Positions 1 through 58,372 of a stretch of 58,372 bases of DNA are shown one piece after another. Source of the DNA: Thermotogota bacterium (GTDB taxonomy: Bacteria; Thermotogota; Thermotogae; Thermotogales; Fervidobacteriaceae); the NCBI GenBank assembly GCA_030550315.1, contig JAUQPP010000004.1, forward strand, positions 1 to 58,372, written 5' to 3'. The translations under genes were made by a program, and so were the position numbers. Each line of letters opens with the position of its first letter. Position 1 is the first letter of the stretch. Under the pieces are notes generated by a model. It had not been told where the DNA came from, did no database searches, and saw nothing but the letters and a program-made list of their open reading frames with translations.

Positions 1-2197
1 GTGTGGTTTCGAAGGAGTAAACCGTAGTGAAGAAAGCTTTCTTTCCGAATTTCGTCACTATTCTATCGTAAAGGTTTGGGTCGATATTCTTGAGAAACTG
101 AATCTCGTTCAAAATGACAAAGTCGAAATGTTCAGGTGCAAGCTCGAACTTATCCGCGCAAACGGCGTTTGTGACTACATGTTGACCCATGGACCTGCTG
201 AGAGAGTTAACAAGTGTAAGGCCGGCGATATTATGCCTTTGAAGACTCTCGTAGACGTGCATCGCTTCCGTACTCGATGGGTTAATTATAAGAAGACGCC
301 CATGTTTTGCAAGTTTATAGAAGAACGCATTTCGGTAAGGCATTCGGAAACTTAAGAGTACCGGAGGTTTGAGTCGACATAGCTCGGCAACTTTAGGTAA
401 ACGAGAAAGAATGTCGTCTTCAAAATCGTTACCCAAATATTCTTCTTCCTTCTGTTCACGCCAATTGGTGATAAACGAGCTTATAAACGCTCGTTCAACC
501 ATCTCGTTGTAGCCAACGTTGTGTATCCTTAAGTCTATGATATTCATCTGTATCGTGTTATCAACGTATCTCAGGTTCCCAACAACATCCATCTTCACAA
601 ACTGTGGTTGGATACCAAAAATTTCGCCTGGTGCGAGTTTAAGACCAAAGCCAACACCTTCAACGCTACGGGACGAACCTTTAATCGTTAACCTTACATT
701 GTAACCGGATTCTCCAAAGATCTTGAACCTTTCTATGTCGCTCTTCTCGACTAAGAAAACAGGCTCGGGATTACCGTGACCGTAAGGTTCGAGCATCTCA
801 ACAGCCTTGATTATATCCTCGTTTATGTCCTCGACGGAAATTTTCTCGTCAATGTAGATGACAGATTCGGTTTGAACCATTGATTCGGAGATCTTTCTCT
901 TAATCGCTTCTATAAGCTCTGGAATCTTCTCTTCTCTAATCGTGAATCCGAGTGCCATTGTGTGTCCACCGAAGTCTTCGAAGATTTCGCGGAAGTCTTG
1001 AAGAAGCTCAATGATGTTGACCCCTTCCACACTACGAGCGGAACCACGTCCGAGTCCATTCTCTATGGATATAACCATGACAGGCTTGTTGTAAAGGTGA
1101 ACTAGCCTTGTTGCAACGATACCAATGACACCTAGATGCCAGCCGTAACCGTAGGCTACTACGATGGGTAATTGGTGGAAACCGTGAGACTCGATCATTT
1201 GGACAGCTTCGCTATAAATCTTCGCTTCTATCCCTTGCCTGGTGGCATTGTAGCCGAGCAAGATCTCGACCAATTCCGTAGCGTTGGCGTCATCTTTTGT
1301 GATTATCAGTTTAAACGCGTCCTCCGGTGAGTCAAGTCTTCCAGCTGCGTTCAGTTTTGGAGCTATTCGGTAACCTATGTCTCTTGAGCTAACAACTCCA
1401 ATCCCTAGTTTTTGGAGTAGTTTGATTATCCCCAGCTTAGCTGTAGTGTTGAGCTTCTTGAGTCCTTCTTTAACAATGTACCTGTTTTCGTCGAGTAGTT
1501 CCACCATATCCGCGACTGTACCCAAGGCTACAACGTCAAGCAACTCATCCACAAGTGATGGAGGTAGGTTTAGCTTCTCTGCCAGGGCACTGATAAGTTT
1601 GTAAGCTACTCCAACTCCTGCAAATCCCTTGAAGGGGTAGGTATCGTCCACGCGCTTTGGATTCACTATTGCATCTGCTTCGGGCAGTGCTTCCTTAGGT
1701 TCGTGATGATCTGTTATCACCATCTTTATTCCAAGTTCACGCGCCCTTTTTGCCGCCTCGAACGCGGTAATTCCGCAATCGACCGTGAGAATGATCCTTA
1801 CACCGTTGTTTGCTGCTTCTTCAACAAACTGTGGCTGAACTCCGTAACCGTTGTCCAAACGTTTGGGAATGTAATAATCCACGAGCCAGCCGTTTTCACT
1901 CAAGAAGGTGTAGAGCACCGCGGTACCGGTGATACCGTCCACGTCGTAATCCCCGTGAACTACCACCTTTTCACCAAGTTCACGGGCATTCAGAAGTATT
2001 TCAACGGCCTTGTCCATGTCGCGCATCAGAAAGGGGGAACGCAGGATACTCCTTGTGGGTGACAAAAAAACGCGGGCGTCTTGCGTGTTTGTGATTCCGC
2101 GTAAGACTAACAATTTGGCAACCAAACGCGGTACGTTCAGCTCATCCGCGAGCTGGTTGACCAAAGACTCATCAAACTGCCTGATTTCCCATCTCAT
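1..2197 (-). CDS. recJ: single-stranded-DNA-specific exonuclease RecJ (partial, 3' end outside window)
   Basis: The frame stays open from an ATG at 2197 (GGAG five bases upstream) to the left edge, giving at least 732 residues with no stop. Motifs in order fit RecJ: a HGDYDVDG metal site, TVDCGIT, the ITDHHEP DHH motif, then DHHA1-type GWHLGV and FGGHTMALG. RecJ degrades single-stranded DNA 5' to 3' in repair and recombination. The protein is longer than the roughly 560-residue core; the tail after about residue 560 contains stretches such as FVILNEIQFLK and LLIINPS and may be the helicase-like C-terminal extension seen in some RecJ proteins. That last point is inference. It is transcribed away from the amidohydrolase gene, with which it shares a symmetric promoter region. 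Confidence 0.93.
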   Translation of the reverse strand, partial: MRWEIRQFDESLVNQLADELNVPRLVAKLLVLRGITNTQDARVFLSPTRSILRSPFLMRDMDKAVEILLNARELGEKVVVHGDYDVDGITGTAVLYTFLSENGWLVDYYIPKRLDNGYGVQPQFVEEAANNGVRIILTVDCGITAFEAAKRARELGIKMVITDHHEPKEALPEADAIVNPKRVDDTYPFKGFAGVGVAYKLISALAEKLNLPPSLVDELLDVVALGTVADMVELLDENRYIVKEGLKKLNTTAKLGIIKLLQKLGIGVVSSRDIGYRIAPKLNAAGRLDSPEDAFKLIITKDDANATELVEILLGYNATRQGIEAKIYSEAVQMIESHGFHQLPIVVAYGYGWHLGVIGIVATRLVHLYNKPVMVISIENGLGRGSARSVEGVNIIELLQDFREIFEDFGGHTMALGFTIREEKIPELIEAIKRKISESMVQTESVIYIDEKISVEDINEDIIKAVEMLEPYGHGNPEPVFLVEKSDIERFKIFGESGYNVRLTIKGSSRSVEGVGFGLKLAPGEIFGIQPQFVKMDVVGNLRYVDNTIQMNIIDLRIHNVGYNEMVERAFISSFITNWREQKEEEYLGNDFEDDILSRLPKVAELCRLKPPVLLSFRMPYRNAFFYKLAKHGRLLIINPSSTEAMHVYESLQRHNIAGLTLVNSLSRSMGQHVVTNAVCADKFELAPEHFDFVILNEIQFLKNIDPNLYDRIVTKFGKKAFFTTVYSFETT

Positions 2198-2240
2198 CAG
2201 CTCCTCAACCTTTCCATATTAGAATTTCTTTTTCTTTCAG

Positions 2241-2256
2241 TATTTTACCACAAAAA
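2241..2256 (-). promoter_or_regulatory. probable recJ promoter (extended -10), arm of an inverted repeat
   Basis: On the minus strand the stretch reads TTTTTGTGGTAAAATA, containing TGG followed by a TAAAAT -10 box about 45 bases before the recJ ATG. The same 16 bases occur in the opposite direction at 2327-2342. No good -35 box is visible at 17 bases. Confidence 0.5.
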
Positions 2257-2326
2257 CCTCCGATTTATGTTACAACTTATTTTAGATTTCGCTTTTGCGC
2301 GAGAATTCTTTGTTCGGTATACGAAT

Positions 2327-2342
2327 TTTTTGTGGTAAAATA
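2327..2342 (+). promoter_or_regulatory. probable amidohydrolase promoter (extended -10), arm of an inverted repeat
   Basis: TTTTTGTGGTAAAATA with TGG-TAAAAT lies about 40 bases before the ATG at 2379. It is a perfect inverted copy of 2241-2256, so the two divergent genes carry the same promoter core. If this is the promoter, the longer reading frame that begins at 2295 cannot be the real start. Confidence 0.5.
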
Positions 2343-2378
2343 TTTCTGACAACGCCGAAAGATAGGGGGTATTGGAAG

Positions 2379-3533
2379 ATGAGACTTTTGATAAAAGGTG
2401 GAACGGTTGTTCCCGTTGTAAGCGAACCATTCGTTGGTGACGTGCTGATTGAGAATGGGAAGATAGTGAAAATCGGGAAGAATTTGAGAGCGAAAGCTGA
2501 CCAAACTGTCGACGCGACGGGGAAGTACGTACTTCCAGGATTCATCGATGCTCACTCGCACATTGGATTGTACGAGGAAGCTGTTGGTTTTATGCAGGAT
2601 GGAAACGAGATGACCGATCCCATCACTCCAGATGTGCGTGCAATCGATGCTTTTAATCCCTACGATATTGCTATCAAGCGCGCGCTCATGGGTGGTTTCA
2701 CAACGGTCATGATTGTGCCCGGTAGTGCGAATGTCATAGGTGGTCAAGGCGCGATTTTGAAATTCAAAAGCAACATCGTTGACAAATGTGTCGTTAAGGC
2801 TCCGGCAGGTTTGAAGATGGCTACAGGTGAGAATCCAAAGCGTGTTTACGGTGAGATGAAAAAAATGCCTTCCACCAGACTTGGTATTGCGGCACTGATG
2901 AGAAATTACTTTACCAAAGTACAAGATTACATGGAGAAGAAACGCAGAGCAATAGAAAAAGACGGTGTTTTTCTCGATAGGGATCCAAAGCTCGAAGTTG
3001 GAGAACTTGTTTTACGCGGTGAAATCCCAGCTCGCGTGCACGCACATCGTGCACAAGATATCGTGACGGCGATCCGCATTGCGAAAGAATTCAACTTCCG
3101 GTTGGTCATAGAACACGGGACAGAGGCTTACAAAGTGGCCGACTACTTAGCAGAAAATAAGGTTCCGGTTGTTGTCGGGCCATTCGGTTTTAGGACGAAG
3201 ATAGAAACCAAAGATTTAACTTACGAAAATGTAAGAATACTAAACGAAAAAGGCATCCTGTGCGCAATTATGGTTGATCACCCAGTAACACATTTAGAAT
3301 TTGCTAACATGCACGCTGCATTGGCGATGAAATATGGTGCGAAGAAGGAAGACCTTCTTAAGATGTTGACGATAAACGCAGCAAAGATACTTGAAATAGA
3401 CGATAGAGTTGGAACCATCGAGGTAGGAAAAGACGCGGATATCGTTATCTGGGATAACGATCCGTTTCTACCACAAGCACGTGTTGAAAAAGTGTTCATA
3501 GAAGGTGTGGAAATACAATGGTGGGGTGAATGA
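2379..3533 (+). CDS. imidazolonepropionase-like amidohydrolase
   Basis: This 384-residue protein belongs to the amidohydrolase superfamily (metal-dependent TIM barrel). Visible signs are an N-terminal beta domain (GGTVVPV...VLIENGKIVKIG), the metal motif DAHSHIG near residue 57, later His residues in VHAHRAQD and IEHGTEA, the HPVTH segment, and a C-terminal return to the beta domain ending in VGKDADIVIWDNDP. The substrate cannot be read from sequence; imidazolonepropionase and prolidase-like relatives share these features. The ATG at 2379 is chosen over the upstream in-frame one at 2295 because GGGGGT sits eight bases before it and the extra 28 residues would overlap the promoter. The next gene starts inside its stop (ATGA), so the two are probably co-translated. 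Confidence 0.85.
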   Translation: MRLLIKGGTVVPVVSEPFVGDVLIENGKIVKIGKNLRAKADQTVDATGKYVLPGFIDAHSHIGLYEEAVGFMQDGNEMTDPITPDVRAIDAFNPYDIAIKRALMGGFTTVMIVPGSANVIGGQGAILKFKSNIVDKCVVKAPAGLKMATGENPKRVYGEMKKMPSTRLGIAALMRNYFTKVQDYMEKKRRAIEKDGVFLDRDPKLEVGELVLRGEIPARVHAHRAQDIVTAIRIAKEFNFRLVIEHGTEAYKVADYLAENKVPVVVGPFGFRTKIETKDLTYENVRILNEKGILCAIMVDHPVTHLEFANMHAALAMKYGAKKEDLLKMLTINAAKILEIDDRVGTIEVGKDADIVIWDNDPFLPQARVEKVFIEGVEIQWWGE

Positions 3534-4498
3534 TCGTGAGGGTGTTCGTCACGTACGACATACCTGACAAAGGTATAAAAATGCTTATCGAACATGGTTG
3601 TGAGGTTGATGTCTACAAAGGAGAGGAGTTCTTACCAAAAGAAGAGATGATAAAGCGGGCAGCGGATGCAGATGCGCTTATCACACAGTTGCGTGATCAA
3701 GTTGATCGGGAATTTGTTTATTCTTTAAAAAAAACAAAAATCATTGCAAACTATGCTGTTGGCTACAACAACATTGATGTCGATGCGGCCAAAGAACGTG
3801 GCATTTACGTGACGAACACTCCCGGCGTGCTGACCGAAGCAACAGCGGATATTGCGTTCGCACTCTTATTGGCTGTGGCAAGGCGCATTGTTGAGGCAGA
3901 TAGATTTGTGCGCGAAGGTAAGTTTGTTGGCTGGAAACCGAAATTGTTTCTTGGATACGATTTGTTCGGAAAGACACTTGGTATTGTTGGTATGGGGCGG
4001 ATCGGTCAGGCAGTTGCTAGGAGAGCCTTGGGTTTTGGCATGAACATCGTTTACCACAACCGCAGGAGGCTACCTGAACATATTGAGCGTCAGTACCACG
4101 CTAAATATTTATCGTTGGAAGAATTGATGAAAGTTTCCGACTTTATCACTATCCACACGCCACTGACGAAAGAGACATACCATTTAATCGATGGGGAAAA
4201 GATATCTCTGATGAAACCTACCGCCATTCTTGTAAACACCGCGCGCGGACCGGTTGTTGACGAACAAGCACTTTACGAAGCACTGAAGGAAGGTAGGATC
4301 GCGGGAGCTGGATTCGACGTCTACGAGAACGAACCGGAACTCACACCGGGGCTTGAAAAACTGAATAATGTCGTCCTTCTACCGCACATCGGTTCGGCAA
4401 CTTACGAAACACGCGAGCGCATGTCTGAAATGGTGGCGTTGAATATCATAGATGTTATGGAAGGGAGGATACCGAGAAACCTGGTCTACGAAATTTAG
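3530..4498 (+). CDS. D-2-hydroxyacid dehydrogenase (glyoxylate/hydroxypyruvate reductase type)
   Basis: This 322-residue NAD(P)-dependent dehydrogenase has the full family signature: a catalytic domain at both ends around a Rossmann fold (GMGRIGQAVARR), the catalytic Arg in NTARGPVVDE, Glu in YENEPELTPG and His in LLPHIGSATYETRERM. It resembles the glyoxylate reductase branch (GyaR-like), reducing glyoxylate or hydroxypyruvate to the hydroxyacid. D-lactate or phosphoglycerate relatives are less likely because there is no ACT domain and the length fits GyaR. It overlaps the amidohydrolase stop by four bases and is followed by a strong hairpin terminator, so the two genes form a short operon. 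Whether they act in one pathway is unknown. Confidence 0.88.
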   Translation: MIVRVFVTYDIPDKGIKMLIEHGCEVDVYKGEEFLPKEEMIKRAADADALITQLRDQVDREFVYSLKKTKIIANYAVGYNNIDVDAAKERGIYVTNTPGVLTEATADIAFALLLAVARRIVEADRFVREGKFVGWKPKLFLGYDLFGKTLGIVGMGRIGQAVARRALGFGMNIVYHNRRRLPEHIERQYHAKYLSLEELMKVSDFITIHTPLTKETYHLIDGEKISLMKPTAILVNTARGPVVDEQALYEALKEGRIAGAGFDVYENEPELTPGLEKLNNVVLLPHIGSATYETRERMSEMVALNIIDVMEGRIPRNLVYEI

Positions 4499-4517
4499 TT
4501 ACAGAAAGTACAAAAGA

Positions 4518-4548
4518 CACCCGCCGTAGAGGCGGGCGGTTTGTTTCA
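4518..4548. terminator. intrinsic terminator between convergent genes
   Basis: CCCGCC (4520-4525) pairs with GGCGGG (4531-4536) around a five-base loop, followed by CGGTTTGTTT on the plus strand. It lies just after the dehydrogenase stop and just before the end of the convergent flavodiiron gene. Confidence 0.75.
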
Positions 4549-4552
4549 TCCA

Positions 4553-5743
4553 TTATTCTTTAACGGCCCTGGCCATTTCAATTGCCAGTCTTCTCAATTT
4601 CTCAAAGTCCTCTTCTTTGGGTGAGAAGTTAACCTCCACCGGTTCACCGATCAACTTCCATTTGTTTTTCTCTATGTACTCAAGCAATCCTTTGACTCCT
4701 CCACCGCTCCATCCGTATGTTCCAAAAACTCCGAACACTCTGTTGGGTAATCCTTTGTGCGAGAGGTTGATGACCAAGTTCTCCATTGGTGGAAATATCC
4801 AGTTATTGTAAGTACACGTGCCAAGAATGACACCTTTGAAACGCCAGATTTCGTTTATAATGAAGGATTCATGGGTGGTTGACGTGTTCATAACCCTAAT
4901 GTTCTTCACACCTTCCTCGGCCAGTACTCTTGCAATGTAATCGGCCATCTTTTCCGTGTTACCGTACATCGTACCGTAAGCAATAACTACTCCCTCTTCG
5001 TATTCGTATTTACTCCAACGATCGTAAGCCGAGACTATGTGCATGGGATTTGTTCTCCAAACTGGCCCATGTGTTGAACAGATGATTTTGATTTCGAGAG
5101 AACTGAGCTTCTGGAGTGCTTTTTGTACCATCGGACCGAATTTTCCAACGATGTTCGAGTAGTACCTCCTAATCTCGTTCTCAAAATACTTTATATCCAC
5201 CTCATCGTCAAAAATACCACCGTCAAGAGAACCAAAACCTCCAAACGCATCACCAGAGAAGAGTATTTTATCCTTCGTGTCATAGGTCATCATCGTTTCC
5301 GGCCAGTGTACCATCGGCGTCATGAAAAATTTTAAAGTCCTTGAGCCAAGGCTTATTTCGTCTCCATCTTTAACTTCGTGGAAGTTCGCATCGATGTGGT
5401 ACATAGCGCGTAGGAATTCAAATGTTTTCTTGTTCCCTACTATCTTGACGTCTGGGTACGCGTGGACAATTGAAACGATAGCTCCGCTGTGATCAGGTTC
5501 CATGTGGTTGATGATTAGATAGTCCAATTTTTTTCCGTCCAGAATCTGAGAAATCTTCTCAATGTATTCTTTTATCTTACTAACCTTAACCGTATCCACG
5601 AGGGCAGCCTTTTCGTCAACAATGAGATAAGAGTTGTAAGATACTCCCTTCGTCAACGGCCAGATGTTCTCGAAAAGGTGTGTATCCCTGTCGTTCACTC
5701 CCACATAAAAAACACCATCGACTATTTTCGCGATAATTTCCAT
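4553..5743 (-). CDS. flavodiiron protein (FprA-family A-type flavoprotein)
   Basis: This 396-residue protein has an N-terminal metallo-beta-lactamase-like domain with the flavodiiron version of the metal motif (H80, E82, D84, H85 in NHMEPDHSG) and a C-terminal flavodoxin domain (AYGTMYGNTEKMADYI near residue 255; TYGWSGGG). Flavodiiron proteins reduce O2 to water, or NO to N2O, in the cytoplasm of anaerobes, usually taking electrons from rubredoxin. No rubredoxin gene is in the window. The start at 5743 has GGAGGTGAT directly upstream and matches a promoter whose -10 box ends at 5787; the in-frame ATG at 5782 would fall at the transcription start. It is probably a single-gene unit, because the next gene upstream (ending at 5830) has no terminator but this gene has its own strong promoter. 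Confidence 0.93.
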   Translation of the reverse strand: MEIIAKIVDGVFYVGVNDRDTHLFENIWPLTKGVSYNSYLIVDEKAALVDTVKVSKIKEYIEKISQILDGKKLDYLIINHMEPDHSGAIVSIVHAYPDVKIVGNKKTFEFLRAMYHIDANFHEVKDGDEISLGSRTLKFFMTPMVHWPETMMTYDTKDKILFSGDAFGGFGSLDGGIFDDEVDIKYFENEIRRYYSNIVGKFGPMVQKALQKLSSLEIKIICSTHGPVWRTNPMHIVSAYDRWSKYEYEEGVVIAYGTMYGNTEKMADYIARVLAEEGVKNIRVMNTSTTHESFIINEIWRFKGVILGTCTYNNWIFPPMENLVINLSHKGLPNRVFGVFGTYGWSGGGVKGLLEYIEKNKWKLIGEPVEVNFSPKEEDFEKLRRLAIEMARAVKE

Positions 5744-5786
5744 TTTATCACCTCCTACGGGGTAAACATAAGCACTTTTCAACTAT

Positions 5787-5815
5787 ATTTTAACATAGAT
5801 TCATAAATGTATCAA
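5787..5815 (-). promoter_or_regulatory. promoter of the flavodiiron protein gene
   Basis: On the minus strand TTGATA (5810-5815), a 17-base spacer and TAAAAT (5787-5792), with TGT before the -10 box. This is a near-consensus vegetative promoter giving a leader of about 37 bases. Confidence 0.75.
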
Positions 5816-5829
5816 ATCCAAGGTTTGAT

Positions 5830-7233
5830 TTATCCTCTTCTTTTTAAAAGAACGACTGTTTCAACGTGATAAGTTTGTGGGAACATATCAAACGGTTGCA
5901 CGGATTCAATTTCATAATGTTCCTTTAGAATGGCCAAGTCGCGTGCCAAGGTTGCTGGGTCACAGGAAATATACGCAATCTTTCTTGGCTTGAGTTCCAA
6001 TAACTTTTGGCAAACGGTCTTTCCAGCACCGGTTCTTGGCGGATCGAGAACGACGATATCTACAAAGCCGTCGAAAGATTTCAAGAATTCTTCCACGTCC
6101 GCTTCCTCGAATTTTACGTTCCTCAAGCTATTTATGTTTGCGTTTGCCCTTCCTGCTTTGACAGATATATGTGAGTTTTCAACGGCGGTGACAAATTTCG
6201 AGAGCATTGCAAGTCTTATCGTGAACGTTCCAATACCCGCGTAAAGGTCAAGAACGACTTCGTTTCCCTCCAGCTCCAGTTCCTTAACTACGTGCTCTAT
6301 CATTTTGTTTGTTATGTGATGGTTAATTTGGAAAAACGCGGTTGGAGGAATTTGGAATTTTTCGTAATCCATTTCAACTTCGAGAACCCCAGAACCGTAA
6401 AGTGTTTTATACGGCCCCCTAAGTACCACCGTGTCGGATGAATTCATCACGTGAATTATTGAGTTGATCTGCGGAACTTTTCTTAGAAGTAAAGTGCGTA
6501 TGTCCCTTGCTTCTCTGAACGTTTCCATCTTAGTCACAAAGATAGCCATCGTCTGGTTATGGGAATGTGAGAATCGCAGCACCAGATGCTTTAGCGTACC
6601 GGTTCGGCGCATAGGATTGTAAATCTTCACTTTTGTGGTCTCAACTATTTCCGGAACTGCTGCGAGTGCCTTATTGAAGCTGTTTGGGGAAATGGGACAT
6701 TCGTTAATGCCAACAACCTCGTTTGAATTTCTGCGTTTCAATCCTAGCAAAACTTTACCATTTTTGAATCCAAATGCGAATTCCATTTTGCTTCGGTAAC
6801 CGTATTCAAGGTCGCTCGGGATAGTGTCCTTTACCTCGGTTTCAACTTTCGTTATCCTTCTTAACTGGTCTTGGATGATCTCTCTCTTTAATTCTAGCTG
6901 CGTGTTGTAGTCAATATCCATCAAGTGACACCCACCGCACGTGCCAAAATACTTACATCGAGGAACTGTGCGGAATTTAGCTGGTTCCAAGATTTCGACT
7001 ACCTTACCAAACGCGACATCATTACGCTCCTGGGTGATTGTTATTTTTACCAGCTCTGAAGGATAGCCGCCCTCAACGAGTACGAGTTTTCCACCAGGCA
7101 ACTTTCCAATGCCGTATCCACCGTGTACGAATCTTTCAATAAAAACAATTTGTGGCTCTCGACGATCTTCGTACATGAGCTGTTCGAGCCTCCCTTTGCT
7201 GTTGATGATTTTTGAGTCCAACCCAGTGTTCAT
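5830..7233 (-). CDS. rlmD: 23S rRNA (uracil-5-)-methyltransferase, RlmD/RumA family
   Basis: This SAM-dependent RNA methylase has an N-terminal TRAM domain (IVFIERFVHGGYGIGK...), an iron-sulfur cluster motif (CKYFGTCGGC plus the later NECP), a SAM-binding DLYAGIGTFTI, DPPRTGAGK and the catalytic cysteine in ISCDPATLARDL. It makes m5U in 23S rRNA, or possibly in tRNA; TrmA/RlmC/RlmD relatives cannot be separated by motifs alone, and the cluster motif favours RlmD/RlmCD. The first ATG at 7233 has no clear ribosome site. An in-frame ATG at 7176 lies 12 bases after GGGAGG and leaves the TRAM domain whole, so the true start may be there. It follows the PEBP lipoprotein gene by 31 bases. Confidence 0.88.
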   Translation of the reverse strand: MNTGLDSKIINSKGRLEQLMYEDRREPQIVFIERFVHGGYGIGKLPGGKLVLVEGGYPSELVKITITQERNDVAFGKVVEILEPAKFRTVPRCKYFGTCGGCHLMDIDYNTQLELKREIIQDQLRRITKVETEVKDTIPSDLEYGYRSKMEFAFGFKNGKVLLGLKRRNSNEVVGINECPISPNSFNKALAAVPEIVETTKVKIYNPMRRTGTLKHLVLRFSHSHNQTMAIFVTKMETFREARDIRTLLLRKVPQINSIIHVMNSSDTVVLRGPYKTLYGSGVLEVEMDYEKFQIPPTAFFQINHHITNKMIEHVVKELELEGNEVVLDLYAGIGTFTIRLAMLSKFVTAVENSHISVKAGRANANINSLRNVKFEEADVEEFLKSFDGFVDIVVLDPPRTGAGKTVCQKLLELKPRKIAYISCDPATLARDLAILKEHYEIESVQPFDMFPQTYHVETVVLLKRRG

Positions 7234-7264
7234 TGTTACGGTATATGCTGTTTAACACGTCAAA

Positions 7265-7840
7265 TTACTTACGAGCGTATAATCCGATAATCTCACCCTT
7301 AGCCAGTATGTGTCCCTCCATTGCTCTCTCAAGGTCTTTTTTCTTCACATTACCTTCCAGGTTCAGCATTGTGTCGAGTGCGTAAACTTTAAAGTGGTAG
7401 TGGTGTGTACCGTGGCCCTTGGGTGGACACGGTCCGTCATAACCGATACGTCCAAAATCGTTCAAACCTTGACGTGCACCATTCGGCAGTGTGGCTACTT
7501 TTGTCAATCCACCTGGAATGGTCACTTCCGAGCTGCTTACCGGTACGTTCCAGAGTACCCAATGAACAAAGGTACCAACTGGTGCGTCCGGATCGTCGCA
7601 AATAATGGCTACAGATTTTGCGTTTGACGGAATTCCAGAAATTTTCAGTTCAGGACTAACGTTACGTCCATCGCACGTGTACTCGATTGGTATCACCGAG
7701 TTATTTTCGAAAGGCGCCTCAACAGTGAGCATACATGCACCTCCCTTTGCTGCTTTGCTCTTGCAAGCGGGTACGATGAGTGTGGGAACAATGAAAAACA
7801 GCACAAAAAGAACTTTTAATATCCGAAATTTCCGCAGCAT
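7265..7840 (-). CDS. YbhB/YbcL-family (PEBP/Raf-kinase-inhibitor-like) lipoprotein
   Basis: The 191-residue product has the bacterial phosphatidylethanolamine-binding-protein fold: PEYTCDG-like (IPIEYTCDGRNVSPEL), DDPDAPVGTFVHWVLWNVP, GPCPPKGHGTHHYHFKVYALD. The start at 7840 (GGGAGAG upstream) gives a hydrophobic signal ending in IVPAC, which could be a lipobox, so it is probably a lipoprotein. The longer frame from 7906 is rejected because its start coincides with the -10 box of its own promoter. The molecular role of bacterial family members is not established. It lies directly upstream of the rRNA methylase gene. Confidence 0.85.
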   Translation of the reverse strand: MLRKFRILKVLFVLFFIVPTLIVPACKSKAAKGGACMLTVEAPFENNSVIPIEYTCDGRNVSPELKISGIPSNAKSVAIICDDPDAPVGTFVHWVLWNVPVSSSEVTIPGGLTKVATLPNGARQGLNDFGRIGYDGPCPPKGHGTHHYHFKVYALDTMLNLEGNVKKKDLERAMEGHILAKGEIIGLYARK

Positions 7841-7905
7841 AGCAAATCTCTCCCGGCCTTCACAGTAACCACCTAAACCATCTAAATAGACTGATACGCA
7901 ATCCA

Positions 7906-7937
7906 ATTATATCATTCTTTTCCGGTTGTGATATAAT
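7906..7937. promoter_or_regulatory. overlapping divergent promoters, PEBP gene (-) and VWA/metallopeptidase gene (+)
   Basis: TGATATAAT on the plus strand (7929-7937) and the same nine bases on the minus strand (7906-7914) form a perfect inverted repeat 14 bases apart. Each is an extended -10 box, and each sits where the other promoter's -35 box would be. Polymerase could probably occupy only one direction at a time. Confidence 0.6.
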
Positions 7938-8004
7938 CTGTCTTAGTGAGAAGTTGAACAAATTAAAATCCACTCGAAATTTGCCTGAAAGGAGTATCAG
8001 GGTT

Positions 8005-9177
8005 TTGAATCCATACGAAAAGCTCAGACGAGTTGTTGACGCGTTGATTAAAAAGAATCCCTTCTATGGCTACCTTCTCATGGGTGCATCGTTCAGGGAA
8101 GCACAAGTTAAAAACGTTGCTCTTGCGCTTTCCAGGAACGGGGATTTCGTGATTTTCTACAACCCAGTGAGTGTTGCCACCAAGGTCGAAGAAATGCTCG
8201 AAGCTCTCGTACTTCATGAACTAATGCACTATGTGAATCGTCACTATCTCATAAAACCGAAGGATGAGCGGGATAAGAAGATCTGGGATTTGGCGAAAGA
8301 TGCCGCGATAAACCAATTTATTCCACTACTTGACGCGTATTCGATACCCCTTAACGTTTTGATTGCCGAAGGACATGGAACTGATAATGACGTAATATTC
8401 GTTGGTCCACCGATCGATATGCTCAACCGAACCGCCGAGGAGTATCACGATTATATAATCTCCGAGTTTCAGAAGAAAGATAACTTTGATTTGGAGGTGG
8501 TTTCGGAACTGCTACCTGGACAGCATGACGGAAATTTCGACTTCCCGCTTGATGTGGTTCTTGAATTGCTCGATGAACGAGTCGGTAAAGCATTTAACCT
8601 TTTTGGGCATGAACTACCGTCAGGCCTTAGGGAACTTGTTAGTAGATCCATCAATAAGGCCCGTATAAATTGGCGAACGGCACTTCAGCGATTTTTCGGC
8701 ATTTCACAGCGTTCCGACAGATACCAAACGCCTCTTAGACCGAACCGACGGTACGAAGACCAGCCAGGTTGGAGGTACACCTTCGAACCAAAGGTTACCA
8801 TTATCATTGATACGAGCGGAAGTATAATCGAGGAAGAAATAAACGAATTTTTGGCGGAGCTTGAATCGATTTCACATGTTGTTGGGAGCTTTAAGTTGAT
8901 TCAGATAGACAGATCCGTCAGATTCGTGACCGAGTACAGACTTGGTAAATGGAAAGACATCGAAATTTACGGTGGTGGTGAGACGGACCTTCAGCCAGCG
9001 GTTGATATGGCCGAACGCGATTTCAAATCCGATGGGATCGTAATTTTCACCGATGGGTACGTTGACCTTCCGAAGGTTACAAGGCGCGTACTGTTCGTTT
9101 TGAGTCGGCAACATAATATTGATTTTTACGTTGATGCGAAAAAAATATACGGAAGTGTATATATATTGGGAGGTTAG
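8005..9177 (+). CDS. putative metallopeptidase with VWA-like domain (DUF2201 type)
   Basis: The product (390 residues from this start) has a zinc-peptidase-like motif LHELMHYVNRH near residue 71 and a C-terminal von Willebrand A-like domain with a MIDAS-type DTSGS near residue 270 and GGGETDL later. The pair matches the DUF2201 putative metallopeptidase plus VWA-like architecture; its biochemical role is unknown to me. The start is uncertain: a TTG at 8005 has AGGAG ten bases before it, while a TTG at 7954 lies only about ten bases after the probable transcription start. In other bacteria such proteins often sit beside a MoxR-type AAA+ ATPase; none is present here. mutS2 starts three bases after its stop, so both are probably in one operon. 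Confidence 0.8.
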   Translation: MNPYEKLRRVVDALIKKNPFYGYLLMGASFREAQVKNVALALSRNGDFVIFYNPVSVATKVEEMLEALVLHELMHYVNRHYLIKPKDERDKKIWDLAKDAAINQFIPLLDAYSIPLNVLIAEGHGTDNDVIFVGPPIDMLNRTAEEYHDYIISEFQKKDNFDLEVVSELLPGQHDGNFDFPLDVVLELLDERVGKAFNLFGHELPSGLRELVSRSINKARINWRTALQRFFGISQRSDRYQTPLRPNRRYEDQPGWRYTFEPKVTIIIDTSGSIIEEEINEFLAELESISHVVGSFKLIQIDRSVRFVTEYRLGKWKDIEIYGGGETDLQPAVDMAERDFKSDGIVIFTDGYVDLPKVTRRVLFVLSRQHNIDFYVDAKKIYGSVYILGG

Positions 9178-9180
9178 TGG

Positions 9181-11583
9181 ATGGCAGAGCTCTTTGAGGA
9201 AGGTTTTAAACCGGACCCGAAGAACCATGATGTGTATCTTGAGATGCTCAGACGAAAATTAGATTACGAACAGGTGCTCGCAGGTTACGAAAAGTATTGC
9301 CTGTCAAACTATGGAAAAGAGTACCTTTACTCACTTAAACCCGGGGCAGTCGAGTTGGAATTTGAATACGGCTGTATTTCCGAGATGATAGCCTACATTC
9401 GAGAAAACGGTATCCCAGATACCAACGCGTTCACCGAAGTTCGTTCTCTGTTAGGAAAAGTTGAGAATGGTCTTGTATTGGATGGTACCGATTTACTCGA
9501 GCTCTTAAAGTTTTTTGAAGGTGCAGGGAATCTAAAAAAGGCGTTCAAAGCTCAGCGTGGACCGTTGTTCAGTCAGAGTTTATTAGCGTCGTTGACATTC
9601 AAACTGGGCAACTACGACGATATCGTTAAGGCCATAAGACATGTGGTTGACGAACAAGGAAACATCAAAGATGACGCTTCGGTGTTACTCAAAAAAATAC
9701 GAAGCGAATATGCCGAGACTCTTAAACAAATACGTCATAAAGTGGAACGATTTGTTAGTAAATACCAAAGCTTGATGCAAGAACTCACATACACAATAAA
9801 GAACGAACGTTACGTGTTGCCCATAAAGGCAAACGAGCGCGGAAAGATTAAGGGTATTGTGCACGGTACTTCCGCCTCTGGACTTACAGTTTACGTGGAA
9901 CCTGAGGAATTGATACCGCTCAACGATAGGCTAAAAATCCTCCTCGAGGAGGAGGCGAGAGAAGTTACCAGAATATTGAGAGAACTTAGCTCCCGAGTCT
10001 TTCAACTGGCCGGCCACATTCGAAAGGACATCGAGGTCTTAAAACGTTTGGATGGAATTATAGCGCGTGCGCGTTACGCCCTTGAACACAACGCTTCTTT
10101 AATCATACCATCTGGAAGGTATTTGAAATTGGTCAAAGCTCGACATCCACTCCTCAATCCTGAAACGGTCGTTCCAATTGATTTGGAATTACCGACCGAC
10201 AAGCTCGGAATGGTTATCACCGGTCCTAACACCGGTGGAAAAACCGTTTCACTAAAAACGATAGCTCTGAGTATCTTACTTGCAAGATCCGGATTCCCAA
10301 TCCTTGCTTCCGAAAGTTCTAGGGTTCCTGATTTGAAAATTTTTGTGGATATCGGTGATCCTCAGGATATCCTTGAGAACCTGAGTACATTCTCTGGACA
10401 CGTGGTGAATATAAAGAACGCACTTATGATGGCAGACGAAGATTCATTGGTACTCATAGATGAGCTTGGTTCTGGCACGGATCCTTACGAGGGGAGTGCG
10501 ATTGCTCTTGGTATCATCGAAGAGTTACTCGAAAGGGGTATAAAGTTTGTTGTTACTACGCACCTCACACCAATAAAACTATACGCGATGTCGCATGATA
10601 AGATAATAACAGCGTCGATGGAATTCGATCCCGAGAGTCTTGCTCCAACTTACAGGATATTAATGAATGTGCCTGGAGCTTCTCACGCGTTTGAAATTGC
10701 GGCAAAGTATGGATTGCCGGAAAGTGTACTCCAGCGTGCGAGAAAACATCTCAACGAAGACCAAGTACGGATCGAAGAGTTAATTAAAAATCTAAATGTA
10801 CACGTCAGTGAACTTGAGGCTAAAAAGCGCGAACTTGAGGCTACGTTGCGGGAATACAACAAACAAAAACGGGAGCTGGAAGAAAAATACAAGCTCCTCA
10901 AAGTAAAAAGAGTCGAAGAGTTCGACAAAGAAATACGGAACGTTTATAAAGAGATCCAGGAGGCCAAACGCAACCTCCAGATAGCGCTCCAAAGCGCAAA
11001 AACCTCCAGTGAGAGCCTGATAAAAAAGAGGCTCAAAGAAATCGAGCTTGAGGAAGAGAAGGTGCATGCTCTACAGGAGAAGATAGAGAAGGTTATATAT
11101 GAAACCGCATTCAAGAAAGAAGAACGTAGCATTGATGTGGGAGATTTTGTGCGCTTGGTGGATGGCACGGCCGTTGGAAAGGTCATCGAGAAAAAGGGTG
11201 GAAAATTCGTCGTTGATTTCAACGGAATTAGAATAGAGGTTAAACCAGAGAAGATTGTAAAAGTTCAAACTAAACCTGAGCCTGCCACGGAGATTGTGGA
11301 GCAGCATCGTGAACCGCAGGTGACGATGCCAAAAGTACCACTTAGAACCAACGAAATTGATGTTCGTGGATTAACAGTGGAGGAAGCTGTTGAAAAAATC
11401 GATGAATTCATAGATCAACTTGTGCTTTCTGATTTTTCAGTTGGTTACATCATTCACGGCAAGGGAACGGGACGGCTTGCCACCGGGATTTGGAATTATC
11501 TGAGGAACGATAAGAGAGTCAAGAGCTACCGCTTCGGTAGACCCAATGAAGGTGGAGTTGGAGTAACAGTTGTAGAGGTTTAA
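9181..11583 (+). CDS. mutS2: MutS2, DNA/ribosome-associated MutS-family ATPase with Smr domain
   Basis: This 800-residue protein has the MutS2 layout: a core and lever region, the ATPase domain with Walker A GPNTGGKTVS near residue 350 and Walker B LVLIDELGSGTDP, a long charged coiled-coil segment from about 520 to 640, a short beta domain, and a C-terminal Smr nuclease-type domain (IDVRGLTVEEAVE...IIHGKGTGRL). The mismatch-recognition domain of MutS1 is missing, as expected. MutS2 suppresses homologous recombination, and in Bacillus it also splits collided ribosomes. The start ATG is three bases after the preceding stop and the preceding TTGGGAGGTTAG supplies the ribosome site. Confidence 0.95.
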   Translation: MAELFEEGFKPDPKNHDVYLEMLRRKLDYEQVLAGYEKYCLSNYGKEYLYSLKPGAVELEFEYGCISEMIAYIRENGIPDTNAFTEVRSLLGKVENGLVLDGTDLLELLKFFEGAGNLKKAFKAQRGPLFSQSLLASLTFKLGNYDDIVKAIRHVVDEQGNIKDDASVLLKKIRSEYAETLKQIRHKVERFVSKYQSLMQELTYTIKNERYVLPIKANERGKIKGIVHGTSASGLTVYVEPEELIPLNDRLKILLEEEAREVTRILRELSSRVFQLAGHIRKDIEVLKRLDGIIARARYALEHNASLIIPSGRYLKLVKARHPLLNPETVVPIDLELPTDKLGMVITGPNTGGKTVSLKTIALSILLARSGFPILASESSRVPDLKIFVDIGDPQDILENLSTFSGHVVNIKNALMMADEDSLVLIDELGSGTDPYEGSAIALGIIEELLERGIKFVVTTHLTPIKLYAMSHDKIITASMEFDPESLAPTYRILMNVPGASHAFEIAAKYGLPESVLQRARKHLNEDQVRIEELIKNLNVHVSELEAKKRELEATLREYNKQKRELEEKYKLLKVKRVEEFDKEIRNVYKEIQEAKRNLQIALQSAKTSSESLIKKRLKEIELEEEKVHALQEKIEKVIYETAFKKEERSIDVGDFVRLVDGTAVGKVIEKKGGKFVVDFNGIRIEVKPEKIVKVQTKPEPATEIVEQHREPQVTMPKVPLRTNEIDVRGLTVEEAVEKIDEFIDQLVLSDFSVGYIIHGKGTGRLATGIWNYLRNDKRVKSYRFGRPNEGGVGVTVVEV

Positions 11584-11624
11584 AGGGTTTGAACGTGTTG
11601 AATGTTGTTAGGAGGTGCGGGAAG

Positions 11625-13730
11625 TTGATATTCGCACTCGATATAGGTACACGAAAGGTGGCTGGCTTGCTTGTATCGATGAACGAGCAAGGGAAGATGG
11701 TTGTTCACGATTTGGCGTTAATGGAGCACGAGCATAGGGCCATGCTTGATGGTCAGATACACGACGTTGAAAAGGTGGCCAAGACTGTGCGCGCTATTAA
11801 GGAGGAGCTGGAGCGTAGAAATAACGTCAAGCTTGAAAAAGTTGCTGTTGCTCTCGCTGGTAGGTTTCTCAAGACCTACATTGGTGAGGCTTCAGCGGAC
11901 GTGAGTGGGTACTCCGAAATTACCTCGGATATAGTAACCAGACTTGAATTGGATGCGGTGGCGGATGCTACCAAGAATATTGAACCGCACATGTACTGTG
12001 TGGGTTACTCAGTTTTGAGGTACGAACTCGATGGTTCGTGGTTCAAAAAACTCGAAGGTCTTAAAGGTGAGAAAGCATCGGTAAAAGTTGTCTCAACGTT
12101 CTTGCCGAATCAGGTCGTTGAGGCGATGCTTGCTGTTGTAAAGAGAGTAGGACTGGTTATCACACATCTTACACTTGAACCCATCGCCGCTGTGAACGTG
12201 ACTGTACCGGAGGATCTGAGAATCTTGAACATTGCACTAGTCGACGTTGGAGCTGGTACGAGTGATATTGCAATTTCCAAAGATGGAGCAATCGTTGCGT
12301 ACGGAATGGTACCGTTGGCCGGTGATGAGATAACTGAGGCCATAACCAAGAAGTTCTTACTTGATTTTCAGACGGCTGAATACGTCAAACGCAACTTCAG
12401 CAACAACGAGAAGCTTAAAGTGAGGAACATTCTCGATAAAGAACTTGAGATTACGAAGGATGAAGTTATATCCGCCATCAAGCCTATTATTGATGAGATA
12501 ACCAAGCAGATTGCGTCTGAGATATTCGAACTCAACGGTGAACGCCCACAGGTTGTTATGGTTGTTGGTGGTGGTGCGAAGGTACCACTTTTCGAAGAGT
12601 TGTTGGCCAAACACCTTGGAATGGAACCAGATTATGTCTCGCTCAAAACACCGCGGAACTTAGATTTCGTTGACCGGACTGGTTTGATCACCGGAAGTGA
12701 GTTTATTACACCATTGGGAATTGGCTACACGGCACTCACACGAACAGGTGGCGTTTTCGAACAGGTAACCGTCAATGGTGAGCCGATACAGCTTATAGGC
12801 TTCAAGGGAGCTTACACGGTTTGGGAAGTCCTGTTACAATCTGGTAGGGACGTTACAAACTTTCTCGGGCGACCAGGTCGCTCGCTTGTTGTTGAACTCG
12901 ACGGTCAACCGGTTGTTATTCGCGGGCAACTTCCTGTTGCAGCTCCGGTGAAAATCAATGGAAAAGCTGCGACGTTACGTGATATTGTTCACCATGGAGA
13001 CAACATTGAAATTGGCGAGGCGATCAACGGAAAGGACGCATCAGTTACGCTTTATGACGTCGTACCGCCAGTACGTTTGAAATCACTTGAAAGTGGACAG
13101 ATAATAGAATACCATCCTGGCGTGCTTTTAAACGGTCGAGAGGTGAATGCAAACGTACAGTTGAACGACGGGGACGTGATAAAGACCGTTCCTGTTAAAG
13201 TTAAGAAGCTCAGGGAATTTCTCTCCAATGACCTTGTTAAAATCGAATATTCTGTAAACAACGTCTATCGCGAAGTTTACGCTGGTGAGGTGAAAATATT
13301 CAGAGGTGAATTGGAACTCTCCGACGAGAACAGTGTGACCCCTGGTGAGGAACTCGAATACGCGATAATTGTTAAGTACCCGAAGGTTTCCGAATTGCCA
13401 GAGCTTGAAAAGATGAGTGTACTAATTAAATTGAACGGGGAACAGAGACTGATAACCAAGGATGGTGCACTGGTGTGGGTAAACGATAGGCTCGTACCTC
13501 CCGACTACGAGATACACGATGGAGATAAGATACGTACTCAAGTTGTAGAGAGCAATGGTTTCATCGTTGCGGATGTACTCGCGCTCTTTAATGTGGACGT
13601 AAAAAATGTCAAGAGCTACAGAATAATCAAAAACGGTCAACCGGCTGGATTTACAGATTCTCTGGAAAACGGTGATGAACTCGAAGTTACGTTTGAGTTT
13701 AAAACCCCCAAGGTGGAACAGGAAGGATGA
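11625..13730 (+). CDS. FtsA-like actin-fold ATPase with long repeated C-terminal region
   Basis: The N-terminal half (residues 1 to about 375) is an FtsA/PilM/DnaK-type ATPase: phosphate 1 FALDIGTRKVAG, the 1C-type insert region, phosphate 2 LVDVGAGTSDIAI, and adenosine motif VVMVVGGGAKVPLFEELL. The remaining 325 residues hold at least four repeats of the pattern NG-x-x-V...L-x-[DN]GD-x-I (near residues 443, 500, 618 and 668), which resemble ThiS/TGS beta-grasp modules. FtsA membrane-anchor helix features are not seen at the end. The TTG at 11625 is preferred to the one at 11589 because AGGAGG lies nine bases upstream. A role in division or envelope machinery is inferred from the family only. 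Strong terminator follows immediately. Confidence 0.8.
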   Translation: MIFALDIGTRKVAGLLVSMNEQGKMVVHDLALMEHEHRAMLDGQIHDVEKVAKTVRAIKEELERRNNVKLEKVAVALAGRFLKTYIGEASADVSGYSEITSDIVTRLELDAVADATKNIEPHMYCVGYSVLRYELDGSWFKKLEGLKGEKASVKVVSTFLPNQVVEAMLAVVKRVGLVITHLTLEPIAAVNVTVPEDLRILNIALVDVGAGTSDIAISKDGAIVAYGMVPLAGDEITEAITKKFLLDFQTAEYVKRNFSNNEKLKVRNILDKELEITKDEVISAIKPIIDEITKQIASEIFELNGERPQVVMVVGGGAKVPLFEELLAKHLGMEPDYVSLKTPRNLDFVDRTGLITGSEFITPLGIGYTALTRTGGVFEQVTVNGEPIQLIGFKGAYTVWEVLLQSGRDVTNFLGRPGRSLVVELDGQPVVIRGQLPVAAPVKINGKAATLRDIVHHGDNIEIGEAINGKDASVTLYDVVPPVRLKSLESGQIIEYHPGVLLNGREVNANVQLNDGDVIKTVPVKVKKLREFLSNDLVKIEYSVNNVYREVYAGEVKIFRGELELSDENSVTPGEELEYAIIVKYPKVSELPELEKMSVLIKLNGEQRLITKDGALVWVNDRLVPPDYEIHDGDKIRTQVVESNGFIVADVLALFNVDVKNVKSYRIIKNGQPAGFTDSLENGDELEVTFEFKTPKVEQEG

Positions 13731-13766
13731 AAAAATCCGCCGGTGATTACCACCAGCGGATTTTTT
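13731..13766. terminator. bidirectional intrinsic terminator (FtsA-like / argF)
   Basis: AAAAATCCGC (13731-13740) pairs with GCGGATTTTT, and an inner GGTG/CACC stem extends it around a five-base loop. A- and T-runs flank both sides, so it can serve both convergent transcripts. It begins right after the FtsA-like stop codon. Confidence 0.88.
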
Positions 13767-13785
13767 CAATTTCAGCACCACTCAA

Positions 13786-14727
13786 TCAGAGCAACGTTGC
13801 AATTAACACAGCCTTGATTGTGTGTTTCCTGTTCTCTGCCTCGTCCCAAACCCTTGACTGTTTACCTTCGATGACTTCGAACGTGACCTCCTCTCCTTTT
13901 ACCGCCGGAAGACAGTGCATGAATATCGTCTCAGGTTTTCCTGTCTTTCTCATCAATTCTTCGTTCACTTGGTACGGTCTAAGTAACCTTCTTCTTTCTT
14001 CCGCCTTATCCTCCTCACCCATCGATGCCCAGACATCAGTGTAGATAACATCCGCATCCTTCACTGCTTCATCAGGGTTGTCTGTGAACTCAATTATTGC
14101 GCCACTTTCTTGTGCGAACTTCATACATTCGTCAACGAGCCATTTCTCAGGTCTGAGTGATTCTGGAGAACAAATCACATAGTGCATTCCCATCTTTGCA
14201 GCGCCGACCATGAGCGAGTTTGCCATGTTGTTCCTTCCATCACCAATAAAAACGAGTTTAATACCCTTCAATCTGCCAAATTCTTCCTCAATCGTCATGA
14301 GGTCGGCAAGTACTTGGGTTGGGTGGAAAAGGTCCGTTAATCCATTGTAAACAGGAACTCCCGCATACTTAGCGAGAATTTCAACGGTTTCTTGCTTGAA
14401 CCCTCTGAATTCGATTGCATCGACCATTCTTCCAAGTACGCGGGCCGTGTCTTCAATGGATTCCTTTGCGCCAAGCTGGATGTCCTGGATTGAGAGAAAG
14501 ATCGGGTGTCCACCTTCTTCTGCGAACGCAGTTTCGAATGCAAGCCTCGTTCTGGTCGATCTTTTTTCGAATATCAGCGCAAGAGTTTTTCCAACGAACC
14601 TCTGGTGCCTGATGCCTGCCCTACTCTCGGCCTTAACCTGCTTTGCAATATCGAGTAGGTATCTGATTTCTTCAGGCGTGTTATCCATCAGTGAAAGAAG
14701 TGATCTACCCTTCATGTTCACCGCCAT
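13786..14727 (-). CDS. argF: ornithine carbamoyltransferase
   Basis: This 313-residue enzyme makes citrulline from ornithine and carbamoyl phosphate in arginine synthesis. Evidence is the carbamoyl-phosphate motif KRSTRTR, the FRGF region, HPTQVLADL, the ornithine loop (with DVWASMGEE) and the catalytic FMHCLPA. Length is normal for the family. GGAGG lies 11 bases before the ATG; the in-frame ATG at 14715 is possible. No other arginine gene is nearby, and the gene has its own promoter and terminator. Confidence 0.95.
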   Translation of the reverse strand: MAVNMKGRSLLSLMDNTPEEIRYLLDIAKQVKAESRAGIRHQRFVGKTLALIFEKRSTRTRLAFETAFAEEGGHPIFLSIQDIQLGAKESIEDTARVLGRMVDAIEFRGFKQETVEILAKYAGVPVYNGLTDLFHPTQVLADLMTIEEEFGRLKGIKLVFIGDGRNNMANSLMVGAAKMGMHYVICSPESLRPEKWLVDECMKFAQESGAIIEFTDNPDEAVKDADVIYTDVWASMGEEDKAEERRRLLRPYQVNEELMRKTGKPETIFMHCLPAVKGEEVTFEVIEGKQSRVWDEAENRKHTIKAVLIATLL

Positions 14728-14805
14728 ACATCATCAACCTCCTCGAGGTGTTGTTGCTTACACAGTTTTTCGGGGAATTTAACGCCTTTGACCATTGACA
14801 CAAAA

Positions 14806-14834
14806 AATATACACGCTTATTCAACAAAACTCAA
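14806..14834 (-). promoter_or_regulatory. argF promoter
   Basis: Minus-strand TTGAGT (14829-14834), a 17-base spacer and TATATT (14806-14811). A TGAATA half-site in the spacer resembles half of an arginine-repressor box, but the second half is not evident. Confidence 0.6.
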
Positions 14835-14872
14835 CCCGAAGGATGTTTAGCATACGGCAGCATAATTGCGCT

Positions 14873-15322
14873 TTAGAAAGCATAACCGATTGAGAACTCT
14901 ATTCCCTCAAGTTTGGTGTTATCGAAGAGGAATAAGGAGTATATTCCAGCGTTGAACACCAGGTTGCCCGCGTAGTACTTGGCCCCCACACGTACCTGAC
15001 TGGTTACCTTGTCGAATCCAAAATTATCCACCGGTACGATCATACCACCCATACCGTACAGAGAAACTGTGCCAAACTCAAGGTTGATATCGTATTTTGC
15101 GATTCCACCGAATCCTAGCAAGTATCTGCTGGAAAAATCCGTCGTGAAGATTATAGAGAACGCACTTTTTGTGCTTGGCCCCGTTTTTTGCACGGGAAAT
15201 GTGTTCAAATCTGCAAAATACATGAGAGTTCCGGAGAAAGAGTAGGATACACCTATGCCAAGCTCCATGGCAAAAAGGCTTACCGTCAGGATGAAAGCCA
15301 GTACTGTAAAACTCCGCCTCAT
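14873..15322 (-). CDS. small exported protein, possible outer-membrane beta-barrel
   Basis: The 149-residue product begins with a clear signal peptide (MRRSFTVLAFILTVSLFAM) followed by alternating polar and hydrophobic/aromatic stretches (YSFSGTLMYFADL, YLLGFGGIAKYDINLEF, VRVGAKYYAGNLVFNAGIYSLFLF) and ends in Phe. That pattern suggests a small outer-membrane beta-barrel or periplasmic beta protein. I do not recognise a named family. AGGAGGGAG precedes the ATG. It is the last gene of the minus-strand run that starts with the ABC transporter genes. Confidence 0.7.
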   Translation of the reverse strand: MRRSFTVLAFILTVSLFAMELGIGVSYSFSGTLMYFADLNTFPVQKTGPSTKSAFSIIFTTDFSSRYLLGFGGIAKYDINLEFGTVSLYGMGGMIVPVDNFGFDKVTSQVRVGAKYYAGNLVFNAGIYSLFLFDNTKLEGIEFSIGYAF

Positions 15323-15374
15323 ACTGCTCCCTCCTCTACACTTAAGGCATACAAATTATCAAATTATCGTGTTA

Positions 15375-16064
15375 TCAATTTTGCAGTGACTTTCGAACGT
15401 TTTCCAAATCTTCCTCGTCAACGTAATGCCTGATGAAAACTTGATTACCAACCGTGATTTTCAAAGGTAGTTTTGTTAGCGTAGGAATATCCAACGTTTG
15501 GATACTGTATTGTCCGAGAGCGTCGTAAAACTTTGCCAATCCCGCTGCGGTTATATTCGAATCCGGCCTAAGTTGGGCGACGAGTTTCTCAAGGCGAAAG
15601 TAGTCAAAAAGCCTTAACCCTCTCTTACTGTACACAGCGATCAATTCTTCAACATCTTTAACCCCTTGGAGTGTGAAGAACTCCTCGCGCACGGGTATCA
15701 CATAATAAAAAATCGGTTTCACATTTAGAAGTTCATTCAGATAAACAACTTGATCACGGGGTTTTGATTCTCGAACCCCCAACCTTTTTGAATAAAAGAA
15801 CGCGTAAGAGGGGACGCGTACGACGTGAACACTTCGCTTCTCACTGTTAACTAGGATGAGATGGTTGTACACCGCGTCCTTTTCTGTGTAAAAGTAGTAG
15901 GCTGATATTTTGTTGTGGTTGAATTCTTGCGAGTTCCTTATCGAACCTATCTTTAAACTGAAGACAGCTAAAATACCCAACACTAGAAATAACAGAACGA
16001 TAAAGACTGGCCTTTGGTTGCTATCTCTTCTGTGCTTACTCGTACTCAACGGTTTTGTCCTCAT
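15375..16064 (-). CDS. membrane-anchored protein, degenerate LCP (LytR-CpsA-Psr)-like
   Basis: The 229-residue product has a short basic N terminus, one membrane helix (residues about 20-39) and an extracytoplasmic domain. Segments LILVNSEKRSVHVVRVPSYAF and PIFYYVIPVREEFFTLQGV follow the order and spacing of the LCP fold (substrate strand, then the YYV...F...L..GV motif). The Arg/Asp residues that bind the polyprenyl phosphate in active LCP enzymes are not evident. LCP enzymes attach glycans to peptidoglycan; this one may have lost activity. In several Firmicutes an LCP gene follows yqeK, and here too it overlaps yqeK by 29 bases, which supports the call. GGAGGTC lies eight bases before the ATG. 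Confidence 0.55.
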   Translation of the reverse strand: MRTKPLSTSKHRRDSNQRPVFIVLLFLVLGILAVFSLKIGSIRNSQEFNHNKISAYYFYTEKDAVYNHLILVNSEKRSVHVVRVPSYAFFYSKRLGVRESKPRDQVVYLNELLNVKPIFYYVIPVREEFFTLQGVKDVEELIAVYSKRGLRLFDYFRLEKLVAQLRPDSNITAAGLAKFYDALGQYSIQTLDIPTLTKLPLKITVGNQVFIRHYVDEEDLENVRKSLQN

Positions 16065-16653
16065 GTTTTCCGACCTCCATCATAGAATTCCACGTTTTCA
16101 GCGTTTCTGGAAGAAGTAAGAGTTCGTTTTTCACCGCGTAGATGATCTTGTTGCGTATCACTTCGCCGTACGCGAGTTCAAGAGAAGTGAACGCCAATTT
16201 TCTAAGTTCTTCAACACTTTCGTACTCGCGTCCAAATTCTACCGAATCGGCTATGACCAGAACCTTCCCATAGGGCCCGAGTTTCGGATGACCAGAGGTA
16301 TGGTACCTCACCCCCGAAAGAACTTCGCGGTCCTTGACCTTAAATCTTTTGGCGAGAAACGCGGATGCTAAAGGACCGTGCAAAAGGATAGGGTGTTTCC
16401 AGTACAACTCGGGAACTCTAAGATGATAAGCTTTTGCCATTCGGCGTAATTTCTCCGTGGGAAGATCACGAAAAAGGTCGTGGGCGAAAGCCATAACTTG
16501 TAATTTCAAAGGGTCCAGCGTGTATATTTTCGAGAGTTCAATTGAAAATTCAAGGACTCCGTATACGTGTGCAAAACGTTCTGGAGATACTAGCCATCGA
16601 ACGAATTCTTCCAACTCATTTACCAATTTTTTCCATGATGGATTCCCTGACAT
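16036..16653 (-). CDS. yqeK: HD-domain hydrolase YqeK (Ap4A hydrolase family)
   Basis: This 205-residue HD-superfamily protein has FAHVYGVLEFSIEL, FAHDLFRD, HGPLASAFLAKRF and VRYHTSGHP...VLVIADSVE, the order seen in YqeK. Family members cleave diadenosine tetraphosphate symmetrically. Its stop codon lies inside the following LCP-like gene, so translation is probably coupled. GGAGG lies upstream of the ATG. In many genomes yqeK sits beside nadD and rsfS; neither is here. Confidence 0.88.
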   Translation of the reverse strand: MSGNPSWKKLVNELEEFVRWLVSPERFAHVYGVLEFSIELSKIYTLDPLKLQVMAFAHDLFRDLPTEKLRRMAKAYHLRVPELYWKHPILLHGPLASAFLAKRFKVKDREVLSGVRYHTSGHPKLGPYGKVLVIADSVEFGREYESVEELRKLAFTSLELAYGEVIRNKIIYAVKNELLLLPETLKTWNSMMEVGKHEDKTVEYE

Positions 16654-16707
16654 TGCCAGTACTACACCTCCGGTGCATCTTGTGCCACGAGAATAAGTTC
16701 GTCAGAT

Positions 16708-16992
16708 TCAACCGAAATGATGGAAATCGTAAGTTATATCTTCAACCACATGAGACTGCTCAACGTACTTTTCGATATTATCCATCTTCTTTTCGCAATC
16801 TTTTTCACTGAGTGTTACAAAAGAAATTCCAATGCACGCGTACTCTTTCGAATCTTGTAGTGCCGATTCTATCGCGGATATCTCAAATCGTTTCCTTAAA
16901 TCAGCCACTAAACTTCTCACGATACTACGCTTTTCCTTGAGACTATCCACACCAAAAATGCGTATCACAATCTGTGCATAACAGACAACCAT
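16708..16992 (-). CDS. DUF503 family protein (YlxP-like)
   Basis: The 94-residue protein matches DUF503: VVCYAQIVIRIFGVDSLKEKRSIVRSL...RFEISAIESALQDSKEYACIGISFV. Small alpha/beta proteins of this family accompany translation and ribosome-maturation genes; a precise role is not established. GGAGGATAATGA precedes the ATG. It lies 36 bases after hslV in the same direction. Confidence 0.85.
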   Translation of the reverse strand: MVVCYAQIVIRIFGVDSLKEKRSIVRSLVADLRKRFEISAIESALQDSKEYACIGISFVTLSEKDCEKKMDNIEKYVEQSHVVEDITYDFHHFG

Positions 16993-17028
16993 TCATTATC
17001 CTCCCAAAAACCGAAACGGATTCAATCA

Positions 17029-17601
17029 TTACAGCTCTTCGATGATAAAGTTATCGTTCGTGTATATACAAATCTCACTGGCTATTCTCATAGCTTCCTC
17101 GACGATTTTCCTTGCATCGTAATCTGTGTTTCTAAGCAGAGCACGTGCTGCAGCAAGAGCGTATGGACCTCCGGAACCTATTGCGGCGATATTCTCATCG
17201 GGTTGAATGACTTCTCCGGTTCCAGATAACACAAGTAGGTGTTCCGAGTCGGCGACAATAAGCATTGCTTCAAGCCGTCTGAGAGCACGATCTAATCTCC
17301 AATCTTTTGCTAACTCTACGGCCGCTTTCAGGAGGTTACCGTTCCACTCGCGGTACTTATTTTCGAAACGCTCAAGTAAAGTCATAGCGTCAGCAACGGC
17401 GCCTGCAAATCCGGCGAGTACTTTTCCATCACCGATCCTTCTCACTTTACGTGCCGAAGCTTTCATTACCATCGAACCGTAAGTAACCTGACCATCGGAC
17501 GCCATTACAACCTTTCCGTACCTCCTCACGGCCAGTACGGTTGTTGCATGCCAACTATGAGTTAAGGAGTGATAAACACTTTGATCCTTCACTTTTCTCA
17601 T
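17029..17601 (-). CDS. hslV: ATP-dependent protease subunit HslV
   Basis: This 190-residue protein is the proteasome-like peptidase of the HslUV (ClpQY) complex. The mature N-terminal nucleophile is most likely Thr20 in [10 protein letters not shown], followed by the MASDGQVT and [12 protein letters not shown] motifs of HslV. The first 19 residues form a propeptide longer than the usual few residues. The ATG overlaps the tsaC stop by four bases (ATGA). The ATPase partner HslU is not next to it or anywhere in the window, unlike the common hslVU arrangement. GAGGTG lies before the start. Confidence 0.93.
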
Positions 17602-18587
17602 TTTTTTTCACCTCTCACTGCTTTTTTTATTCTGTTCATTATCGAGAAAAATATACCGTACTCGGGCAATTTTTCAATCACTGCAGAGCTGTATGGTGAT
17701 TTATCTACATATCTCAGACTTTTGTAGAGATTCTGCGCTATCGTGTACGGTCGTTTTAAGCTACCTATGGTGAGTACATTTCTTGCGTTCTTTAAGAATT
17801 TCTCTTTGGATTCCTCAGTACATAGCACTAGGATATCGGTGTTTGCGAAGTTTGCGAGCTCCTCCGAATTAACAAGTTTCAACGGCTTATCGGGTGCGTA
17901 ATGCCTGTACTTCATCCCGGGTGAAAGAGGCCTGCTGGTTTCCTCGGGATTGAAGACATTAACTTTCCCAAAAAGTTCTTCGAGCTCTTCGATTGTAATG
18001 GGACCAGGACGAAGCACCAAAGGTGTCTCTCCTGTCAAATCCACTATTGTCGATTCTATTCCGAACGCACTTTCACCGCCGTCGATGATACACTCGATTT
18101 TCCCGTTCAGATCCTCGTAAACTGATTCGAACGTAGTTGGACTTGGCTTTCCGGAAAGATTAGCACTCGGTGCTGCAATGGGACCGGCGCACAATGCAAG
18201 TCGTTGGGCTATCGGGTGTGCCGGAAACCGTACTCCAACAGTGTTTAAGCCCCCTGTGACTTCGTTGGGTACGTGTGGACGCTTTCTGAAAACAAAGGTC
18301 ACTGGACCTGGGGTAATTTTCTTAATCACAGGCCAGTACCTTTCATCAACGTAGCACACTTCTTCGAACTGCTCAAGACTACTGACGTGTACAATCAACG
18401 GATTGTCAGCTGGTCTGCCCTTGACTGCGAAGATTTTCCTAACTGCTCCGGGCATGAAAGCGAGTGCACCAAGCCCATAAACTGTCTCGGTTGGAAAGGC
18501 AACAAGCCCACCGTTTTTGAGAATCTTGCATGCTTGAGAGATGTCATCTTTGTAAGGATCGCCAACCTTTAGGATCAACGTTTCCAT
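17598..18587 (-). CDS. tsaC: threonylcarbamoyl-AMP synthase (TsaC/Sua5 type)
   Basis: The 329-residue product has the YrdC domain ([16 protein letters not shown] near residue 30, [30 protein letters not shown]...STIVDLTG) plus the C-terminal Sua5 domain (from about residue 215). It makes the threonylcarbamoyl-AMP used for t6A37 in ANN-decoding tRNAs. The ATG at 18587 overlaps the stop of the upstream phospholipase-D-like gene (TGATG) with GGAG eight bases before it, and is preferred to a TTG at 18602. Confidence 0.93.
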
Positions 18588-19513
18588 CAGTATCCACTCC
18601 AAAGTATCTCAAAGATTTTTTCGTATTTTTTTAACAGCCAAGGATTTTTACTCGTGTAGAGCATCTCAACATTTCGGTGGAATCCGCTCTCAGTGTAGTT
18701 TGTCGAACCGGTTAACAACGTGTCCTCAGTCAAGATGAACTTGTGATGCATCAGCCTGAAGCTGATAATCTTTAATTTCGAGAATCCAAACTTGTAAATC
18801 GGACTTCTTTTAAACCAGCGATCCGTTATAACACGCACATCAAGTCCCTGACTTTCTTTAAACTTCAACGTGGCCATAACTTCCTGGTCAGTTAGCGCGT
18901 ACATGCATACCCATACACGTTTTCTAGCGCTTTGCAAAACACGTAAAACATGATTTTCGACATTGTCAAGTGGTGAAACGGTGAAACCTTGGACCTCTGT
19001 AATTTTACCATGATTCCAAATGTTAAGAAAGAACGTTTTGAATCTTTCACTGTAAGATTGATTGAAAATTAAGATATCGTTAAGTGAGTTTCGCAGACCG
19101 CTAACGCTGAAATTGGCTGAGCCAAATATCACGCCGTGCTCGTTTACCGCAAATTTCACATGATGCAGTCCCTTTTCCGCATCGACTTTACTTGGGATGC
19201 CGAATACCGGTTTTTCCGTAATTACGCGGACGTCCACTCCTTGAGCTCTTAATTCCCTTAGCGCATCGATTATCTCCGGATGGTCAACGTGCAGCGCGGA
19301 GATATAGATAAACTCTCTTGAGGACTGAATAAAGTTCAAAACGATACCCTCGAGGCTGCCGTCCAGTGTGAAGAACACCTGTGGCCCTTGCGAGTACAGG
19401 TGAGATGTTATACTGAATATAATGAAAGTAACGGGAAGGATTGTAAGAATTATCAAAATCTTTGTGGTCGTAGCGGGATGTGATTTCATGTTGTCCTTCG
19501 ATTCATCCTTCAA
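18587..19513 (-). CDS. membrane-anchored phospholipase D-like protein
   Basis: The 308-residue product has one N-terminal membrane helix (residues about 19-41) and two HKD-type motifs: HHVKFAVNEHGVIFGSANFS and MHHKFILTEDTLLTGSTNYT. Both halves are needed for one active site in this superfamily of phosphodiesterases, nucleases and lipid synthases. The helix followed by the catalytic domain suggests action outside the membrane. The substrate is unknown. It overlaps the upstream ABC permease gene by 11 bases and tsaC by three, so it is locked into this operon. Confidence 0.85.
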   Translation of the reverse strand: MKDESKDNMKSHPATTTKILIILTILPVTFIIFSITSHLYSQGPQVFFTLDGSLEGIVLNFIQSSREFIYISALHVDHPEIIDALRELRAQGVDVRVITEKPVFGIPSKVDAEKGLHHVKFAVNEHGVIFGSANFSVSGLRNSLNDILIFNQSYSERFKTFFLNIWNHGKITEVQGFTVSPLDNVENHVLRVLQSARKRVWVCMYALTDQEVMATLKFKESQGLDVRVITDRWFKRSPIYKFGFSKLKIISFRLMHHKFILTEDTLLTGSTNYTESGFHRNVEMLYTSKNPWLLKKYEKIFEILWSGY

Positions 19514-20624
19514 ATTTGTGAAATTTTTTCATACCTGTGATAACGACGGAAATGGAAATCAATAAGTAAACCAAAGGTACCAGATAATGATTGTTCGCGA
19601 TACTGTTAAGCCCCATCACCTTTCTCACCGAATCAACCGTGTAGGTGATTGGTAAAAAGCGTGCGACGACTTGGACAAAGGACGGAATTTGTTTGAGCGG
19701 GAAGTAGAAACCACCAGCGAACATCTGAACTTGGAAAAATATTTGCTCAAAAGCTACAATGGCCGATGAACGGTTTTCGAAAACCAGAACGGCGAGCGTT
19801 AAGAATGTCAGTACCAACGCGGAGATTAGCGAGTTAAATATTAAACTTGGCAGGTAAGAGACAACATCCACACCCTTTAGCCAAGCAACGAATGTCAGAA
19901 TGGAAATCCCGAGCACAAGGCTTGTCAAATTTACGATAGCCACGAAGAGGTAAATCTTGAGTAAGTTAAACGGACTAACGGAAAGACGTTTAATCATCTT
20001 TCTTCTGTTCAGCCAAAGCATGTCGTTCATGAAGCCAAACAGGTAAACTGAAAGCCAAGCCATACCAACAACACCGGGGAAGATGAAATTGTTGTAATCA
20101 ACTCGACGGGTTGAAAGATTGTGGATCACCATCTCAACCCGATCTTGCACATCTAACGTATCGAGAATACCTCTGACCATTTCAAACGCAAGTTTTGAAC
20201 CATCCCGAACGGGAATGTAGTGTACCTCTACCGTGACTGGCTTGAAAAACTTTGTGCGCCTAAGTAGCAAAGCGCGTGAGTAAATAGCATCGAATCCTTC
20301 AGGAAGTACTACAAGAACATCAAAAGTCTCTCTTTCGAGAGCTTTTAAGTATTCCTTGATTTTTTCCTTTTTGCTATATGGGAAAAATTTTGGGCTGATT
20401 TGTTGGATTCCGCTGAATGCCCGTTCGAGAATTTCACTTTCCCCAATTATCGCGACCTTAACGGTAACATTTTGTTCGACGTTGCCGAAGATAGAGGTCA
20501 GAATTAAAAAGAGGATGGTTGGAAATACCACAAGCCAGAAGATCGCTTCTTTGGATCTTAAAAAGAGTTGTTTGTACAATCCATCGAGTACAACTAAATC
20601 ACGTCCGAACCAAACTTTTGGCAT
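19503..20624 (-). CDS. ABC-2 type transporter permease
   Basis: The 373-residue protein has an N-terminal membrane helix (FWLVVFPTILFLILTSIFG), a large extracytoplasmic domain (to about residue 180) and five or more C-terminal helices, the layout of ABC-2 export permeases of the YhaP/DrrB/LinY kind. It pairs with the ATPase encoded just upstream and probably with the second permease at 21612. The cargo is unknown. AGGAGGAATCTC lies before the ATG. Confidence 0.85.
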   Translation of the reverse strand: MPKVWFGRDLVVLDGLYKQLFLRSKEAIFWLVVFPTILFLILTSIFGNVEQNVTVKVAIIGESEILERAFSGIQQISPKFFPYSKKEKIKEYLKALERETFDVLVVLPEGFDAIYSRALLLRRTKFFKPVTVEVHYIPVRDGSKLAFEMVRGILDTLDVQDRVEMVIHNLSTRRVDYNNFIFPGVVGMAWLSVYLFGFMNDMLWLNRRKMIKRLSVSPFNLLKIYLFVAIVNLTSLVLGISILTFVAWLKGVDVVSYLPSLIFNSLISALVLTFLTLAVLVFENRSSAIVAFEQIFFQVQMFAGGFYFPLKQIPSFVQVVARFLPITYTVDSVRKVMGLNSIANNHYLVPLVYLLISISVVITGMKKFHKFEG

Positions 20625-20664
20625 GAGATTCCTCCTTAGATTTTTTCTTCCTGGATTTCCACAC

Positions 20665-21543
20665 CTAGTCTATTCTTCTACCTGTTAGCTTGAGAAAGAC
20701 GTCCTCCAAAGTAGGGTGTCTGACGATAAAGTTCTCAACACCTACATCCAGTAATCTTTTGATAGCTCCCGGCGCATCCGGGGTGCTTATAATTGCGACG
20801 TCGCCGGTTACTACTGTTTCTTCAAACAAATGCGCGTGTGTTGCAGGGAACTCGATAACCGCGTTTAAGCCGGATGAGGTGATAAGTTCCTGAGGACTTC
20901 CCCAAGCGATTATTTTTCCGCTATCCATGATGTAAACCATATCCGAGAGTTGATGGGCTTCATCCATGTAGTGTGTGGTCAGTATGATTGATTTTCCGAG
21001 AGACTTAAAATGCTTGATAACATCCCAGAGATGATGTCTGGCATGTGGGTCCAAACCGACCGTGGGTTCATCGAGTAACACGAGTTCCGGATCGTTAACA
21101 AACGCAAGAGCAACGGCTAGACGTTGTTTCTGCCCTCCCGATAAATGCCGCACACGTTTTTTCAGACTCTCCTCCAAATCGAACATTGTGATAATTTCGT
21201 TCAGCGGCAAAGAACGATTGTAGAGTGAGGAGTAAAGTTTCAGGGTTTCTAAGACGGTTAGTTCTTCGAAGAAGAAGTTCTCTTGAAAGCAAACACCTAG
21301 CCGTTCCTTCACCTCATTGGTAATGGTATTGAATGTTCCAAAGTATTCGATGGTACCGTGATCTGGTGTTCTCAATCCCTCAATGATTTCTATCGTTGTC
21401 GTCTTACCTGCACCGTTTGGTCCAAGTATTGAGACTAATTGTCCTTTCTCAACAATGAATGATACCCCATCTACGGCTTTGATACTGCCATAATATTTCC
21501 TAAGATTTTCGACGCGAAGTACAGTTCGAAGGTTTTTTCTCAT
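20665..21543 (-). CDS. ABC transporter ATP-binding protein
   Basis: This 292-residue ATPase has Walker A GPNGAGKTTT, the Q-loop CFQENFFF, signature LSGGQKQRLAVAL, Walker B LVLLDEPTVGLDP and the switch His (LTTHYMDEA). The GLDPHARHHLW and HYMDEAHQLSDMVYIMD features and the C-terminal extension fit the DrrA/CcmA/NatA-like export subfamily. It lies between the two ABC-2 permease genes, so the complex may be a heterodimeric exporter. Confidence 0.92.
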   Translation of the reverse strand: MRKNLRTVLRVENLRKYYGSIKAVDGVSFIVEKGQLVSILGPNGAGKTTTIEIIEGLRTPDHGTIEYFGTFNTITNEVKERLGVCFQENFFFEELTVLETLKLYSSLYNRSLPLNEIITMFDLEESLKKRVRHLSGGQKQRLAVALAFVNDPELVLLDEPTVGLDPHARHHLWDVIKHFKSLGKSIILTTHYMDEAHQLSDMVYIMDSGKIIAWGSPQELITSSGLNAVIEFPATHAHLFEETVVTGDVAIISTPDAPGAIKRLLDVGVENFIVRHPTLEDVFLKLTGRRID

Positions 21544-21611
21544 GCGTAACGAATCCTCCCTTTCCGTTTCCAGAGGGTTGTTGCGTGAATCTTATGTCCA
21601 TAAAACTTATC

Positions 21612-22634
21612 TTAAGCCGTGTCGCTCATCTGCAAGAATTTGCGTGTTGCTAGCCCTGTCATCATTGCCCCAAAACTGATGAAAGCAATACATATGAGTA
21701 AGAAATGACTCCAATTGACCGTTTCGATACCGTAAATCTTTTGGAGTAGTAAGTGAACGTACCTTGGAGGTGTTAAATATGTTACAACCCTAAGGTAGCT
21801 TGGTAATATGCTCACTGGAAAGTAGACACCTGAAAAAAATATGAATATTGTGAAAACTAACTGTGACAGAGATGGTGCAGCTTTTTTGAAGAGTAATGAA
21901 AGTAGGATCCCTAAAGCAAGGTTGATCATAATTGCCGCAATCACAACTAGAAGGTAAGCCCACAGCGTATTCAACGGGACGAACAAGTTTTCACCAAACA
22001 GTATTAACGAGAGTAGAACATTTAGCGCTGAAGAAAGCAATCCCGTAATTACTTGGGCACTCCCCACTCCCAAGGCAAGTCTTAGTGGGTCGATAGGGGT
22101 TACGCTGAAGCGTTTAAACAAACCGTAGCGAACATAGTCGGAGTATATTCTCACACCAGCATTCAAACCTATGGATAAAAACGATATAGTAATTACACCG
22201 AGTATGGTGTACTTTAACTCGGATATTGAATGTCCGATATTTAATTTATGCTCTCTAACCTCTACAACCTTTTTTTCAGACTTTGCACTCGCATAAGCAA
22301 GTCTAAAGAATTCGAACTCACCCTGTGCAAGGTCAATAGGACTCTTCACGTAAACATCTATCCGGTTGTTGATAGCAACGATTACTACATCGTACTTTAA
22401 ATTTTTTACTTCGTCTTTGGAAGGTACGTTGGCCAGTCGAACGAAATTTGCTCCCACCTTAACGTTTACATCGGAATAGAGGGCTGTTGTTGGTTTTTGG
22501 GCTCCGCCTTTTCCGAAAATTGAGCCGAAAAGTATCAGAAAAATGACAGGAAGAATAATGTTCATAAAGAAAACAAACCTGTCACGGAAGTTTATGAGTA
22601 AGAAGCTAAGTACCAGCCTTAATGTCGATTTCAG
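21612..22634 (-). CDS. ABC-2 type transporter permease (probable CTG start)
   Basis: The protein has one N-terminal helix (FVFFMNIILPVIFLILFGSIFG), an extracytoplasmic domain and about five C-terminal helices, like the permease at 19503. The start is unusual. In-frame ATGs at 22697 and 22685 have no ribosome site and fall only about 5-17 bases after the predicted transcription start, whereas GGAGGT (22641-22646) sits six bases before a CTG at 22632-22634. I therefore give CTG as the likely start, with ATG 22697 as the alternative. It is the first gene of the long minus-strand run. Confidence 0.8.
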   Translation of the reverse strand: MKSTLRLVLSFLLINFRDRFVFFMNIILPVIFLILFGSIFGKGGAQKPTTALYSDVNVKVGANFVRLANVPSKDEVKNLKYDVVIVAINNRIDVYVKSPIDLAQGEFEFFRLAYASAKSEKKVVEVREHKLNIGHSISELKYTILGVITISFLSIGLNAGVRIYSDYVRYGLFKRFSVTPIDPLRLALGVGSAQVITGLLSSALNVLLSLILFGENLFVPLNTLWAYLLVVIAAIMINLALGILLSLLFKKAAPSLSQLVFTIFIFFSGVYFPVSILPSYLRVVTYLTPPRYVHLLLQKIYGIETVNWSHFLLICIAFISFGAMMTGLATRKFLQMSDTA

Positions 22635-22708
22635 AGTTTCACCTCCGAAGATAACGCACTCGTAGGGCGATTCCAACGTTCCCATACTATGGTTCACTTT
22701 ACGTTACT

Positions 22709-22717
22709 ATTTTAGCA
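22709..22717 (-). promoter_or_regulatory. probable promoter of the ABC transporter operon (extended -10)
   Basis: Minus-strand TGC-TAAAAT, an extended -10 box, 75 bases upstream of the probable CTG start. A matching -35 box at 17 bases is weak. Confidence 0.45.
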
Positions 22718-22744
22718 CACGCTTTTTAAAAGACCTACAAAAAA

Positions 22745-22772
22745 CAAAGGCCGGGGAAAATCCGGCCATTTT
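22745..22772 (-). terminator. intrinsic terminator of the padR/NifX-like operon
   Basis: GGCCGG (22749-22754) and CCGGCC (22762-22767) form a stem with a seven-base loop. On the minus strand it is followed by TTTGTTTTTTG, a proper T-run. Confidence 0.85.
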
Positions 22773-22815
22773 CTACGCTTGAGACCTGGATTTAATATAT
22801 TCTGTACAACTTTCT

Positions 22816-23292
22816 TTAAATCTTTCTAACGGTGACGTCCTTGAGTGCTCCGGTCATGAACTGTGCGATGGCATTGGCCACACTTGTTCCCAGTCGGACT
22901 AGATACACTCCTATCTTTTTATTCTTCAGTTCTTTGAACATGTGTGGGCCAACTCTAACTGCGATCACTCCATCCACGTTTCCAATAGTAGTGAACACCT
23001 CATCGTGCCCATGTCCGTGGCCTACTTCATGACCACGCCCGTACACATGTCCATGGTGGTGCCCATTTCCAAGTCCCACATAACGACCAAGGGCATTATC
23101 ATCGGTGTGAAACTTTCCAGCCCTACCTTCTATTTGATACCCGCGTCTATGAGAGTGAAGGTTTTCAACCAATTTCCTTGTTTTCTCCTTACCGTCTTCG
23201 ATCTCAGCTATAACGAAGTACTTAGCCTTTCCAAAATGTGGTGCCACTGTTGTTCCATCGTCCGTTGGTATCGCGATCGTAACCTTCCTCAT
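22816..23292 (-). CDS. NifX/NifB-type cofactor-binding protein with His-rich insert
   Basis: The 158-residue protein has the dinitrogenase iron-molybdenum cofactor-biosynthesis fold (IAIPTDDGTTVAPHFGKAKYF at the start; VDGVIAVRVGPHMFKELKNKKIGVYLV, then TSVANAIAQFMTG). A histidine/glycine-rich insert (about residues 73-97, with GHHHGH and GHGHGHDE) splits the domain and is well suited to bind metal. Nitrogenase genes are not seen, so the protein probably handles an iron-sulfur or other metal species. It follows the PadR regulator by 17 bases and shares its promoter and terminator. Confidence 0.85.
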   Translation of the reverse strand: MRKVTIAIPTDDGTTVAPHFGKAKYFVIAEIEDGKEKTRKLVENLHSHRRGYQIEGRAGKFHTDDNALGRYVGLGNGHHHGHVYGRGHEVGHGHGHDEVFTTIGNVDGVIAVRVGPHMFKELKNKKIGVYLVRLGTSVANAIAQFMTGALKDVTVRKI

Positions 23293-23309
23293 ATCCTCAA
23301 ACCTCCTTT

Positions 23310-23717
23310 TTATGTTCTTCCAAAACCCTCGTTCGTATTTTGGTTCGAATGCAGGAACTTTTCAAAGTAATCTTTTAACCTTCCGATGAACTGCACCATC
23401 TCTTCAAAGAGTTTCTCACCTTCAGATGTTAACCGGTAAATCTTCCTTAGCCCTCCATCTCCCGCCTCAACGGTGTAAGTTAAAAACCCCTGAGCCTCTA
23501 ACTTTCTCAACACACCGTAAACCACACTTGGATCGTGTGGGAATGGATAATAATCAACTCTCGAAAGGTGTTCAACAAGCTCGTATCCGTGCATGGGCTG
23601 GTCCTTTAGCATCTTCAACAGAACCGCGACCAAAAAATCTCCTGTTGTAAACCCCGTTTCTTCACACCGATGCAAACTACCTACAGTACCGTGATGACAA
23701 CCGCACCTGCGGCGCAT
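23310..23717 (-). CDS. PadR-family transcriptional regulator
   Basis: The 135-residue protein carries the PadR winged-helix domain (FLVAVLLKMLKDQPMHGYELVEHLSR...PSVVYGVLRKLEAQGFLTY...RKIYRLTSEGEKLF) and a short C-terminal helix for dimer formation. Its first 20 residues are unusual for the family: MRRRCGCHHGTVGSLHRCEE has three Cys and three His and could bind metal. GAGGTG precedes the ATG. The neighbour is a His-rich metal-binding-type protein, and a 12-base palindrome lies within this gene's promoter, so metal-responsive autoregulation is a reasonable inference. Confidence 0.9.
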   Translation of the reverse strand: MRRRCGCHHGTVGSLHRCEETGFTTGDFLVAVLLKMLKDQPMHGYELVEHLSRVDYYPFPHDPSVVYGVLRKLEAQGFLTYTVEAGDGGLRKIYRLTSEGEKLFEEMVQFIGRLKDYFEKFLHSNQNTNEGFGRT

Positions 23718-23772
23718 TAAATCACCTCTTCTTTTTTTCTTTCATCCATCTACTTTTTTCATCGCAATATTA

Positions 23773-23801
23773 ATTATAAATCATTAATGATAATATGTCA
23801 A
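23773..23801 (-). promoter_or_regulatory. consensus promoter of padR with palindromic operator in the spacer
   Basis: Minus-strand TTGACA (23796-23801), exactly 17 bases, then TATAAT (23773-23778): a perfect sigma-70-type consensus. The spacer contains the 12-base palindrome ATCATTAATGAT (23780-23791), a likely repressor site, probably for PadR itself. The rest of the 384-base gap between padR and hsp20 (23802-23994) is AT-rich and shows no further feature that I can support. Confidence 0.8.
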
Positions 23802-23994
23802 TATTCCTTGAAGGTAGTGTGTTTAAGGGCTAAAAGGTTGTTGAAGCGTCTATCGGGAAACTCTGATGGTCGAAAAACGTAAAAAGAGTATTTGGCAATC
23901 AAATATTACGAGTGATTAACATTTTTAAATCTTTTAAATTACGCAATTTAATAAACTTATTAGTTGTCAAATAGCGAAATTACCGGATTTTGAA

Positions 23995-24021
23995 TTAGCA
24001 CTCTTGACAAAAAAGTGATAA
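23995..24021 (+). promoter_or_regulatory. CIRCE-like operator (HrcA site) upstream of hsp20
   Basis: TTAGCACTC, nine bases, AAGTGATAA. The left arm is identical to the CIRCE consensus, the right arm matches seven of nine positions, and the spacing is exact. It covers the -35 box of the hsp20 promoter, the position expected for repression by HrcA. Confidence 0.7.
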
Positions 24022-24031
24022 CAAGTATAAT
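24004..24031 (+). promoter_or_regulatory. hsp20 promoter
   Basis: TTGACA (24004-24009), 16-base spacer, TATAAT (24026-24031): both boxes are perfect consensus. The leader before the ATG is about 64 bases. Confidence 0.85.
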
Positions 24032-24101
24032 ATAGTTGGAAATTGATGGAACGGGTAAAACCGAATCAAAAACGAAAAAGTAAGGGGCGGGAGGTGATAG
24101 T

Positions 24102-24530
24102 ATGTTGGCAAGAAGAACGGACTTGTTTGAACCATTCATGGAACTCCAGAGGGAGATCGACAAACTCTTCAGTGATTTTATGAAACCATTCAGGATGGAT
24201 GTTGAATTTCTTCCAAGGGTTGATGCTTACGAGACGGAGGACAAGGTCGTACTTGAAGTTGAACTACCTGGTGTTAAAAAGGATGATCTAAAAGTCACCG
24301 TTGAAGACGGAGTTTTGAAGATTTGCGGCGAAAAGAAGAGTGAGCGCGAAGAGAAAAACAGAAACTACAGGCTTGTCGAAAGAAGCTATGGTAAGTTTGA
24401 AAGGTCCTTCTTGTTACCGGATTACGTGGACGTGAAAAACATCTCTGCGAAATACGTAGACGGAGTTCTAATCCTTGAACTACCGAAGAAGAGGGAAGAA
24501 AAACCAGCTCTAGAGATAAAGATCGAGTAA
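24102..24530 (+). CDS. Hsp20/alpha-crystallin family small heat-shock protein
   Basis: This 142-residue cytoplasmic chaperone holds unfolded proteins in large oligomers. The alpha-crystallin domain runs from about residue 40 to 130 (VDAYETEDKVVLEVELPGVKKDDLKVTVEDGVLKICGEK, then YGKFERSFLLPDYVD and a VDGVLILELPK ending), with a short tail bearing a PALEIKIE element like the usual I-x-I motif. GGGAGGTGAT precedes the ATG. It is a single-gene unit with its own consensus promoter, CIRCE-like operator and strong terminator. Confidence 0.95.
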   Translation: MLARRTDLFEPFMELQREIDKLFSDFMKPFRMDVEFLPRVDAYETEDKVVLEVELPGVKKDDLKVTVEDGVLKICGEKKSEREEKNRNYRLVERSYGKFERSFLLPDYVDVKNISAKYVDGVLILELPKKREEKPALEIKIE

Positions 24531-24544
24531 CCGTAGACAATTAA

Positions 24545-24586
24545 AAAGCAAAAGGCACCTTGTTAGAGGTGCCTTTTGCTTTATTC
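24545..24586. terminator. strong bidirectional terminator between hsp20 and rpe
   Basis: A 16-base-pair perfect stem (24545-24560 with 24567-24582) around a six-base loop, with A-runs and T-runs on both sides; it can stop both convergent transcripts. Confidence 0.92.
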
Positions 24587-24600
24587 ATTTTTGACAAAAT

Positions 24601-25251
24601 TTATTTACCAGATTTCATCAACATCTCTCTTAATGTTGGTAATTGTTCGTTTCTGAAAACGCCGTAACCCATAACCAGTATATCGACACCCAGGTTAACC
24701 AAGCGTAGCGCGTTCTCGTTTCCAACCCCGCCGTCAACTTGGATTTTGAAATTCAGACCTTTAGAATTTCTTAGGGAATTTAATTTTTCGATTTTTTCAA
24801 ACATTGTGGGGATGAACTTCTGCCCAGAAAAGCCGGGATTAACTGTCATTATCAAGACACCATCCACGTAAGGAAGGATTTCATCCAGAATGCTGACAGG
24901 AGTTGCTGGATTTATCGAAACGAAAGCTTCGGCACCGAGTTCTCTGATTCTGGAAATCGTTCTGTGGAGATGATAGCAAGTTTCGTAATGTACGGTTATT
25001 CTGCTCGCTCCACCATCGATGAACTTTTCGATGTGGTCTTCTGGGTTTGTTACCATCAAGTGCGCGTCAATGGGTAGATCAGTTATTTTTCTTACTGCTT
25101 CAAGAATTGGATAACCGAACGTGAGGTTGGGAACAAAGTGGCCGTCCATTATGTCCAGGTGGATCTCATCGATGTATGGTAGTACGCGAGATATTTCACC
25201 TTTGAGGTTTGAGAAATCAGCTGCTAGTACAGATGCGGAGATTTTCACCAT
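24601..25251 (-). CDS. rpe: ribulose-phosphate 3-epimerase
   Basis: This 216-residue TIM-barrel enzyme interconverts ribulose 5-phosphate and xylulose 5-phosphate in the pentose phosphate pathway. Motifs: ISASVLAADFSNL, IHLDIMDGHFVPNLTFG (catalytic Asp and metal His), DAHLMV, VNPGFSGQ and VDGGVG. The ATG at 25251 has GGAGGG close upstream; the in-frame ATG at 25266 does not. Single gene with its own promoter. Confidence 0.95.
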   Translation of the reverse strand: MVKISASVLAADFSNLKGEISRVLPYIDEIHLDIMDGHFVPNLTFGYPILEAVRKITDLPIDAHLMVTNPEDHIEKFIDGGASRITVHYETCYHLHRTISRIRELGAEAFVSINPATPVSILDEILPYVDGVLIMTVNPGFSGQKFIPTMFEKIEKLNSLRNSKGLNFKIQVDGGVGNENALRLVNLGVDILVMGYGVFRNEQLPTLREMLMKSGK

Positions 25252-25291
25252 TCTTGAGCCCTCCAAACTTTTATTTTGATATTCTTTAGGG

Positions 25292-25300
25292 ATTATATCA
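25292..25300 (-). promoter_or_regulatory. rpe promoter (extended -10)
   Basis: Minus-strand TGATATAAT about 40 bases before the rpe ATG; a consensus -35 is not visible. Confidence 0.5.
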
Positions 25301-25351
25301 CGTTTGATCGGTGTTGACCAGCAGAAGAATTTTCCGATTAATTAACATATT

Positions 25352-25380
25352 CACTGATACGAGTTATTTTGATATAATTA
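25352..25380 (+). promoter_or_regulatory. promoter of the phoH-pgpH-ybeY operon
   Basis: TTCACT (25352-25357), 17 bases, TATAAT (25375-25380) preceded by TGA, an extended -10. Confidence 0.65.
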
Positions 25381-25448
25381 ACGTAAAGTGGGAAGGTGCC
25401 TTAAAGTTTTGAAGGGCGCCTTTAAAAATTGCTAAGAGAGGTGTGTAC

Positions 25449-26441
25449 GTGAACGTAAGAAGGATTCAGATACCATCTGATGTTGCGGTTGTCGAAATAC
25501 TCGGTCAGTATGACAACAAAGCCAGGTACCTGAGAAGGCGTTACAACGTGGAAATCAGCGTTATCGATGACGAGATTAGGGTACGTGGAGAGGATGAAAG
25601 GTCCGTAGAGATAGTCGAAAAGATTCTGAGGGAAGTGATAAACATAACTCGTGAAGGGCATTTGCTGGATTGGACGGAGTTTGAGTACATCGTCGAGGAA
25701 AACGAAAAAATCAGCAATCCATCCGAAGTTTATAAAAAATCCGTTGGTAAAGTGAAAGCCAAGACCGAAGGACAGCGTAAGTATTTGGAAGCTATAGAAA
25801 AGAACGATATAGTCTTTGCTATAGGTCCTGCGGGAACTGGAAAGACCTACCTTGCATCGGCAGTTGCAGTCGATTACCTTAGGTCTGGTAAAGTGCAGAG
25901 GATTGTATTGACGCGTCCTGCAGTTGAAGCCGGTGAGAAACTTGGTTTCTTGCCGGGGGATCTTGCGGAGAAGGTGGACCCTTACTTAAGGCCGCTTTAC
26001 GATGCGCTTATCGACATGCTTGGTGTGGAAAAGTTCATATCGCTTCGTGAGAAGAACGTGATAGAAATAGCACCGCTTGCATACATGAGAGGACGAACGC
26101 TGAACAACGCGTTCATTATCCTCGACGAGGCGCAAAACACCACTTACGAACAGATGAAGATGTTCTTGACCAGGATGGGATTTGGCTCAAAGGTCGTGGT
26201 CACCGGAGACATTACGCAAATTGATATTCAGGAACGCTCAGGTTTAGTTGTTGCTCAAGAGATATTGAAGGATATCGACGGAATTGCGTTTGTTTATCTT
26301 ACCGATGCTGACGTTGTAAGACATCCACTCGTGAAAAAAATCATACGTGCTTATGATAGATACGAAAAGCTCGAACGCGAGGAGAGGAAGTACTCGAAAA
26401 GAGGAGTCCGGAATGAGTCCACTTGGACAGGAGAAGATTGA
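25449..26441 (+). CDS. PhoH family ATPase
   Basis: The product (330 residues from GTG 25449; GTG 25443 is also possible) has an N-terminal small domain (about residues 1-95) and the PhoH P-loop ATPase domain: [68 protein letters not shown]. PhoH proteins are associated with RNA metabolism; the phoH-pgpH-ybeY order is conserved in many bacteria and points to rRNA processing. GAGAGG lies six bases before GTG 25449. The pgpH start lies inside the end of this gene (ATG at 26413), so the two are coupled. Confidence 0.92.
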
Positions 26442-27798
26442 TGTCATTCTTGATGAACAATTCCTGTACGATGGAATAATAATTTCGCTTATCGTAAGTG
26501 TTGCGAACAATCTTTATGATATTGATCCTTTGACATTCGTAAACGAGTTTATCTTGATACTGGTTATCTGGTACGGTATTGTAGAACATTTCATCAGGAA
26601 CTCGAACGTTATTAACCTTGACGTTCGCTATCGCCTCCTCTTTTACGGTACCTTCCTCGTTGGAAGTATTGTGAATACGGTGGTTTATAAGTCTTACGGT
26701 ATTTCTTTTATCCCCATCATAGTAGTTCCAATGTTGGTGACACTCCTGATAGATTTCGAATTTGGTGCGAGTGCTGGGCTCATTATGGCGCTTTCAACCG
26801 CGTTTCACCACAGGGATTTTTTCATGTTTCTACAGCTTTTTCCGCAAGTTTTTGTTGCAACCTTGATGTTGAAGAATATTAGGAACAGGATCCAGGTCGC
26901 AAAAGCGGGCTTGGTAACTGGTTTGGTTGGTTTTGTGATGGTCTTGTTGCAGGAACCTGTACGACACTTTTATCTTTCCATGAAAGATTACATCGTAATT
27001 TTCCTTAATCCGCTTTTCTCGGCTATTGCGGTTATAGGAATCCTTCCGTACATTGAACTTTCCACGCGTGTTTACTCAAACATTGGCTTGCTTGAAATTT
27101 GTACCATTAATCATCCTTTACTAAAGGCGTTGTCGACTCACGCGCCGGGAACTTATCATCATTCCTTGAGGGTAGCGGAACTTGCCGAGTATGCGGCCGA
27201 ACGAATCGGAGCAAATGCAATACTTGTTCGTGCGTGCGCTTATTACCACGATGTTGGTAAGCTGAGGAATCCTGAGTTTTTCATCGAGAACCTCAGAGAC
27301 AAGAATGATAATCCGCACGACAGGATTTCTCCAGAGGTAAGTAAAGAGATTTTGCTAAAGCATGTCAGCGATGGTGTGGAGATGGTACGTAAGTACAGGT
27401 TACCAATACAAATCGAGATGGCCATACCACAGCACCACGGTACGCGAGTTCAGAGGTATTTCTACCTGAAAGCACTCGAGACCGATCCAAGAGTGAAGAT
27501 TGACCATTTCAGATACCGCGGTCCAAGGCCGAAAAGTAAAGAGATGGGAATTTTGATGTTGGCGGATGTTGTCGAGGCAACAACAAAGAGCCTGGTTCAA
27601 CCGTCAATGGAGCAGATTCGGAAGGTTGTAGAAAAAACAGTTATCGAACTGTACGAAGAGGGTGAATTAGTGGAAACAGGTTTAACCATTTCCGACTTAC
27701 GGACGATATCTGAGAGTTTTGTTGAAGTGTTCGAAAATCTATCCAAACATAGAATCGAGTATCCTGTTATTAACGAGAAAATAGAGGTCATCAGCTGA
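26413..27798 (+). CDS. HD-domain membrane phosphohydrolase (PgpH/YqfF-like), short form
   Basis: The 461-residue protein has seven or so membrane helices in its first 240 residues and a cytoplasmic HD domain ([67 protein letters not shown]). It resembles PgpH, the 7TMR-HD phosphodiesterase that degrades cyclic-di-AMP in Firmicutes, but it lacks the large N-terminal extracytoplasmic domain, which makes PgpH about 700 residues long. Cyclic-di-AMP hydrolysis is inferred. The ATG at 26413 has AGAGGAG upstream and lies inside the phoH reading frame. Confidence 0.85.
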
Positions 27799-27825
27799 AA
27801 CTTTGAAAAGGGGTGTTATATCGGA

Positions 27826-28275
27826 GTGATTGTATTTCAGAATGTTCCTGTGCAATTCGAGGAACTTCTTGAGAAATTCAAGGATAAACTGAATGAAATT
27901 GTTATTACTGAGATTGGCAATGTGGTTGTACAATTTGTGTTCGTCACCAAAAATGAAATTTCGCAGATGAATGCGAACTTCAGGGGGAAGGAAGGCCCCA
28001 CTGATGTGCTAACGTTCGTCTACGGTGCGGAGCCTTCAGAAGTTGGTTCAGATTTCGGAGAAGAATTGGAACCTTACGCTGAGTCGTACATCTGTGCAAC
28101 CGTGGTCGAGGAAAATGCCCGCGAATTCGGAAATTCTCCCGAACAAGAGATGATAACGGTGCTTGTACACTCGATTCTTCACATGGCCGGGTACGACCAT
28201 GAATACGGGGATGTAAAAGCTCAGGAGATGTTTGAAAAACAGGAGAAATACGTTCTTCGACTCTTAGGCAGTTGA
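27826..28275 (+). CDS. ybeY: endoribonuclease YbeY (rRNA maturation)
   Basis: The 149-residue product has the YbeY zinc motif HSILHMAGYDHE (three His) and MNANFRGKEGPTDVLTF. YbeY is a metal-dependent RNase in 16S rRNA 3'-end maturation and ribosome quality control. The GTG start has AAGGGGTG about ten bases upstream. Third gene of the phoH operon. Confidence 0.93.
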   Translation: MIVFQNVPVQFEELLEKFKDKLNEIVITEIGNVVVQFVFVTKNEISQMNANFRGKEGPTDVLTFVYGAEPSEVGSDFGEELEPYAESYICATVVEENAREFGNSPEQEMITVLVHSILHMAGYDHEYGDVKAQEMFEKQEKYVLRLLGS

Positions 28276-28319
28276 CCACAAGCAAGAGTTCATTTCTCCA
28301 TGTTGAATTGCTGCAGTCG

Positions 28320-29057
28320 TCATCCGATTAGATTCTTAATGCTCCAGTTCAAAAGTTCTGGATGAGTTCTTTCGTAGAAGTTTTTACTTTTCTCCAGGTC
28401 GTTCACACCGATTTCACCGGACAGAAGCCTTTTTATCGTTTCAAGGTAATCTATCATGAGTTCAACACACGAGAAATCTTCGGATGGTCCGTGACCAGGA
28501 ATTACATGTTTAGCCTTAGGTAGCAACTGTAGGGTCTTTATCCACAAATTCAGGTTGCTATCCGAGACAATCTCTGGGTGAATTCGAGTTACCACGGTAT
28601 CACCGGTGATGAGAACCCCCTCGCTTGGAATATACACATACGACGAATCCGGTGTATGACCGGGACCGTGGTAAAATTCTATCCTGATTCCATCTTCGTA
28701 CTCGAATTTATTGTCGAAGATGATATCAGGAAGTTTCACGGATGTAATATTGATACCTAATGAACGTAGGTAGTCTTCGTTGAACAAGGACATGCTACGC
28801 CTTGTGAGCGAATGTGCCACTATCGGGCAATCGAACGCGATATTACCCAGTGTATGGTCCGGATGGTAGTGTGTGTTCATGACAAGTGTGATCGGCTTTG
28901 CCGTAAGCTCTCTGACGAACTTTGCTATCGCGCGTGCCTTTTCCGGAAAGAGTGAAGTATCCACCAAAATGGCTCCATTTTTTCCAATAATAACAACGTT
29001 ATTAGCAGCTTCTTCGTGTTCTATGACGTACACAAAATCGGTAATCTTTCGTACCAT
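28320..29057 (-). CDS. MBL-fold metallo-hydrolase
   Basis: The 245-residue protein has the metallo-beta-lactamase motif NTHYHPDHTLGN, GPGHTPDSSYVYIPSEGVLITGDTVV and VIPGHGPSE, thus a two-metal hydrolase. It resembles the class-B beta-lactamase-like/glyoxalase II clan; a substrate cannot be assigned. GAGGCGATGCAGGG precedes the ATG. It is transcribed away from csaB. Confidence 0.85.
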   Translation of the reverse strand: MVRKITDFVYVIEHEEAANNVVIIGKNGAILVDTSLFPEKARAIAKFVRELTAKPITLVMNTHYHPDHTLGNIAFDCPIVAHSLTRRSMSLFNEDYLRSLGINITSVKLPDIIFDNKFEYEDGIRIEFYHGPGHTPDSSYVYIPSEGVLITGDTVVTRIHPEIVSDSNLNLWIKTLQLLPKAKHVIPGHGPSEDFSCVELMIDYLETIKRLLSGEIGVNDLEKSKNFYERTHPELLNWSIKNLIG

Positions 29058-29135
29058 CCCTGCATCGCCTCGTACTAATTTAATTTCTTGGTATCAACCT
29101 CAATTAAAATTTTCTTTGAAGGAGTTCGATATTCC

Positions 29136-30107
29136 TTGAAAGTCTTATTACTTGGGTACTACGGTTATGGTAACTTCGGTGATGAGTTGATGAGGCTTGC
29201 GCTTGAGGATTTCTTCCAAAAGTTCGAAATCCAGTACGTTACAGCGCTACCAAAGAGGCAAAGCAACGATACCATCTCCAGGTTCAACCTCTTCCAGATT
29301 ATGGGAGCGCTCTACGAGTGTGATATGCTTATTTACGGTGGAGGGGGATTGTTGCAAGATGTTACAAGTCTTCGAAGTTTTCTTTACTATGCGTCCGTTA
29401 TTGAACTTGCAAACATGATGCGCAAGCCGGTGGTACTCTTTGGTAACAGCTTGGGTCCGACGAAGCGATGGATCAGCCGTTTCATCTTAAGGCAACTCGT
29501 TAAGAAACCAGATGTTTATCTTTTCGTCAGGGATGTAGTTTCGTTCAGATACGCGAAGCGGTTAAACGGTAATACCATTCTATCTGCGGATCCATCGGTA
29601 CGCATATTGCGCAAGTTCGAAGTGGTGCCGGAAAAAAGGTACGACCTGGTTATCGTTCCGAGAAACAGTGAACGAATCCACGAGTACACAATCTTCGGAC
29701 GTAAGTTCAACAAAGTTCTGGTTTGTCCAAGTCAGGATACCGATATCCACGTTGCGAAAACTATAGCGACTAACATAGGTGCGGACTTATTTGAAGAAAC
29801 GCACGATGTTGCTGAGTCGTTAAAAAAAATACTCTCTGGGGAATTCATAATCTCCGAAAGATTTCATCCTGCTGTGGTGGCAAGCTATTTCGGTGTTCCG
29901 TTCGTCTCTTTGGAGAATTCCAAAGCCCAGAGGTTTTTCAGGAAGTACACAAAAAGAAGGGATTTCTTTGCAAGGGAAGTGTGGGAGGTTGAGGAACGTA
30001 TCGAGCGAATAAAGCGCGAGCCGCTTTACCTTCGCGATGTGATGGATAAGGAAGCGGACGAATCGTTCAAACAACTTTACCGCTTAATGCTGAGACTGAA
30101 AAAGTGA
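29136..30107 (+). CDS. csaB: polysaccharide pyruvyl transferase (CsaB-like)
   Basis: The 323-residue product matches polysaccharide pyruvyl transferases: LLLGYYGYGNFGDELM at the start, YGGGGLLQDVTS, LFGNSLGPTKRW, LFVRDVVSFRYAKR, and near the end FIISERFHPAVVASYFGVPFVSL. CsaB adds a pyruvyl ketal to a cell-wall polymer, creating an anchor for SLH-domain surface proteins. In Thermotogota this could serve attachment of the outer sheath (toga); that is inference. The TTG at 29136 follows AAGGAG by 11 bases and begins the conserved domain; an upstream ATG at 29088 is less likely. Confidence 0.88.
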   Translation: MKVLLLGYYGYGNFGDELMRLALEDFFQKFEIQYVTALPKRQSNDTISRFNLFQIMGALYECDMLIYGGGGLLQDVTSLRSFLYYASVIELANMMRKPVVLFGNSLGPTKRWISRFILRQLVKKPDVYLFVRDVVSFRYAKRLNGNTILSADPSVRILRKFEVVPEKRYDLVIVPRNSERIHEYTIFGRKFNKVLVCPSQDTDIHVAKTIATNIGADLFEETHDVAESLKKILSGEFIISERFHPAVVASYFGVPFVSLENSKAQRFFRKYTKRRDFFAREVWEVEERIERIKREPLYLRDVMDKEADESFKQLYRLMLRLKK

Positions 30108-30136
30108 AAACTGATTAATCTCGGGAGTTGGGGCCT

Positions 30137-31327
30137 GTGAGACTACTTTTTGTGACAAATTTCTTCCCGTATAGGTCAAATCCCACGCGTGGAATATTCA
30201 TCGTTAACAGGTTGATAGAATATGGGAAACTTGGTGTGGATTTTCACGTTTATGGAATGGCTTTTCGCGAATCTTTCTTCATACTACTACTCAAGCGCAT
30301 TTTAAAAAGGTCATCACTTGTTCCCCTTGAAAGTTTCCGGGGTATTAGATTCGAATACGTGTACACTCGAAGAGGTTTGCTGGACATTCTTTCCCATCGA
30401 CGAAGTGATCCCAGCTTTGTCGAACGTTGGGCTCGTCGGGCTGCTGAGGAAATTTTGTCTGAAACTGGTAAGAACTTCGACGCGATTTTGGCACATGGGA
30501 TGTACATGCCTGTACCGGCAGGGTTGGTAGCATCATCCCTTCACCATTTTACGGGAAATAACTACTTCGTATTTCTTCACGGAAGCGATGTGAATTACCA
30601 AATGAAAGATCCCAAGCTGATAAATATTTACATACCTACTTTGGAGAATGCTCGACGCGTGGTTTTTGTTAGCAACGCGTTAAAGGAGCAGGCAGTGGGA
30701 CTTGGGTATTCCGGGCATAACGCAACGATGATTCCGAACGGTTACGATCCGACCGTTTTTCATCCGATTGACAAGGCTCAAGTAAGGAAAAAGCTTGGTA
30801 TTTTAAAAGATGGATGGAGATACGTAGGTTTTGTAGGCAATCTGAAAAAAGTAAAAGGTGCCGACAGGTTGCCTGTAATTTTTGAATCCATTCATAGACA
30901 ACTTCCAAACACTTTTTTTATTGTCGTTGGGGATGGACCATTGCTTGGATACTTGAAAAACCGGCTCAGGAATATAAACGTGTTGTTCACCGGGAACGTT
31001 CCTCAAACGGACGTGGCACTTTACATGAATGCATTGGATGTTCTGGTTCTTCCAAGCAGGAATGAAGGATGGCCGTGCGTAGTTTTGGAAGCGCAAGCTT
31101 GTGGTACGCTTGTTGTTGGTAGCAACAGAGGTGGTATTCCAGAGGCTGTTGGATTTTCAGAGTACGTGGTTGAAGGTGGTCGTGATTTTGAGGAAAGATT
31201 TGCTCGGAGGGTTGTGGAAGTTCTCTTAAGTGGTTACGACGGTGAGGTGCTCGTTCAACGTGCAAAAAAGTTTACCTGGGAGAACATCGTTAAAAGAGAA
31301 CTGGAACTTCTTGAGAGCTCAAATTAA
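30137..31327 (+). CDS. glycosyltransferase family 4 protein
   Basis: The 396-residue protein shows a GT-B fold of the GT4 type: LLFVTNFFPYRSNPTRGIFI at the N terminus, VFLHGSDVNY, MIPNGYDPTVF, FVGNLKKVKGADRLP and the C-terminal donor site NEGWPCVVLEAQACGTLVVGSNRGGIPEAVG (both Glu of the E-x7-E motif). It transfers an unknown sugar, probably to a surface glycan, given the adjacent pyruvyl transferase. The GTG at 30137 follows GGGAG by nine bases; a TTG at 30128 is possible. Confidence 0.9.
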   Translation: MRLLFVTNFFPYRSNPTRGIFIVNRLIEYGKLGVDFHVYGMAFRESFFILLLKRILKRSSLVPLESFRGIRFEYVYTRRGLLDILSHRRSDPSFVERWARRAAEEILSETGKNFDAILAHGMYMPVPAGLVASSLHHFTGNNYFVFLHGSDVNYQMKDPKLINIYIPTLENARRVVFVSNALKEQAVGLGYSGHNATMIPNGYDPTVFHPIDKAQVRKKLGILKDGWRYVGFVGNLKKVKGADRLPVIFESIHRQLPNTFFIVVGDGPLLGYLKNRLRNINVLFTGNVPQTDVALYMNALDVLVLPSRNEGWPCVVLEAQACGTLVVGSNRGGIPEAVGFSEYVVEGGRDFEERFARRVVEVLLSGYDGEVLVQRAKKFTWENIVKRELELLESSN

Positions 31328-31341
31328 TCATTAATGTTAAT

Positions 31342-31372
31342 GAAAAGCTGGCCGAACGGCCAGCTTTTCTTG
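31342..31372. terminator. bidirectional terminator between the glycosyltransferase and NuoF-like genes
   Basis: A 12-base-pair perfect stem (31342-31353 with 31358-31369) with a four-base GAAC loop, followed by TTCTTG on the plus strand and preceded by ACATT/AACATT-type sequence read as a T-poor tail on the minus strand. Confidence 0.8.
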
Positions 31373-31386
31373 CCCAATGTTGGTTG

Positions 31387-33000
31387 TCATTTTGTTTGAA
31401 CCTTTGGTTTTTTTAGAACAGCTTTGCAAACGTTGGCTCGGCAAGTTTTTTCGATGTGTTCGAGAAATTCCTCGCGGAAGTTGTCGATAAGTGAAAGAAG
31501 TGGTACATTGATACTCTGTCCAAGGCCACAGAACGATGTATCCGCCGTAACTTCCGCGATTTTGCGCAAATAATCTAAATCTTCAGCTGTTCCCTCAAAC
31601 TTTGTCATACGCTCGAGTATCTCGCATGCAATTCTTGTTCCTTCCCTGCACGGCGTACATTTACCGCACGATTCGTGCCTAAAGAATTCCATTACGTTCA
31701 GTGCTATATCGACAACACAGTGAGAATCGTCAATCGCGAGTATGACACCAGAGCCGAGGCTAACTCCGTGATTCTTCATGGAGTCGTAGTCCAATGGTGT
31801 GTCGAGTTTGTCCAGTCCAATAAACGTGCCCGCCAAACCTCCAGTTTGCACCATTTTCAATTCTCTTCCACCACGTACTCCACCACCAAAGCCGTAAAGC
31901 ACCTGTCTAACGGTAACACCCATCGGAAGTTCGACCATACCGCGTCTGTTCACATCACCAACAAGGCAGAATACCTTGGTTCCCGGAGAGTTTGGAGTTC
32001 CTATGCTTTTATACCAATCCGCACCGTTAAGTATTATCTGTGGTACGTTAGCAATCGTCTCAACGTTGTTTATCACCGTCGGTTTTCCAAACAGCCCCAC
32101 TTGTGGAGGATACGGAGGCTTGAGGCGTGGTCGTCCGGATTTACCTTCAATGGATTCCAAAAGTGCGGTCTCTTCACCGCAGATGTACGCCCCTGCACCA
32201 AGCCTGACTGTGAGATCGAAACTGAAACCGCTACCAAGAATGTTTTCACCCAAAAATCCATATTCGTAAGCATCTTGGATGGCTTTTCTTAAGTTCTCTA
32301 CCGAATTGTAGTACTCGCCACGTATGTAGATGTATCCTTTCGTAGCGCCAACGGCATACCCTGCAATAATCATACCTTCGATCACCGTGTGCGGGTCGCC
32401 TTCCATTATGAGTCTGTCCTTGAACGTACCAGGTTCTCCCTCGTCAGCGTTGCACACGATATATTTCTGATCCGCTTTGGCTTTAGCGGTGAATTCCCAT
32501 TTGAGTCCCGTGGGGAAGCCTGCACCACCGCGCCCACGAAGACCACTTTTTTTGATTTCCTCAATGACCTCATCCGGTTTCATTTGGAGTGCTTTGCTCA
32601 GCGCAAAGTATCCGTCGCGTGCGATGTATTCTTCGATATTCCTGGGATCGATAACTCCGATGTTCCTCGTGACAATGCGTACTTCCTTGACCTCGAATTT
32701 TTCGGCTGGTCTGATGAGTTCCTTGTTGACCATCAGGTCCCAGACTTGGCGACCTTTTAGTAAATGCTCCTCCACGATCTTGCGAACTTGTTCTTTGCTT
32801 TTTACAGAGTAGTATACATCATCCGGAAGAACATGAATAACCACGCCATTGTACGAACCGAGTGAAACTGTTTCAAGAACGGTGACTATCGGATCGAGGT
32901 TGAATTCCTTTATTAGGTCTTTCATGTAGTTGGCAAATTCCCTGGCACCGAGTAAAATGCTGTTACTGTCTACGGAAATCAGTACCGTGATGGGTGTCAT
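31387..33000 (-). CDS. nuoF: NuoF-like flavoprotein subunit lacking two of the usual iron-sulfur regions
   Basis: The 537-residue protein has the NuoF/HydB core: SGLRGRGGAGFPTGLKW (FMN site), ADEGEPGTFKDR, GAYICGEETALLESIEGK, and the [4Fe-4S] motif ESCGKCTPCREG with a fourth Cys in SFCGLGQS. The N-terminal thioredoxin-like domain, however, has none of the four Cys that hold a [2Fe-2S] cluster in the sister protein at 33584, and the C-terminal 2[4Fe-4S] ferredoxin domain is absent. It is thus a simplified paralog. It overlaps the NuoE-like stop by four bases. NADH binding and electron transfer are inferred from the conserved core. Confidence 0.9.
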   Translation of the reverse strand: MTPITVLISVDSNSILLGAREFANYMKDLIKEFNLDPIVTVLETVSLGSYNGVVIHVLPDDVYYSVKSKEQVRKIVEEHLLKGRQVWDLMVNKELIRPAEKFEVKEVRIVTRNIGVIDPRNIEEYIARDGYFALSKALQMKPDEVIEEIKKSGLRGRGGAGFPTGLKWEFTAKAKADQKYIVCNADEGEPGTFKDRLIMEGDPHTVIEGMIIAGYAVGATKGYIYIRGEYYNSVENLRKAIQDAYEYGFLGENILGSGFSFDLTVRLGAGAYICGEETALLESIEGKSGRPRLKPPYPPQVGLFGKPTVINNVETIANVPQIILNGADWYKSIGTPNSPGTKVFCLVGDVNRRGMVELPMGVTVRQVLYGFGGGVRGGRELKMVQTGGLAGTFIGLDKLDTPLDYDSMKNHGVSLGSGVILAIDDSHCVVDIALNVMEFFRHESCGKCTPCREGTRIACEILERMTKFEGTAEDLDYLRKIAEVTADTSFCGLGQSINVPLLSLIDNFREEFLEHIEKTCRANVCKAVLKKPKVQTK

Positions 33001-33491
33001 TTTCCATCACCGCCCTCGAGTTTTCTAAGGCTTTCTATTATTTCCTTCATTTTTTCGATGGTGAGATCACCGTAATACTGGTCGTTGATCATGACAACCG
33101 GTGCAACACCACACAGCCCGAGGCACCCTGTCTCTTCAAGTGTGAAGAGGCCGTCGGGTGTTGTACCACCGAAGTCCACTTTCAGTTCGTTCTTCAGGAA
33201 CTCGACTATTTCCCTGCCACCAGGGACGTGGCAAGGCAAACTTGTGCACACTCTAACGATGTACTTCCCTCGTGGTTTTGTGGAGAACATAGTGTAGAAA
33301 GTAAGTACTTCGTAAACCTTTGAGGTGGGAACGTTCAGTTCTTCAGCAACCATTTCACCGACTTCTGGAGGGATGTAATGACTTTGATAATGGTCCTGGA
33401 TGCGGTGGAGTAGGTAAATCAATATATCTCCCTCTTCAAGTTGTTCTTTCCTAAGCTCTTCTATCAGTTCCTTTATCTTTTCTCGGTCCAC
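32997..33491 (-). CDS. nuoE: NuoE-like [2Fe-2S] subunit (second copy)
   Basis: The 164-residue thioredoxin-like protein has the four cysteines of the [2Fe-2S] site: RVCTSLPCHVPGG and ETGCLGLCGVAP, after a helical N-terminal domain. It is the partner of the NuoF-like protein encoded immediately downstream. The GTG start is preceded by GGGGGAAGG. A hairpin lies in the gap between this gene and the upstream NuoF gene. Confidence 0.92.
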   Translation of the reverse strand: MDREKIKELIEELRKEQLEEGDILIYLLHRIQDHYQSHYIPPEVGEMVAEELNVPTSKVYEVLTFYTMFSTKPRGKYIVRVCTSLPCHVPGGREIVEFLKNELKVDFGGTTPDGLFTLEETGCLGLCGVAPVVMINDQYYGDLTIEKMKEIIESLRKLEGGDGK

Positions 33492-33533
33492 ACACCTTCC
33501 CCCCTAAAAAGAAAGTCTTTGAACTTAAAGAAT

Positions 33534-33580
33534 AAAGGCTTGTGGCTCCATTAAGTTACGGCAACCACAAGCCTTTAATT
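33534..33580 (-). terminator. hairpin inside the NuoE/NuoF operon (possible partial terminator)
   Basis: A 12-base-pair stem (33534-33545 with 33565-33576) around a 19-base loop, followed on the minus strand by ATTCTTTAAG. The T-run is poor, so it may only reduce read-through to the second NuoE/NuoF pair or protect the mRNA. Confidence 0.6.
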
Positions 33581-33583
33581 TCC

Positions 33584-35419
33584 TTACTTTGCAACCGTTG
33601 AACTTACAGCGGGTGTTACTTTGCTTATCGCACCGAACCTACACACTTCGATACAGCTACCACACCTTACGCAAGCGTCCTGATCGATCTCGTGTACCTT
33701 CCTAACTTCGCCGTGTATCGCGTTAGTTGGACACACGCGGGCGCACGCCGTACAACCTACACACTTTTCCGCGTCAATAACATAACTGATGAACGCTTTA
33801 CAACGTTTTGCTGGGCAAACACCATCTTTTACGTGCGCTTCGTATTCGTGGCGGTAATACTTAAGCGTTGAAAGTACCGGGTTTGGAGCGGTTTGACCGA
33901 GTCCGCACAGTGACGAATCTTTTATTACAAGCGCGAGTTTCTCGAGTTTTTCGATATCTTCCATTGTTCCCTCGCCCTTTGTGATCTTATCCAGAATATC
34001 GTACATGACCTTTGTACCTTCGCGGCAAGGAGTACATTTTCCACACGATTCATCCACAGTGAACTCCAGGAAAAACTTTGCAACGTCCACCATACAATCA
34101 TCTTCGTCTAGTACGATCATACCACCGGAACCCATGATGGCACCGAGTTTACCGAGCGATTCGTAGTCAACCGGAGTATCGAAGTACTCGGCGGGAATGA
34201 CTCCTCCACTTGGACCTCCCGTTTGAACGGCCTTTATCTGTTTGCCTTGTGGGTGACCACCACCAATTTCGTAGAGGAGTTCGCGAAGCGTTATACCCAT
34301 TGGTACTTCGACAAGACCCGTGTTCTTTATTTTTCCAGCGAGTGCGAAGACCTTCGTACCTGGTGATTTCTCCGTTCCAAACTGGCGGAACCAACTTGCA
34401 CCGCGCAAAATAATCGGTGGAACAAGTGCGAGCGTCTCAACGTTGTTTATAACTGTTGGCTTGCCCCAAAGTCCTTTTTGAACAGGGAACGGAGGCTTGA
34501 CTCTTGGTTGTCCACGCTTACCTTCAATCGAGTGCATCAGTGCAGTTTCTTCACCGCACACAAATGCACCTGCGCCAATTCGAATCTCAATGTCGAACGA
34601 GAAATCGGTACCGAAGATGTTTTCGCCGAGGAATCCATACGCGTGAGCGTCTTCAATAGCTTTCTGCAACCTTTCGATGGCAAGTGGATATTCCGCCCTC
34701 ACGTAAACAAATCCTTGCTTTGCACCGATTGCGTACCCAGCTATCGTCATCGCTTCGACGATCGAGTGTGGGTCTCCTTCAAGTATTGAGCGATCCATGA
34801 AAGCACCGGGGTCGCCTTCGTCGGCATTACAGATCATATATTTGACATCAGATTGCTGCTGCCTTGCCAACTCCCACTTCAAACCGGTTGGGAATCCGGC
34901 ACCACCGCGCCCCCTTAAGCCACTCTCTTTGATTTCCTTTATCACTTCCTCCGGTGTCATCTGGGTGAGTGCCTTGTGGAGTGCAAAATATCCATCTCGA
35001 GCGATGTACTCTTCTATACTCATCGGGTCGATAATACCGACGTTTCGCAGAGCGATTTTAACCTGGCGTGCGAAGAAAGGAATTTCTTCAGCTCCACGTG
35101 GTTTTTCTTTTAACGTCAGCTTTTCCTTCTCGCCTTCGAAGAGGAACTCTGGAACTACTCTTCCCTTGAGAATGTGTTCCTCAACAATCTTTTCTGCAGC
35201 TTTCGGTGTCAGCTTCTGGTAGTAAACACCATCAGGATAAATGACCGCAAGTGGTCCGAGACTACAAGCTCCCATACAACCAGTTTCAACGACTTTTACC
35301 ACTGTATCAAGGCCGAATTCTTTCAATTTCCTTTCAAACGCTTGTTTGACACTCTCCTCACCAGCGGATATACAGCCACCACCCGCACAAATAAGGATAG
35401 TATTCGTAGTCAGCGCCAC
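33584..35419 (-). CDS. nuoF: NuoF/HndC/HydB-like flavin iron-sulfur subunit
   Basis: The 611-residue protein has the complete architecture of HydB/HndC: an N-terminal [2Fe-2S] thioredoxin-like domain (Cys 11, 16, 48, 52), the NuoF core (SGLRGRGGAGFPTGLKW, ADEGDPGAFMDR, GAFVCGEETALMHSIEGK), the [4Fe-4S] site ESCGKCTPCREG, and a C-terminal pair of [4Fe-4S] motifs (CVGCTACARVCP and CVRCGSCIEVCR). Such subunits carry NAD(P)(H) and flavin and, in electron-bifurcating hydrogenases, link NADH and ferredoxin. The GTG start lies eight bases after GGAGG. Confidence 0.93.
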   Translation of the reverse strand: MALTTNTILICAGGGCISAGEESVKQAFERKLKEFGLDTVVKVVETGCMGACSLGPLAVIYPDGVYYQKLTPKAAEKIVEEHILKGRVVPEFLFEGEKEKLTLKEKPRGAEEIPFFARQVKIALRNVGIIDPMSIEEYIARDGYFALHKALTQMTPEEVIKEIKESGLRGRGGAGFPTGLKWELARQQQSDVKYMICNADEGDPGAFMDRSILEGDPHSIVEAMTIAGYAIGAKQGFVYVRAEYPLAIERLQKAIEDAHAYGFLGENIFGTDFSFDIEIRIGAGAFVCGEETALMHSIEGKRGQPRVKPPFPVQKGLWGKPTVINNVETLALVPPIILRGASWFRQFGTEKSPGTKVFALAGKIKNTGLVEVPMGITLRELLYEIGGGHPQGKQIKAVQTGGPSGGVIPAEYFDTPVDYESLGKLGAIMGSGGMIVLDEDDCMVDVAKFFLEFTVDESCGKCTPCREGTKVMYDILDKITKGEGTMEDIEKLEKLALVIKDSSLCGLGQTAPNPVLSTLKYYRHEYEAHVKDGVCPAKRCKAFISYVIDAEKCVGCTACARVCPTNAIHGEVRKVHEIDQDACVRCGSCIEVCRFGAISKVTPAVSSTVAK

Positions 35420-35455
35420 AAGGTTCGCCTCCTTTACACGACCGATTTGGAGGTC

Positions 35456-35833
35456 TTAGACCTCCCCTCTCTTCACCATCAGGTCGGAAACGATCTTTCC
35501 TTCAAGTATGTGTGACTGAATAATTCTCTTAGCGTTTTCGGGTGTCACGTGACCGTACACGATAGGTTCTTGACCCTCCAGCGAGACTTCAATGGTTGGT
35601 TCCACTTCACACAATCCCATACATCCGGATTGAACCACAGCTATGTCGTCTATTTTAAGTTCCGAAAGGTACTCTACGATTGCTTTTAACGTATCCTTTG
35701 CTCCAGCTGCGATTCCGCACGTTCCCATTGCAACGGTGATTTTGCCACGTTTCCCGCTCTCCCTCATCTTGATATTTTGGATTGCCTGTTCCTTAATCTT
35801 CATTAGTTCTACCAAGCTCTTCACTTTACTCAT
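35456..35833 (-). CDS. [2Fe-2S] ferredoxin-like protein (HndB type)
   Basis: The 125-residue thioredoxin-fold ferredoxin carries four Cys-containing positions of the [2Fe-2S] type (AMGTCGIAAGA and SGCMGLCEVEP), with the first-motif partner Cys not obvious, and the typical CSLG/PTIEV tail. It corresponds to HndB of NADP-reducing hydrogenases (order HndA-HndB-HndC). The ATG at 35833 overlaps the upstream gene by eight bases and is preceded by GGAGGGG; a GTG at 35842 is the alternative. Confidence 0.85.
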   Translation of the reverse strand: MSKVKSLVELMKIKEQAIQNIKMRESGKRGKITVAMGTCGIAAGAKDTLKAIVEYLSELKIDDIAVVQSGCMGLCEVEPTIEVSLEGQEPIVYGHVTPENAKRIIQSHILEGKIVSDLMVKRGEV

Positions 35834-36323
35834 TGCGACCACCCCTCCTGTACGCGGCGATAATCTTACTTACCATATCGGGCGTGACCTTTCCGTAGAA
35901 ATCCTTTTCCCCGACCAACACAACCGGGGCCATACTACAGGCACCAAGACATCTGACAGGATGTACCGAAAAGAGACCATCGGGGGTAACCTCTTCGGCC
36001 TGTACACCTAACTCTTCCAAGAAACGTTCCATAACCCTATCGGCACCTTTCACATAACAAGCGGTGCCGAGACATATCTTTATTTGATTCTTTCCCTTCG
36101 GTTTGGTTGCGAAGAAGTTGTAGAAAGTTACAACACCGTGGACCTCCGAGACGGGAAGACCAAGTTTTTCCGCGATGTACTCCTGTACTTCCTGTGGGAG
36201 CCAGCCAAAGATCTCCTGAGCTTTGTGAAGGACTGCGATGAGAATTCCAGGTTTGTCCTTAACTTTTTCAATAAACTCATCGAGCTCTTTGTAGAGCTCT
36301 TTGTGCGTCTCACAGACGGCCAC
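35826..36323 (-). CDS. nuoE: NuoE/HndA-like [2Fe-2S] subunit (first copy)
   Basis: The 165-residue protein has the NuoE layout: helical N terminus (IEKVKDKPGILIAVLHKAQEIFGWLPQE), then a thioredoxin-like domain with CLGTACYVKG and HPVRCLGACSMAP, the four [2Fe-2S] ligands. The likely start is the GTG at 36323, seven bases after GGAGG; the ATG at 36329 directly abuts the ribosome site. It is the first gene of the five-gene redox operon. Confidence 0.92.
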   Translation of the reverse strand: MAVCETHKELYKELDEFIEKVKDKPGILIAVLHKAQEIFGWLPQEVQEYIAEKLGLPVSEVHGVVTFYNFFATKPKGKNQIKICLGTACYVKGADRVMERFLEELGVQAEEVTPDGLFSVHPVRCLGACSMAPVVLVGEKDFYGKVTPDMVSKIIAAYRRGGRNE

Positions 36324-36368
36324 ACACATCCCTCCTGAAAAGTTAATGTTCGCTCGAAGCTCGTGATA

Positions 36369-36377
36369 ATTATAACA
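36369..36377 (-). promoter_or_regulatory. probable promoter of the NuoE/NuoF operon (extended -10)
   Basis: Minus-strand TGTTATAAT, 46 bases before the GTG start. The -35 region is not consensus. Confidence 0.5.
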
Positions 36378-36410
36378 TACTCAAGTGCAAAAATCATGGA
36401 CTAAAAGTGT

Positions 36411-36424
36411 ACGTAAATTTACGT
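36411..36424. promoter_or_regulatory. 14-base perfect palindrome upstream of the NuoE/NuoF operon
   Basis: ACGTAAATTTACGT lies about 37-50 bases upstream of the predicted -10 box, a place used by activators. It does not match the Rex consensus. The regulator is unknown. Confidence 0.4.
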
Positions 36425-36487
36425 TTTCGATGCAAGAGGGATAATTATTTGAGATTTGTACGCTGTACTTGTATGAGATTAATTTTT

Positions 36488-37327
36488 TCACAAAGTAAGC
36501 GAAACGAGGATGATAGCCATACCGATGAGTTTTCTCAAACTGAGAACTTCTCCGAGTATTAGGATTGCCAACAGAGTTGCCACAACCGGTTTGAGGAAGA
36601 AGATTCTGCTTGACTGAGTTGCCCCCACATACTGCATAGCCTTGAAGTATGTTACGTAAGCTATTCCCGTGACGATTACTCCAAAGTAAATCATCAACAA
36701 CCAACCACGGGTGTCTAAGGTCGGGATTGTGAGTTTGCCAAGCGAGAAAATCGTCAAAAAGTACACTACGCTCGAGACAAGGGATGAGTAGGCAGTGACT
36801 GTTAATGGTTTGTACAGCTTTGTATATCTTCTCATTAGTACCGTGTACATGCCAAACGTTAAAGCGGCCAGTAATCCAAACAATATACCAAGCCAGGAGT
36901 CTCCTGAAATCTTCCCTAAGCTGAATACCAACAACCCCACGAAACCTAGGGCAATACCAACGTACTTTCTGAGCCTGTACCTTTCCTTTAATATCAGTGA
37001 GGCGAAGAAAGATACAAAGATCGGATTACTCGCAACTAAAGTAGCTGCAGTGGAAGCATTCGAGTACTTTACCGAGAGCTGGAGTGCAGTCATTGAGACC
37101 ATGCTGTTTAGCAAGCCAACGAGCGATATTCCAAATAAATCCCGAATATTCACTTCTTCGTTCACGAACAGTGTTAGAATTAATCCTCCAATGAAAAAAC
37201 GGAAGGCCGTCATAAAAAACGGATCGACCTTCCCCATCAATGGTTTTGAGAGTACCTCGATGCTCGAGAATGCAAAGAGCGTAAATGCAAGAAAAAAATA
37301 TGCTTGCAAAAGTTTTTTCTTTTCCAA
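36488..37327 (-). CDS. DMT-superfamily (EamA) transporter
   Basis: The 279-residue protein has ten predicted membrane helices in two EamA repeats (for example AYFFLAFTLFAFSSIEVLSKPLMG with FFMTAFRFFIGGLIL; later ILFGLLAALTFGMYTVLMRR), and ends in the EamA-like helix with RKLIGMAIILVSL. It probably exports or imports a small metabolite; substrates of this family vary widely. The TTG start is preceded by GGGGGGAC. It lies 30 bases after ftcD in the same direction. Confidence 0.88.
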   Translation of the reverse strand: MEKKKLLQAYFFLAFTLFAFSSIEVLSKPLMGKVDPFFMTAFRFFIGGLILTLFVNEEVNIRDLFGISLVGLLNSMVSMTALQLSVKYSNASTAATLVASNPIFVSFFASLILKERYRLRKYVGIALGFVGLLVFSLGKISGDSWLGILFGLLAALTFGMYTVLMRRYTKLYKPLTVTAYSSLVSSVVYFLTIFSLGKLTIPTLDTRGWLLMIYFGVIVTGIAYVTYFKAMQYVGATQSSRIFFLKPVVATLLAILILGEVLSLRKLIGMAIILVSLTL

Positions 37328-37357
37328 AGGAACGGTCCCCCCACTTTAGATCGATAG

Positions 37358-38269
37358 TTATTGTTCCTTCGTCAGCTCTTCAATCAGCCTCTGCTCTATC
37401 ACCCTACCAGCGTTGAAGTCATCGATTTGGAGATACCAGGCGAAGGTTTCAACCACAGCTTGTAGTGGAACCATACCGATGATTTCGGAGCTCACAACTG
37501 GTACTCCGTAGCGTTGCGCTTCCCGTTTAATCGTTTCGAAAACTCTGAATATTGGTGATTTTTTGTAGTTTGTGAGGTTCATCGAGACTTGCACCATGCC
37601 TTTTTCTTTCAGTTCAACCCCAATCGCTTTGACATACCTGAATCCACCGCTGATATGTCTAACGGCTTTGGCAATTTTATCGGCTATTTCCAAGTTATTT
37701 GTTCCAAGGTTGACGTTGAATGCGATAAGAAATTCGCGCGCTCCAACCGCAGTAACTCCGGCCGTTTCATGAACTCTGTTCGGTCCGAAGTCTGGTATCC
37801 ATTTTGGGTCTTTTATTTTTTCGAAGAATCCCTCAAATTCTCCCTTTCTTATCTCCGCAAGATTTTCCCTCTCCGGTCTTGTTGCGCTACGTTCGTAAAG
37901 ATACACGGGAATACCGAGTTCATCACCTATACGTTTACCCAATTTTTTCGAGAGCTCGACGCATTCCTCCATTGTTGTACCTATGAGCGGAACAAGCGGT
38001 ATAACATCCGTCGCACCCATGCGCGGATGCTCACCTTTGTGATATCTTAAATCGATAAGCTCTGCCGCTTTCTTGGTCATATCAAAGAGTGCATCAAGCA
38101 ACTGGTCCGGTTCTCCAACGAGTGTAACAACAGACCTGTTGTGATCTTTGTCCATCGACCAGTCTAGTACTTTGACCTTTGGATACTTGTACGCCTCATC
38201 GATAATTTGCCTTACGATCTCTTCCCTTCTCCCCTCACTGAAGTTCGGAACACTCTCGATAAGCTTCAT
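37358..38269 (-). CDS. ftcD: glutamate formimidoyltransferase
   Basis: The 303-residue protein matches the formiminotransferase domain (MKLIESVPNFSEGRR, LDWSMDKDHNRSVVTLVG, HPRMGATDVIPLVPL, AFNVNLGTNNLEIADKIAKAVR, VSMNLTNY, SEIIGMVPLQA). It transfers the formimino group of formiminoglutamate to tetrahydrofolate in histidine degradation. The cyclodeaminase half of the mammalian fusion is not attached, as is usual in bacteria. No hutH, hutU or hutI homologue is adjacent, so a histidine-degradation role is unproven. AGGGAGG precedes the ATG. Confidence 0.93.
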   Translation of the reverse strand: MKLIESVPNFSEGRREEIVRQIIDEAYKYPKVKVLDWSMDKDHNRSVVTLVGEPDQLLDALFDMTKKAAELIDLRYHKGEHPRMGATDVIPLVPLIGTTMEECVELSKKLGKRIGDELGIPVYLYERSATRPERENLAEIRKGEFEGFFEKIKDPKWIPDFGPNRVHETAGVTAVGAREFLIAFNVNLGTNNLEIADKIAKAVRHISGGFRYVKAIGVELKEKGMVQVSMNLTNYKKSPIFRVFETIKREAQRYGVPVVSSEIIGMVPLQAVVETFAWYLQIDDFNAGRVIEQRLIEELTKEQ

Positions 38270-38291
38270 TCTTAGAGCCTCCCTTCGTAGT

Positions 38292-38915
38292 TTACTTATC
38301 CACTCTCTTTTTTATCATGTACCACAGATAGAGGTCAAACTTACCTAAGGACTCACCAAAGACATCAGCGACTTTTCTCAAACGCTTCTCGTAATCTAAG
38401 TACTTCTTTCTTGTCCATCCTTTGGGTATCTCATCTATGAGGCCATGCTGGTGCATCGTACGGAGTACGTGTTTATCCAAAATCGCATAATCTGCGAACG
38501 CAACATTTCTTAGGAAATGCGAACTTTCCTTCCAACCAAGGCCTTTAACGTTCTTCACGATGAACTCACGAGGATCCGGTTGGGCAATCACTTCCTTCAG
38601 ATTCCCCAAAAGCCACCTGTTCTCAACAATGTACTTTGCCCGAGCTTCGGGATACCTGTGCCCCACAGCCCTCAACTTTTCAGTAAGTTCCTCTAAACTC
38701 AAGGTACTGAAACCATGGCCAATCAACTTTTGTGCCCTCATCCCACCATGGGCACTCCAGTTAGCAGTTAAAATACAAAAGCAAAGTTCACTGTACAAAT
38801 CATCTTCTGAGCCCCGTTGTCTAAGCTCCTCAAACTCGGCCCAGCGCGCCTCAACCAGAGGCCTTGCTTCTATCCTTATTATCTCCAAATGTTCAAGCAA
38901 ACGTTCGATACTCAC
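38292..38915 (-). CDS. ogg: N-glycosylase/DNA lyase, Ogg2-type 8-oxoguanine glycosylase
   Basis: The 207-residue helix-hairpin-helix glycosylase matches the thermophile Ogg2 family: LCFCILTANWSAHGG, the HhH segment NVKGLGWKESSHFLRNVA with catalytic Lys, and AILDKHVLR with catalytic Asp. It removes 8-oxoguanine and nicks the abasic site. The GTG start is preceded by GGAGG. It lies between bamA and ftcD in one minus-strand run. Confidence 0.9.
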   Translation of the reverse strand: MSIERLLEHLEIIRIEARPLVEARWAEFEELRQRGSEDDLYSELCFCILTANWSAHGGMRAQKLIGHGFSTLSLEELTEKLRAVGHRYPEARAKYIVENRWLLGNLKEVIAQPDPREFIVKNVKGLGWKESSHFLRNVAFADYAILDKHVLRTMHQHGLIDEIPKGWTRKKYLDYEKRLRKVADVFGESLGKFDLYLWYMIKKRVDK

Positions 38916-38955
38916 AAGACCAGCCTCCGTAACTTATAACTTATTATCAGACTTA

Positions 38956-41163
38956 TCAGAAGGTCTTGCCAAACAAGAAGAAGAAATTTGGTTTTATCTC
39001 CGCTTGAATAGGTATACCCCAGCCAAACCTGATTAGGCCAAACATGGGAACAGTTAGACCAAGCTCAATGCCGACGGATTGCTTTAAGTTTGCAAAGTCG
39101 TACGCGTTCGAGGCAAAGCCGATATCATAGAAGAGAGAACCGTAAAACATCTGATCCTTTTCCTTGTACCTTATTTCCGAATTGAGCAGCCCAATCACGG
39201 TACCCATAACGGGCTTTGCTCCCCTGACTTGATTCAGTCCCGCAAGACTGAATGTAACGGGTTTCCCAGAATTTTGGAACGACTGACCGGCAAGTACACG
39301 TGAAGCCAGTGAGAGATTCTGGAGTATCGGAAGGTGCATGGTTATTTCTCCCAGATAACTAAAAGCGTCCGAGCCACTTTCCGAGAGCGGGAAGTACTTG
39401 TTAGCGGTCAGAGTAATGGAATATCCATTCATCGGAACGTAAAGGTTATCAAGTGTTTCAAGAATGTAACTTGCAGAAGTTACGAGTGTTTTGTAGTTCA
39501 ATTTTGTGGAGGAAGATTCTGTGGAATCTTCGAACCTAAGTTCGGTACTAAGCTGTCCTAAAGTTGTCTTTATCGTACTCAGATTTGCTGAGTAAACGAG
39601 GTTTGTTGTGCTTGTACCATCCGCCGTTTCGTTACTGTCAAATTTGATTGTCGCTCCGAATATTATCGGCCATCCAAAAGGTTTTCTGATGCCCGTTGAG
39701 AGGTTGATGTTCGTTTCGAGAATAGATTTTTGGAACGTTATCGAAAGGTTCTCACCATGTCCGGTTGGGTTTGTTGTAGAAAGCTCGACAATACCTGCAA
39801 AACCATCCCACCAAGGTCTGTCATTTACCGGTTTATACGTAATCCCGCCTTGGAAATCGAACTTTTTGTTCTTTTCTCCCAACTTAATTATAACGTCAAC
39901 AAGGGATTTTTCGTTTTGAACGGGTCTGAAGTCAAAATCGATACTCTTAAAGAAGTTAGCCTTCATCAGCTCCACGTAGGTGAGCTGAAGCTCGTTCCTA
40001 TTGAGCAAAATTCCGGGCCTTACATAAACCATGTCGTCAAAGACGTAAGACTTTGTTAAGTTGTTGCCTTCGAACTTGACATCCCGAACCTTGTATTCAT
40101 TTATTACGATGTACAAATAGCCGTCCGAATTGGGTTCAAGTGAAAGATCTATGAAATAACCGGCCTTGTCGTACTTCTCTTTTACGGTCTGTATTTTCTT
40201 CAGAATCGCAAAGTTCGAGTAGATTCCCTCCCGGACTTCACCAACAAGTTCGCTCTCTGAAAAGACCGTGTTGTCCTTCGTCTTCACACCTTTTAGTTTT
40301 AAGGGTTCCGATACGATAGTCTTTTCAACAAGTGTTAGGTTCAATATTTTTGCCGGAAATTTTGCGTTCGTATCCTCAGCGGAAATGTTGATCAACGTGA
40401 AGTAGACATACCTGGACAGCGACTGAACGACACTTTGCAAATCCTTAAGTGTGGGAACGTAACTTTTTTCGCTATCGAAGATTCTCTCAAACCAGTTTTT
40501 CCTCTCGTAGTCCGCATACTGTCTCAAGGTAATTTCCTTCTTGATGCGCTCGAATTCTTTCTTGAGCTCCTCATCCTCTGAAATCAACTTGAACTCGAGT
40601 TTGTAGAGTACGTACTCTGTTATGATAAATTTAACGCTTTCACCCGCCACCGTTCCGGAAACGTAGACCGAAGCTAAGGACTTATCTTGGGATCTCGGTG
40701 TTGCAACAAGGTAGCCTTTATCAGAATAAAGTTTCGCAAGATTGTCGATGCTTTCCCAGAACTTTGTGAAGCTGAACGCCTTCTTTTCGGCTAAAGAAAT
40801 GCTATTTCTGAGGGTTTCCTTATCAACTAAACCAGGACCGTTGAGCACGATTTCGAGTCTTTGAATTGGAGGATTTTCCTTAACCTTTATCTTTAAGAAC
40901 TTTGCCTTGTCATCACCAGTCAACTCGTAAGATACTTCTTCGAAGTATCCGATGGTGTCAATACCCAAGATGATATCGTCGATAGCTTGTTCGTTCACAT
41001 CTTTATTGATGTAGCCCTTGTATATCTCTTCCAGTTCCGAAACTTTCACCGTCTTTAATCCCTCGATACGCACCTCTTTTAAAACAAAACCAAAAGTACT
41101 TACAAGAGAAAGGGATACGATGAAAAACACCAACAGGAACTTCGACTTTGCAAGCAAACCCAC
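38956..41163 (-). CDS. bamA: outer-membrane assembly protein, BamA/Omp85 family
   Basis: The 735-residue product begins with a signal peptide (MGLLAKSKFLLVFFIVSLSLVSTFGF), has several POTRA-like repeats (KEVRIEGLKTVKVSELEEIY; VRDVKFEGNNLTKSYVFDDMVYVRPG) up to about residue 390 and then an aromatic-rich beta-barrel region. It ends in Phe, with a short aromatic C-terminal strand expected for outer-membrane proteins, and has the barrel-domain motif VRGAKPVMGT, a variant of the usual VRG(Y/F). It inserts beta-barrel proteins into the outer membrane (toga). GTG 41163 lies six bases after GGAGGTG; the ATG at 41241 is upstream of the predicted transcription start. Confidence 0.92.
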   Translation of the reverse strand: MGLLAKSKFLLVFFIVSLSLVSTFGFVLKEVRIEGLKTVKVSELEEIYKGYINKDVNEQAIDDIILGIDTIGYFEEVSYELTGDDKAKFLKIKVKENPPIQRLEIVLNGPGLVDKETLRNSISLAEKKAFSFTKFWESIDNLAKLYSDKGYLVATPRSQDKSLASVYVSGTVAGESVKFIITEYVLYKLEFKLISEDEELKKEFERIKKEITLRQYADYERKNWFERIFDSEKSYVPTLKDLQSVVQSLSRYVYFTLINISAEDTNAKFPAKILNLTLVEKTIVSEPLKLKGVKTKDNTVFSESELVGEVREGIYSNFAILKKIQTVKEKYDKAGYFIDLSLEPNSDGYLYIVINEYKVRDVKFEGNNLTKSYVFDDMVYVRPGILLNRNELQLTYVELMKANFFKSIDFDFRPVQNEKSLVDVIIKLGEKNKKFDFQGGITYKPVNDRPWWDGFAGIVELSTTNPTGHGENLSITFQKSILETNINLSTGIRKPFGWPIIFGATIKFDSNETADGTSTTNLVYSANLSTIKTTLGQLSTELRFEDSTESSSTKLNYKTLVTSASYILETLDNLYVPMNGYSITLTANKYFPLSESGSDAFSYLGEITMHLPILQNLSLASRVLAGQSFQNSGKPVTFSLAGLNQVRGAKPVMGTVIGLLNSEIRYKEKDQMFYGSLFYDIGFASNAYDFANLKQSVGIELGLTVPMFGLIRFGWGIPIQAEIKPNFFFLFGKTF

Positions 41164-41215
41164 AAAATCCACCTCCGAAAATGAGATTGTCTGGACTAAT
41201 GCACAACTCAGGAAA

Positions 41216-41224
41216 ATTATACCA
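41216..41224 (-). promoter_or_regulatory. bamA promoter (extended -10)
   Basis: Minus-strand TGTGGTATAAT core (TGG-TATAAT), about 53 bases before the GTG start. Confidence 0.6.
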
Positions 41225-41267
41225 CACATTTCAAAACACAACCGTGAATGTCGTACCTCTTAAGTTG

Positions 41268-41296
41268 TTGACCTAAATTTACATTTGATGTAAAAT
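41268..41296 (+). promoter_or_regulatory. MFS transporter promoter with an inverted repeat over the -10 box
   Basis: TTGACC (41268-41273), 17 bases, TAAAAT (41291-41296). The repeat TTTACA-N5-TGTAAA (41278-41294) covers the spacer and part of the -10 box, a good place for a repressor. Confidence 0.65.
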
Positions 41297-41349
41297 TAAG
41301 ATAAACATAATCTTTTGCCCATATTTCTCAAGTTAGGGAGGTGTAACCT

Positions 41350-42624
41350 GTGGAAAGTATCGATGCGATTGTTGAAAGGTACGTTGACAGGCGACTTCAG
41401 AACAAACTACTCTTTTTTACGTCGCTCATGTGGATGTTCGATGCCGCCGGTGTTCTTGTCCTTTCATTCACATTGCCTAAGATTTCCCAGGAATGGTCTC
41501 TCACGTTGCAACAAAGCGCGAACGTGCTGAGTTCTACTTTTGCTGGAATGCTTGTAGGTGCGCTAACTGTAGGTGTGGTAAGTGACCTATTTGGTCGAAA
41601 GTTATCGAACTTGCTGTATTTTCTTCTCACAGTTCTCTTTACCGCTTTGCTTGGTACTACGAAATCTGTTGAACACTTCATCATTTTGAGATTTCTTGCC
41701 GGAGTAGGGTACGGTGGTTTAATGCCGTCGGTGAACGCTTACCTTGCTGAATTCATGTCACGTTCAATGCGGGGAGCGTACCTTGTGCTCCTAGAGGCAA
41801 GCTGGGCACTTGGGAGTATCGCGGTCGGACTTGTAGCGGTTTTCACAGTTGAGAGCTCTTGGAGAATAAGTTACTACTCGTTCTTGCTTGGTTTGGTACT
41901 CGTTCCACTTATTCTGCTACTTCCGGAATCTCCGCGTTTCGCGTTCAAAAAATACGGAAAATCCGGCCTTGAGAAAATATTGGACGTGAGGATTTCTGAA
42001 GATGTGGAGGAATTGCCAAAAACAAAATTCTTGGTAGGGGACATCCTAAGACCACCATACCTTGGACGCACCATTTCGATCTGGGTGTGCTGGTTTGTTG
42101 TAAGTTTTGTGTACTACACACTGTTTTCTTGGGCACCGAAAATTTTCGCTCAAAAGGGACTCACTGATGTTAAATCACTGTGGTTCACGTTTTTCATGAT
42201 GGTAGCCCAGCTTCCTGGATACCTTTCGGCTGCTTACTTTATCGAAAAAATCGGTCGTAAGCATTCACTTTTCGTCTACTTCGCCGGAATGGCAACTTTC
42301 TCGATACTCTGGGCCTTTGTATCGAACACTGTTCAGCTTGTTATAACCGCGCTTACACTTTCTTTCTTCACACTCGGTGTTTGGGGGTTGGTGTACGCTT
42401 ACACACCGGAACTTTATCCTACTCCATTGAGGGCAACGGGAAACGGAATGGCTGGTGTAGTGGCGAGGATTGCGGGTATATTTGCACCACAGTTTGGCGG
42501 ATACATGCTCTCAAAAGGTAGCAACCTTCTCCAAATATTCCTGTGGTTGTCAATCATGTCCATTGTTGCGGGATTGGTGGCGTTGCGGTTCGGTGTGGAA
42601 ACGAAGAACAGGGAAATAAGATAA
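41350..42624 (+). CDS. MFS transporter, sugar/metabolite porter type
   Basis: The 424-residue protein has twelve predicted helices in two halves joined by a charged central loop. Family marks are DLFGRKLSNLLYF (motif A), GGLMPSVNAYLAEFMSRSMRGAYL, LLLPESPRFAFKK after helix 6, and YTPELYPTPLRATGNGMAGVVAR near helices 10-11. It is probably a proton-driven importer or exporter of a sugar or organic acid. The GTG start is preceded by GGGAGGTG. Confidence 0.9.
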   Translation: MESIDAIVERYVDRRLQNKLLFFTSLMWMFDAAGVLVLSFTLPKISQEWSLTLQQSANVLSSTFAGMLVGALTVGVVSDLFGRKLSNLLYFLLTVLFTALLGTTKSVEHFIILRFLAGVGYGGLMPSVNAYLAEFMSRSMRGAYLVLLEASWALGSIAVGLVAVFTVESSWRISYYSFLLGLVLVPLILLLPESPRFAFKKYGKSGLEKILDVRISEDVEELPKTKFLVGDILRPPYLGRTISIWVCWFVVSFVYYTLFSWAPKIFAQKGLTDVKSLWFTFFMMVAQLPGYLSAAYFIEKIGRKHSLFVYFAGMATFSILWAFVSNTVQLVITALTLSFFTLGVWGLVYAYTPELYPTPLRATGNGMAGVVARIAGIFAPQFGGYMLSKGSNLLQIFLWLSIMSIVAGLVALRFGVETKNREIR

Positions 42625-42630
42625 AATTAA

Positions 42631-42967
42631 GGACTCGGAGACAGACCGTAAGCCGGATTCTGTTTCGGTGAGCATCTATCTAAGCGGTCTACCCGGGGGA
42701 ACCAGGCGGGCCACCAACCCCCTGCTTGACCTTGCTCCGGGTGTGGGTTGCCAAGCCGGTGCATCGCTGCACCGCTGGTGAGCTCTTACCTCACCTTTCC
42801 ACCCTTGCCCTACTCGGTATTCACCTTTCGGGCGGTTTCCGTTTCTATGGCCCTATCCGTGGCTCGCGCCACCTCGCCGTTAGCGAGCACCCTGCCCACG
42901 GAGTCCGGACTTTCCTCAAGACGGCCGCGTGTGGCCGCTTGCGCTCACCCGTCTGTCTCCGAGCCCC
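42631..42967 (-). ncRNA. rnpB: RNase P RNA (bacterial type A)
   Basis: On the minus strand the universally conserved GAGGAAAGTCCGGAC (CR-I, at 42903-42917) lies near the 5' end and ACAGAATCCGGCTTA (CR-V) near the 3' end. The terminal stem P1 (5' strand CTCGGAGACAGAC, 3' strand GTCTGTCTCCGAG) closes the molecule. RNase P RNA is the catalytic part of the enzyme that trims tRNA 5' leaders. The ends are placed at the P1 limits and may be off by a few bases. It follows the HemW-like gene by 22 bases and ends six bases from the convergent MFS gene's stop. Confidence 0.97.
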
Positions 42968-42989
42968 AGGAATTCCTTAAAAACTTTTT

Positions 42990-44288
42990 TCAGAACTCGA
43001 TCAACTCAGGAAACGGTTCGATAAGCGCTCTTGACCAAATAGTGTTCACGTAGTTCAAAGCGAAGTAATTTTGAGCAAGGTGAATCCAAAACGCCCCACG
43101 CTTTGTCAAACGAAAATATCCGCCTTCGTCTGTTAAAAAACCCACTTTTCTAAAAAATTCCACGATACGCTTCACCTTAGGATCTTTACCGAATCTTTTT
43201 TCGAATTCCTGCTTCGAAATTACCGTGTCGTAAAACCTCCAGTAGAGCCAAAATAGATCGTCCATTCGTTTGTTGAACGCAAATTCAAGTGAAGTTGGCA
43301 GTTTCCCCATGCTTAAACGCTCGATGTAAGCTTGAACGGGGAATGTATTCAGGTAGAAGCCCCACGGAAAATAGCTACCTGCGCCTGCTCCAAAACCTAA
43401 GTAGTACTCCCTGGTTACCGAGGAGTACTTTACACTCTTAGAATTTGAGGCCTTTTTCATGAAGCTCCACACGGAGACTGGTTCGTAACCTTCGGACACT
43501 AAGTAATCGTATACGAAATAATACTGCCTCCGTCTAACCATAAAATTTGGCATTTTCACGCGCTTAAGTCTTTTGTAACGTCCGATCGTGGAGTATGGGA
43601 ATGTAAACAATGGATAAACGGTTATTTGCGTTGCCCCGTTATCTATTGCGGTTTTTAAATCACTTTCCAGTTCCTTAAGTGTTTGGTGGGGAAGTGCGAA
43701 CATGAGATCCACGTTGACGTTTTCAAAGAGCTCAACAGTGTTTTTCAGTGCCTTGAGCGCAGTGACGCCATCGTAACTCCTTCCGATTAGGTTGAGCAAT
43801 TCGTTCTTGAAACTTTGAATTCCAACGCTTATCACGCTAACACCTGCGTCTTTCAATACCCGAAGCGTCTCCTTGGAACACTCAGCTGGGGTGATTTCCA
43901 AGCATACGTCTCCGGTTATCAAAAAAACTTCTCGAAGTAGAGTAAGGCCATCGACTAGATCCAATGGTGAAATTGCCGGTGAACCACCACCAAAGTAAAT
44001 CGAAGGAACTTGGAAACGTCCAATTACATCAGCGTAGGTTATAATTTCAGCCTTCAACGCTGGAAAGTATTGACCTGCCAATTCCGCATCCCAGGGGACT
44101 TTGTTGTACGGACAGTATGGACAAGTGTGCTTACAAAATGGGATGTGAACATAGATGTGTAACGCCTCGATGCCGCTAGCGTTCAAACGCTCCAGCGAAA
44201 TTCCCGGGTCTTCAGATGCGGTGAATTGAAATCTAAATACACGGCCAAGAAGGTATCTCCGGAATGCCTTGGTGAAGAGATTCATCAT
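42990..44288 (-). CDS. radical-SAM protein, HemW/HemN-like
   Basis: The 432-residue protein has the radical-SAM motif FCKHTCPYCPYN (C-x3-C-x2-C), SIYFGGGSPAI, ISVGIQSFKNELLNLIGR and the HemN-type C-terminal domain (LFWLYWRFYDTVISKQEFEKRFG, GYFRLTKRGAFW). HemW-like proteins bind heme or methylate or decarboxylate unrelated substrates; true coproporphyrinogen oxidase activity should not be assumed. No heme gene is in the window. GGTGGCGATG precedes the ATG pair; 44288 or 44285 are both possible. Confidence 0.8.
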   Translation of the reverse strand: MMNLFTKAFRRYLLGRVFRFQFTASEDPGISLERLNASGIEALHIYVHIPFCKHTCPYCPYNKVPWDAELAGQYFPALKAEIITYADVIGRFQVPSIYFGGGSPAISPLDLVDGLTLLREVFLITGDVCLEITPAECSKETLRVLKDAGVSVISVGIQSFKNELLNLIGRSYDGVTALKALKNTVELFENVNVDLMFALPHQTLKELESDLKTAIDNGATQITVYPLFTFPYSTIGRYKRLKRVKMPNFMVRRRQYYFVYDYLVSEGYEPVSVWSFMKKASNSKSVKYSSVTREYYLGFGAGAGSYFPWGFYLNTFPVQAYIERLSMGKLPTSLEFAFNKRMDDLFWLYWRFYDTVISKQEFEKRFGKDPKVKRIVEFFRKVGFLTDEGGYFRLTKRGAFWIHLAQNYFALNYVNTIWSRALIEPFPELIEF

Positions 44289-44346
44289 CTTACATCGCCA
44301 CCAGTTAGCTTATTTCCGCCATATACAAAATTATACAACTATTTCG

Positions 44347-44375
44347 TTGATTTTTCCACATAGACGTGGTACAAT
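44347..44375 (+). promoter_or_regulatory. MATE exporter gene promoter
   Basis: TTGATT (44347-44352), 17 bases, TACAAT (44370-44375), preceded by TGG. Confidence 0.65.
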
Positions 44376-44436
44376 AAAATCGAAATAGTTCGTACAACGA
44401 AACATTATATGGACGTTCCGCCGTGGGAGGATTTTG

Positions 44437-45783
44437 ATGGCGAAAGTTGATGTATTGAACAGCTCCATAGAGTCAGCGCTTTTTCACCTTTCTTGGCCTT
44501 TAATTATCTCGATGGGGCTGCAAACTATCTACAATATCGTGGATTCTTACTTTTTGGGAAAGCTCGGTGCTGTACAATTTTCGGCCTCGACTATTACTTG
44601 GCCGGTTATTTTCACCTTCATCTCGTTGGCAATGGGATTTGCAAATGCAGGAGTGGCCATAGTTTCGCAGAACGAGGGCAAGCGAGATAGGGAAGCTGTT
44701 GCACGTTCAGTTGGCCAGCTGTACCTCCTAACGCTTTCCGTAGGGGTACTCGCCACCTTCTTGGGCATTCTTTTTGCGCGCCAGATAGTGAACTCGATAG
44801 CGGGCAAGAAAAGTGCCGAGGTAATTCCATTTGCGTTAAGGTACTACATTGTTGATATGATAGGTCTACCTCTTGTGTTCATCATCAATAGCACGACAGC
44901 TGCTATGAGAGCTGTGGGTGATTCACACTTTGGAATGAGGGTAACGCTCTTTATGAATATATTGAACATGGTCTTCGATCCGCTACTGATATTCGGTGTG
45001 GGCCCTTTTCCGGCACTCGGTGTTGAAGGGGCTGCATGGGCAACAAACATTGGAAGAACCGTTGCTGCCATTGTCTGTGTCAAGAGTCTTTTCGGCCGTC
45101 AACGGGCTTTTGACGTGAAAAGATCCGATTTCAGTCCCGATTGGCGGTTAATAAAGTTGATTTTAAAACTCGGCTTGCCAAACGCGTTGGGTATGTCGGT
45201 AACCTCCGCTGGTTTTGCGGTGATTATGAAATACGTTGCCATGTTTGGACCAGCTGTTATTAGCGCCTACGGTATCGGTAACAGGGTTACGAACTTGGTT
45301 TCAATGGTCTCTTTTGGGCTTGCTGGTGCCGTTTCAACGATGGTGGGCCAGTTTATTGGTGCGCATAGGTACGAAGATGCTGAACGTGCAGTTTCGAGGG
45401 CGTTTTTCTGGAATGTCATGATCATCGGTTTGCTTTCGGTTGTCACGTTCGTTTTTGCGAAAGAGGTGACGAGATTTTTCATTGATGATCCTGAAGTCAT
45501 AAAGATGGGAGAAGTTTACTTCAGATATATATCATTCTCTATGCCGATATTCACCGCCTACATGATATATAACAGTGCTCTCGTTGGTGCTGGTAAGACA
45601 ATTCTCACAATGATTGGAGATATCGTGAGGCTTTGGGGAATAAGGATTCCCATAATTGGTGTTTTAGCGGTAACGATGGGATTCCGCGGAATTTTCGTTG
45701 GGATGATAGTGAGCAACTTTGTTGTTTTCTTTATGACTTACGCATTTTTCAAGTTTTCAGATTGGCGCAAAGCTGTTGTTTGA
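44437..45783 (+). CDS. MATE-family efflux transporter
   Basis: The 448-residue protein has twelve predicted helices in two MATE repeats (WPLIISMGLQTIYNIVDSYFLGKLG; SFGLAGAVSTMVGQFIGAHRYEDAERAV). It is a Na+ or H+ driven multidrug/metabolite exporter. The ATG at 44437 lies six bases after GGGAGG. It has its own promoter and a strong terminator. Confidence 0.93.
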   Translation: MAKVDVLNSSIESALFHLSWPLIISMGLQTIYNIVDSYFLGKLGAVQFSASTITWPVIFTFISLAMGFANAGVAIVSQNEGKRDREAVARSVGQLYLLTLSVGVLATFLGILFARQIVNSIAGKKSAEVIPFALRYYIVDMIGLPLVFIINSTTAAMRAVGDSHFGMRVTLFMNILNMVFDPLLIFGVGPFPALGVEGAAWATNIGRTVAAIVCVKSLFGRQRAFDVKRSDFSPDWRLIKLILKLGLPNALGMSVTSAGFAVIMKYVAMFGPAVISAYGIGNRVTNLVSMVSFGLAGAVSTMVGQFIGAHRYEDAERAVSRAFFWNVMIIGLLSVVTFVFAKEVTRFFIDDPEVIKMGEVYFRYISFSMPIFTAYMIYNSALVGAGKTILTMIGDIVRLWGIRIPIIGVLAVTMGFRGIFVGMIVSNFVVFFMTYAFFKFSDWRKAVV

Positions 45784-45810
45784 TTTGCGAATCGAATACA
45801 GATTTAAGAA

Positions 45811-45839
45811 AAATGCCCCGGGCGTGCCGGGGCTTTTTA
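45811..45839. terminator. terminator after the MATE gene
   Basis: GCCCCGG (45815-45821) and CCGGGGC (45827-45833) with a five-base loop and AAAA/TTTTT flanks; it serves both convergent transcripts. Confidence 0.9.
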
Positions 45840-45863
45840 ATTGCACACTTGTTCTAAAGCATA

Positions 45864-46058
45864 TCAGAAAAGTACCATTGCCAGGTAATCTATCGCAACC
45901 GAAACTATCGAGTCAAAAATCTCTTTTGGAATCTCCAACCCCAGTTCTTCGTAGAGTTCATCGATGAGTTCGAGCACTTCCGCCTTTTTCTTTTCACCCT
46001 CACCTGGGCGTTCAACCAGGAGCATAAACAGCTTGACTACGTCCCACAACCACTTCAT
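45864..46058 (-). CDS. small acidic/helical hypothetical protein
   Basis: A 64-residue product (from ATG 46058; GTG 46070 is the alternative) with an N-terminal hydrophobic helix (WLWDVVKLFMLLV), a Lys/Glu-rich middle and a hydrophobic C-terminal helix. I do not recognise a family. It is the third gene of a small-gene cluster, and its position after DUF1659/DUF2922-like genes suggests a common unit, as found in some Firmicutes. Function unknown. Confidence 0.6.
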   Translation of the reverse strand: MKWLWDVVKLFMLLVERPGEGEKKKAEVLELIDELYEELGLEIPKEIFDSIVSVAIDYLAMVLF

Positions 46059-46078
46059 ATTTGTCACCACACCTGATG

Positions 46079-46297
46079 TTAATCTAGGAGATTAATAAGC
46101 ACTTCTACGTTTGTTTCCGTGATTCTTGCTTCATCAGGTTCAAAGCCCTCGGGTACAACTTTCAAGTTTTTCAGTATGTGCATGTCGCTTCGGAGCTCTT
46201 CCACGTTGATTGTTTCAACAGGCTCTGGAATGTTCAAACGCAACGTCCTCGTTTGACCTTCTTCATTTTTTCTGAAGAACAACGTCAATCTCTTCAT
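46079..46297 (-). CDS. DUF2922-like small protein
   Basis: The 72-residue product (LTLFFRKNEEGQTRTLRLNIPEPVETINVEELRSDM, ending DEARITETNVEVLINLLD) fits the DUF2922 pattern of a leading beta-hairpin, a helix and a closing strand with the ARITE motif. Function unknown. The ATG overlaps the stop of the upstream gene by four bases. Confidence 0.65.
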   Translation of the reverse strand: MKRLTLFFRKNEEGQTRTLRLNIPEPVETINVEELRSDMHILKNLKVVPEGFEPDEARITETNVEVLINLLD

Positions 46298-46494
46298 TTG
46301 ACATCACCTACGCTTTTAGTTATGACAACTTGTGCGTTTTCACAGGTGTACTTGGAGTACTTATCGAAAAGTTCCACCAACACTTGCGCGTTCGAATCCT
46401 CGAAATCTTCCGGAACGTTTATGGTTTGCCTACGAAAGATGGGACTGTTCGATTCATCGTAGCCCATAAGCCAAGTAACGACGATTCTCTTCAC
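46294..46494 (-). CDS. DUF1659-like small protein
   Basis: The 66-residue product (TWLMGYDESNSPIFRRQTINVPEDFEDSNAQVLVELF) resembles DUF1659: a G-x-D-x-x-x-x-P/I-x-x-R-R-x-T strand, then a helix. DUF1659 and DUF2922 genes are paired in Bacillus-type genomes, and the same pair occurs here. The GTG start is preceded by GGGAGGGATC. Function unknown. Confidence 0.6.
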   Translation of the reverse strand: MKRIVVTWLMGYDESNSPIFRRQTINVPEDFEDSNAQVLVELFDKYSKYTCENAQVVITKSVGDVK

Positions 46495-46641
46495 TTACGA
46501 TCCCTCCCAATGAATCTCCGAGACTTCCTTAAACTTCTTTAAGGGTTTGCTTACCTGCGCAGGCAAGGTAATATATCTACCAAGGTACGAGGGTGACATG
46601 GAAATTGAGTGAAGCGGGTTCGACAAGCCGTTGTTGATGAT

Positions 46642-46669
46642 TTGAACGTTTCTGGAAACGTGGTATAAT
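46642..46669 (+). promoter_or_regulatory. promoter of the SRPBCC gene with an operator-like repeat in its spacer
   Basis: TTGAAC (46642-46647), 16 bases, TATAAT (46664-46669) preceded by TGG. Inside the spacer ACGTTTC-TG-GAAACGT (46646-46661) is a perfect inverted repeat, so a repressor may bind between the boxes. Confidence 0.7.
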
Positions 46670-46721
46670 AAAGGAGCTACATAGCTAAGGATGGTCAGAG
46701 TAACGAAAGGGTGAAGATAAG

Positions 46722-47177
46722 ATGGGAAGCGTGGAAGGATTTACAAATCAAGATATGGAGTTTTATGAACGCTTTCGCGCACCTGTCTGGAAGGTGTGGG
46801 ATATTTTCTACAATCCGAATGGTTGGGATCCTTGGTTCACCGATGGTATGAAAGTTGACGAAGAGACAGGAGAGATTTACTTTCGGTGGTTTAGGCTAAC
46901 CGACGGACAGGTGGTCGTAGACCGGGGAAGGATAGTGTCCGTTGTTCGCCACAGACTCTTTTCATTTTGGTGGTACGAATACGAGGATGGTTACAGGAGT
47001 TTTGTGGAACTCGAGTTTCAACCAACAGGTGTTGAAGAGACTATTGTGACAGTCAGGGATAAGACGTTTGTGAAGGACGAAAGTGAATTACCAATACGGT
47101 ATCGGTGCGCTTACGGTTGGGGACAGATGATGCTGCTTGCGAAAGCTTACGTTGAGAATGGGTTGATTCTCATTTAA
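46722..47177 (+). CDS. SRPBCC-family protein (AHSA1-like)
   Basis: The 151-residue protein has the START/Bet v1-like pattern seen in AHSA1-type proteins: an initial helix/strand with RAPVWKVWDIFYNPNGWDPWFTDGMKVD, a GEIYFRW strand and the final long helix (GWGQMMLLAKAYVENG). Such domains bind hydrophobic ligands; no specific role can be read. GGGTGAAGATAAG precedes the ATG. It is separated from thiN by 27-42 bases and may share its promoter. Confidence 0.75.
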   Translation: MGSVEGFTNQDMEFYERFRAPVWKVWDIFYNPNGWDPWFTDGMKVDEETGEIYFRWFRLTDGQVVVDRGRIVSVVRHRLFSFWWYEYEDGYRSFVELEFQPTGVEETIVTVRDKTFVKDESELPIRYRCAYGWGQMMLLAKAYVENGLILI

Positions 47178-47219
47178 GAGCCATAGATTCTTTAGACTTT
47201 TTGCGTGGAGTGTGATAAG

Positions 47220-47831
47220 GTGAAAGCAAGTATCATCGTCAACGGAGGCACTAAAGGTACGCTGTTGATCACTGGCGATTATATTATTGCCGTCGACGGT
47301 GGTGCCAATGAACTCCGAAGAAGGGGAATAATACCCAACGTCATCATTGGTGATATGGACTCGATTAGTCAGTCAACGCTGAATTACTTTAAAGACAAGG
47401 GAGTCAAGGTCGTAACCTATCCGCACGAGAAGGATGAAACCGATTTGGAACTTGCATTGGTTTACGCGTTTGAAAATGGTGCTGAAAGCGCTGAGATACT
47501 TAATTGGCAGGGTGAAAGGCTTGATATGATACTGGCCATGATTGGCCTGATTTCACGCTTTGATAACGTTGTTGCAATCTCGGAAATATGTGAACTGGGA
47601 GTTTTACGAACTGGCGAACACACGCTTAAAGCGCTAGCTGGTGAGGTCTGGTCGATATTACCACTTTGTCATGCACGGTTAAGGCTGGAGGGGTTCAAGT
47701 ATCAATTTGATGGTGATATGGATTTGGAAAAACCCATTGGTGTGAGTAACGTTTCCACAACTGAGGCAGTACGGATTTCGGTACAGGACGGTAAGGTGGT
47801 GTACATTCGTTGGAAGAGAAAACCGTTGTAA
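47220..47831 (+). CDS. thiN: thiamine diphosphokinase
   Basis: The 203-residue product (start GTG 47220, GGAG nine bases upstream; GTG 47205 is possible) has thiamine pyrophosphokinase motifs: IIVNGG, YIIAVDGGANELRRRGIIPNVIIGDMDSIS, YPHEKDETDLELAL and the LNWQGERLDM segment. It makes thiamine diphosphate from thiamine and ATP. No other thiamine gene is nearby. Its end overlaps the start of dxr. Confidence 0.9.
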   Translation: MKASIIVNGGTKGTLLITGDYIIAVDGGANELRRRGIIPNVIIGDMDSISQSTLNYFKDKGVKVVTYPHEKDETDLELALVYAFENGAESAEILNWQGERLDMILAMIGLISRFDNVVAISEICELGVLRTGEHTLKALAGEVWSILPLCHARLRLEGFKYQFDGDMDLEKPIGVSNVSTTEAVRISVQDGKVVYIRWKRKPL

Positions 47832-48922
47832 TTCTCGGAGTTACTGGCTCAATTGGAACACAGACGGTGGATGTAATCTCAACGATTGGTGGTTTTCGGA
47901 TTGTCGGGGTTAGTTTTGGTAAGAATGTTGACTTTGCAAATCGCATCGTTAGTGCCTTTCGTATTCCATATTACCACGGTAATGGAACACTGGAATTTGG
48001 CTCAAAGCTTGGAAGTATCGAAGAATTGCTTGAGAAAACCAAACCGGATATCGTCGTCTGCGCTATTCCGGGTATTGAGGGTGTAAAAGCGGCGTTTGAA
48101 TCGCTGAAGTATACCAAACGCTTAGCACTTGCAACGAAGGAGGCCCTTGTTTGCGCGGGCCCATTCTTCAAAAGGATGGTTAGAGAAAAAGGGGTCGAAC
48201 TGATTCCCGTTGACAGTGAGCATTCGGCGATATTTCAGCTAATTGAGGAAAGCGTTGAAAAAATAGTTCTTACAGCTTCAGGTGGTGCTATCCGAGATGT
48301 ACCGAAGGACCAGATTCGAGGATTAGGACCACGGGAGATTTTGAGGCATCCGACATGGCGAATGGGCCATAGGATAACTGTTGACTCTGCTACGATGGTA
48401 AATAAGCTCTTTGAAGTTATTGAAGCGCACGAACTCTTTGATATCTCTTATAGTGATATTCATGTAATGATTAATCCATCGAGTTTCATACACGGTATCG
48501 TCTATCTGAAGGACGGCACAGTCAAAATCCACGCCGGGCTACCTGATATGCGCGTTCCCATCGCTTACGCGCTGACGTATCCGGAAAGAAGGTACACTGG
48601 TAGGATTCCGGAAGTACGTGATTTCGACATGAGGTTAATCGACATCGAGAAGGACAGATATCCCATATTCGACTACGGTTTGAAATACGTTGTAAACGAC
48701 TTAGCCAGGCGTGTCGCTTTAAACGCTGCCGATGAGGTTGCTATCGAAGCCTTCTTGGCAGGACGCATTTCTTTTGGAGAACTAATCGATACTATACTTT
48801 ACGTAGTTGATAACGTTAGTTCCGAGATAAGGGATTTAGATGAAGTTTTTTACGTCGACTTAATTGCAAGAAATTTAGCTAAGGAGGCGCTTGCGCGAAT
48901 TGAAAGGAGGGTACCAAAATGA
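47810..48922 (+). CDS. dxr: 1-deoxy-D-xylulose 5-phosphate reductoisomerase
   Basis: The 370-residue enzyme catalyses the committed step of the MEP isoprenoid pathway. Motifs: NADPH site ILGVTGSIGTQ, VALATKEAL-like LALATKEALVCAG, PVDSEHSAIFQ (metal Asp and Glu), LTASGGAIRD, HPTWRMGHRITVDSATMVNK and LNAADEVAIEAFL. The likely start is TTG 47810, which lies inside the end of thiN; there is no clear ribosome site, so translation may depend on thiN. It overlaps rseP by four bases (ATGA). Confidence 0.95.
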   Translation: MEEKTVVILGVTGSIGTQTVDVISTIGGFRIVGVSFGKNVDFANRIVSAFRIPYYHGNGTLEFGSKLGSIEELLEKTKPDIVVCAIPGIEGVKAAFESLKYTKRLALATKEALVCAGPFFKRMVREKGVELIPVDSEHSAIFQLIEESVEKIVLTASGGAIRDVPKDQIRGLGPREILRHPTWRMGHRITVDSATMVNKLFEVIEAHELFDISYSDIHVMINPSSFIHGIVYLKDGTVKIHAGLPDMRVPIAYALTYPERRYTGRIPEVRDFDMRLIDIEKDRYPIFDYGLKYVVNDLARRVALNAADEVAIEAFLAGRISFGELIDTILYVVDNVSSEIRDLDEVFYVDLIARNLAKEALARIERRVPK

Positions 48923-50421
48923 CGGTAATACTGAATGTGATAGCGTTTATTTTAGTTTTCATGTTCATAGTTGTGGTCCACGAGTTAGGTCACTTTATCT
49001 TTGCAAGAATCTTTGGGGTGACTGTTAAGGAATTCGCCATCGGTTTTGGACCTTATATTTATCGTAAAAGGGGAAGAAAAACAGATTTCAGGATAAACGT
49101 ATTTCCACTCGGTGGATACGTGAGGTTGAAGGGTGAGGATCATGAGGAAGCAGAGGAACCAGACGCATTGTACGGTGTTTCCGCTTGGAAAAGGTTCTTT
49201 ATAGTCCTGGCCGGTCCGCTCTTTTCGATAGCGGCTGGCTATTTGCTGTTCATGTTGATTATCGGTACGTGGGGTTATAGACCCATCGTTATTGATGATG
49301 TATTACCTGGTTCTCCGGCCCAGCGTTCAGGTATCCAAGCTGGAGATGTTGTGCTGAAGGTTAACGACCGTTACGTTTTCGATAATGTTGATATGACGAA
49401 TATAATTCGAAAAGGTCGGCCAATAGAACTTGAGGTTTTGCGCGAACGTGGAAGCATCAAGGTGAGCGTGACACCTGAGATGACCGATGAGCAATATTAC
49501 ATTTACTTTGAAGATGTGCAAGGTGAGATTGGGGGTAGGGTGTTCACAATCAACAACGTTGAATTTAGTTCGTATATCAAATCTTGGAAGAGGGAGTACG
49601 TAAGTGTGTCTTCGGAACTAGGTGAATTGAAGGCTGTACTTTCAAGCGTATCGGTGGTACCTAAAAGGTACGCCATAGGTATTTACTATGGTCAGTTTTC
49701 AAACGTGGTTGCGAAGGACGTAGGGCCTTTTAAGAAAGGTGACGCAATAACGATGATTGCGGGTATGGAGATAGATAGTTCTGTGGATCTTATAGATGCC
49801 TTGACGGCACTTTCACTTAATCCTGGTGAACTATATGTGAGCTTAACGGGTTCGAATGTGGACAAGATTGTCTTTCCATTACCGAGTCAATTCGAAGTTA
49901 AAGTTCGCTCGGGGTCTCTAAAGGTTTCGAGTAAGGAGCGTTCATTCACAATTGGAAAAGAAGAATTACGGAAGTTATTGAGTACCCCCGGCATATTCGA
50001 ACGTGTTGCGCCAGTTTTGAAACCAAGTGGCGTTGAATTTCTGAGGCTATCAATTGAGCGGACAAACAGACTCGCACTGTACATTTGGAGAACCTTGCCG
50101 GGAATATTCGTAGGTAGAAACGTAAAAGAGGTAACCGGACCGGTGGGTATGGTCCAAGTAATTGGTCAAGCGGTTCAGGTAGGTTTGGAAACGATACTTA
50201 CAATCGTTGCTATCATTACGATAAATCTAGGAATTTTTAACTTACTTCCACTTCCCGCACTTGACGGTGGACGTATAGTTTTTGCATTGCTGGAAATGGT
50301 TGCAAGGCGAAAGATCAACAGAGATGTTGAGAATCTTATCCACACACTCGGTTTCTTCCTGCTTCTTGGACTTTTGGTTTTTATCACGTTTGTGGACGTT
50401 ACAAGACTAATGGGACGTTGA
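48919..50421 (+). CDS. rseP: RIP metalloprotease RseP (site-2 protease)
   Basis: The 500-residue membrane protease has the zinc motif VVHELGHFIFARIFG in the first helix, one clear PDZ domain (IDDVLPGSPAQRSGIQAGDVVLKVND), a second degenerate PDZ (VAKDVGPFKKGDAITMIAGMEI) and C-terminal helices with GIFNLLPLPALDGGRIVFALLE (the Asp ligand in the LDG motif). It cuts membrane-bound proteins such as anti-sigma factors. It is longer than the usual 420-450 residues because of the region between the PDZ domains. The dxr-rseP order is common. Confidence 0.93.
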   Translation: MTVILNVIAFILVFMFIVVVHELGHFIFARIFGVTVKEFAIGFGPYIYRKRGRKTDFRINVFPLGGYVRLKGEDHEEAEEPDALYGVSAWKRFFIVLAGPLFSIAAGYLLFMLIIGTWGYRPIVIDDVLPGSPAQRSGIQAGDVVLKVNDRYVFDNVDMTNIIRKGRPIELEVLRERGSIKVSVTPEMTDEQYYIYFEDVQGEIGGRVFTINNVEFSSYIKSWKREYVSVSSELGELKAVLSSVSVVPKRYAIGIYYGQFSNVVAKDVGPFKKGDAITMIAGMEIDSSVDLIDALTALSLNPGELYVSLTGSNVDKIVFPLPSQFEVKVRSGSLKVSSKERSFTIGKEELRKLLSTPGIFERVAPVLKPSGVEFLRLSIERTNRLALYIWRTLPGIFVGRNVKEVTGPVGMVQVIGQAVQVGLETILTIVAIITINLGIFNLLPLPALDGGRIVFALLEMVARRKINRDVENLIHTLGFFLLLGLLVFITFVDVTRLMGR

Positions 50422-50425
50422 GAGG

Positions 50426-51067
50426 TTATCGGCCAGGTATATAAAGGGAAAACTTTTGGGCAAAGTTTTCGTACTTGCTCTCAGTGAGTTGGACTACTTT
50501 GGTTGGGTGAAACTTGGTGCCCACCCCAAAAAATAGGAGGTATATCCGTCCGGGCTTTCCAACGGTTATGGTTGCCTCAGGTGGTATTATTACATCGTAG
50601 TTGGTTCGTATCTTCGGCTCTTTGAAATAGAAAAACCTGTAATCTGAAAGTCCAGGTTTTAGTTCTTTGTTAAAGTACGTCTTTTCCGCATCACGAATGG
50701 AGAACCACACGTTCTCGTTACCGATGGTGAAAACCATAAAGTAACCTGTTGTCGGATCATCGGAGATGTTGGCAAGTATCCTTTCAAAATCGTAGCCGAA
50801 CTCCCTCAAATAGTTTGCGGCCGAAATATATTTGTCAACAAGAGAATTAGGTGCCATCAGAGCCTTTACGGATTCAACTTCTTTGTGTACTTGGTTGACT
50901 TTTTGGTCCACGTAGTTAGTTACGTTGCTTAATCGTGAGATAATCTCCCGGTAAGCGATTAAGTTTCCTATCGAAAGTGCTACCGATATCAAAACGATGA
51001 TAAAAAAGAGCATTCCAAAGAACGTTGCTAAATCTCTCGTACGCTTCTTTCTCCTAATAACTGGCAA
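50426..51067 (-). CDS. membrane-anchored hypothetical protein with coiled coil
   Basis: The 213-residue product has one membrane helix (residues about 15-37), a coiled-coil-like segment (IISRLSNVTNYVDQKVNQVHKEVESV) and an extracytoplasmic domain ending FAQKFSLYIPGR. It could be a division/elongation-complex accessory, as it lies directly after rodA in the same direction. I do not recognise a family. TTG 51067 follows AAGGAG by nine bases; a GTG at 51076 lies within that ribosome site and is less likely. Its end is four bases from the rseP stop with no terminator. Confidence 0.65.
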   Translation of the reverse strand: MPVIRRKKRTRDLATFFGMLFFIIVLISVALSIGNLIAYREIISRLSNVTNYVDQKVNQVHKEVESVKALMAPNSLVDKYISAANYLREFGYDFERILANISDDPTTGYFMVFTIGNENVWFSIRDAEKTYFNKELKPGLSDYRFFYFKEPKIRTNYDVIIPPEATITVGKPGRIYLLFFGVGTKFHPTKVVQLTESKYENFAQKFSLYIPGR

Positions 51068-51121
51068 GGTACTCACTCCTTTTAAGTATTTATCACCTTT
51101 CTTCTGTCGTTGGATTTTTGA

Positions 51122-52234
51122 TTACTCCACCTGGCGCGGTTCCTTTGAAACAACTCGTGCCTTGATTATCAATCCTACCAGCGCTGCAAAGATAATCGTT
51201 GAGGTACCGCCGTAGCTTAGAAAGGGGAGCGGTATACCCGTGACTGGTAACAGACCTATGTTCATCCCAACGTTTTCGAATATGTGAAACGCGAAAACTC
51301 CACACGATCCAACGGTAACATACTTCCAAAAGTTATCTTTCAAACGATCCAGCTTTGCCAGTGCGAGCACTAAAATTGTACCATACAGCCCCAATAAAAA
51401 CAAAGTTCCGAGTAAACCGAATTGTTCAGCGTATGCGGAGAAGATAAAATCCGTGTGTTGCATAGGAACGACTCTCATATTTGTGATGGTTCCTAAACCG
51501 TAACCTGTACCACGTACCCCACCGTTGGCAATCGCGGCTTTCGACATCAAGACGTTGTACGCTGCTGAGTGGAGGTGTTTATCCGGATTCAGTACAGCCA
51601 GAATACGTGCTCTTTGGTAGTCCTTTAACAATGTGAAAAATGCCAAAGGTGCGCTTGCGATGGTAATTCCCATTGTCCATAAAAGGTACTTCAATTTCAT
51701 CCGACTTGAAAATAACATTACAAACCAAATAAAGAAAAGTAGGATTGTCATACCAAGATCCGGCTCGAGAAACACCAAGATCGCCGGTGACAGGATGAGT
51801 ACGGATTTCAAAAATCCTCTGAGCGTCCCTTCATTCTTTGGATCGTTCAAAGTTGATGACAACATAAGAACAAGCGAGAGTTTGAAGAGCTCAGAAGGCT
51901 GGAGGTCAAAGGGACCTACATCAATCCACCGGCGCGCTCCGTAAACCGTCTTGCCAACCAAGAGTACTAAGACAAGGAGTATAACAGACAATACGTACGC
52001 GATCCTTCCTAAGGTTTTTATTCGAATTTCCTTTTCGACGATTACGTACACCATTATGCTAAGCGCTAACAGATCCCAGATTACTTGCTTTTGGAACCTG
52101 GGAGCTTCCTTCGTATCGAGTACAACGCTTCTTAACGTAACCAATCCTAAGATCATCAAAATCACGACAACAAGCGCAATTATAAAATCTGAAATTGAAT
52201 ACTCATTTTCCCTGATCCTCGGAAATTTGTACAT
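51122..52234 (-). CDS. rodA: RodA/FtsW-family peptidoglycan glycosyltransferase
   Basis: The 370-residue SEDS protein has about ten helices with family motifs GKTVYGARRWIDVGPFDLQPSELFKLSLVL, FLEPDLGMTILLFFIWFVML, and the C-terminal LLPVTGIPLPFLSYGGTSTI. RodA polymerises glycan strands in the elongasome. The start ATG at 52234 has GAGAGG eight bases upstream and overlaps the ttuA gene by 32 bases; the longer frame to 52333 would add an unrelated hydrophilic leader. Confidence 0.93.
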   Translation of the reverse strand: MYKFPRIRENEYSISDFIIALVVVILMILGLVTLRSVVLDTKEAPRFQKQVIWDLLALSIMVYVIVEKEIRIKTLGRIAYVLSVILLVLVLLVGKTVYGARRWIDVGPFDLQPSELFKLSLVLMLSSTLNDPKNEGTLRGFLKSVLILSPAILVFLEPDLGMTILLFFIWFVMLFSSRMKLKYLLWTMGITIASAPLAFFTLLKDYQRARILAVLNPDKHLHSAAYNVLMSKAAIANGGVRGTGYGLGTITNMRVVPMQHTDFIFSAYAEQFGLLGTLFLLGLYGTILVLALAKLDRLKDNFWKYVTVGSCGVFAFHIFENVGMNIGLLPVTGIPLPFLSYGGTSTIIFAALVGLIIKARVVSKEPRQVE

Positions 52235-53162
52235 CGTTTTCCCTCTCGAGTTGTAAATTTCCAGCTCTGTGTGCTTGTACTCTTTCCACAAGCTTGCAGT
52301 ACTGACACTTCTCCTCTGTTGTGGGAAAGCCACAAATTGTGCATTCTCTTAGCTCAACTTTGGCTTCACTTACCAGCAGAGGTTTCATTGTTTCAAAGTA
52401 CCCGAACAATAACCTATGTTTCACACCCGGCTGTTCCCACTCAAGTGCGTTAAGGTGCTTTTTGTATTGTGCACTCGTTGCTCCCCGTGCGAACGGACAT
52501 TTCTGTTCTAAAAACGGTATGCCATTGAGAAAGACGTACGCGTACGTTTCGCGTTCGGTGACGTAAATCAGCGGTTTGGCCTTTCTCACAAACTTCGGGT
52601 GAGTCTTTTCGAGAACCGGCCACTGCCGAGCCATGTAGTCAACCTGCCAGTTGAGAATGTTGCCAAAGAGAAATGTTGCCTCATCGTCCATGTTGTGACC
52701 AGTTACAAGTACATCGAAGCCGTTTTCGTAAGCGTATCTGTTCATCCAATGCCGCCTAACAATACCGCATATACTGCACACCGGCCTTTTGACGATCCTT
52801 GCGACGTCCGCAGTTCCAAGACCACCAAAATCTTTTGTAACATCGAAGACGTTTATCTTAACACCTGTCGCAACTTCGATATTTTTTACCACCCGTTCGG
52901 CTAAGTTTGTGTGTGGGCCCATTTTCAGGAACAAGCCTTCGACATGATAACCTAGTCTCTTCAACGCGTAAAGTACCGCTGAGCTATCCTTTCCCGTAGA
53001 GACAGCGACCAATATCCTGGATCTTCTGTCGAACATCTTGAATTTACTGATGCCCTTTTGGACTCTTTTCTCAAAAAATTCCACAAAATGTCCCTTGCAC
53101 AGCGCAATGTTGTGTGCTCGAAGGTGGATCACCGCCTGCTCACCACATTTTTTGCACTTCAA
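52203..53162 (-). CDS. ttuA: tRNA-5-methyluridine54 2-sulfurtransferase TtuA
   Basis: The 319-residue PP-loop protein has an N-terminal zinc finger (CKKCGEQAVIHLRAHNIALCKGHF), the ATP motif VAVSTGKDSSAVL, catalytic Cys in PVCSICGIVRRH and EQKCPFARGA, TGHNMDDEATFL, and a C-terminal zinc finger (CTICGFPTTEEKCQYCK). This architecture is that of thermophile TtuA, which makes m5s2U54 in tRNA and adds heat stability. TilS and TtcA lack both fingers. The TTG start lies after GGAGGTGAT. The following gene rodA starts inside its end. Confidence 0.92.
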   Translation of the reverse strand: MKCKKCGEQAVIHLRAHNIALCKGHFVEFFEKRVQKGISKFKMFDRRSRILVAVSTGKDSSAVLYALKRLGYHVEGLFLKMGPHTNLAERVVKNIEVATGVKINVFDVTKDFGGLGTADVARIVKRPVCSICGIVRRHWMNRYAYENGFDVLVTGHNMDDEATFLFGNILNWQVDYMARQWPVLEKTHPKFVRKAKPLIYVTERETYAYVFLNGIPFLEQKCPFARGATSAQYKKHLNALEWEQPGVKHRLLFGYFETMKPLLVSEAKVELRECTICGFPTTEEKCQYCKLVERVQAHRAGNLQLERENDVQISEDQGK

Positions 53163-53227
53163 ACCGTATCACCTCCGGAATAATTTCTTGCCCTGTTCAG
53201 ATTTTACCATTGCTACGGCAAAAATAA

Positions 53228-53256
53228 AGTCCCCCTGGGAAAGGGGGACTTTTTGG
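53228..53256. terminator. terminator after htrA
   Basis: AGTCCCCC (53228-53235) pairs with GGGGGACT (53243-53250) with a seven-base loop; on the minus strand it is followed by TTTATTTTTG. Confidence 0.9.
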
Positions 53257-53275
53257 CTAACAGTCAGTTAGCTTC

Positions 53276-54661
53276 TTAGTACCTGAACGAGAAAACGGAC
53301 CTGACACCATTGTAGTAGTAGAAGATGCCAACGTAATCTCCTTTTTTAATGTTTTCAATCACGGCGTTCCAATCGCTAACATTTTTAATATCGTACGCAT
53401 AACCGTTCACCGAGATTCTCCAGATTGCCGAGCCAACCTTGATATAACCGTTCGTTGATTCACGCACGAGGACTCCATCCAAGCCGGTCGGAATCTTGTA
53501 CTTATTTCTATCGTCCGCTGTTATGTTTGACACACTCATACCGAAGAACTCTTTGGCAGTGTGACTGCCAGTAGCTGTCGTAGTTGGCAACGTACCGAGA
53601 GTAACCTCTATTACCATCTCTCGGCCATTGCGATTGATGGTAACCTTTACGCGAGTACCCGGTGTGTAATTCCTTATCACCGAGGTTAGTTCTTCGGCAA
53701 GTTCAACGTAAGTACCGTTTACCTTGATTATTACGTCGCCTTCTTTAATGCCGGCCTTGTCGGCTGGTGAACCTTTCTCCACCTGGGCAACGTAAACACC
53801 TTTCGTAACCTTTAAACCGAGGCTTTTTGCGAGGGATTCTGTAACTGTTTGAACGTATACCCCAAGGTAAGCTTTCTCAACCCTACCGGTTGCGATGATT
53901 TGCTTTATAAAACTCTTTGCCGTGTTGATTGGTATAGCAAAACCAATGTTCATTGCTTGAGTCGGGTTTATAATGGCCGTATTGATTCCGATAACCTGTC
54001 CGTAAATGTTTAGCAACGGTCCTCCGCTGTTTCCAGGGTTGATAGCCGCGTCGGTTTGTATAAGTCCTGTGTAGTATCCTTTTCCATCTGGTTTGGGTAT
54101 CTTTCTACCAACCGCGGAAATCACACCGACAGTTACCGTGTGTTGAAATCCCAGAGGGTTTCCAATAGCGATTGCCCATTCACCAATCTCAAGCTTATCG
54201 GAATCACCCAGCTCAACTGTTGGGAGATCTTTTTTTGCACCTTTAATCTTGATCACAGCGATGTCGAGTTCTTCATCACCACCGATGTATTCCGCATCGT
54301 ACGTTTCACCGCTCATGAGCGTGACTTTTATCTGTTTTGCACCTTTAACAACGTGGTAATTCGTTACTACGTAACCGTCTTTAGTGATTATGAATCCCGA
54401 ACCCACACTGTTGGAATCTTCAAACTGCCTTGGAATGTCTCCGAAGAACTGACGATAGAACTCTCGGATGAACGGATCAAGGTAAACTTCGGTTTGCACC
54501 ACGACGTCTATTTTGACGACGGCTGGGGCAGCAGCTTTTACTACGTTCACGATCGGGCTTTTGTAGTCCACGTTTACCTGAGCAAATACGGGAACATAAA
54601 ACACCAATGTTAAGAGGGCTAAAACCAACGAGATAGGTAGAACCAACCTTAACCGACTCAT
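53276..54661 (-). CDS. htrA: serine protease DegP/HtrA
   Basis: The 461-residue protein has a signal peptide (MSRLRLVLPISLVLALLTLVF), the trypsin-like triad (His in NYHVVKGA, Asp in EELDIAVIK, Ser in PGNSGGPLLN), a PDZ domain (VEKGSPADKAGIKEGDVIIKVNG) and a second degenerate PDZ at the C terminus (DGVLVRESTNGYIKVGSAIWRISVNG). It is a periplasmic quality-control protease and chaperone. GGAGGCATGACTT precedes the ATG. Single-gene unit. Confidence 0.95.
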   Translation of the reverse strand: MSRLRLVLPISLVLALLTLVFYVPVFAQVNVDYKSPIVNVVKAAAPAVVKIDVVVQTEVYLDPFIREFYRQFFGDIPRQFEDSNSVGSGFIITKDGYVVTNYHVVKGAKQIKVTLMSGETYDAEYIGGDEELDIAVIKIKGAKKDLPTVELGDSDKLEIGEWAIAIGNPLGFQHTVTVGVISAVGRKIPKPDGKGYYTGLIQTDAAINPGNSGGPLLNIYGQVIGINTAIINPTQAMNIGFAIPINTAKSFIKQIIATGRVEKAYLGVYVQTVTESLAKSLGLKVTKGVYVAQVEKGSPADKAGIKEGDVIIKVNGTYVELAEELTSVIRNYTPGTRVKVTINRNGREMVIEVTLGTLPTTTATGSHTAKEFFGMSVSNITADDRNKYKIPTGLDGVLVRESTNGYIKVGSAIWRISVNGYAYDIKNVSDWNAVIENIKKGDYVGIFYYYNGVRSVFSFRY

Positions 54662-54707
54662 AAGTCATGCCTCCTTTCGCTCAGAAATCTTTCCATAGGA
54701 CACGACT

Positions 54708-54716
54708 ATTATAACA
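54708..54716 (-). promoter_or_regulatory. htrA promoter (extended -10)
   Basis: Minus-strand TGTTATAAT about 47 bases before the ATG; the -35 is not consensus. Confidence 0.55.
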
Positions 54717-54799
54717 CCGCGGAACTTAAAATTTTCTTAGAAAAACGCACTTACTCAACTGATTTCTTTGTTTATCCTTCTTTCATCCGGTCGTCTGTA

Positions 54800-54828
54800 T
54801 TTACTTTTGTAAAGAAACGTGATAAAAT
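54800..54828 (+). promoter_or_regulatory. promoter of the TPR gene operon
   Basis: TTTACT (54800-54805), 17 bases, TAAAAT (54823-54828). Confidence 0.6.
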
Positions 54829-54863
54829 GTAAATGCAAGGTTACAACGCAGGAGGTGAAGTTA

Positions 54864-55937
54864 ATGATATTGAGATTTATCTTGGGCACAGGAGAAAGCT
54901 TGGAGATTTTTGAGGAAGCACCTCTCTTGGTGATAGTGAGGGATCTGTTCTACTCAGGCGATTGGCACAACATGTCGAAAGATTTTGAGGAAAGTACCAT
55001 ACTGGGCAAACAGATATCAACGCTTGAAATGTTGGAAGAAAAAGTTACCGCTCTGAACGATATAATTTACGAACCGATTGTTTGGAGCGAGGTTATTGAA
55101 TTCTTTGAAAAATACAGCATTACCCCGGAATCGATGTTACACGCAACCGCTGATGGACTGTACGAACTTGCACTTGATTATGCGGATAAAAACCAAATTG
55201 AAACGGCGAAAGATATTTTGAAGTTTGCAATGAGGTTGGACAAAAATTACGCCCCGGCTTACGAATTTTACGGCACACTGCTTCTTGAGGAAGGTGACGT
55301 TGATGGGGCGATTAAATACTTGAATAGGTCTATAGAACTCGACCCATGGCTTATTCAATCATATTCAATGCTTGGGGAGGCTTATTACAACCTCGGAAAG
55401 TACGACAAAGCCATCGAATACTGGGAGAAAGAAGTGAAACTTGCTCCCACCAACACGTTTACGTACTTTATGCTAGCCGATGCGTATACCAAGGTCGGTA
55501 ATACCGAGAAGGCGATAGAAATATTGGAAAAGTTCAGATCGGAGACTGAAAACAGCATAATCGCTCTTTACGAGCTCTCGGAACTTTACAAAAGAACAGG
55601 AAACGACGCGAAAGCAAGGGAGTACGAGAGTTTGCTGATGGAAATAGACCCGGAGAAGGATCCAAACGGTATAGAGATATGGGCAAAAGTTCATTTGAGA
55701 AAGGGCAACTACGAAAAAGTTGTAAACGTTGTTGAAAACGTTATGAAAAACAACCCAGAGGCAAAACATCTAGGTTTAGTGCTTGCAGTCGCTTACGTTA
55801 AACTCAACCAGATAGAGAAAGCTAGACGTATGATCGAGGAACTCAAAGATGACAACTTCTGGTATCTTTACGGTAAGAGGGAATTCTTTGATGATCTGTT
55901 GACAGAGGCGGAGAAGGAGTTATGTGGAATTTCGTAA
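54864..55937 (+). CDS. tetratricopeptide-repeat protein
   Basis: The 357-residue protein has an N-terminal domain of about 90 residues and then five or more TPR units (for example AKDILKFAMRLDKNYAPAYEFYGTLL, GDVDGAIKYLNRSIELDP, GKYDKAIEYWEKEVKLAP, GNTEKAIEILEKF, GNDAKAREYESLLMEIDP). TPR repeats mediate protein contacts; no partner can be read. The ATG at 54864 is preceded by GGAGGTGAAG. The prepilin peptidase gene starts inside its end. Confidence 0.85.
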   Translation: MILRFILGTGESLEIFEEAPLLVIVRDLFYSGDWHNMSKDFEESTILGKQISTLEMLEEKVTALNDIIYEPIVWSEVIEFFEKYSITPESMLHATADGLYELALDYADKNQIETAKDILKFAMRLDKNYAPAYEFYGTLLLEEGDVDGAIKYLNRSIELDPWLIQSYSMLGEAYYNLGKYDKAIEYWEKEVKLAPTNTFTYFMLADAYTKVGNTEKAIEILEKFRSETENSIIALYELSELYKRTGNDAKAREYESLLMEIDPEKDPNGIEIWAKVHLRKGNYEKVVNVVENVMKNNPEAKHLGLVLAVAYVKLNQIEKARRMIEELKDDNFWYLYGKREFFDDLLTEAEKELCGIS

Positions 55938-56638
55938 AAAATCTTACCGCATTTATTTTAGGGCTTGTCTTTGGTAGTTTTTCAAACGTTTTGATTTACA
56001 GACCAATTGCGGGGCTAAAGTTGAACGAGCCCCGCTTTTCAATATGTCCACACTGCAAAACACGCATAAAATGGTACGATAACATTCCGTTGGTTAGCTA
56101 CGTCTTACTTCGAGGACGCTGCAGAAATTGCGGTGAGCGTATTAGCATACGCTATCCACTTGTAGAGTTGCTACATGGTTTACTGTTTCTTCTCAACGTG
56201 ATTTTCTTTCCGTTAGAGTTAGCGTACGCGCTCAACGCACTCTTTTTCGTGTCCTTTGCGGCTGCGGTCATAGACTTCAAGTTGTTGATGTTGCCTGATT
56301 ACACGTGGATGGTTACGTTAATTGTGGGAATTTATGTTAATTTAACACGCTTTCGGTCACAAATAGTCTTTGATTTATTTGCTGGACTTATCGTCCTCAT
56401 TTTACTGTCAATTTTGAAGTTTCGCTACAAGGATGGACTCGGTGAAGGTGATATATTCCTTTTTCCCGTTTACGCGTTCGCATGTGGCTTTCAGTACATG
56501 CCATTGCTACTGTTTTTATCTTCCATTTTGGGTATTTTGTTCGGTTACTTTAAAAAACTCAGGGTTATTCCGTTTGGTCCGTTTATAGTTTCCGTAGGTT
56601 ATGTGTTGGTATTTGTACGTTACGTTCAATCGCTGTGA
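55922..56638 (+). CDS. prepilin peptidase (type 4, A24 family)
   Basis: The 238-residue membrane protein has the PilD layout: an N-terminal zinc region with two C-x2-C motifs (CPHCKTRIKWYDNIPLVSY and CRNCGERI) and the catalytic Asp residues in AVIDFKLLMLPDY and GLGEGDIFLF. It cleaves and methylates type IV pilin-like precursors. No pilin gene is seen in this window. Its ATG overlaps the TPR gene by 16 bases. Confidence 0.93.
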   Translation: MWNFVKNLTAFILGLVFGSFSNVLIYRPIAGLKLNEPRFSICPHCKTRIKWYDNIPLVSYVLLRGRCRNCGERISIRYPLVELLHGLLFLLNVIFFPLELAYALNALFFVSFAAAVIDFKLLMLPDYTWMVTLIVGIYVNLTRFRSQIVFDLFAGLIVLILLSILKFRYKDGLGEGDIFLFPVYAFACGFQYMPLLLFLSSILGILFGYFKKLRVIPFGPFIVSVGYVLVFVRYVQSL

Positions 56639-56663
56639 ACTTTATTTTTTTGAAAAAATATAC

Positions 56664-56692
56664 AAGGCCCGAACCGTTGGGCCTTTTGTTTT
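56664..56692 (+). terminator. terminator after the prepilin peptidase gene
   Basis: AAGGCCC (56664-56670) pairs with GGGCCTT (56679-56685) with an eight-base loop and is followed by TTGTTTTG. Confidence 0.8.
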
Positions 56693-56703
56693 GTTTGAGT
56701 TTA

Positions 56704-56712
56704 TGGTATAAT
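56704..56712 (+). promoter_or_regulatory. promoter of the lytic transglycosylase gene (extended -10)
   Basis: TGG-TATAAT directly after the preceding terminator, 49 bases before the TTG start; -35 weak. Confidence 0.65.
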
Positions 56713-56760
56713 CTAACGGAACTCGGAGAATACTATCCAAATGAAGGGAGTTCAGACGAC

Positions 56761-57222
56761 TTGAGAGTTTTCTTAATCACAATTGCCGCGATTCTTTTGG
56801 TAATTTTGGTATTACTTTACAGACTCTTTCCGCTTAAGTATTACAGTTACGTGTTGTTGTATTGCGATGACCTGGATCCTTTGCTCGTTATGGCAGTTAT
56901 TCGCACCGAGAGCAGTTTCAGGGAAAACGCGGTTTCTCCTCTTGGAGCTTACGGTTTGATGCAAGTTATGCCGCAAACCGCGGAATGGCTCAATTCAAAG
57001 TTTAATAAGAATTTCGATTATAAAACTGTTGAAGGAAATATCGCCCTTGGATGCTTGTACCTCAATTACCTTGTTGAAAAAGACGGCAACCTTGAAGATG
57101 CTTTAATTCACTATAACACAGGACCGTACGCTCAGCAGGAGATCAAAGATGATGCAGGGCGACGTTATGTAAGAAAGGTTCTGAGAAACTACAACTTTTA
57201 TAAATTCCTTTACAGAAGGTGA
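56761..57222 (+). CDS. lytic transglycosylase (Slt/MltE family)
   Basis: The 153-residue product has an N-terminal membrane helix (VFLITIAAILLVILVLL), then the transglycosylase SLT domain with catalytic Glu in AVIRTESSFRENAVSPLGAYGLMQVMPQTAEWL and the ALIHYNTGP motif. It cuts glycan strands to form 1,6-anhydro-muramic ends. The TTG at 56761 is chosen because AAGGGAG lies ten bases before it and the upstream ATG at 56635 would read through the preceding terminator and the promoter. Confidence 0.88.
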   Translation: MRVFLITIAAILLVILVLLYRLFPLKYYSYVLLYCDDLDPLLVMAVIRTESSFRENAVSPLGAYGLMQVMPQTAEWLNSKFNKNFDYKTVEGNIALGCLYLNYLVEKDGNLEDALIHYNTGPYAQQEIKDDAGRRYVRKVLRNYNFYKFLYRR

Positions 57223-57227
57223 AGCGT

Positions 57228-58372
57228 ATGAGAATCGTTACCGCGAGTGAAATGCGCCAACTCGAGTCAACGACATTTCACGAATTCCTAATAGATGAGG
57301 AGATTTTGATGGAACGTGCTGGAATATCTGTTATTGAGGCAATGTGGAACGAACTTGGAGACCTGAGGTCAAAAAATTTTGTTGTGTTATGTGGTCCCGG
57401 TAATAACGGCGGTGATGGTTTTGTGATAGCTCGTGACTTACTAAACACGACAGAAGCTGTTAGAGTTGTGATACTGGACGAGCCAAAGTCAGGTACCGCG
57501 CGTAAAAACTTTGAAAGGTACGTCAAACAAGGTGGAGTGGTTTTGAAGTTTGATGAACTTGATCCGAAGTTTGTTTCCAACATGATATCTTCTGCGGATG
57601 TAGTTGTGGATGCAATATTTGGTACAGGCTTGAATAAACCGATAACCAACGAGAGGTACGCATCGCTTATAGAGATGATCAACTTCTACTCAAGATATGT
57701 CGTTTCGGTGGATATACCATCCGGTGTCGAGGCGGATACTGGAAAAGTTCTTGAGCACGCCGTTCGTGCGGATATGACTGTTACTTTCGGTTTTCCAAAG
57801 CCCGGTCACTTTCTTTATCCTGGGAGGGAGCTGACGGGAAAACTAAAGGTTGCAAATATTGGTATTCCACAGCAGGCTTCGACGTTGTTGTACTCTGGAA
57901 TGTATCTCCTAACGCGCGATACGATAGACCGTCCGCAACGACCTAAATGGGCGTACAAAGGTTATTTCAAGAGAGTTTACGTGATAGGTGGTTCGGAACG
58001 TTACAAAGGAGCGCCGATACTTACCGCTCTTGCTGCGCAGCGTTCCGGCGCCGGTTATGTAAAACTCATATCGACACGAGAGGTTTGCAACCTGGCAATT
58101 AGCATAGATCCATCGCTCGTATGCGTGAGTCTCGAAAACTTGTACGGTGTGTATGAAATTTTTCAAGAGATGGGAGAGGGAACCGTTTGTGTTTTAGGTC
58201 CGGGATGGAGTTTGGAAGATTCAGAGGAAAAGTTAAGGCTAATAGAACATCTTTTGAAGGATTTTAGAGGCATTCTCATCTTGGATGCGGATGGGCTGAA
58301 TATTTTAGCAGATCGTATTGAGATTCTAAAAAATCCAGATCGGAAAGCACGGGTGGTGCTTACGCCGCATCC
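57228..58372 (+). CDS. nnr: bifunctional NAD(P)H-hydrate epimerase/dehydratase (partial, 3' end outside window)
   Basis: The first 381 codons are seen. The N-terminal epimerase domain (MRIVTASEMRQLES, CGPGNNGGDGFVIARDL, VDAIFGTGL, VDIPSGVEADTG) runs to about residue 215; the dehydratase domain begins with KRVYVIGGSERYKGAPILTALAAQRSG and continues past the window edge. Together they repair damaged (hydrated) NADH and NADPH. GAAGGTGAAG precedes the ATG, and it probably follows the transglycosylase in one transcript. Confidence 0.93.
   Translation, partial: MRIVTASEMRQLESTTFHEFLIDEEILMERAGISVIEAMWNELGDLRSKNFVVLCGPGNNGGDGFVIARDLLNTTEAVRVVILDEPKSGTARKNFERYVKQGGVVLKFDELDPKFVSNMISSADVVVDAIFGTGLNKPITNERYASLIEMINFYSRYVVSVDIPSGVEADTGKVLEHAVRADMTVTFGFPKPGHFLYPGRELTGKLKVANIGIPQQASTLLYSGMYLLTRDTIDRPQRPKWAYKGYFKRVYVIGGSERYKGAPILTALAAQRSGAGYVKLISTREVCNLAISIDPSLVCVSLENLYGVYEIFQEMGEGTVCVLGPGWSLEDSEEKLRLIEHLLKDFRGILILDADGLNILADRIEILKNPDRKARVVLTPH

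Follow-up and report, generated by a model that had tools for sequence, protein, structure and literature searches.

The PadR family of transcriptional regulators includes the metal-binding Rv3488 as well as drug-sensing members, such as LmrR, that control export genes. In E. coli and Klebsiella, NfeR (YqjI), a PF03551 protein in MG1655, is described as a nickel-dependent repressor (PMC7981267, PMC9508795) that acts on a metal-homeostasis neighbor and is relieved under excess nickel (PMC7981267). Proteins with the PF02579 domain typified by NifX are portrayed in PMC5524996 as widespread outside nitrogen fixers and of mostly unknown role, with NifB, NifX, NafY and IssA named there as binders of metal clusters, and IssA (SipA, PF2025; IPR003731/PF02579) of Pyrococcus furiosus provides a precedent for Fe/S storage (PMC5524996). 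A response to metals in PadR proteins and the binding of metal clusters by NifX domains thus both have precedents; the pairing of padR with a NifX-like gene, together with the tail, the insert and the promoter-operator plan reported below, was not found among the matches listed in the open-access literature, PMC3149612, which uses both terms, aside.

The window, by which we denote the whole stretch of DNA analyzed here (58,372 nucleotides, from a heat-loving member of the Thermotogota), belongs to a genome of 1.75 Mb in 106 contigs (98.6% complete). It encodes, on the - strand and behind a single promoter, a PadR protein and a NifX-like protein whose genes are separated by a gap of 17 bp and which constitute the sole over-cut-off matches to PF03551 and PF02579, one each, in their own genome. 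The locus comprises the following features.

23310..23717, - strand: padR, 135 aa, a Cys/His tail (residues 1-23) plus a PadR winged helix (PF03551, 5.9e-14, residues 33-105)
23649..23717, - strand: the tail-coding part of padR, MRRRCGCHHGTVGSLHRCEETGF, from the alignment of seven PadRs
22816..23292, - strand: NifX-like gene, 158 aa (PF02579, 1.1e-14), its domain carrying a His-rich insert
22984..23148, - strand: coding part of the His-rich insert, about residues 49-103, from the alignment with MTH1175 (1eo1)
23796..23801, - strand: -35 element TTGACA, read from the sequence
23773..23778, - strand: -10 element TATAAT, read from the sequence
23780..23791, no strand: putative operator copy B, ATCATTAATGAT, an exact palindrome inside the promoter spacer, following motif ATCAnTAnTGAT
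23763..23774, no strand: putative operator copy C, ATTAATATTGCG, 7/10, overlapping the end of the -10 element, the second copy 17 bp off
23797..23808, no strand: putative operator copy A, AGGAATATTGAC, 7/10, overlapping the -35 element and weak taken alone
22749..22767, - strand: terminator-like hairpin with a T run, 3' of the NifX-like gene, weak

The hairpin at 22749..22767 is graded as weak on the basis of the five terminator-like sites found in the region, against 4.9 expected from shuffles.

The regulator scores 52.3 bits against PF03551 (cut-off 27). In a single-sequence monomer model, its core is made up of helices and strands arranged as a winged helix, followed after the wing by a predicted C-terminal dimerization helix (98-126) in which confidence drops toward the end, and residues 1-23, with pLDDT below 50, are apparently unfolded. 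Like NfeR, the protein presents a Cys/His-rich N-terminal extension ahead of its PadR core, and BLASTP aligns the two PF03551 proteins at 36% identity over residues 32-106 of the window PadR. NfeR differs in its length (207 aa vs 135 aa), in the longer extension, with 7 Cys and 13 His in its first 70 residues, and in its divergent neighbor, nfeF, a ferric-chelate reductase. BLASTP similarity is significant for residues 32-106 only, and homology to NfeR was not established past the PadR core, either in the tail or in the long C-terminal part; by analogy, the window PadR may work like NfeR, yet it is not classed as NfeR. An earlier note on this DNA, made from the sequence alone, had placed metal sensing outside the usual scope of PadR proteins, a view that the description of NfeR as a nickel-dependent PadR repressor in PMC7981267 and PMC9508795 does not support.

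The NifX-like protein scores 54.9 bits against PF02579 (cut-off 26.3), the match being broken into two by the insert. It contains 13 His and 0 Cys, and its insert includes both the GHHHGH and the GHGHGHDE strings read by the earlier note. Residues 4-48 and 104-153 have counterparts in MTH1175 (1eo1), which bridges these segments with 15 residues vs about 55 in the window protein, whose single-sequence structure model (mean pLDDT 36.5) was of no use. As with IssA in the account given by PMC5524996, a NifX-like domain is joined here to a low-complexity region, and a storage or sink role would fit. In IssA, however, the extension is C-terminal and rich in Gly, aromatic and cationic residues, whereas in the window protein it is an internal His-rich insert without Cys, and the chain ends a few residues past the PF02579 domain, with no IssA-type Gly/aromatic/cationic C-terminal tail.

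We searched 61 genomes with the PadR sequence and 26 with the NifX-like protein. PadR matches starting at residue 1 were obtained in one genome of the window's genus, g1 (G001), and in five genomes of genus g2 (G002, G009, G012, G016 and G017), and in the same six a NifX gene with a His-rich insert lies directly behind padR; with the window included, the pair is present in 7/11 g1/g2 genomes. Each pair-bearing genome harbors one over-cut-off NifX gene, the His-rich one, and the g2 genomes G006, G015, G018 (81% complete) and G019 (60% complete) yielded no close PadR and no over-cut-off NifX. ABC exporter genes lie downstream of the pair in g1 and glutamine synthetase lies upstream in 5/5 g2 loci, the padR-NifX pair being all that the g1 and g2 loci have in common; no nif genes were recognized among the neighbors read. 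In other phyla, a scan of genome contigs returned 26 loci that mostly matched the PadR core, while viral contigs gave no match and plasmids gave 9 records, none with 80% query coverage.

All three cysteines of the window PadR (residues 5, 7 and 18) fall in the tail, and His 8, 9 and 16 also lie within the first 20 residues, as the earlier note had counted. Cys makes up 0.49% and His 2.3% of the residues of 11 neighboring proteins; at these frequencies, the chance of at least three Cys in 20 residues is 1.3e-4 and that of at least three His is 0.010. Alignment of the seven PadRs, window included, revealed that R2, R3, C5, C7, H16 and C18 are invariant and that H9 is present in 6/7, so that the Cys/His N terminus for which a check in related genomes had been proposed is recovered there. 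His8 is not conserved, RR[RK]C is retained in 7/7 tails, and the loop between the conserved residues varies in both length and sequence. This conserved, ligand-like set of residues marks what is probably a metal-binding tail. In the corresponding NifX-like proteins, the insert is His-rich in 7/7, with a spacing that is unconserved save for H-x-HGH-[DE] at the insert end, and Cys is absent from 6/7.

The padR promoter, TTGACA-17-TATAAT on the - strand, matches the consensus at 12/12 positions and lies ahead of both padR and the NifX-like gene, and its spacer contains the exact palindrome ATCATTAATGAT at 23780-23791; the shared perfect sigma-70 promoter and the 12-base spacer palindrome of the earlier note are thereby confirmed. 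Exact 12-bp palindromes begin at 17 sites in the 58,372 bases, which sets the expectation at no more than about 0.005 per 17-bp spacer. The palindrome can be further defined as the middle, and sole exact, member of three motif copies spaced 17 bp, of which A and C match 7/10 fixed positions. Its proposed conservation in related genomes was borne out in part: exactness is found in the window only, the relatives retaining just the ATCA...TGAT arms, and these arms and a second copy are found in all seven promoters. The best copy of motif ATCAnTAnTGAT matches 8-10 of 10 positions in 7/7 padR promoters, and also in genome G004, and a second operator copy, with 7-10 positions matched, sits exactly 17 bp off in 7/7. 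Summed over eight promoters (the seven plus G004), offset 17 attained a score of 64, where offsets 12-40 averaged 31 (sd 8.4). G009 retains the array, and its promoter has shifted one repeat further on, with a -35 element of TTGATT that makes it less than perfect.

With up to 3 mismatches allowed, the 29-bp double site is present in 12/25 genomes scanned. In 6/7 pair-bearing genomes it occurs solely at the padR promoter, with 0 matches in each for the reversed-pattern control, and the double site of G012 falls outside the 3-mismatch limit. Genome G008 presented three double-site places vs two for the reversed-pattern control, and at the same threshold none were found in the g5 genomes G005, G011 and G014. 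The exact motif ATCAnTAnTGAT occurs at 2 further places in the window's own genome. These comparisons support binding of the PadR at its own strong promoter as the best-supported step, with the predicted operator and promoter themselves well supported. Two extra double operator-like sites, identical to each other and with 3 mismatches, were observed at G007:C14:7405-7433 and G013:C22:1165-1193.

In a survey of 103 genomes across the phylum, the PadR matched at E <= 1e-9 in 73, at 90 places. We read 89 of these (G027:C2:143857-144126 being left out); of the 90 open reading frames scored, a duplicate locus and two fragments were dropped to reach a set of 87 PadRs. Tail starts were taken from the longest frame, and a PadR was counted as linked when a PF02579 gene lay on its strand no more than 1.5 kb away. 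The results identify 38/87 PadRs as linked to NifX. A perfect TTGACA-16/17-TATAAT promoter precedes 20/21 padR-first padR-NifX operons, vs 1/17 NifX-first operons and 4/49 unlinked padRs, on a background of 33 perfect promoters per 995 kb of strand (survey operons counted, except the window's). Of the four perfect promoters at unlinked padRs, three (G028, G034 and G038) precede padRs of family f2 whose tails contain Cys and His. Other families hold other spacer palindromes, namely ACATATGT in three f5/f7 operons and TCAATATTGA or TCACTAGTGA in 3/5 f9 operons; the conserved plan is thus that of a strong promoter enclosing a repressor-like site. The operator motif in the padR promoter itself (7/7) and the perfect promoters of padR-first operons also lend sequence-level support to the earlier proposal of an autoregulated padR-NifX unit.

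The CxCxH...HxC tail is found in 7/87 PadRs of the phylum, all from g1 or g2 and all seven with a NifX neighbor; the potential counterexample named by the earlier note, such a tail on a PadR lacking that neighbor, was not encountered in the phylum. Short basic Gly-rich tails are common among these PadRs, and other tails with at least three Cys occur in G030 and G038, neither with a NifX neighbor. We also asked whether Cys in the tail might mark NifX linkage in general, and set this idea aside as weak (25/38 linked vs 18/49 unlinked, p 0.0096; 18/31 vs 18/49, Fisher p 0.07, without the seven g1/g2 rows). In f7 loci a Fer4 protein is encoded between padR and NifX. An ArsP_1-type permease (PF03773) follows padR-NifX in G046 (L098:2372-2872), and like frames were seen by eye in other f5 loci.

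The operator array extends beyond the pair. In G004, the same array and a perfect promoter precede a padR-DUF5320-DUF5320-NifX operon, which shares its operator, its promoter and the PadR and NifX families with the window unit but differs from it in the Arg/Gly tail of the PadR, in a NifX without His-rich insert and in the added DUF5320 genes. Since the same operator precedes a padR whose Arg/Gly tail has neither Cys nor His, the Cys/His set would not be required for DNA recognition, and, the G004 operator being unchanged without it, the case for its role is one of conservation. Within family f1, DUF5320 is present in 9/9 genomes of genera g3, g4 and g5 vs 0/11 of g1 and g2, and the operator array also precedes DUF5320 genes in the g3 genomes G003, G007, G010 and G013. 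Operator-bearing DUF5320 genes adjoin ferritin and desulfoferrodoxin at one g3 locus (L240), and at another (L241) they are found close to genes for a peroxiredoxin (AhpC/TSA) and a Fur-family protein. The DUF5320 pairs found under the padR operator in g3 (L239, L240, L241 and L242) are rich in Arg, Gly and aromatic residues, like a free-standing IssA tail.

A different arrangement is found in the g3 genome G013, where a His-rich NifX gene lies directly upstream of sufC and sufB (NCBIfam TIGR01978 and TIGR01980; L215:601-3299, - strand). The encoded protein shares 34% identity with the window NifX-like protein over 153 columns, with its His-rich stretch at the equivalent place, and the promoter carries a weak 17-bp double site (16/20) that was equalled by 1/2000 shuffles. 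The G013 unit resembles that of the window in its His-rich NifX and its weak double site, but padR is not adjacent and Fe-S assembly genes stand behind, an arrangement that supports a link of this His-rich NifX type to Fe-S cluster assembly. The close PadR of G013 has an Arg/Gly tail.

Together, these results lead us to favor, with some confidence, a reading of padR-nifX as a self-repressed metal-handling unit, probably for iron or a metal-sulfide, that opens when the tail binds its ligand. The putative operon, its candidate operators, the predicted promoter and the conserved tail residues are supported by the comparisons above. From these we infer that control is repressive in sign: PadR dimers would occupy the 17-bp-spaced operators over the -35 element, the spacer and the -10 element, and so hold an intrinsically strong promoter shut. 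An excess metal ion, metal-sulfide or Fe-S species would be captured by the flexible CxCxH...HxC tail, whereupon the repressor would be released from DNA. The freed promoter would yield abundant NifX-domain protein, its His-rich insert presumably binding that ligand so as to buffer or store it, and derepression would also raise PadR and close the loop.

A metal or metal-sulfide ligand is suggested by the tail residues, by the ligands that PMC5524996 attributes to PF02579 proteins and by the nickel relief described for NfeR (PMC7981267, PMC9508795). The settings of relatives make us lean toward iron or sulfide, with the suf genes in G013, ferritin and desulfoferrodoxin at L240, the Fur-family gene and peroxiredoxin at L241 and the Fer4 protein of f7 loci all favoring iron; Ni, Zn, Co or Cu would suit as well, the sole argument for them being the general chemistry of His-rich stretches. 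Because its position next to suf genes speaks for an iron-sulfur role of the His-rich protein, our assessment of the self-repressed metal-handling unit is unchanged by G013, although the combination there of a His-rich NifX with an Arg/Gly-tailed PadR indicates that the link between sink and tail is not a strict one. The ligand that opens the PadR promoter would tell what the NifX protein holds, the modular-tail switch offering a direct handle, and the combination of compact repressor and strong promoter could be turned into a metal biosensor for thermophiles.

The presence of all three PadR cysteines in the tail could also denote a redox or sulfide/persulfide sensor, in which they would form a disulfide, a persulfide or an oxygen-labile cluster and respond to oxidants or sulfur, not to metal level. 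The g3 operator before DUF5320 genes near ferritin/desulfoferrodoxin (L240) and peroxiredoxin/Fur-family genes (L241) would be in line with such a sensor, but an invariant H16 and a nearly invariant H9 fit a metal better than thiol chemistry, as does a partner enriched in His and, in 6/7 NifX-like proteins, devoid of Cys, and we regard this explanation as unlikely. The frequency of short basic Gly-rich tails in the phylum's PadRs, the RR[RK]C of 7/7 tails, the identity of the operator with or without a Cys/His tail and the Arg/Gly tail accompanying the His-rich NifX of G013 all speak for a tail that aids structure or DNA binding, basic tails lying in the minor groove and tight Zn merely folding that of the window, with a small molecule as the effector. 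This proposal leaves unexplained the tendency of Cys/His tails to pair with Cys/His-rich partners, and we deem it somewhat less likely still.

It has also to be considered that the PadR might chiefly control the downstream ABC-2 export cluster (19503-22697), with the NifX-like gene as a passenger, given that an ABC-2 permease, an ATPase and a permease come next on the same strand and that G001 is alike by frame order. The ABC ATPase pattern was, however, matched in the G001 stretch and in 0/5 g2 stretches (14 kb), the weak terminator-like hairpin intervenes, and the interval from the NifX-like gene to the ABC genes has no operator match with up to one mismatch. The exporter was rejected on these grounds as the main PadR target, which leaves this alternative a very slim chance. 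The region 18587-22697 (- strand) holds an ABC-2 permease, an ATPase, a second ABC-2 permease and a phospholipase-D-like frame in series, in a frame order repeated in G001 (L046), and the nearest NCBIfam model of the ATPase is DrrA, with a score under its cut-off.

To compare tails with their partners, we counted Cys plus His in each tail and in whichever 25-residue segment of its NifX or DUF5320-like partner has most of them. The two are correlated across loci (rho 0.79, 42 loci) and genera (0.73, 17 genera), and remain so both without g1/g2 (0.67, 35 loci; 0.63, 15 genera, p 0.012) and without g1/g2 and G030 (0.64, 34 loci; 0.54, 14 genera, p 0.046). In controls on a larger row set, which includes partnerless PadRs, other open reading frames of the locus gave values that were not significant (-0.08, 52 rows; 0.24, 17 genera), and the PadR core gave 0.26 (p 0.063) and 0.36 (p 0.15). 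Because the test was devised post hoc, the rule for DUF5320-like partners is ad hoc and the rows are related, the correlation is to be taken as a lead only.

It is conceivable, though we put it forward tentatively, that in this phylum the unfolded N-terminal PadR tail tends to copy the low-complexity chemistry of the protein under its control, both binding one inorganic ligand, and that adaptation to a new ligand would swap both low-complexity parts and keep operator and promoter. The pairings tend to join Cys/His tails with His-rich NifX, Arg/Gly tails with DUF5320 and a Cys-rich tail with a Cys-rich peptide. Mismatches in G013 and f9 reduce the odds of this proposal. The idea that a Cys/His tail and a His-rich NifX always occur together is ruled out by the Arg/Gly-tailed PadR and His-rich NifX of G013 and, again, by the f9 genomes G090 and G092, where His-rich NifX C-termini stand beside one-Cys tails. 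If tail and sink truly co-vary, ligand specificity would be readable from sequence. The PadR of G030, a genome without a PF02579 match, has a CGCC (CGCCH) tail. Beside it lies a gene for an 81-aa peptide (L209:2188-2433, - strand) that begins MCCCGCCCFHCCCC / MCCCGCCCFHCCCCHCCCCKHHGRGHH and has no Pfam match; this Cys-rich peptide is a possible thiol-rich metal sink accompanied by its sensor.

Divergently from padR, an Hsp20 gene (24102-24530, + strand) is preceded by a second perfect TTGACA/TATAAT promoter, with a 16-bp spacer, at 24004-24031, and the window scan found no operator match with up to one mismatch at that promoter. The best solved relatives are TM0937 for the PadR and 1m4y for the HslV encoded nearby, both of which we take to be Thermotoga maritima proteins.
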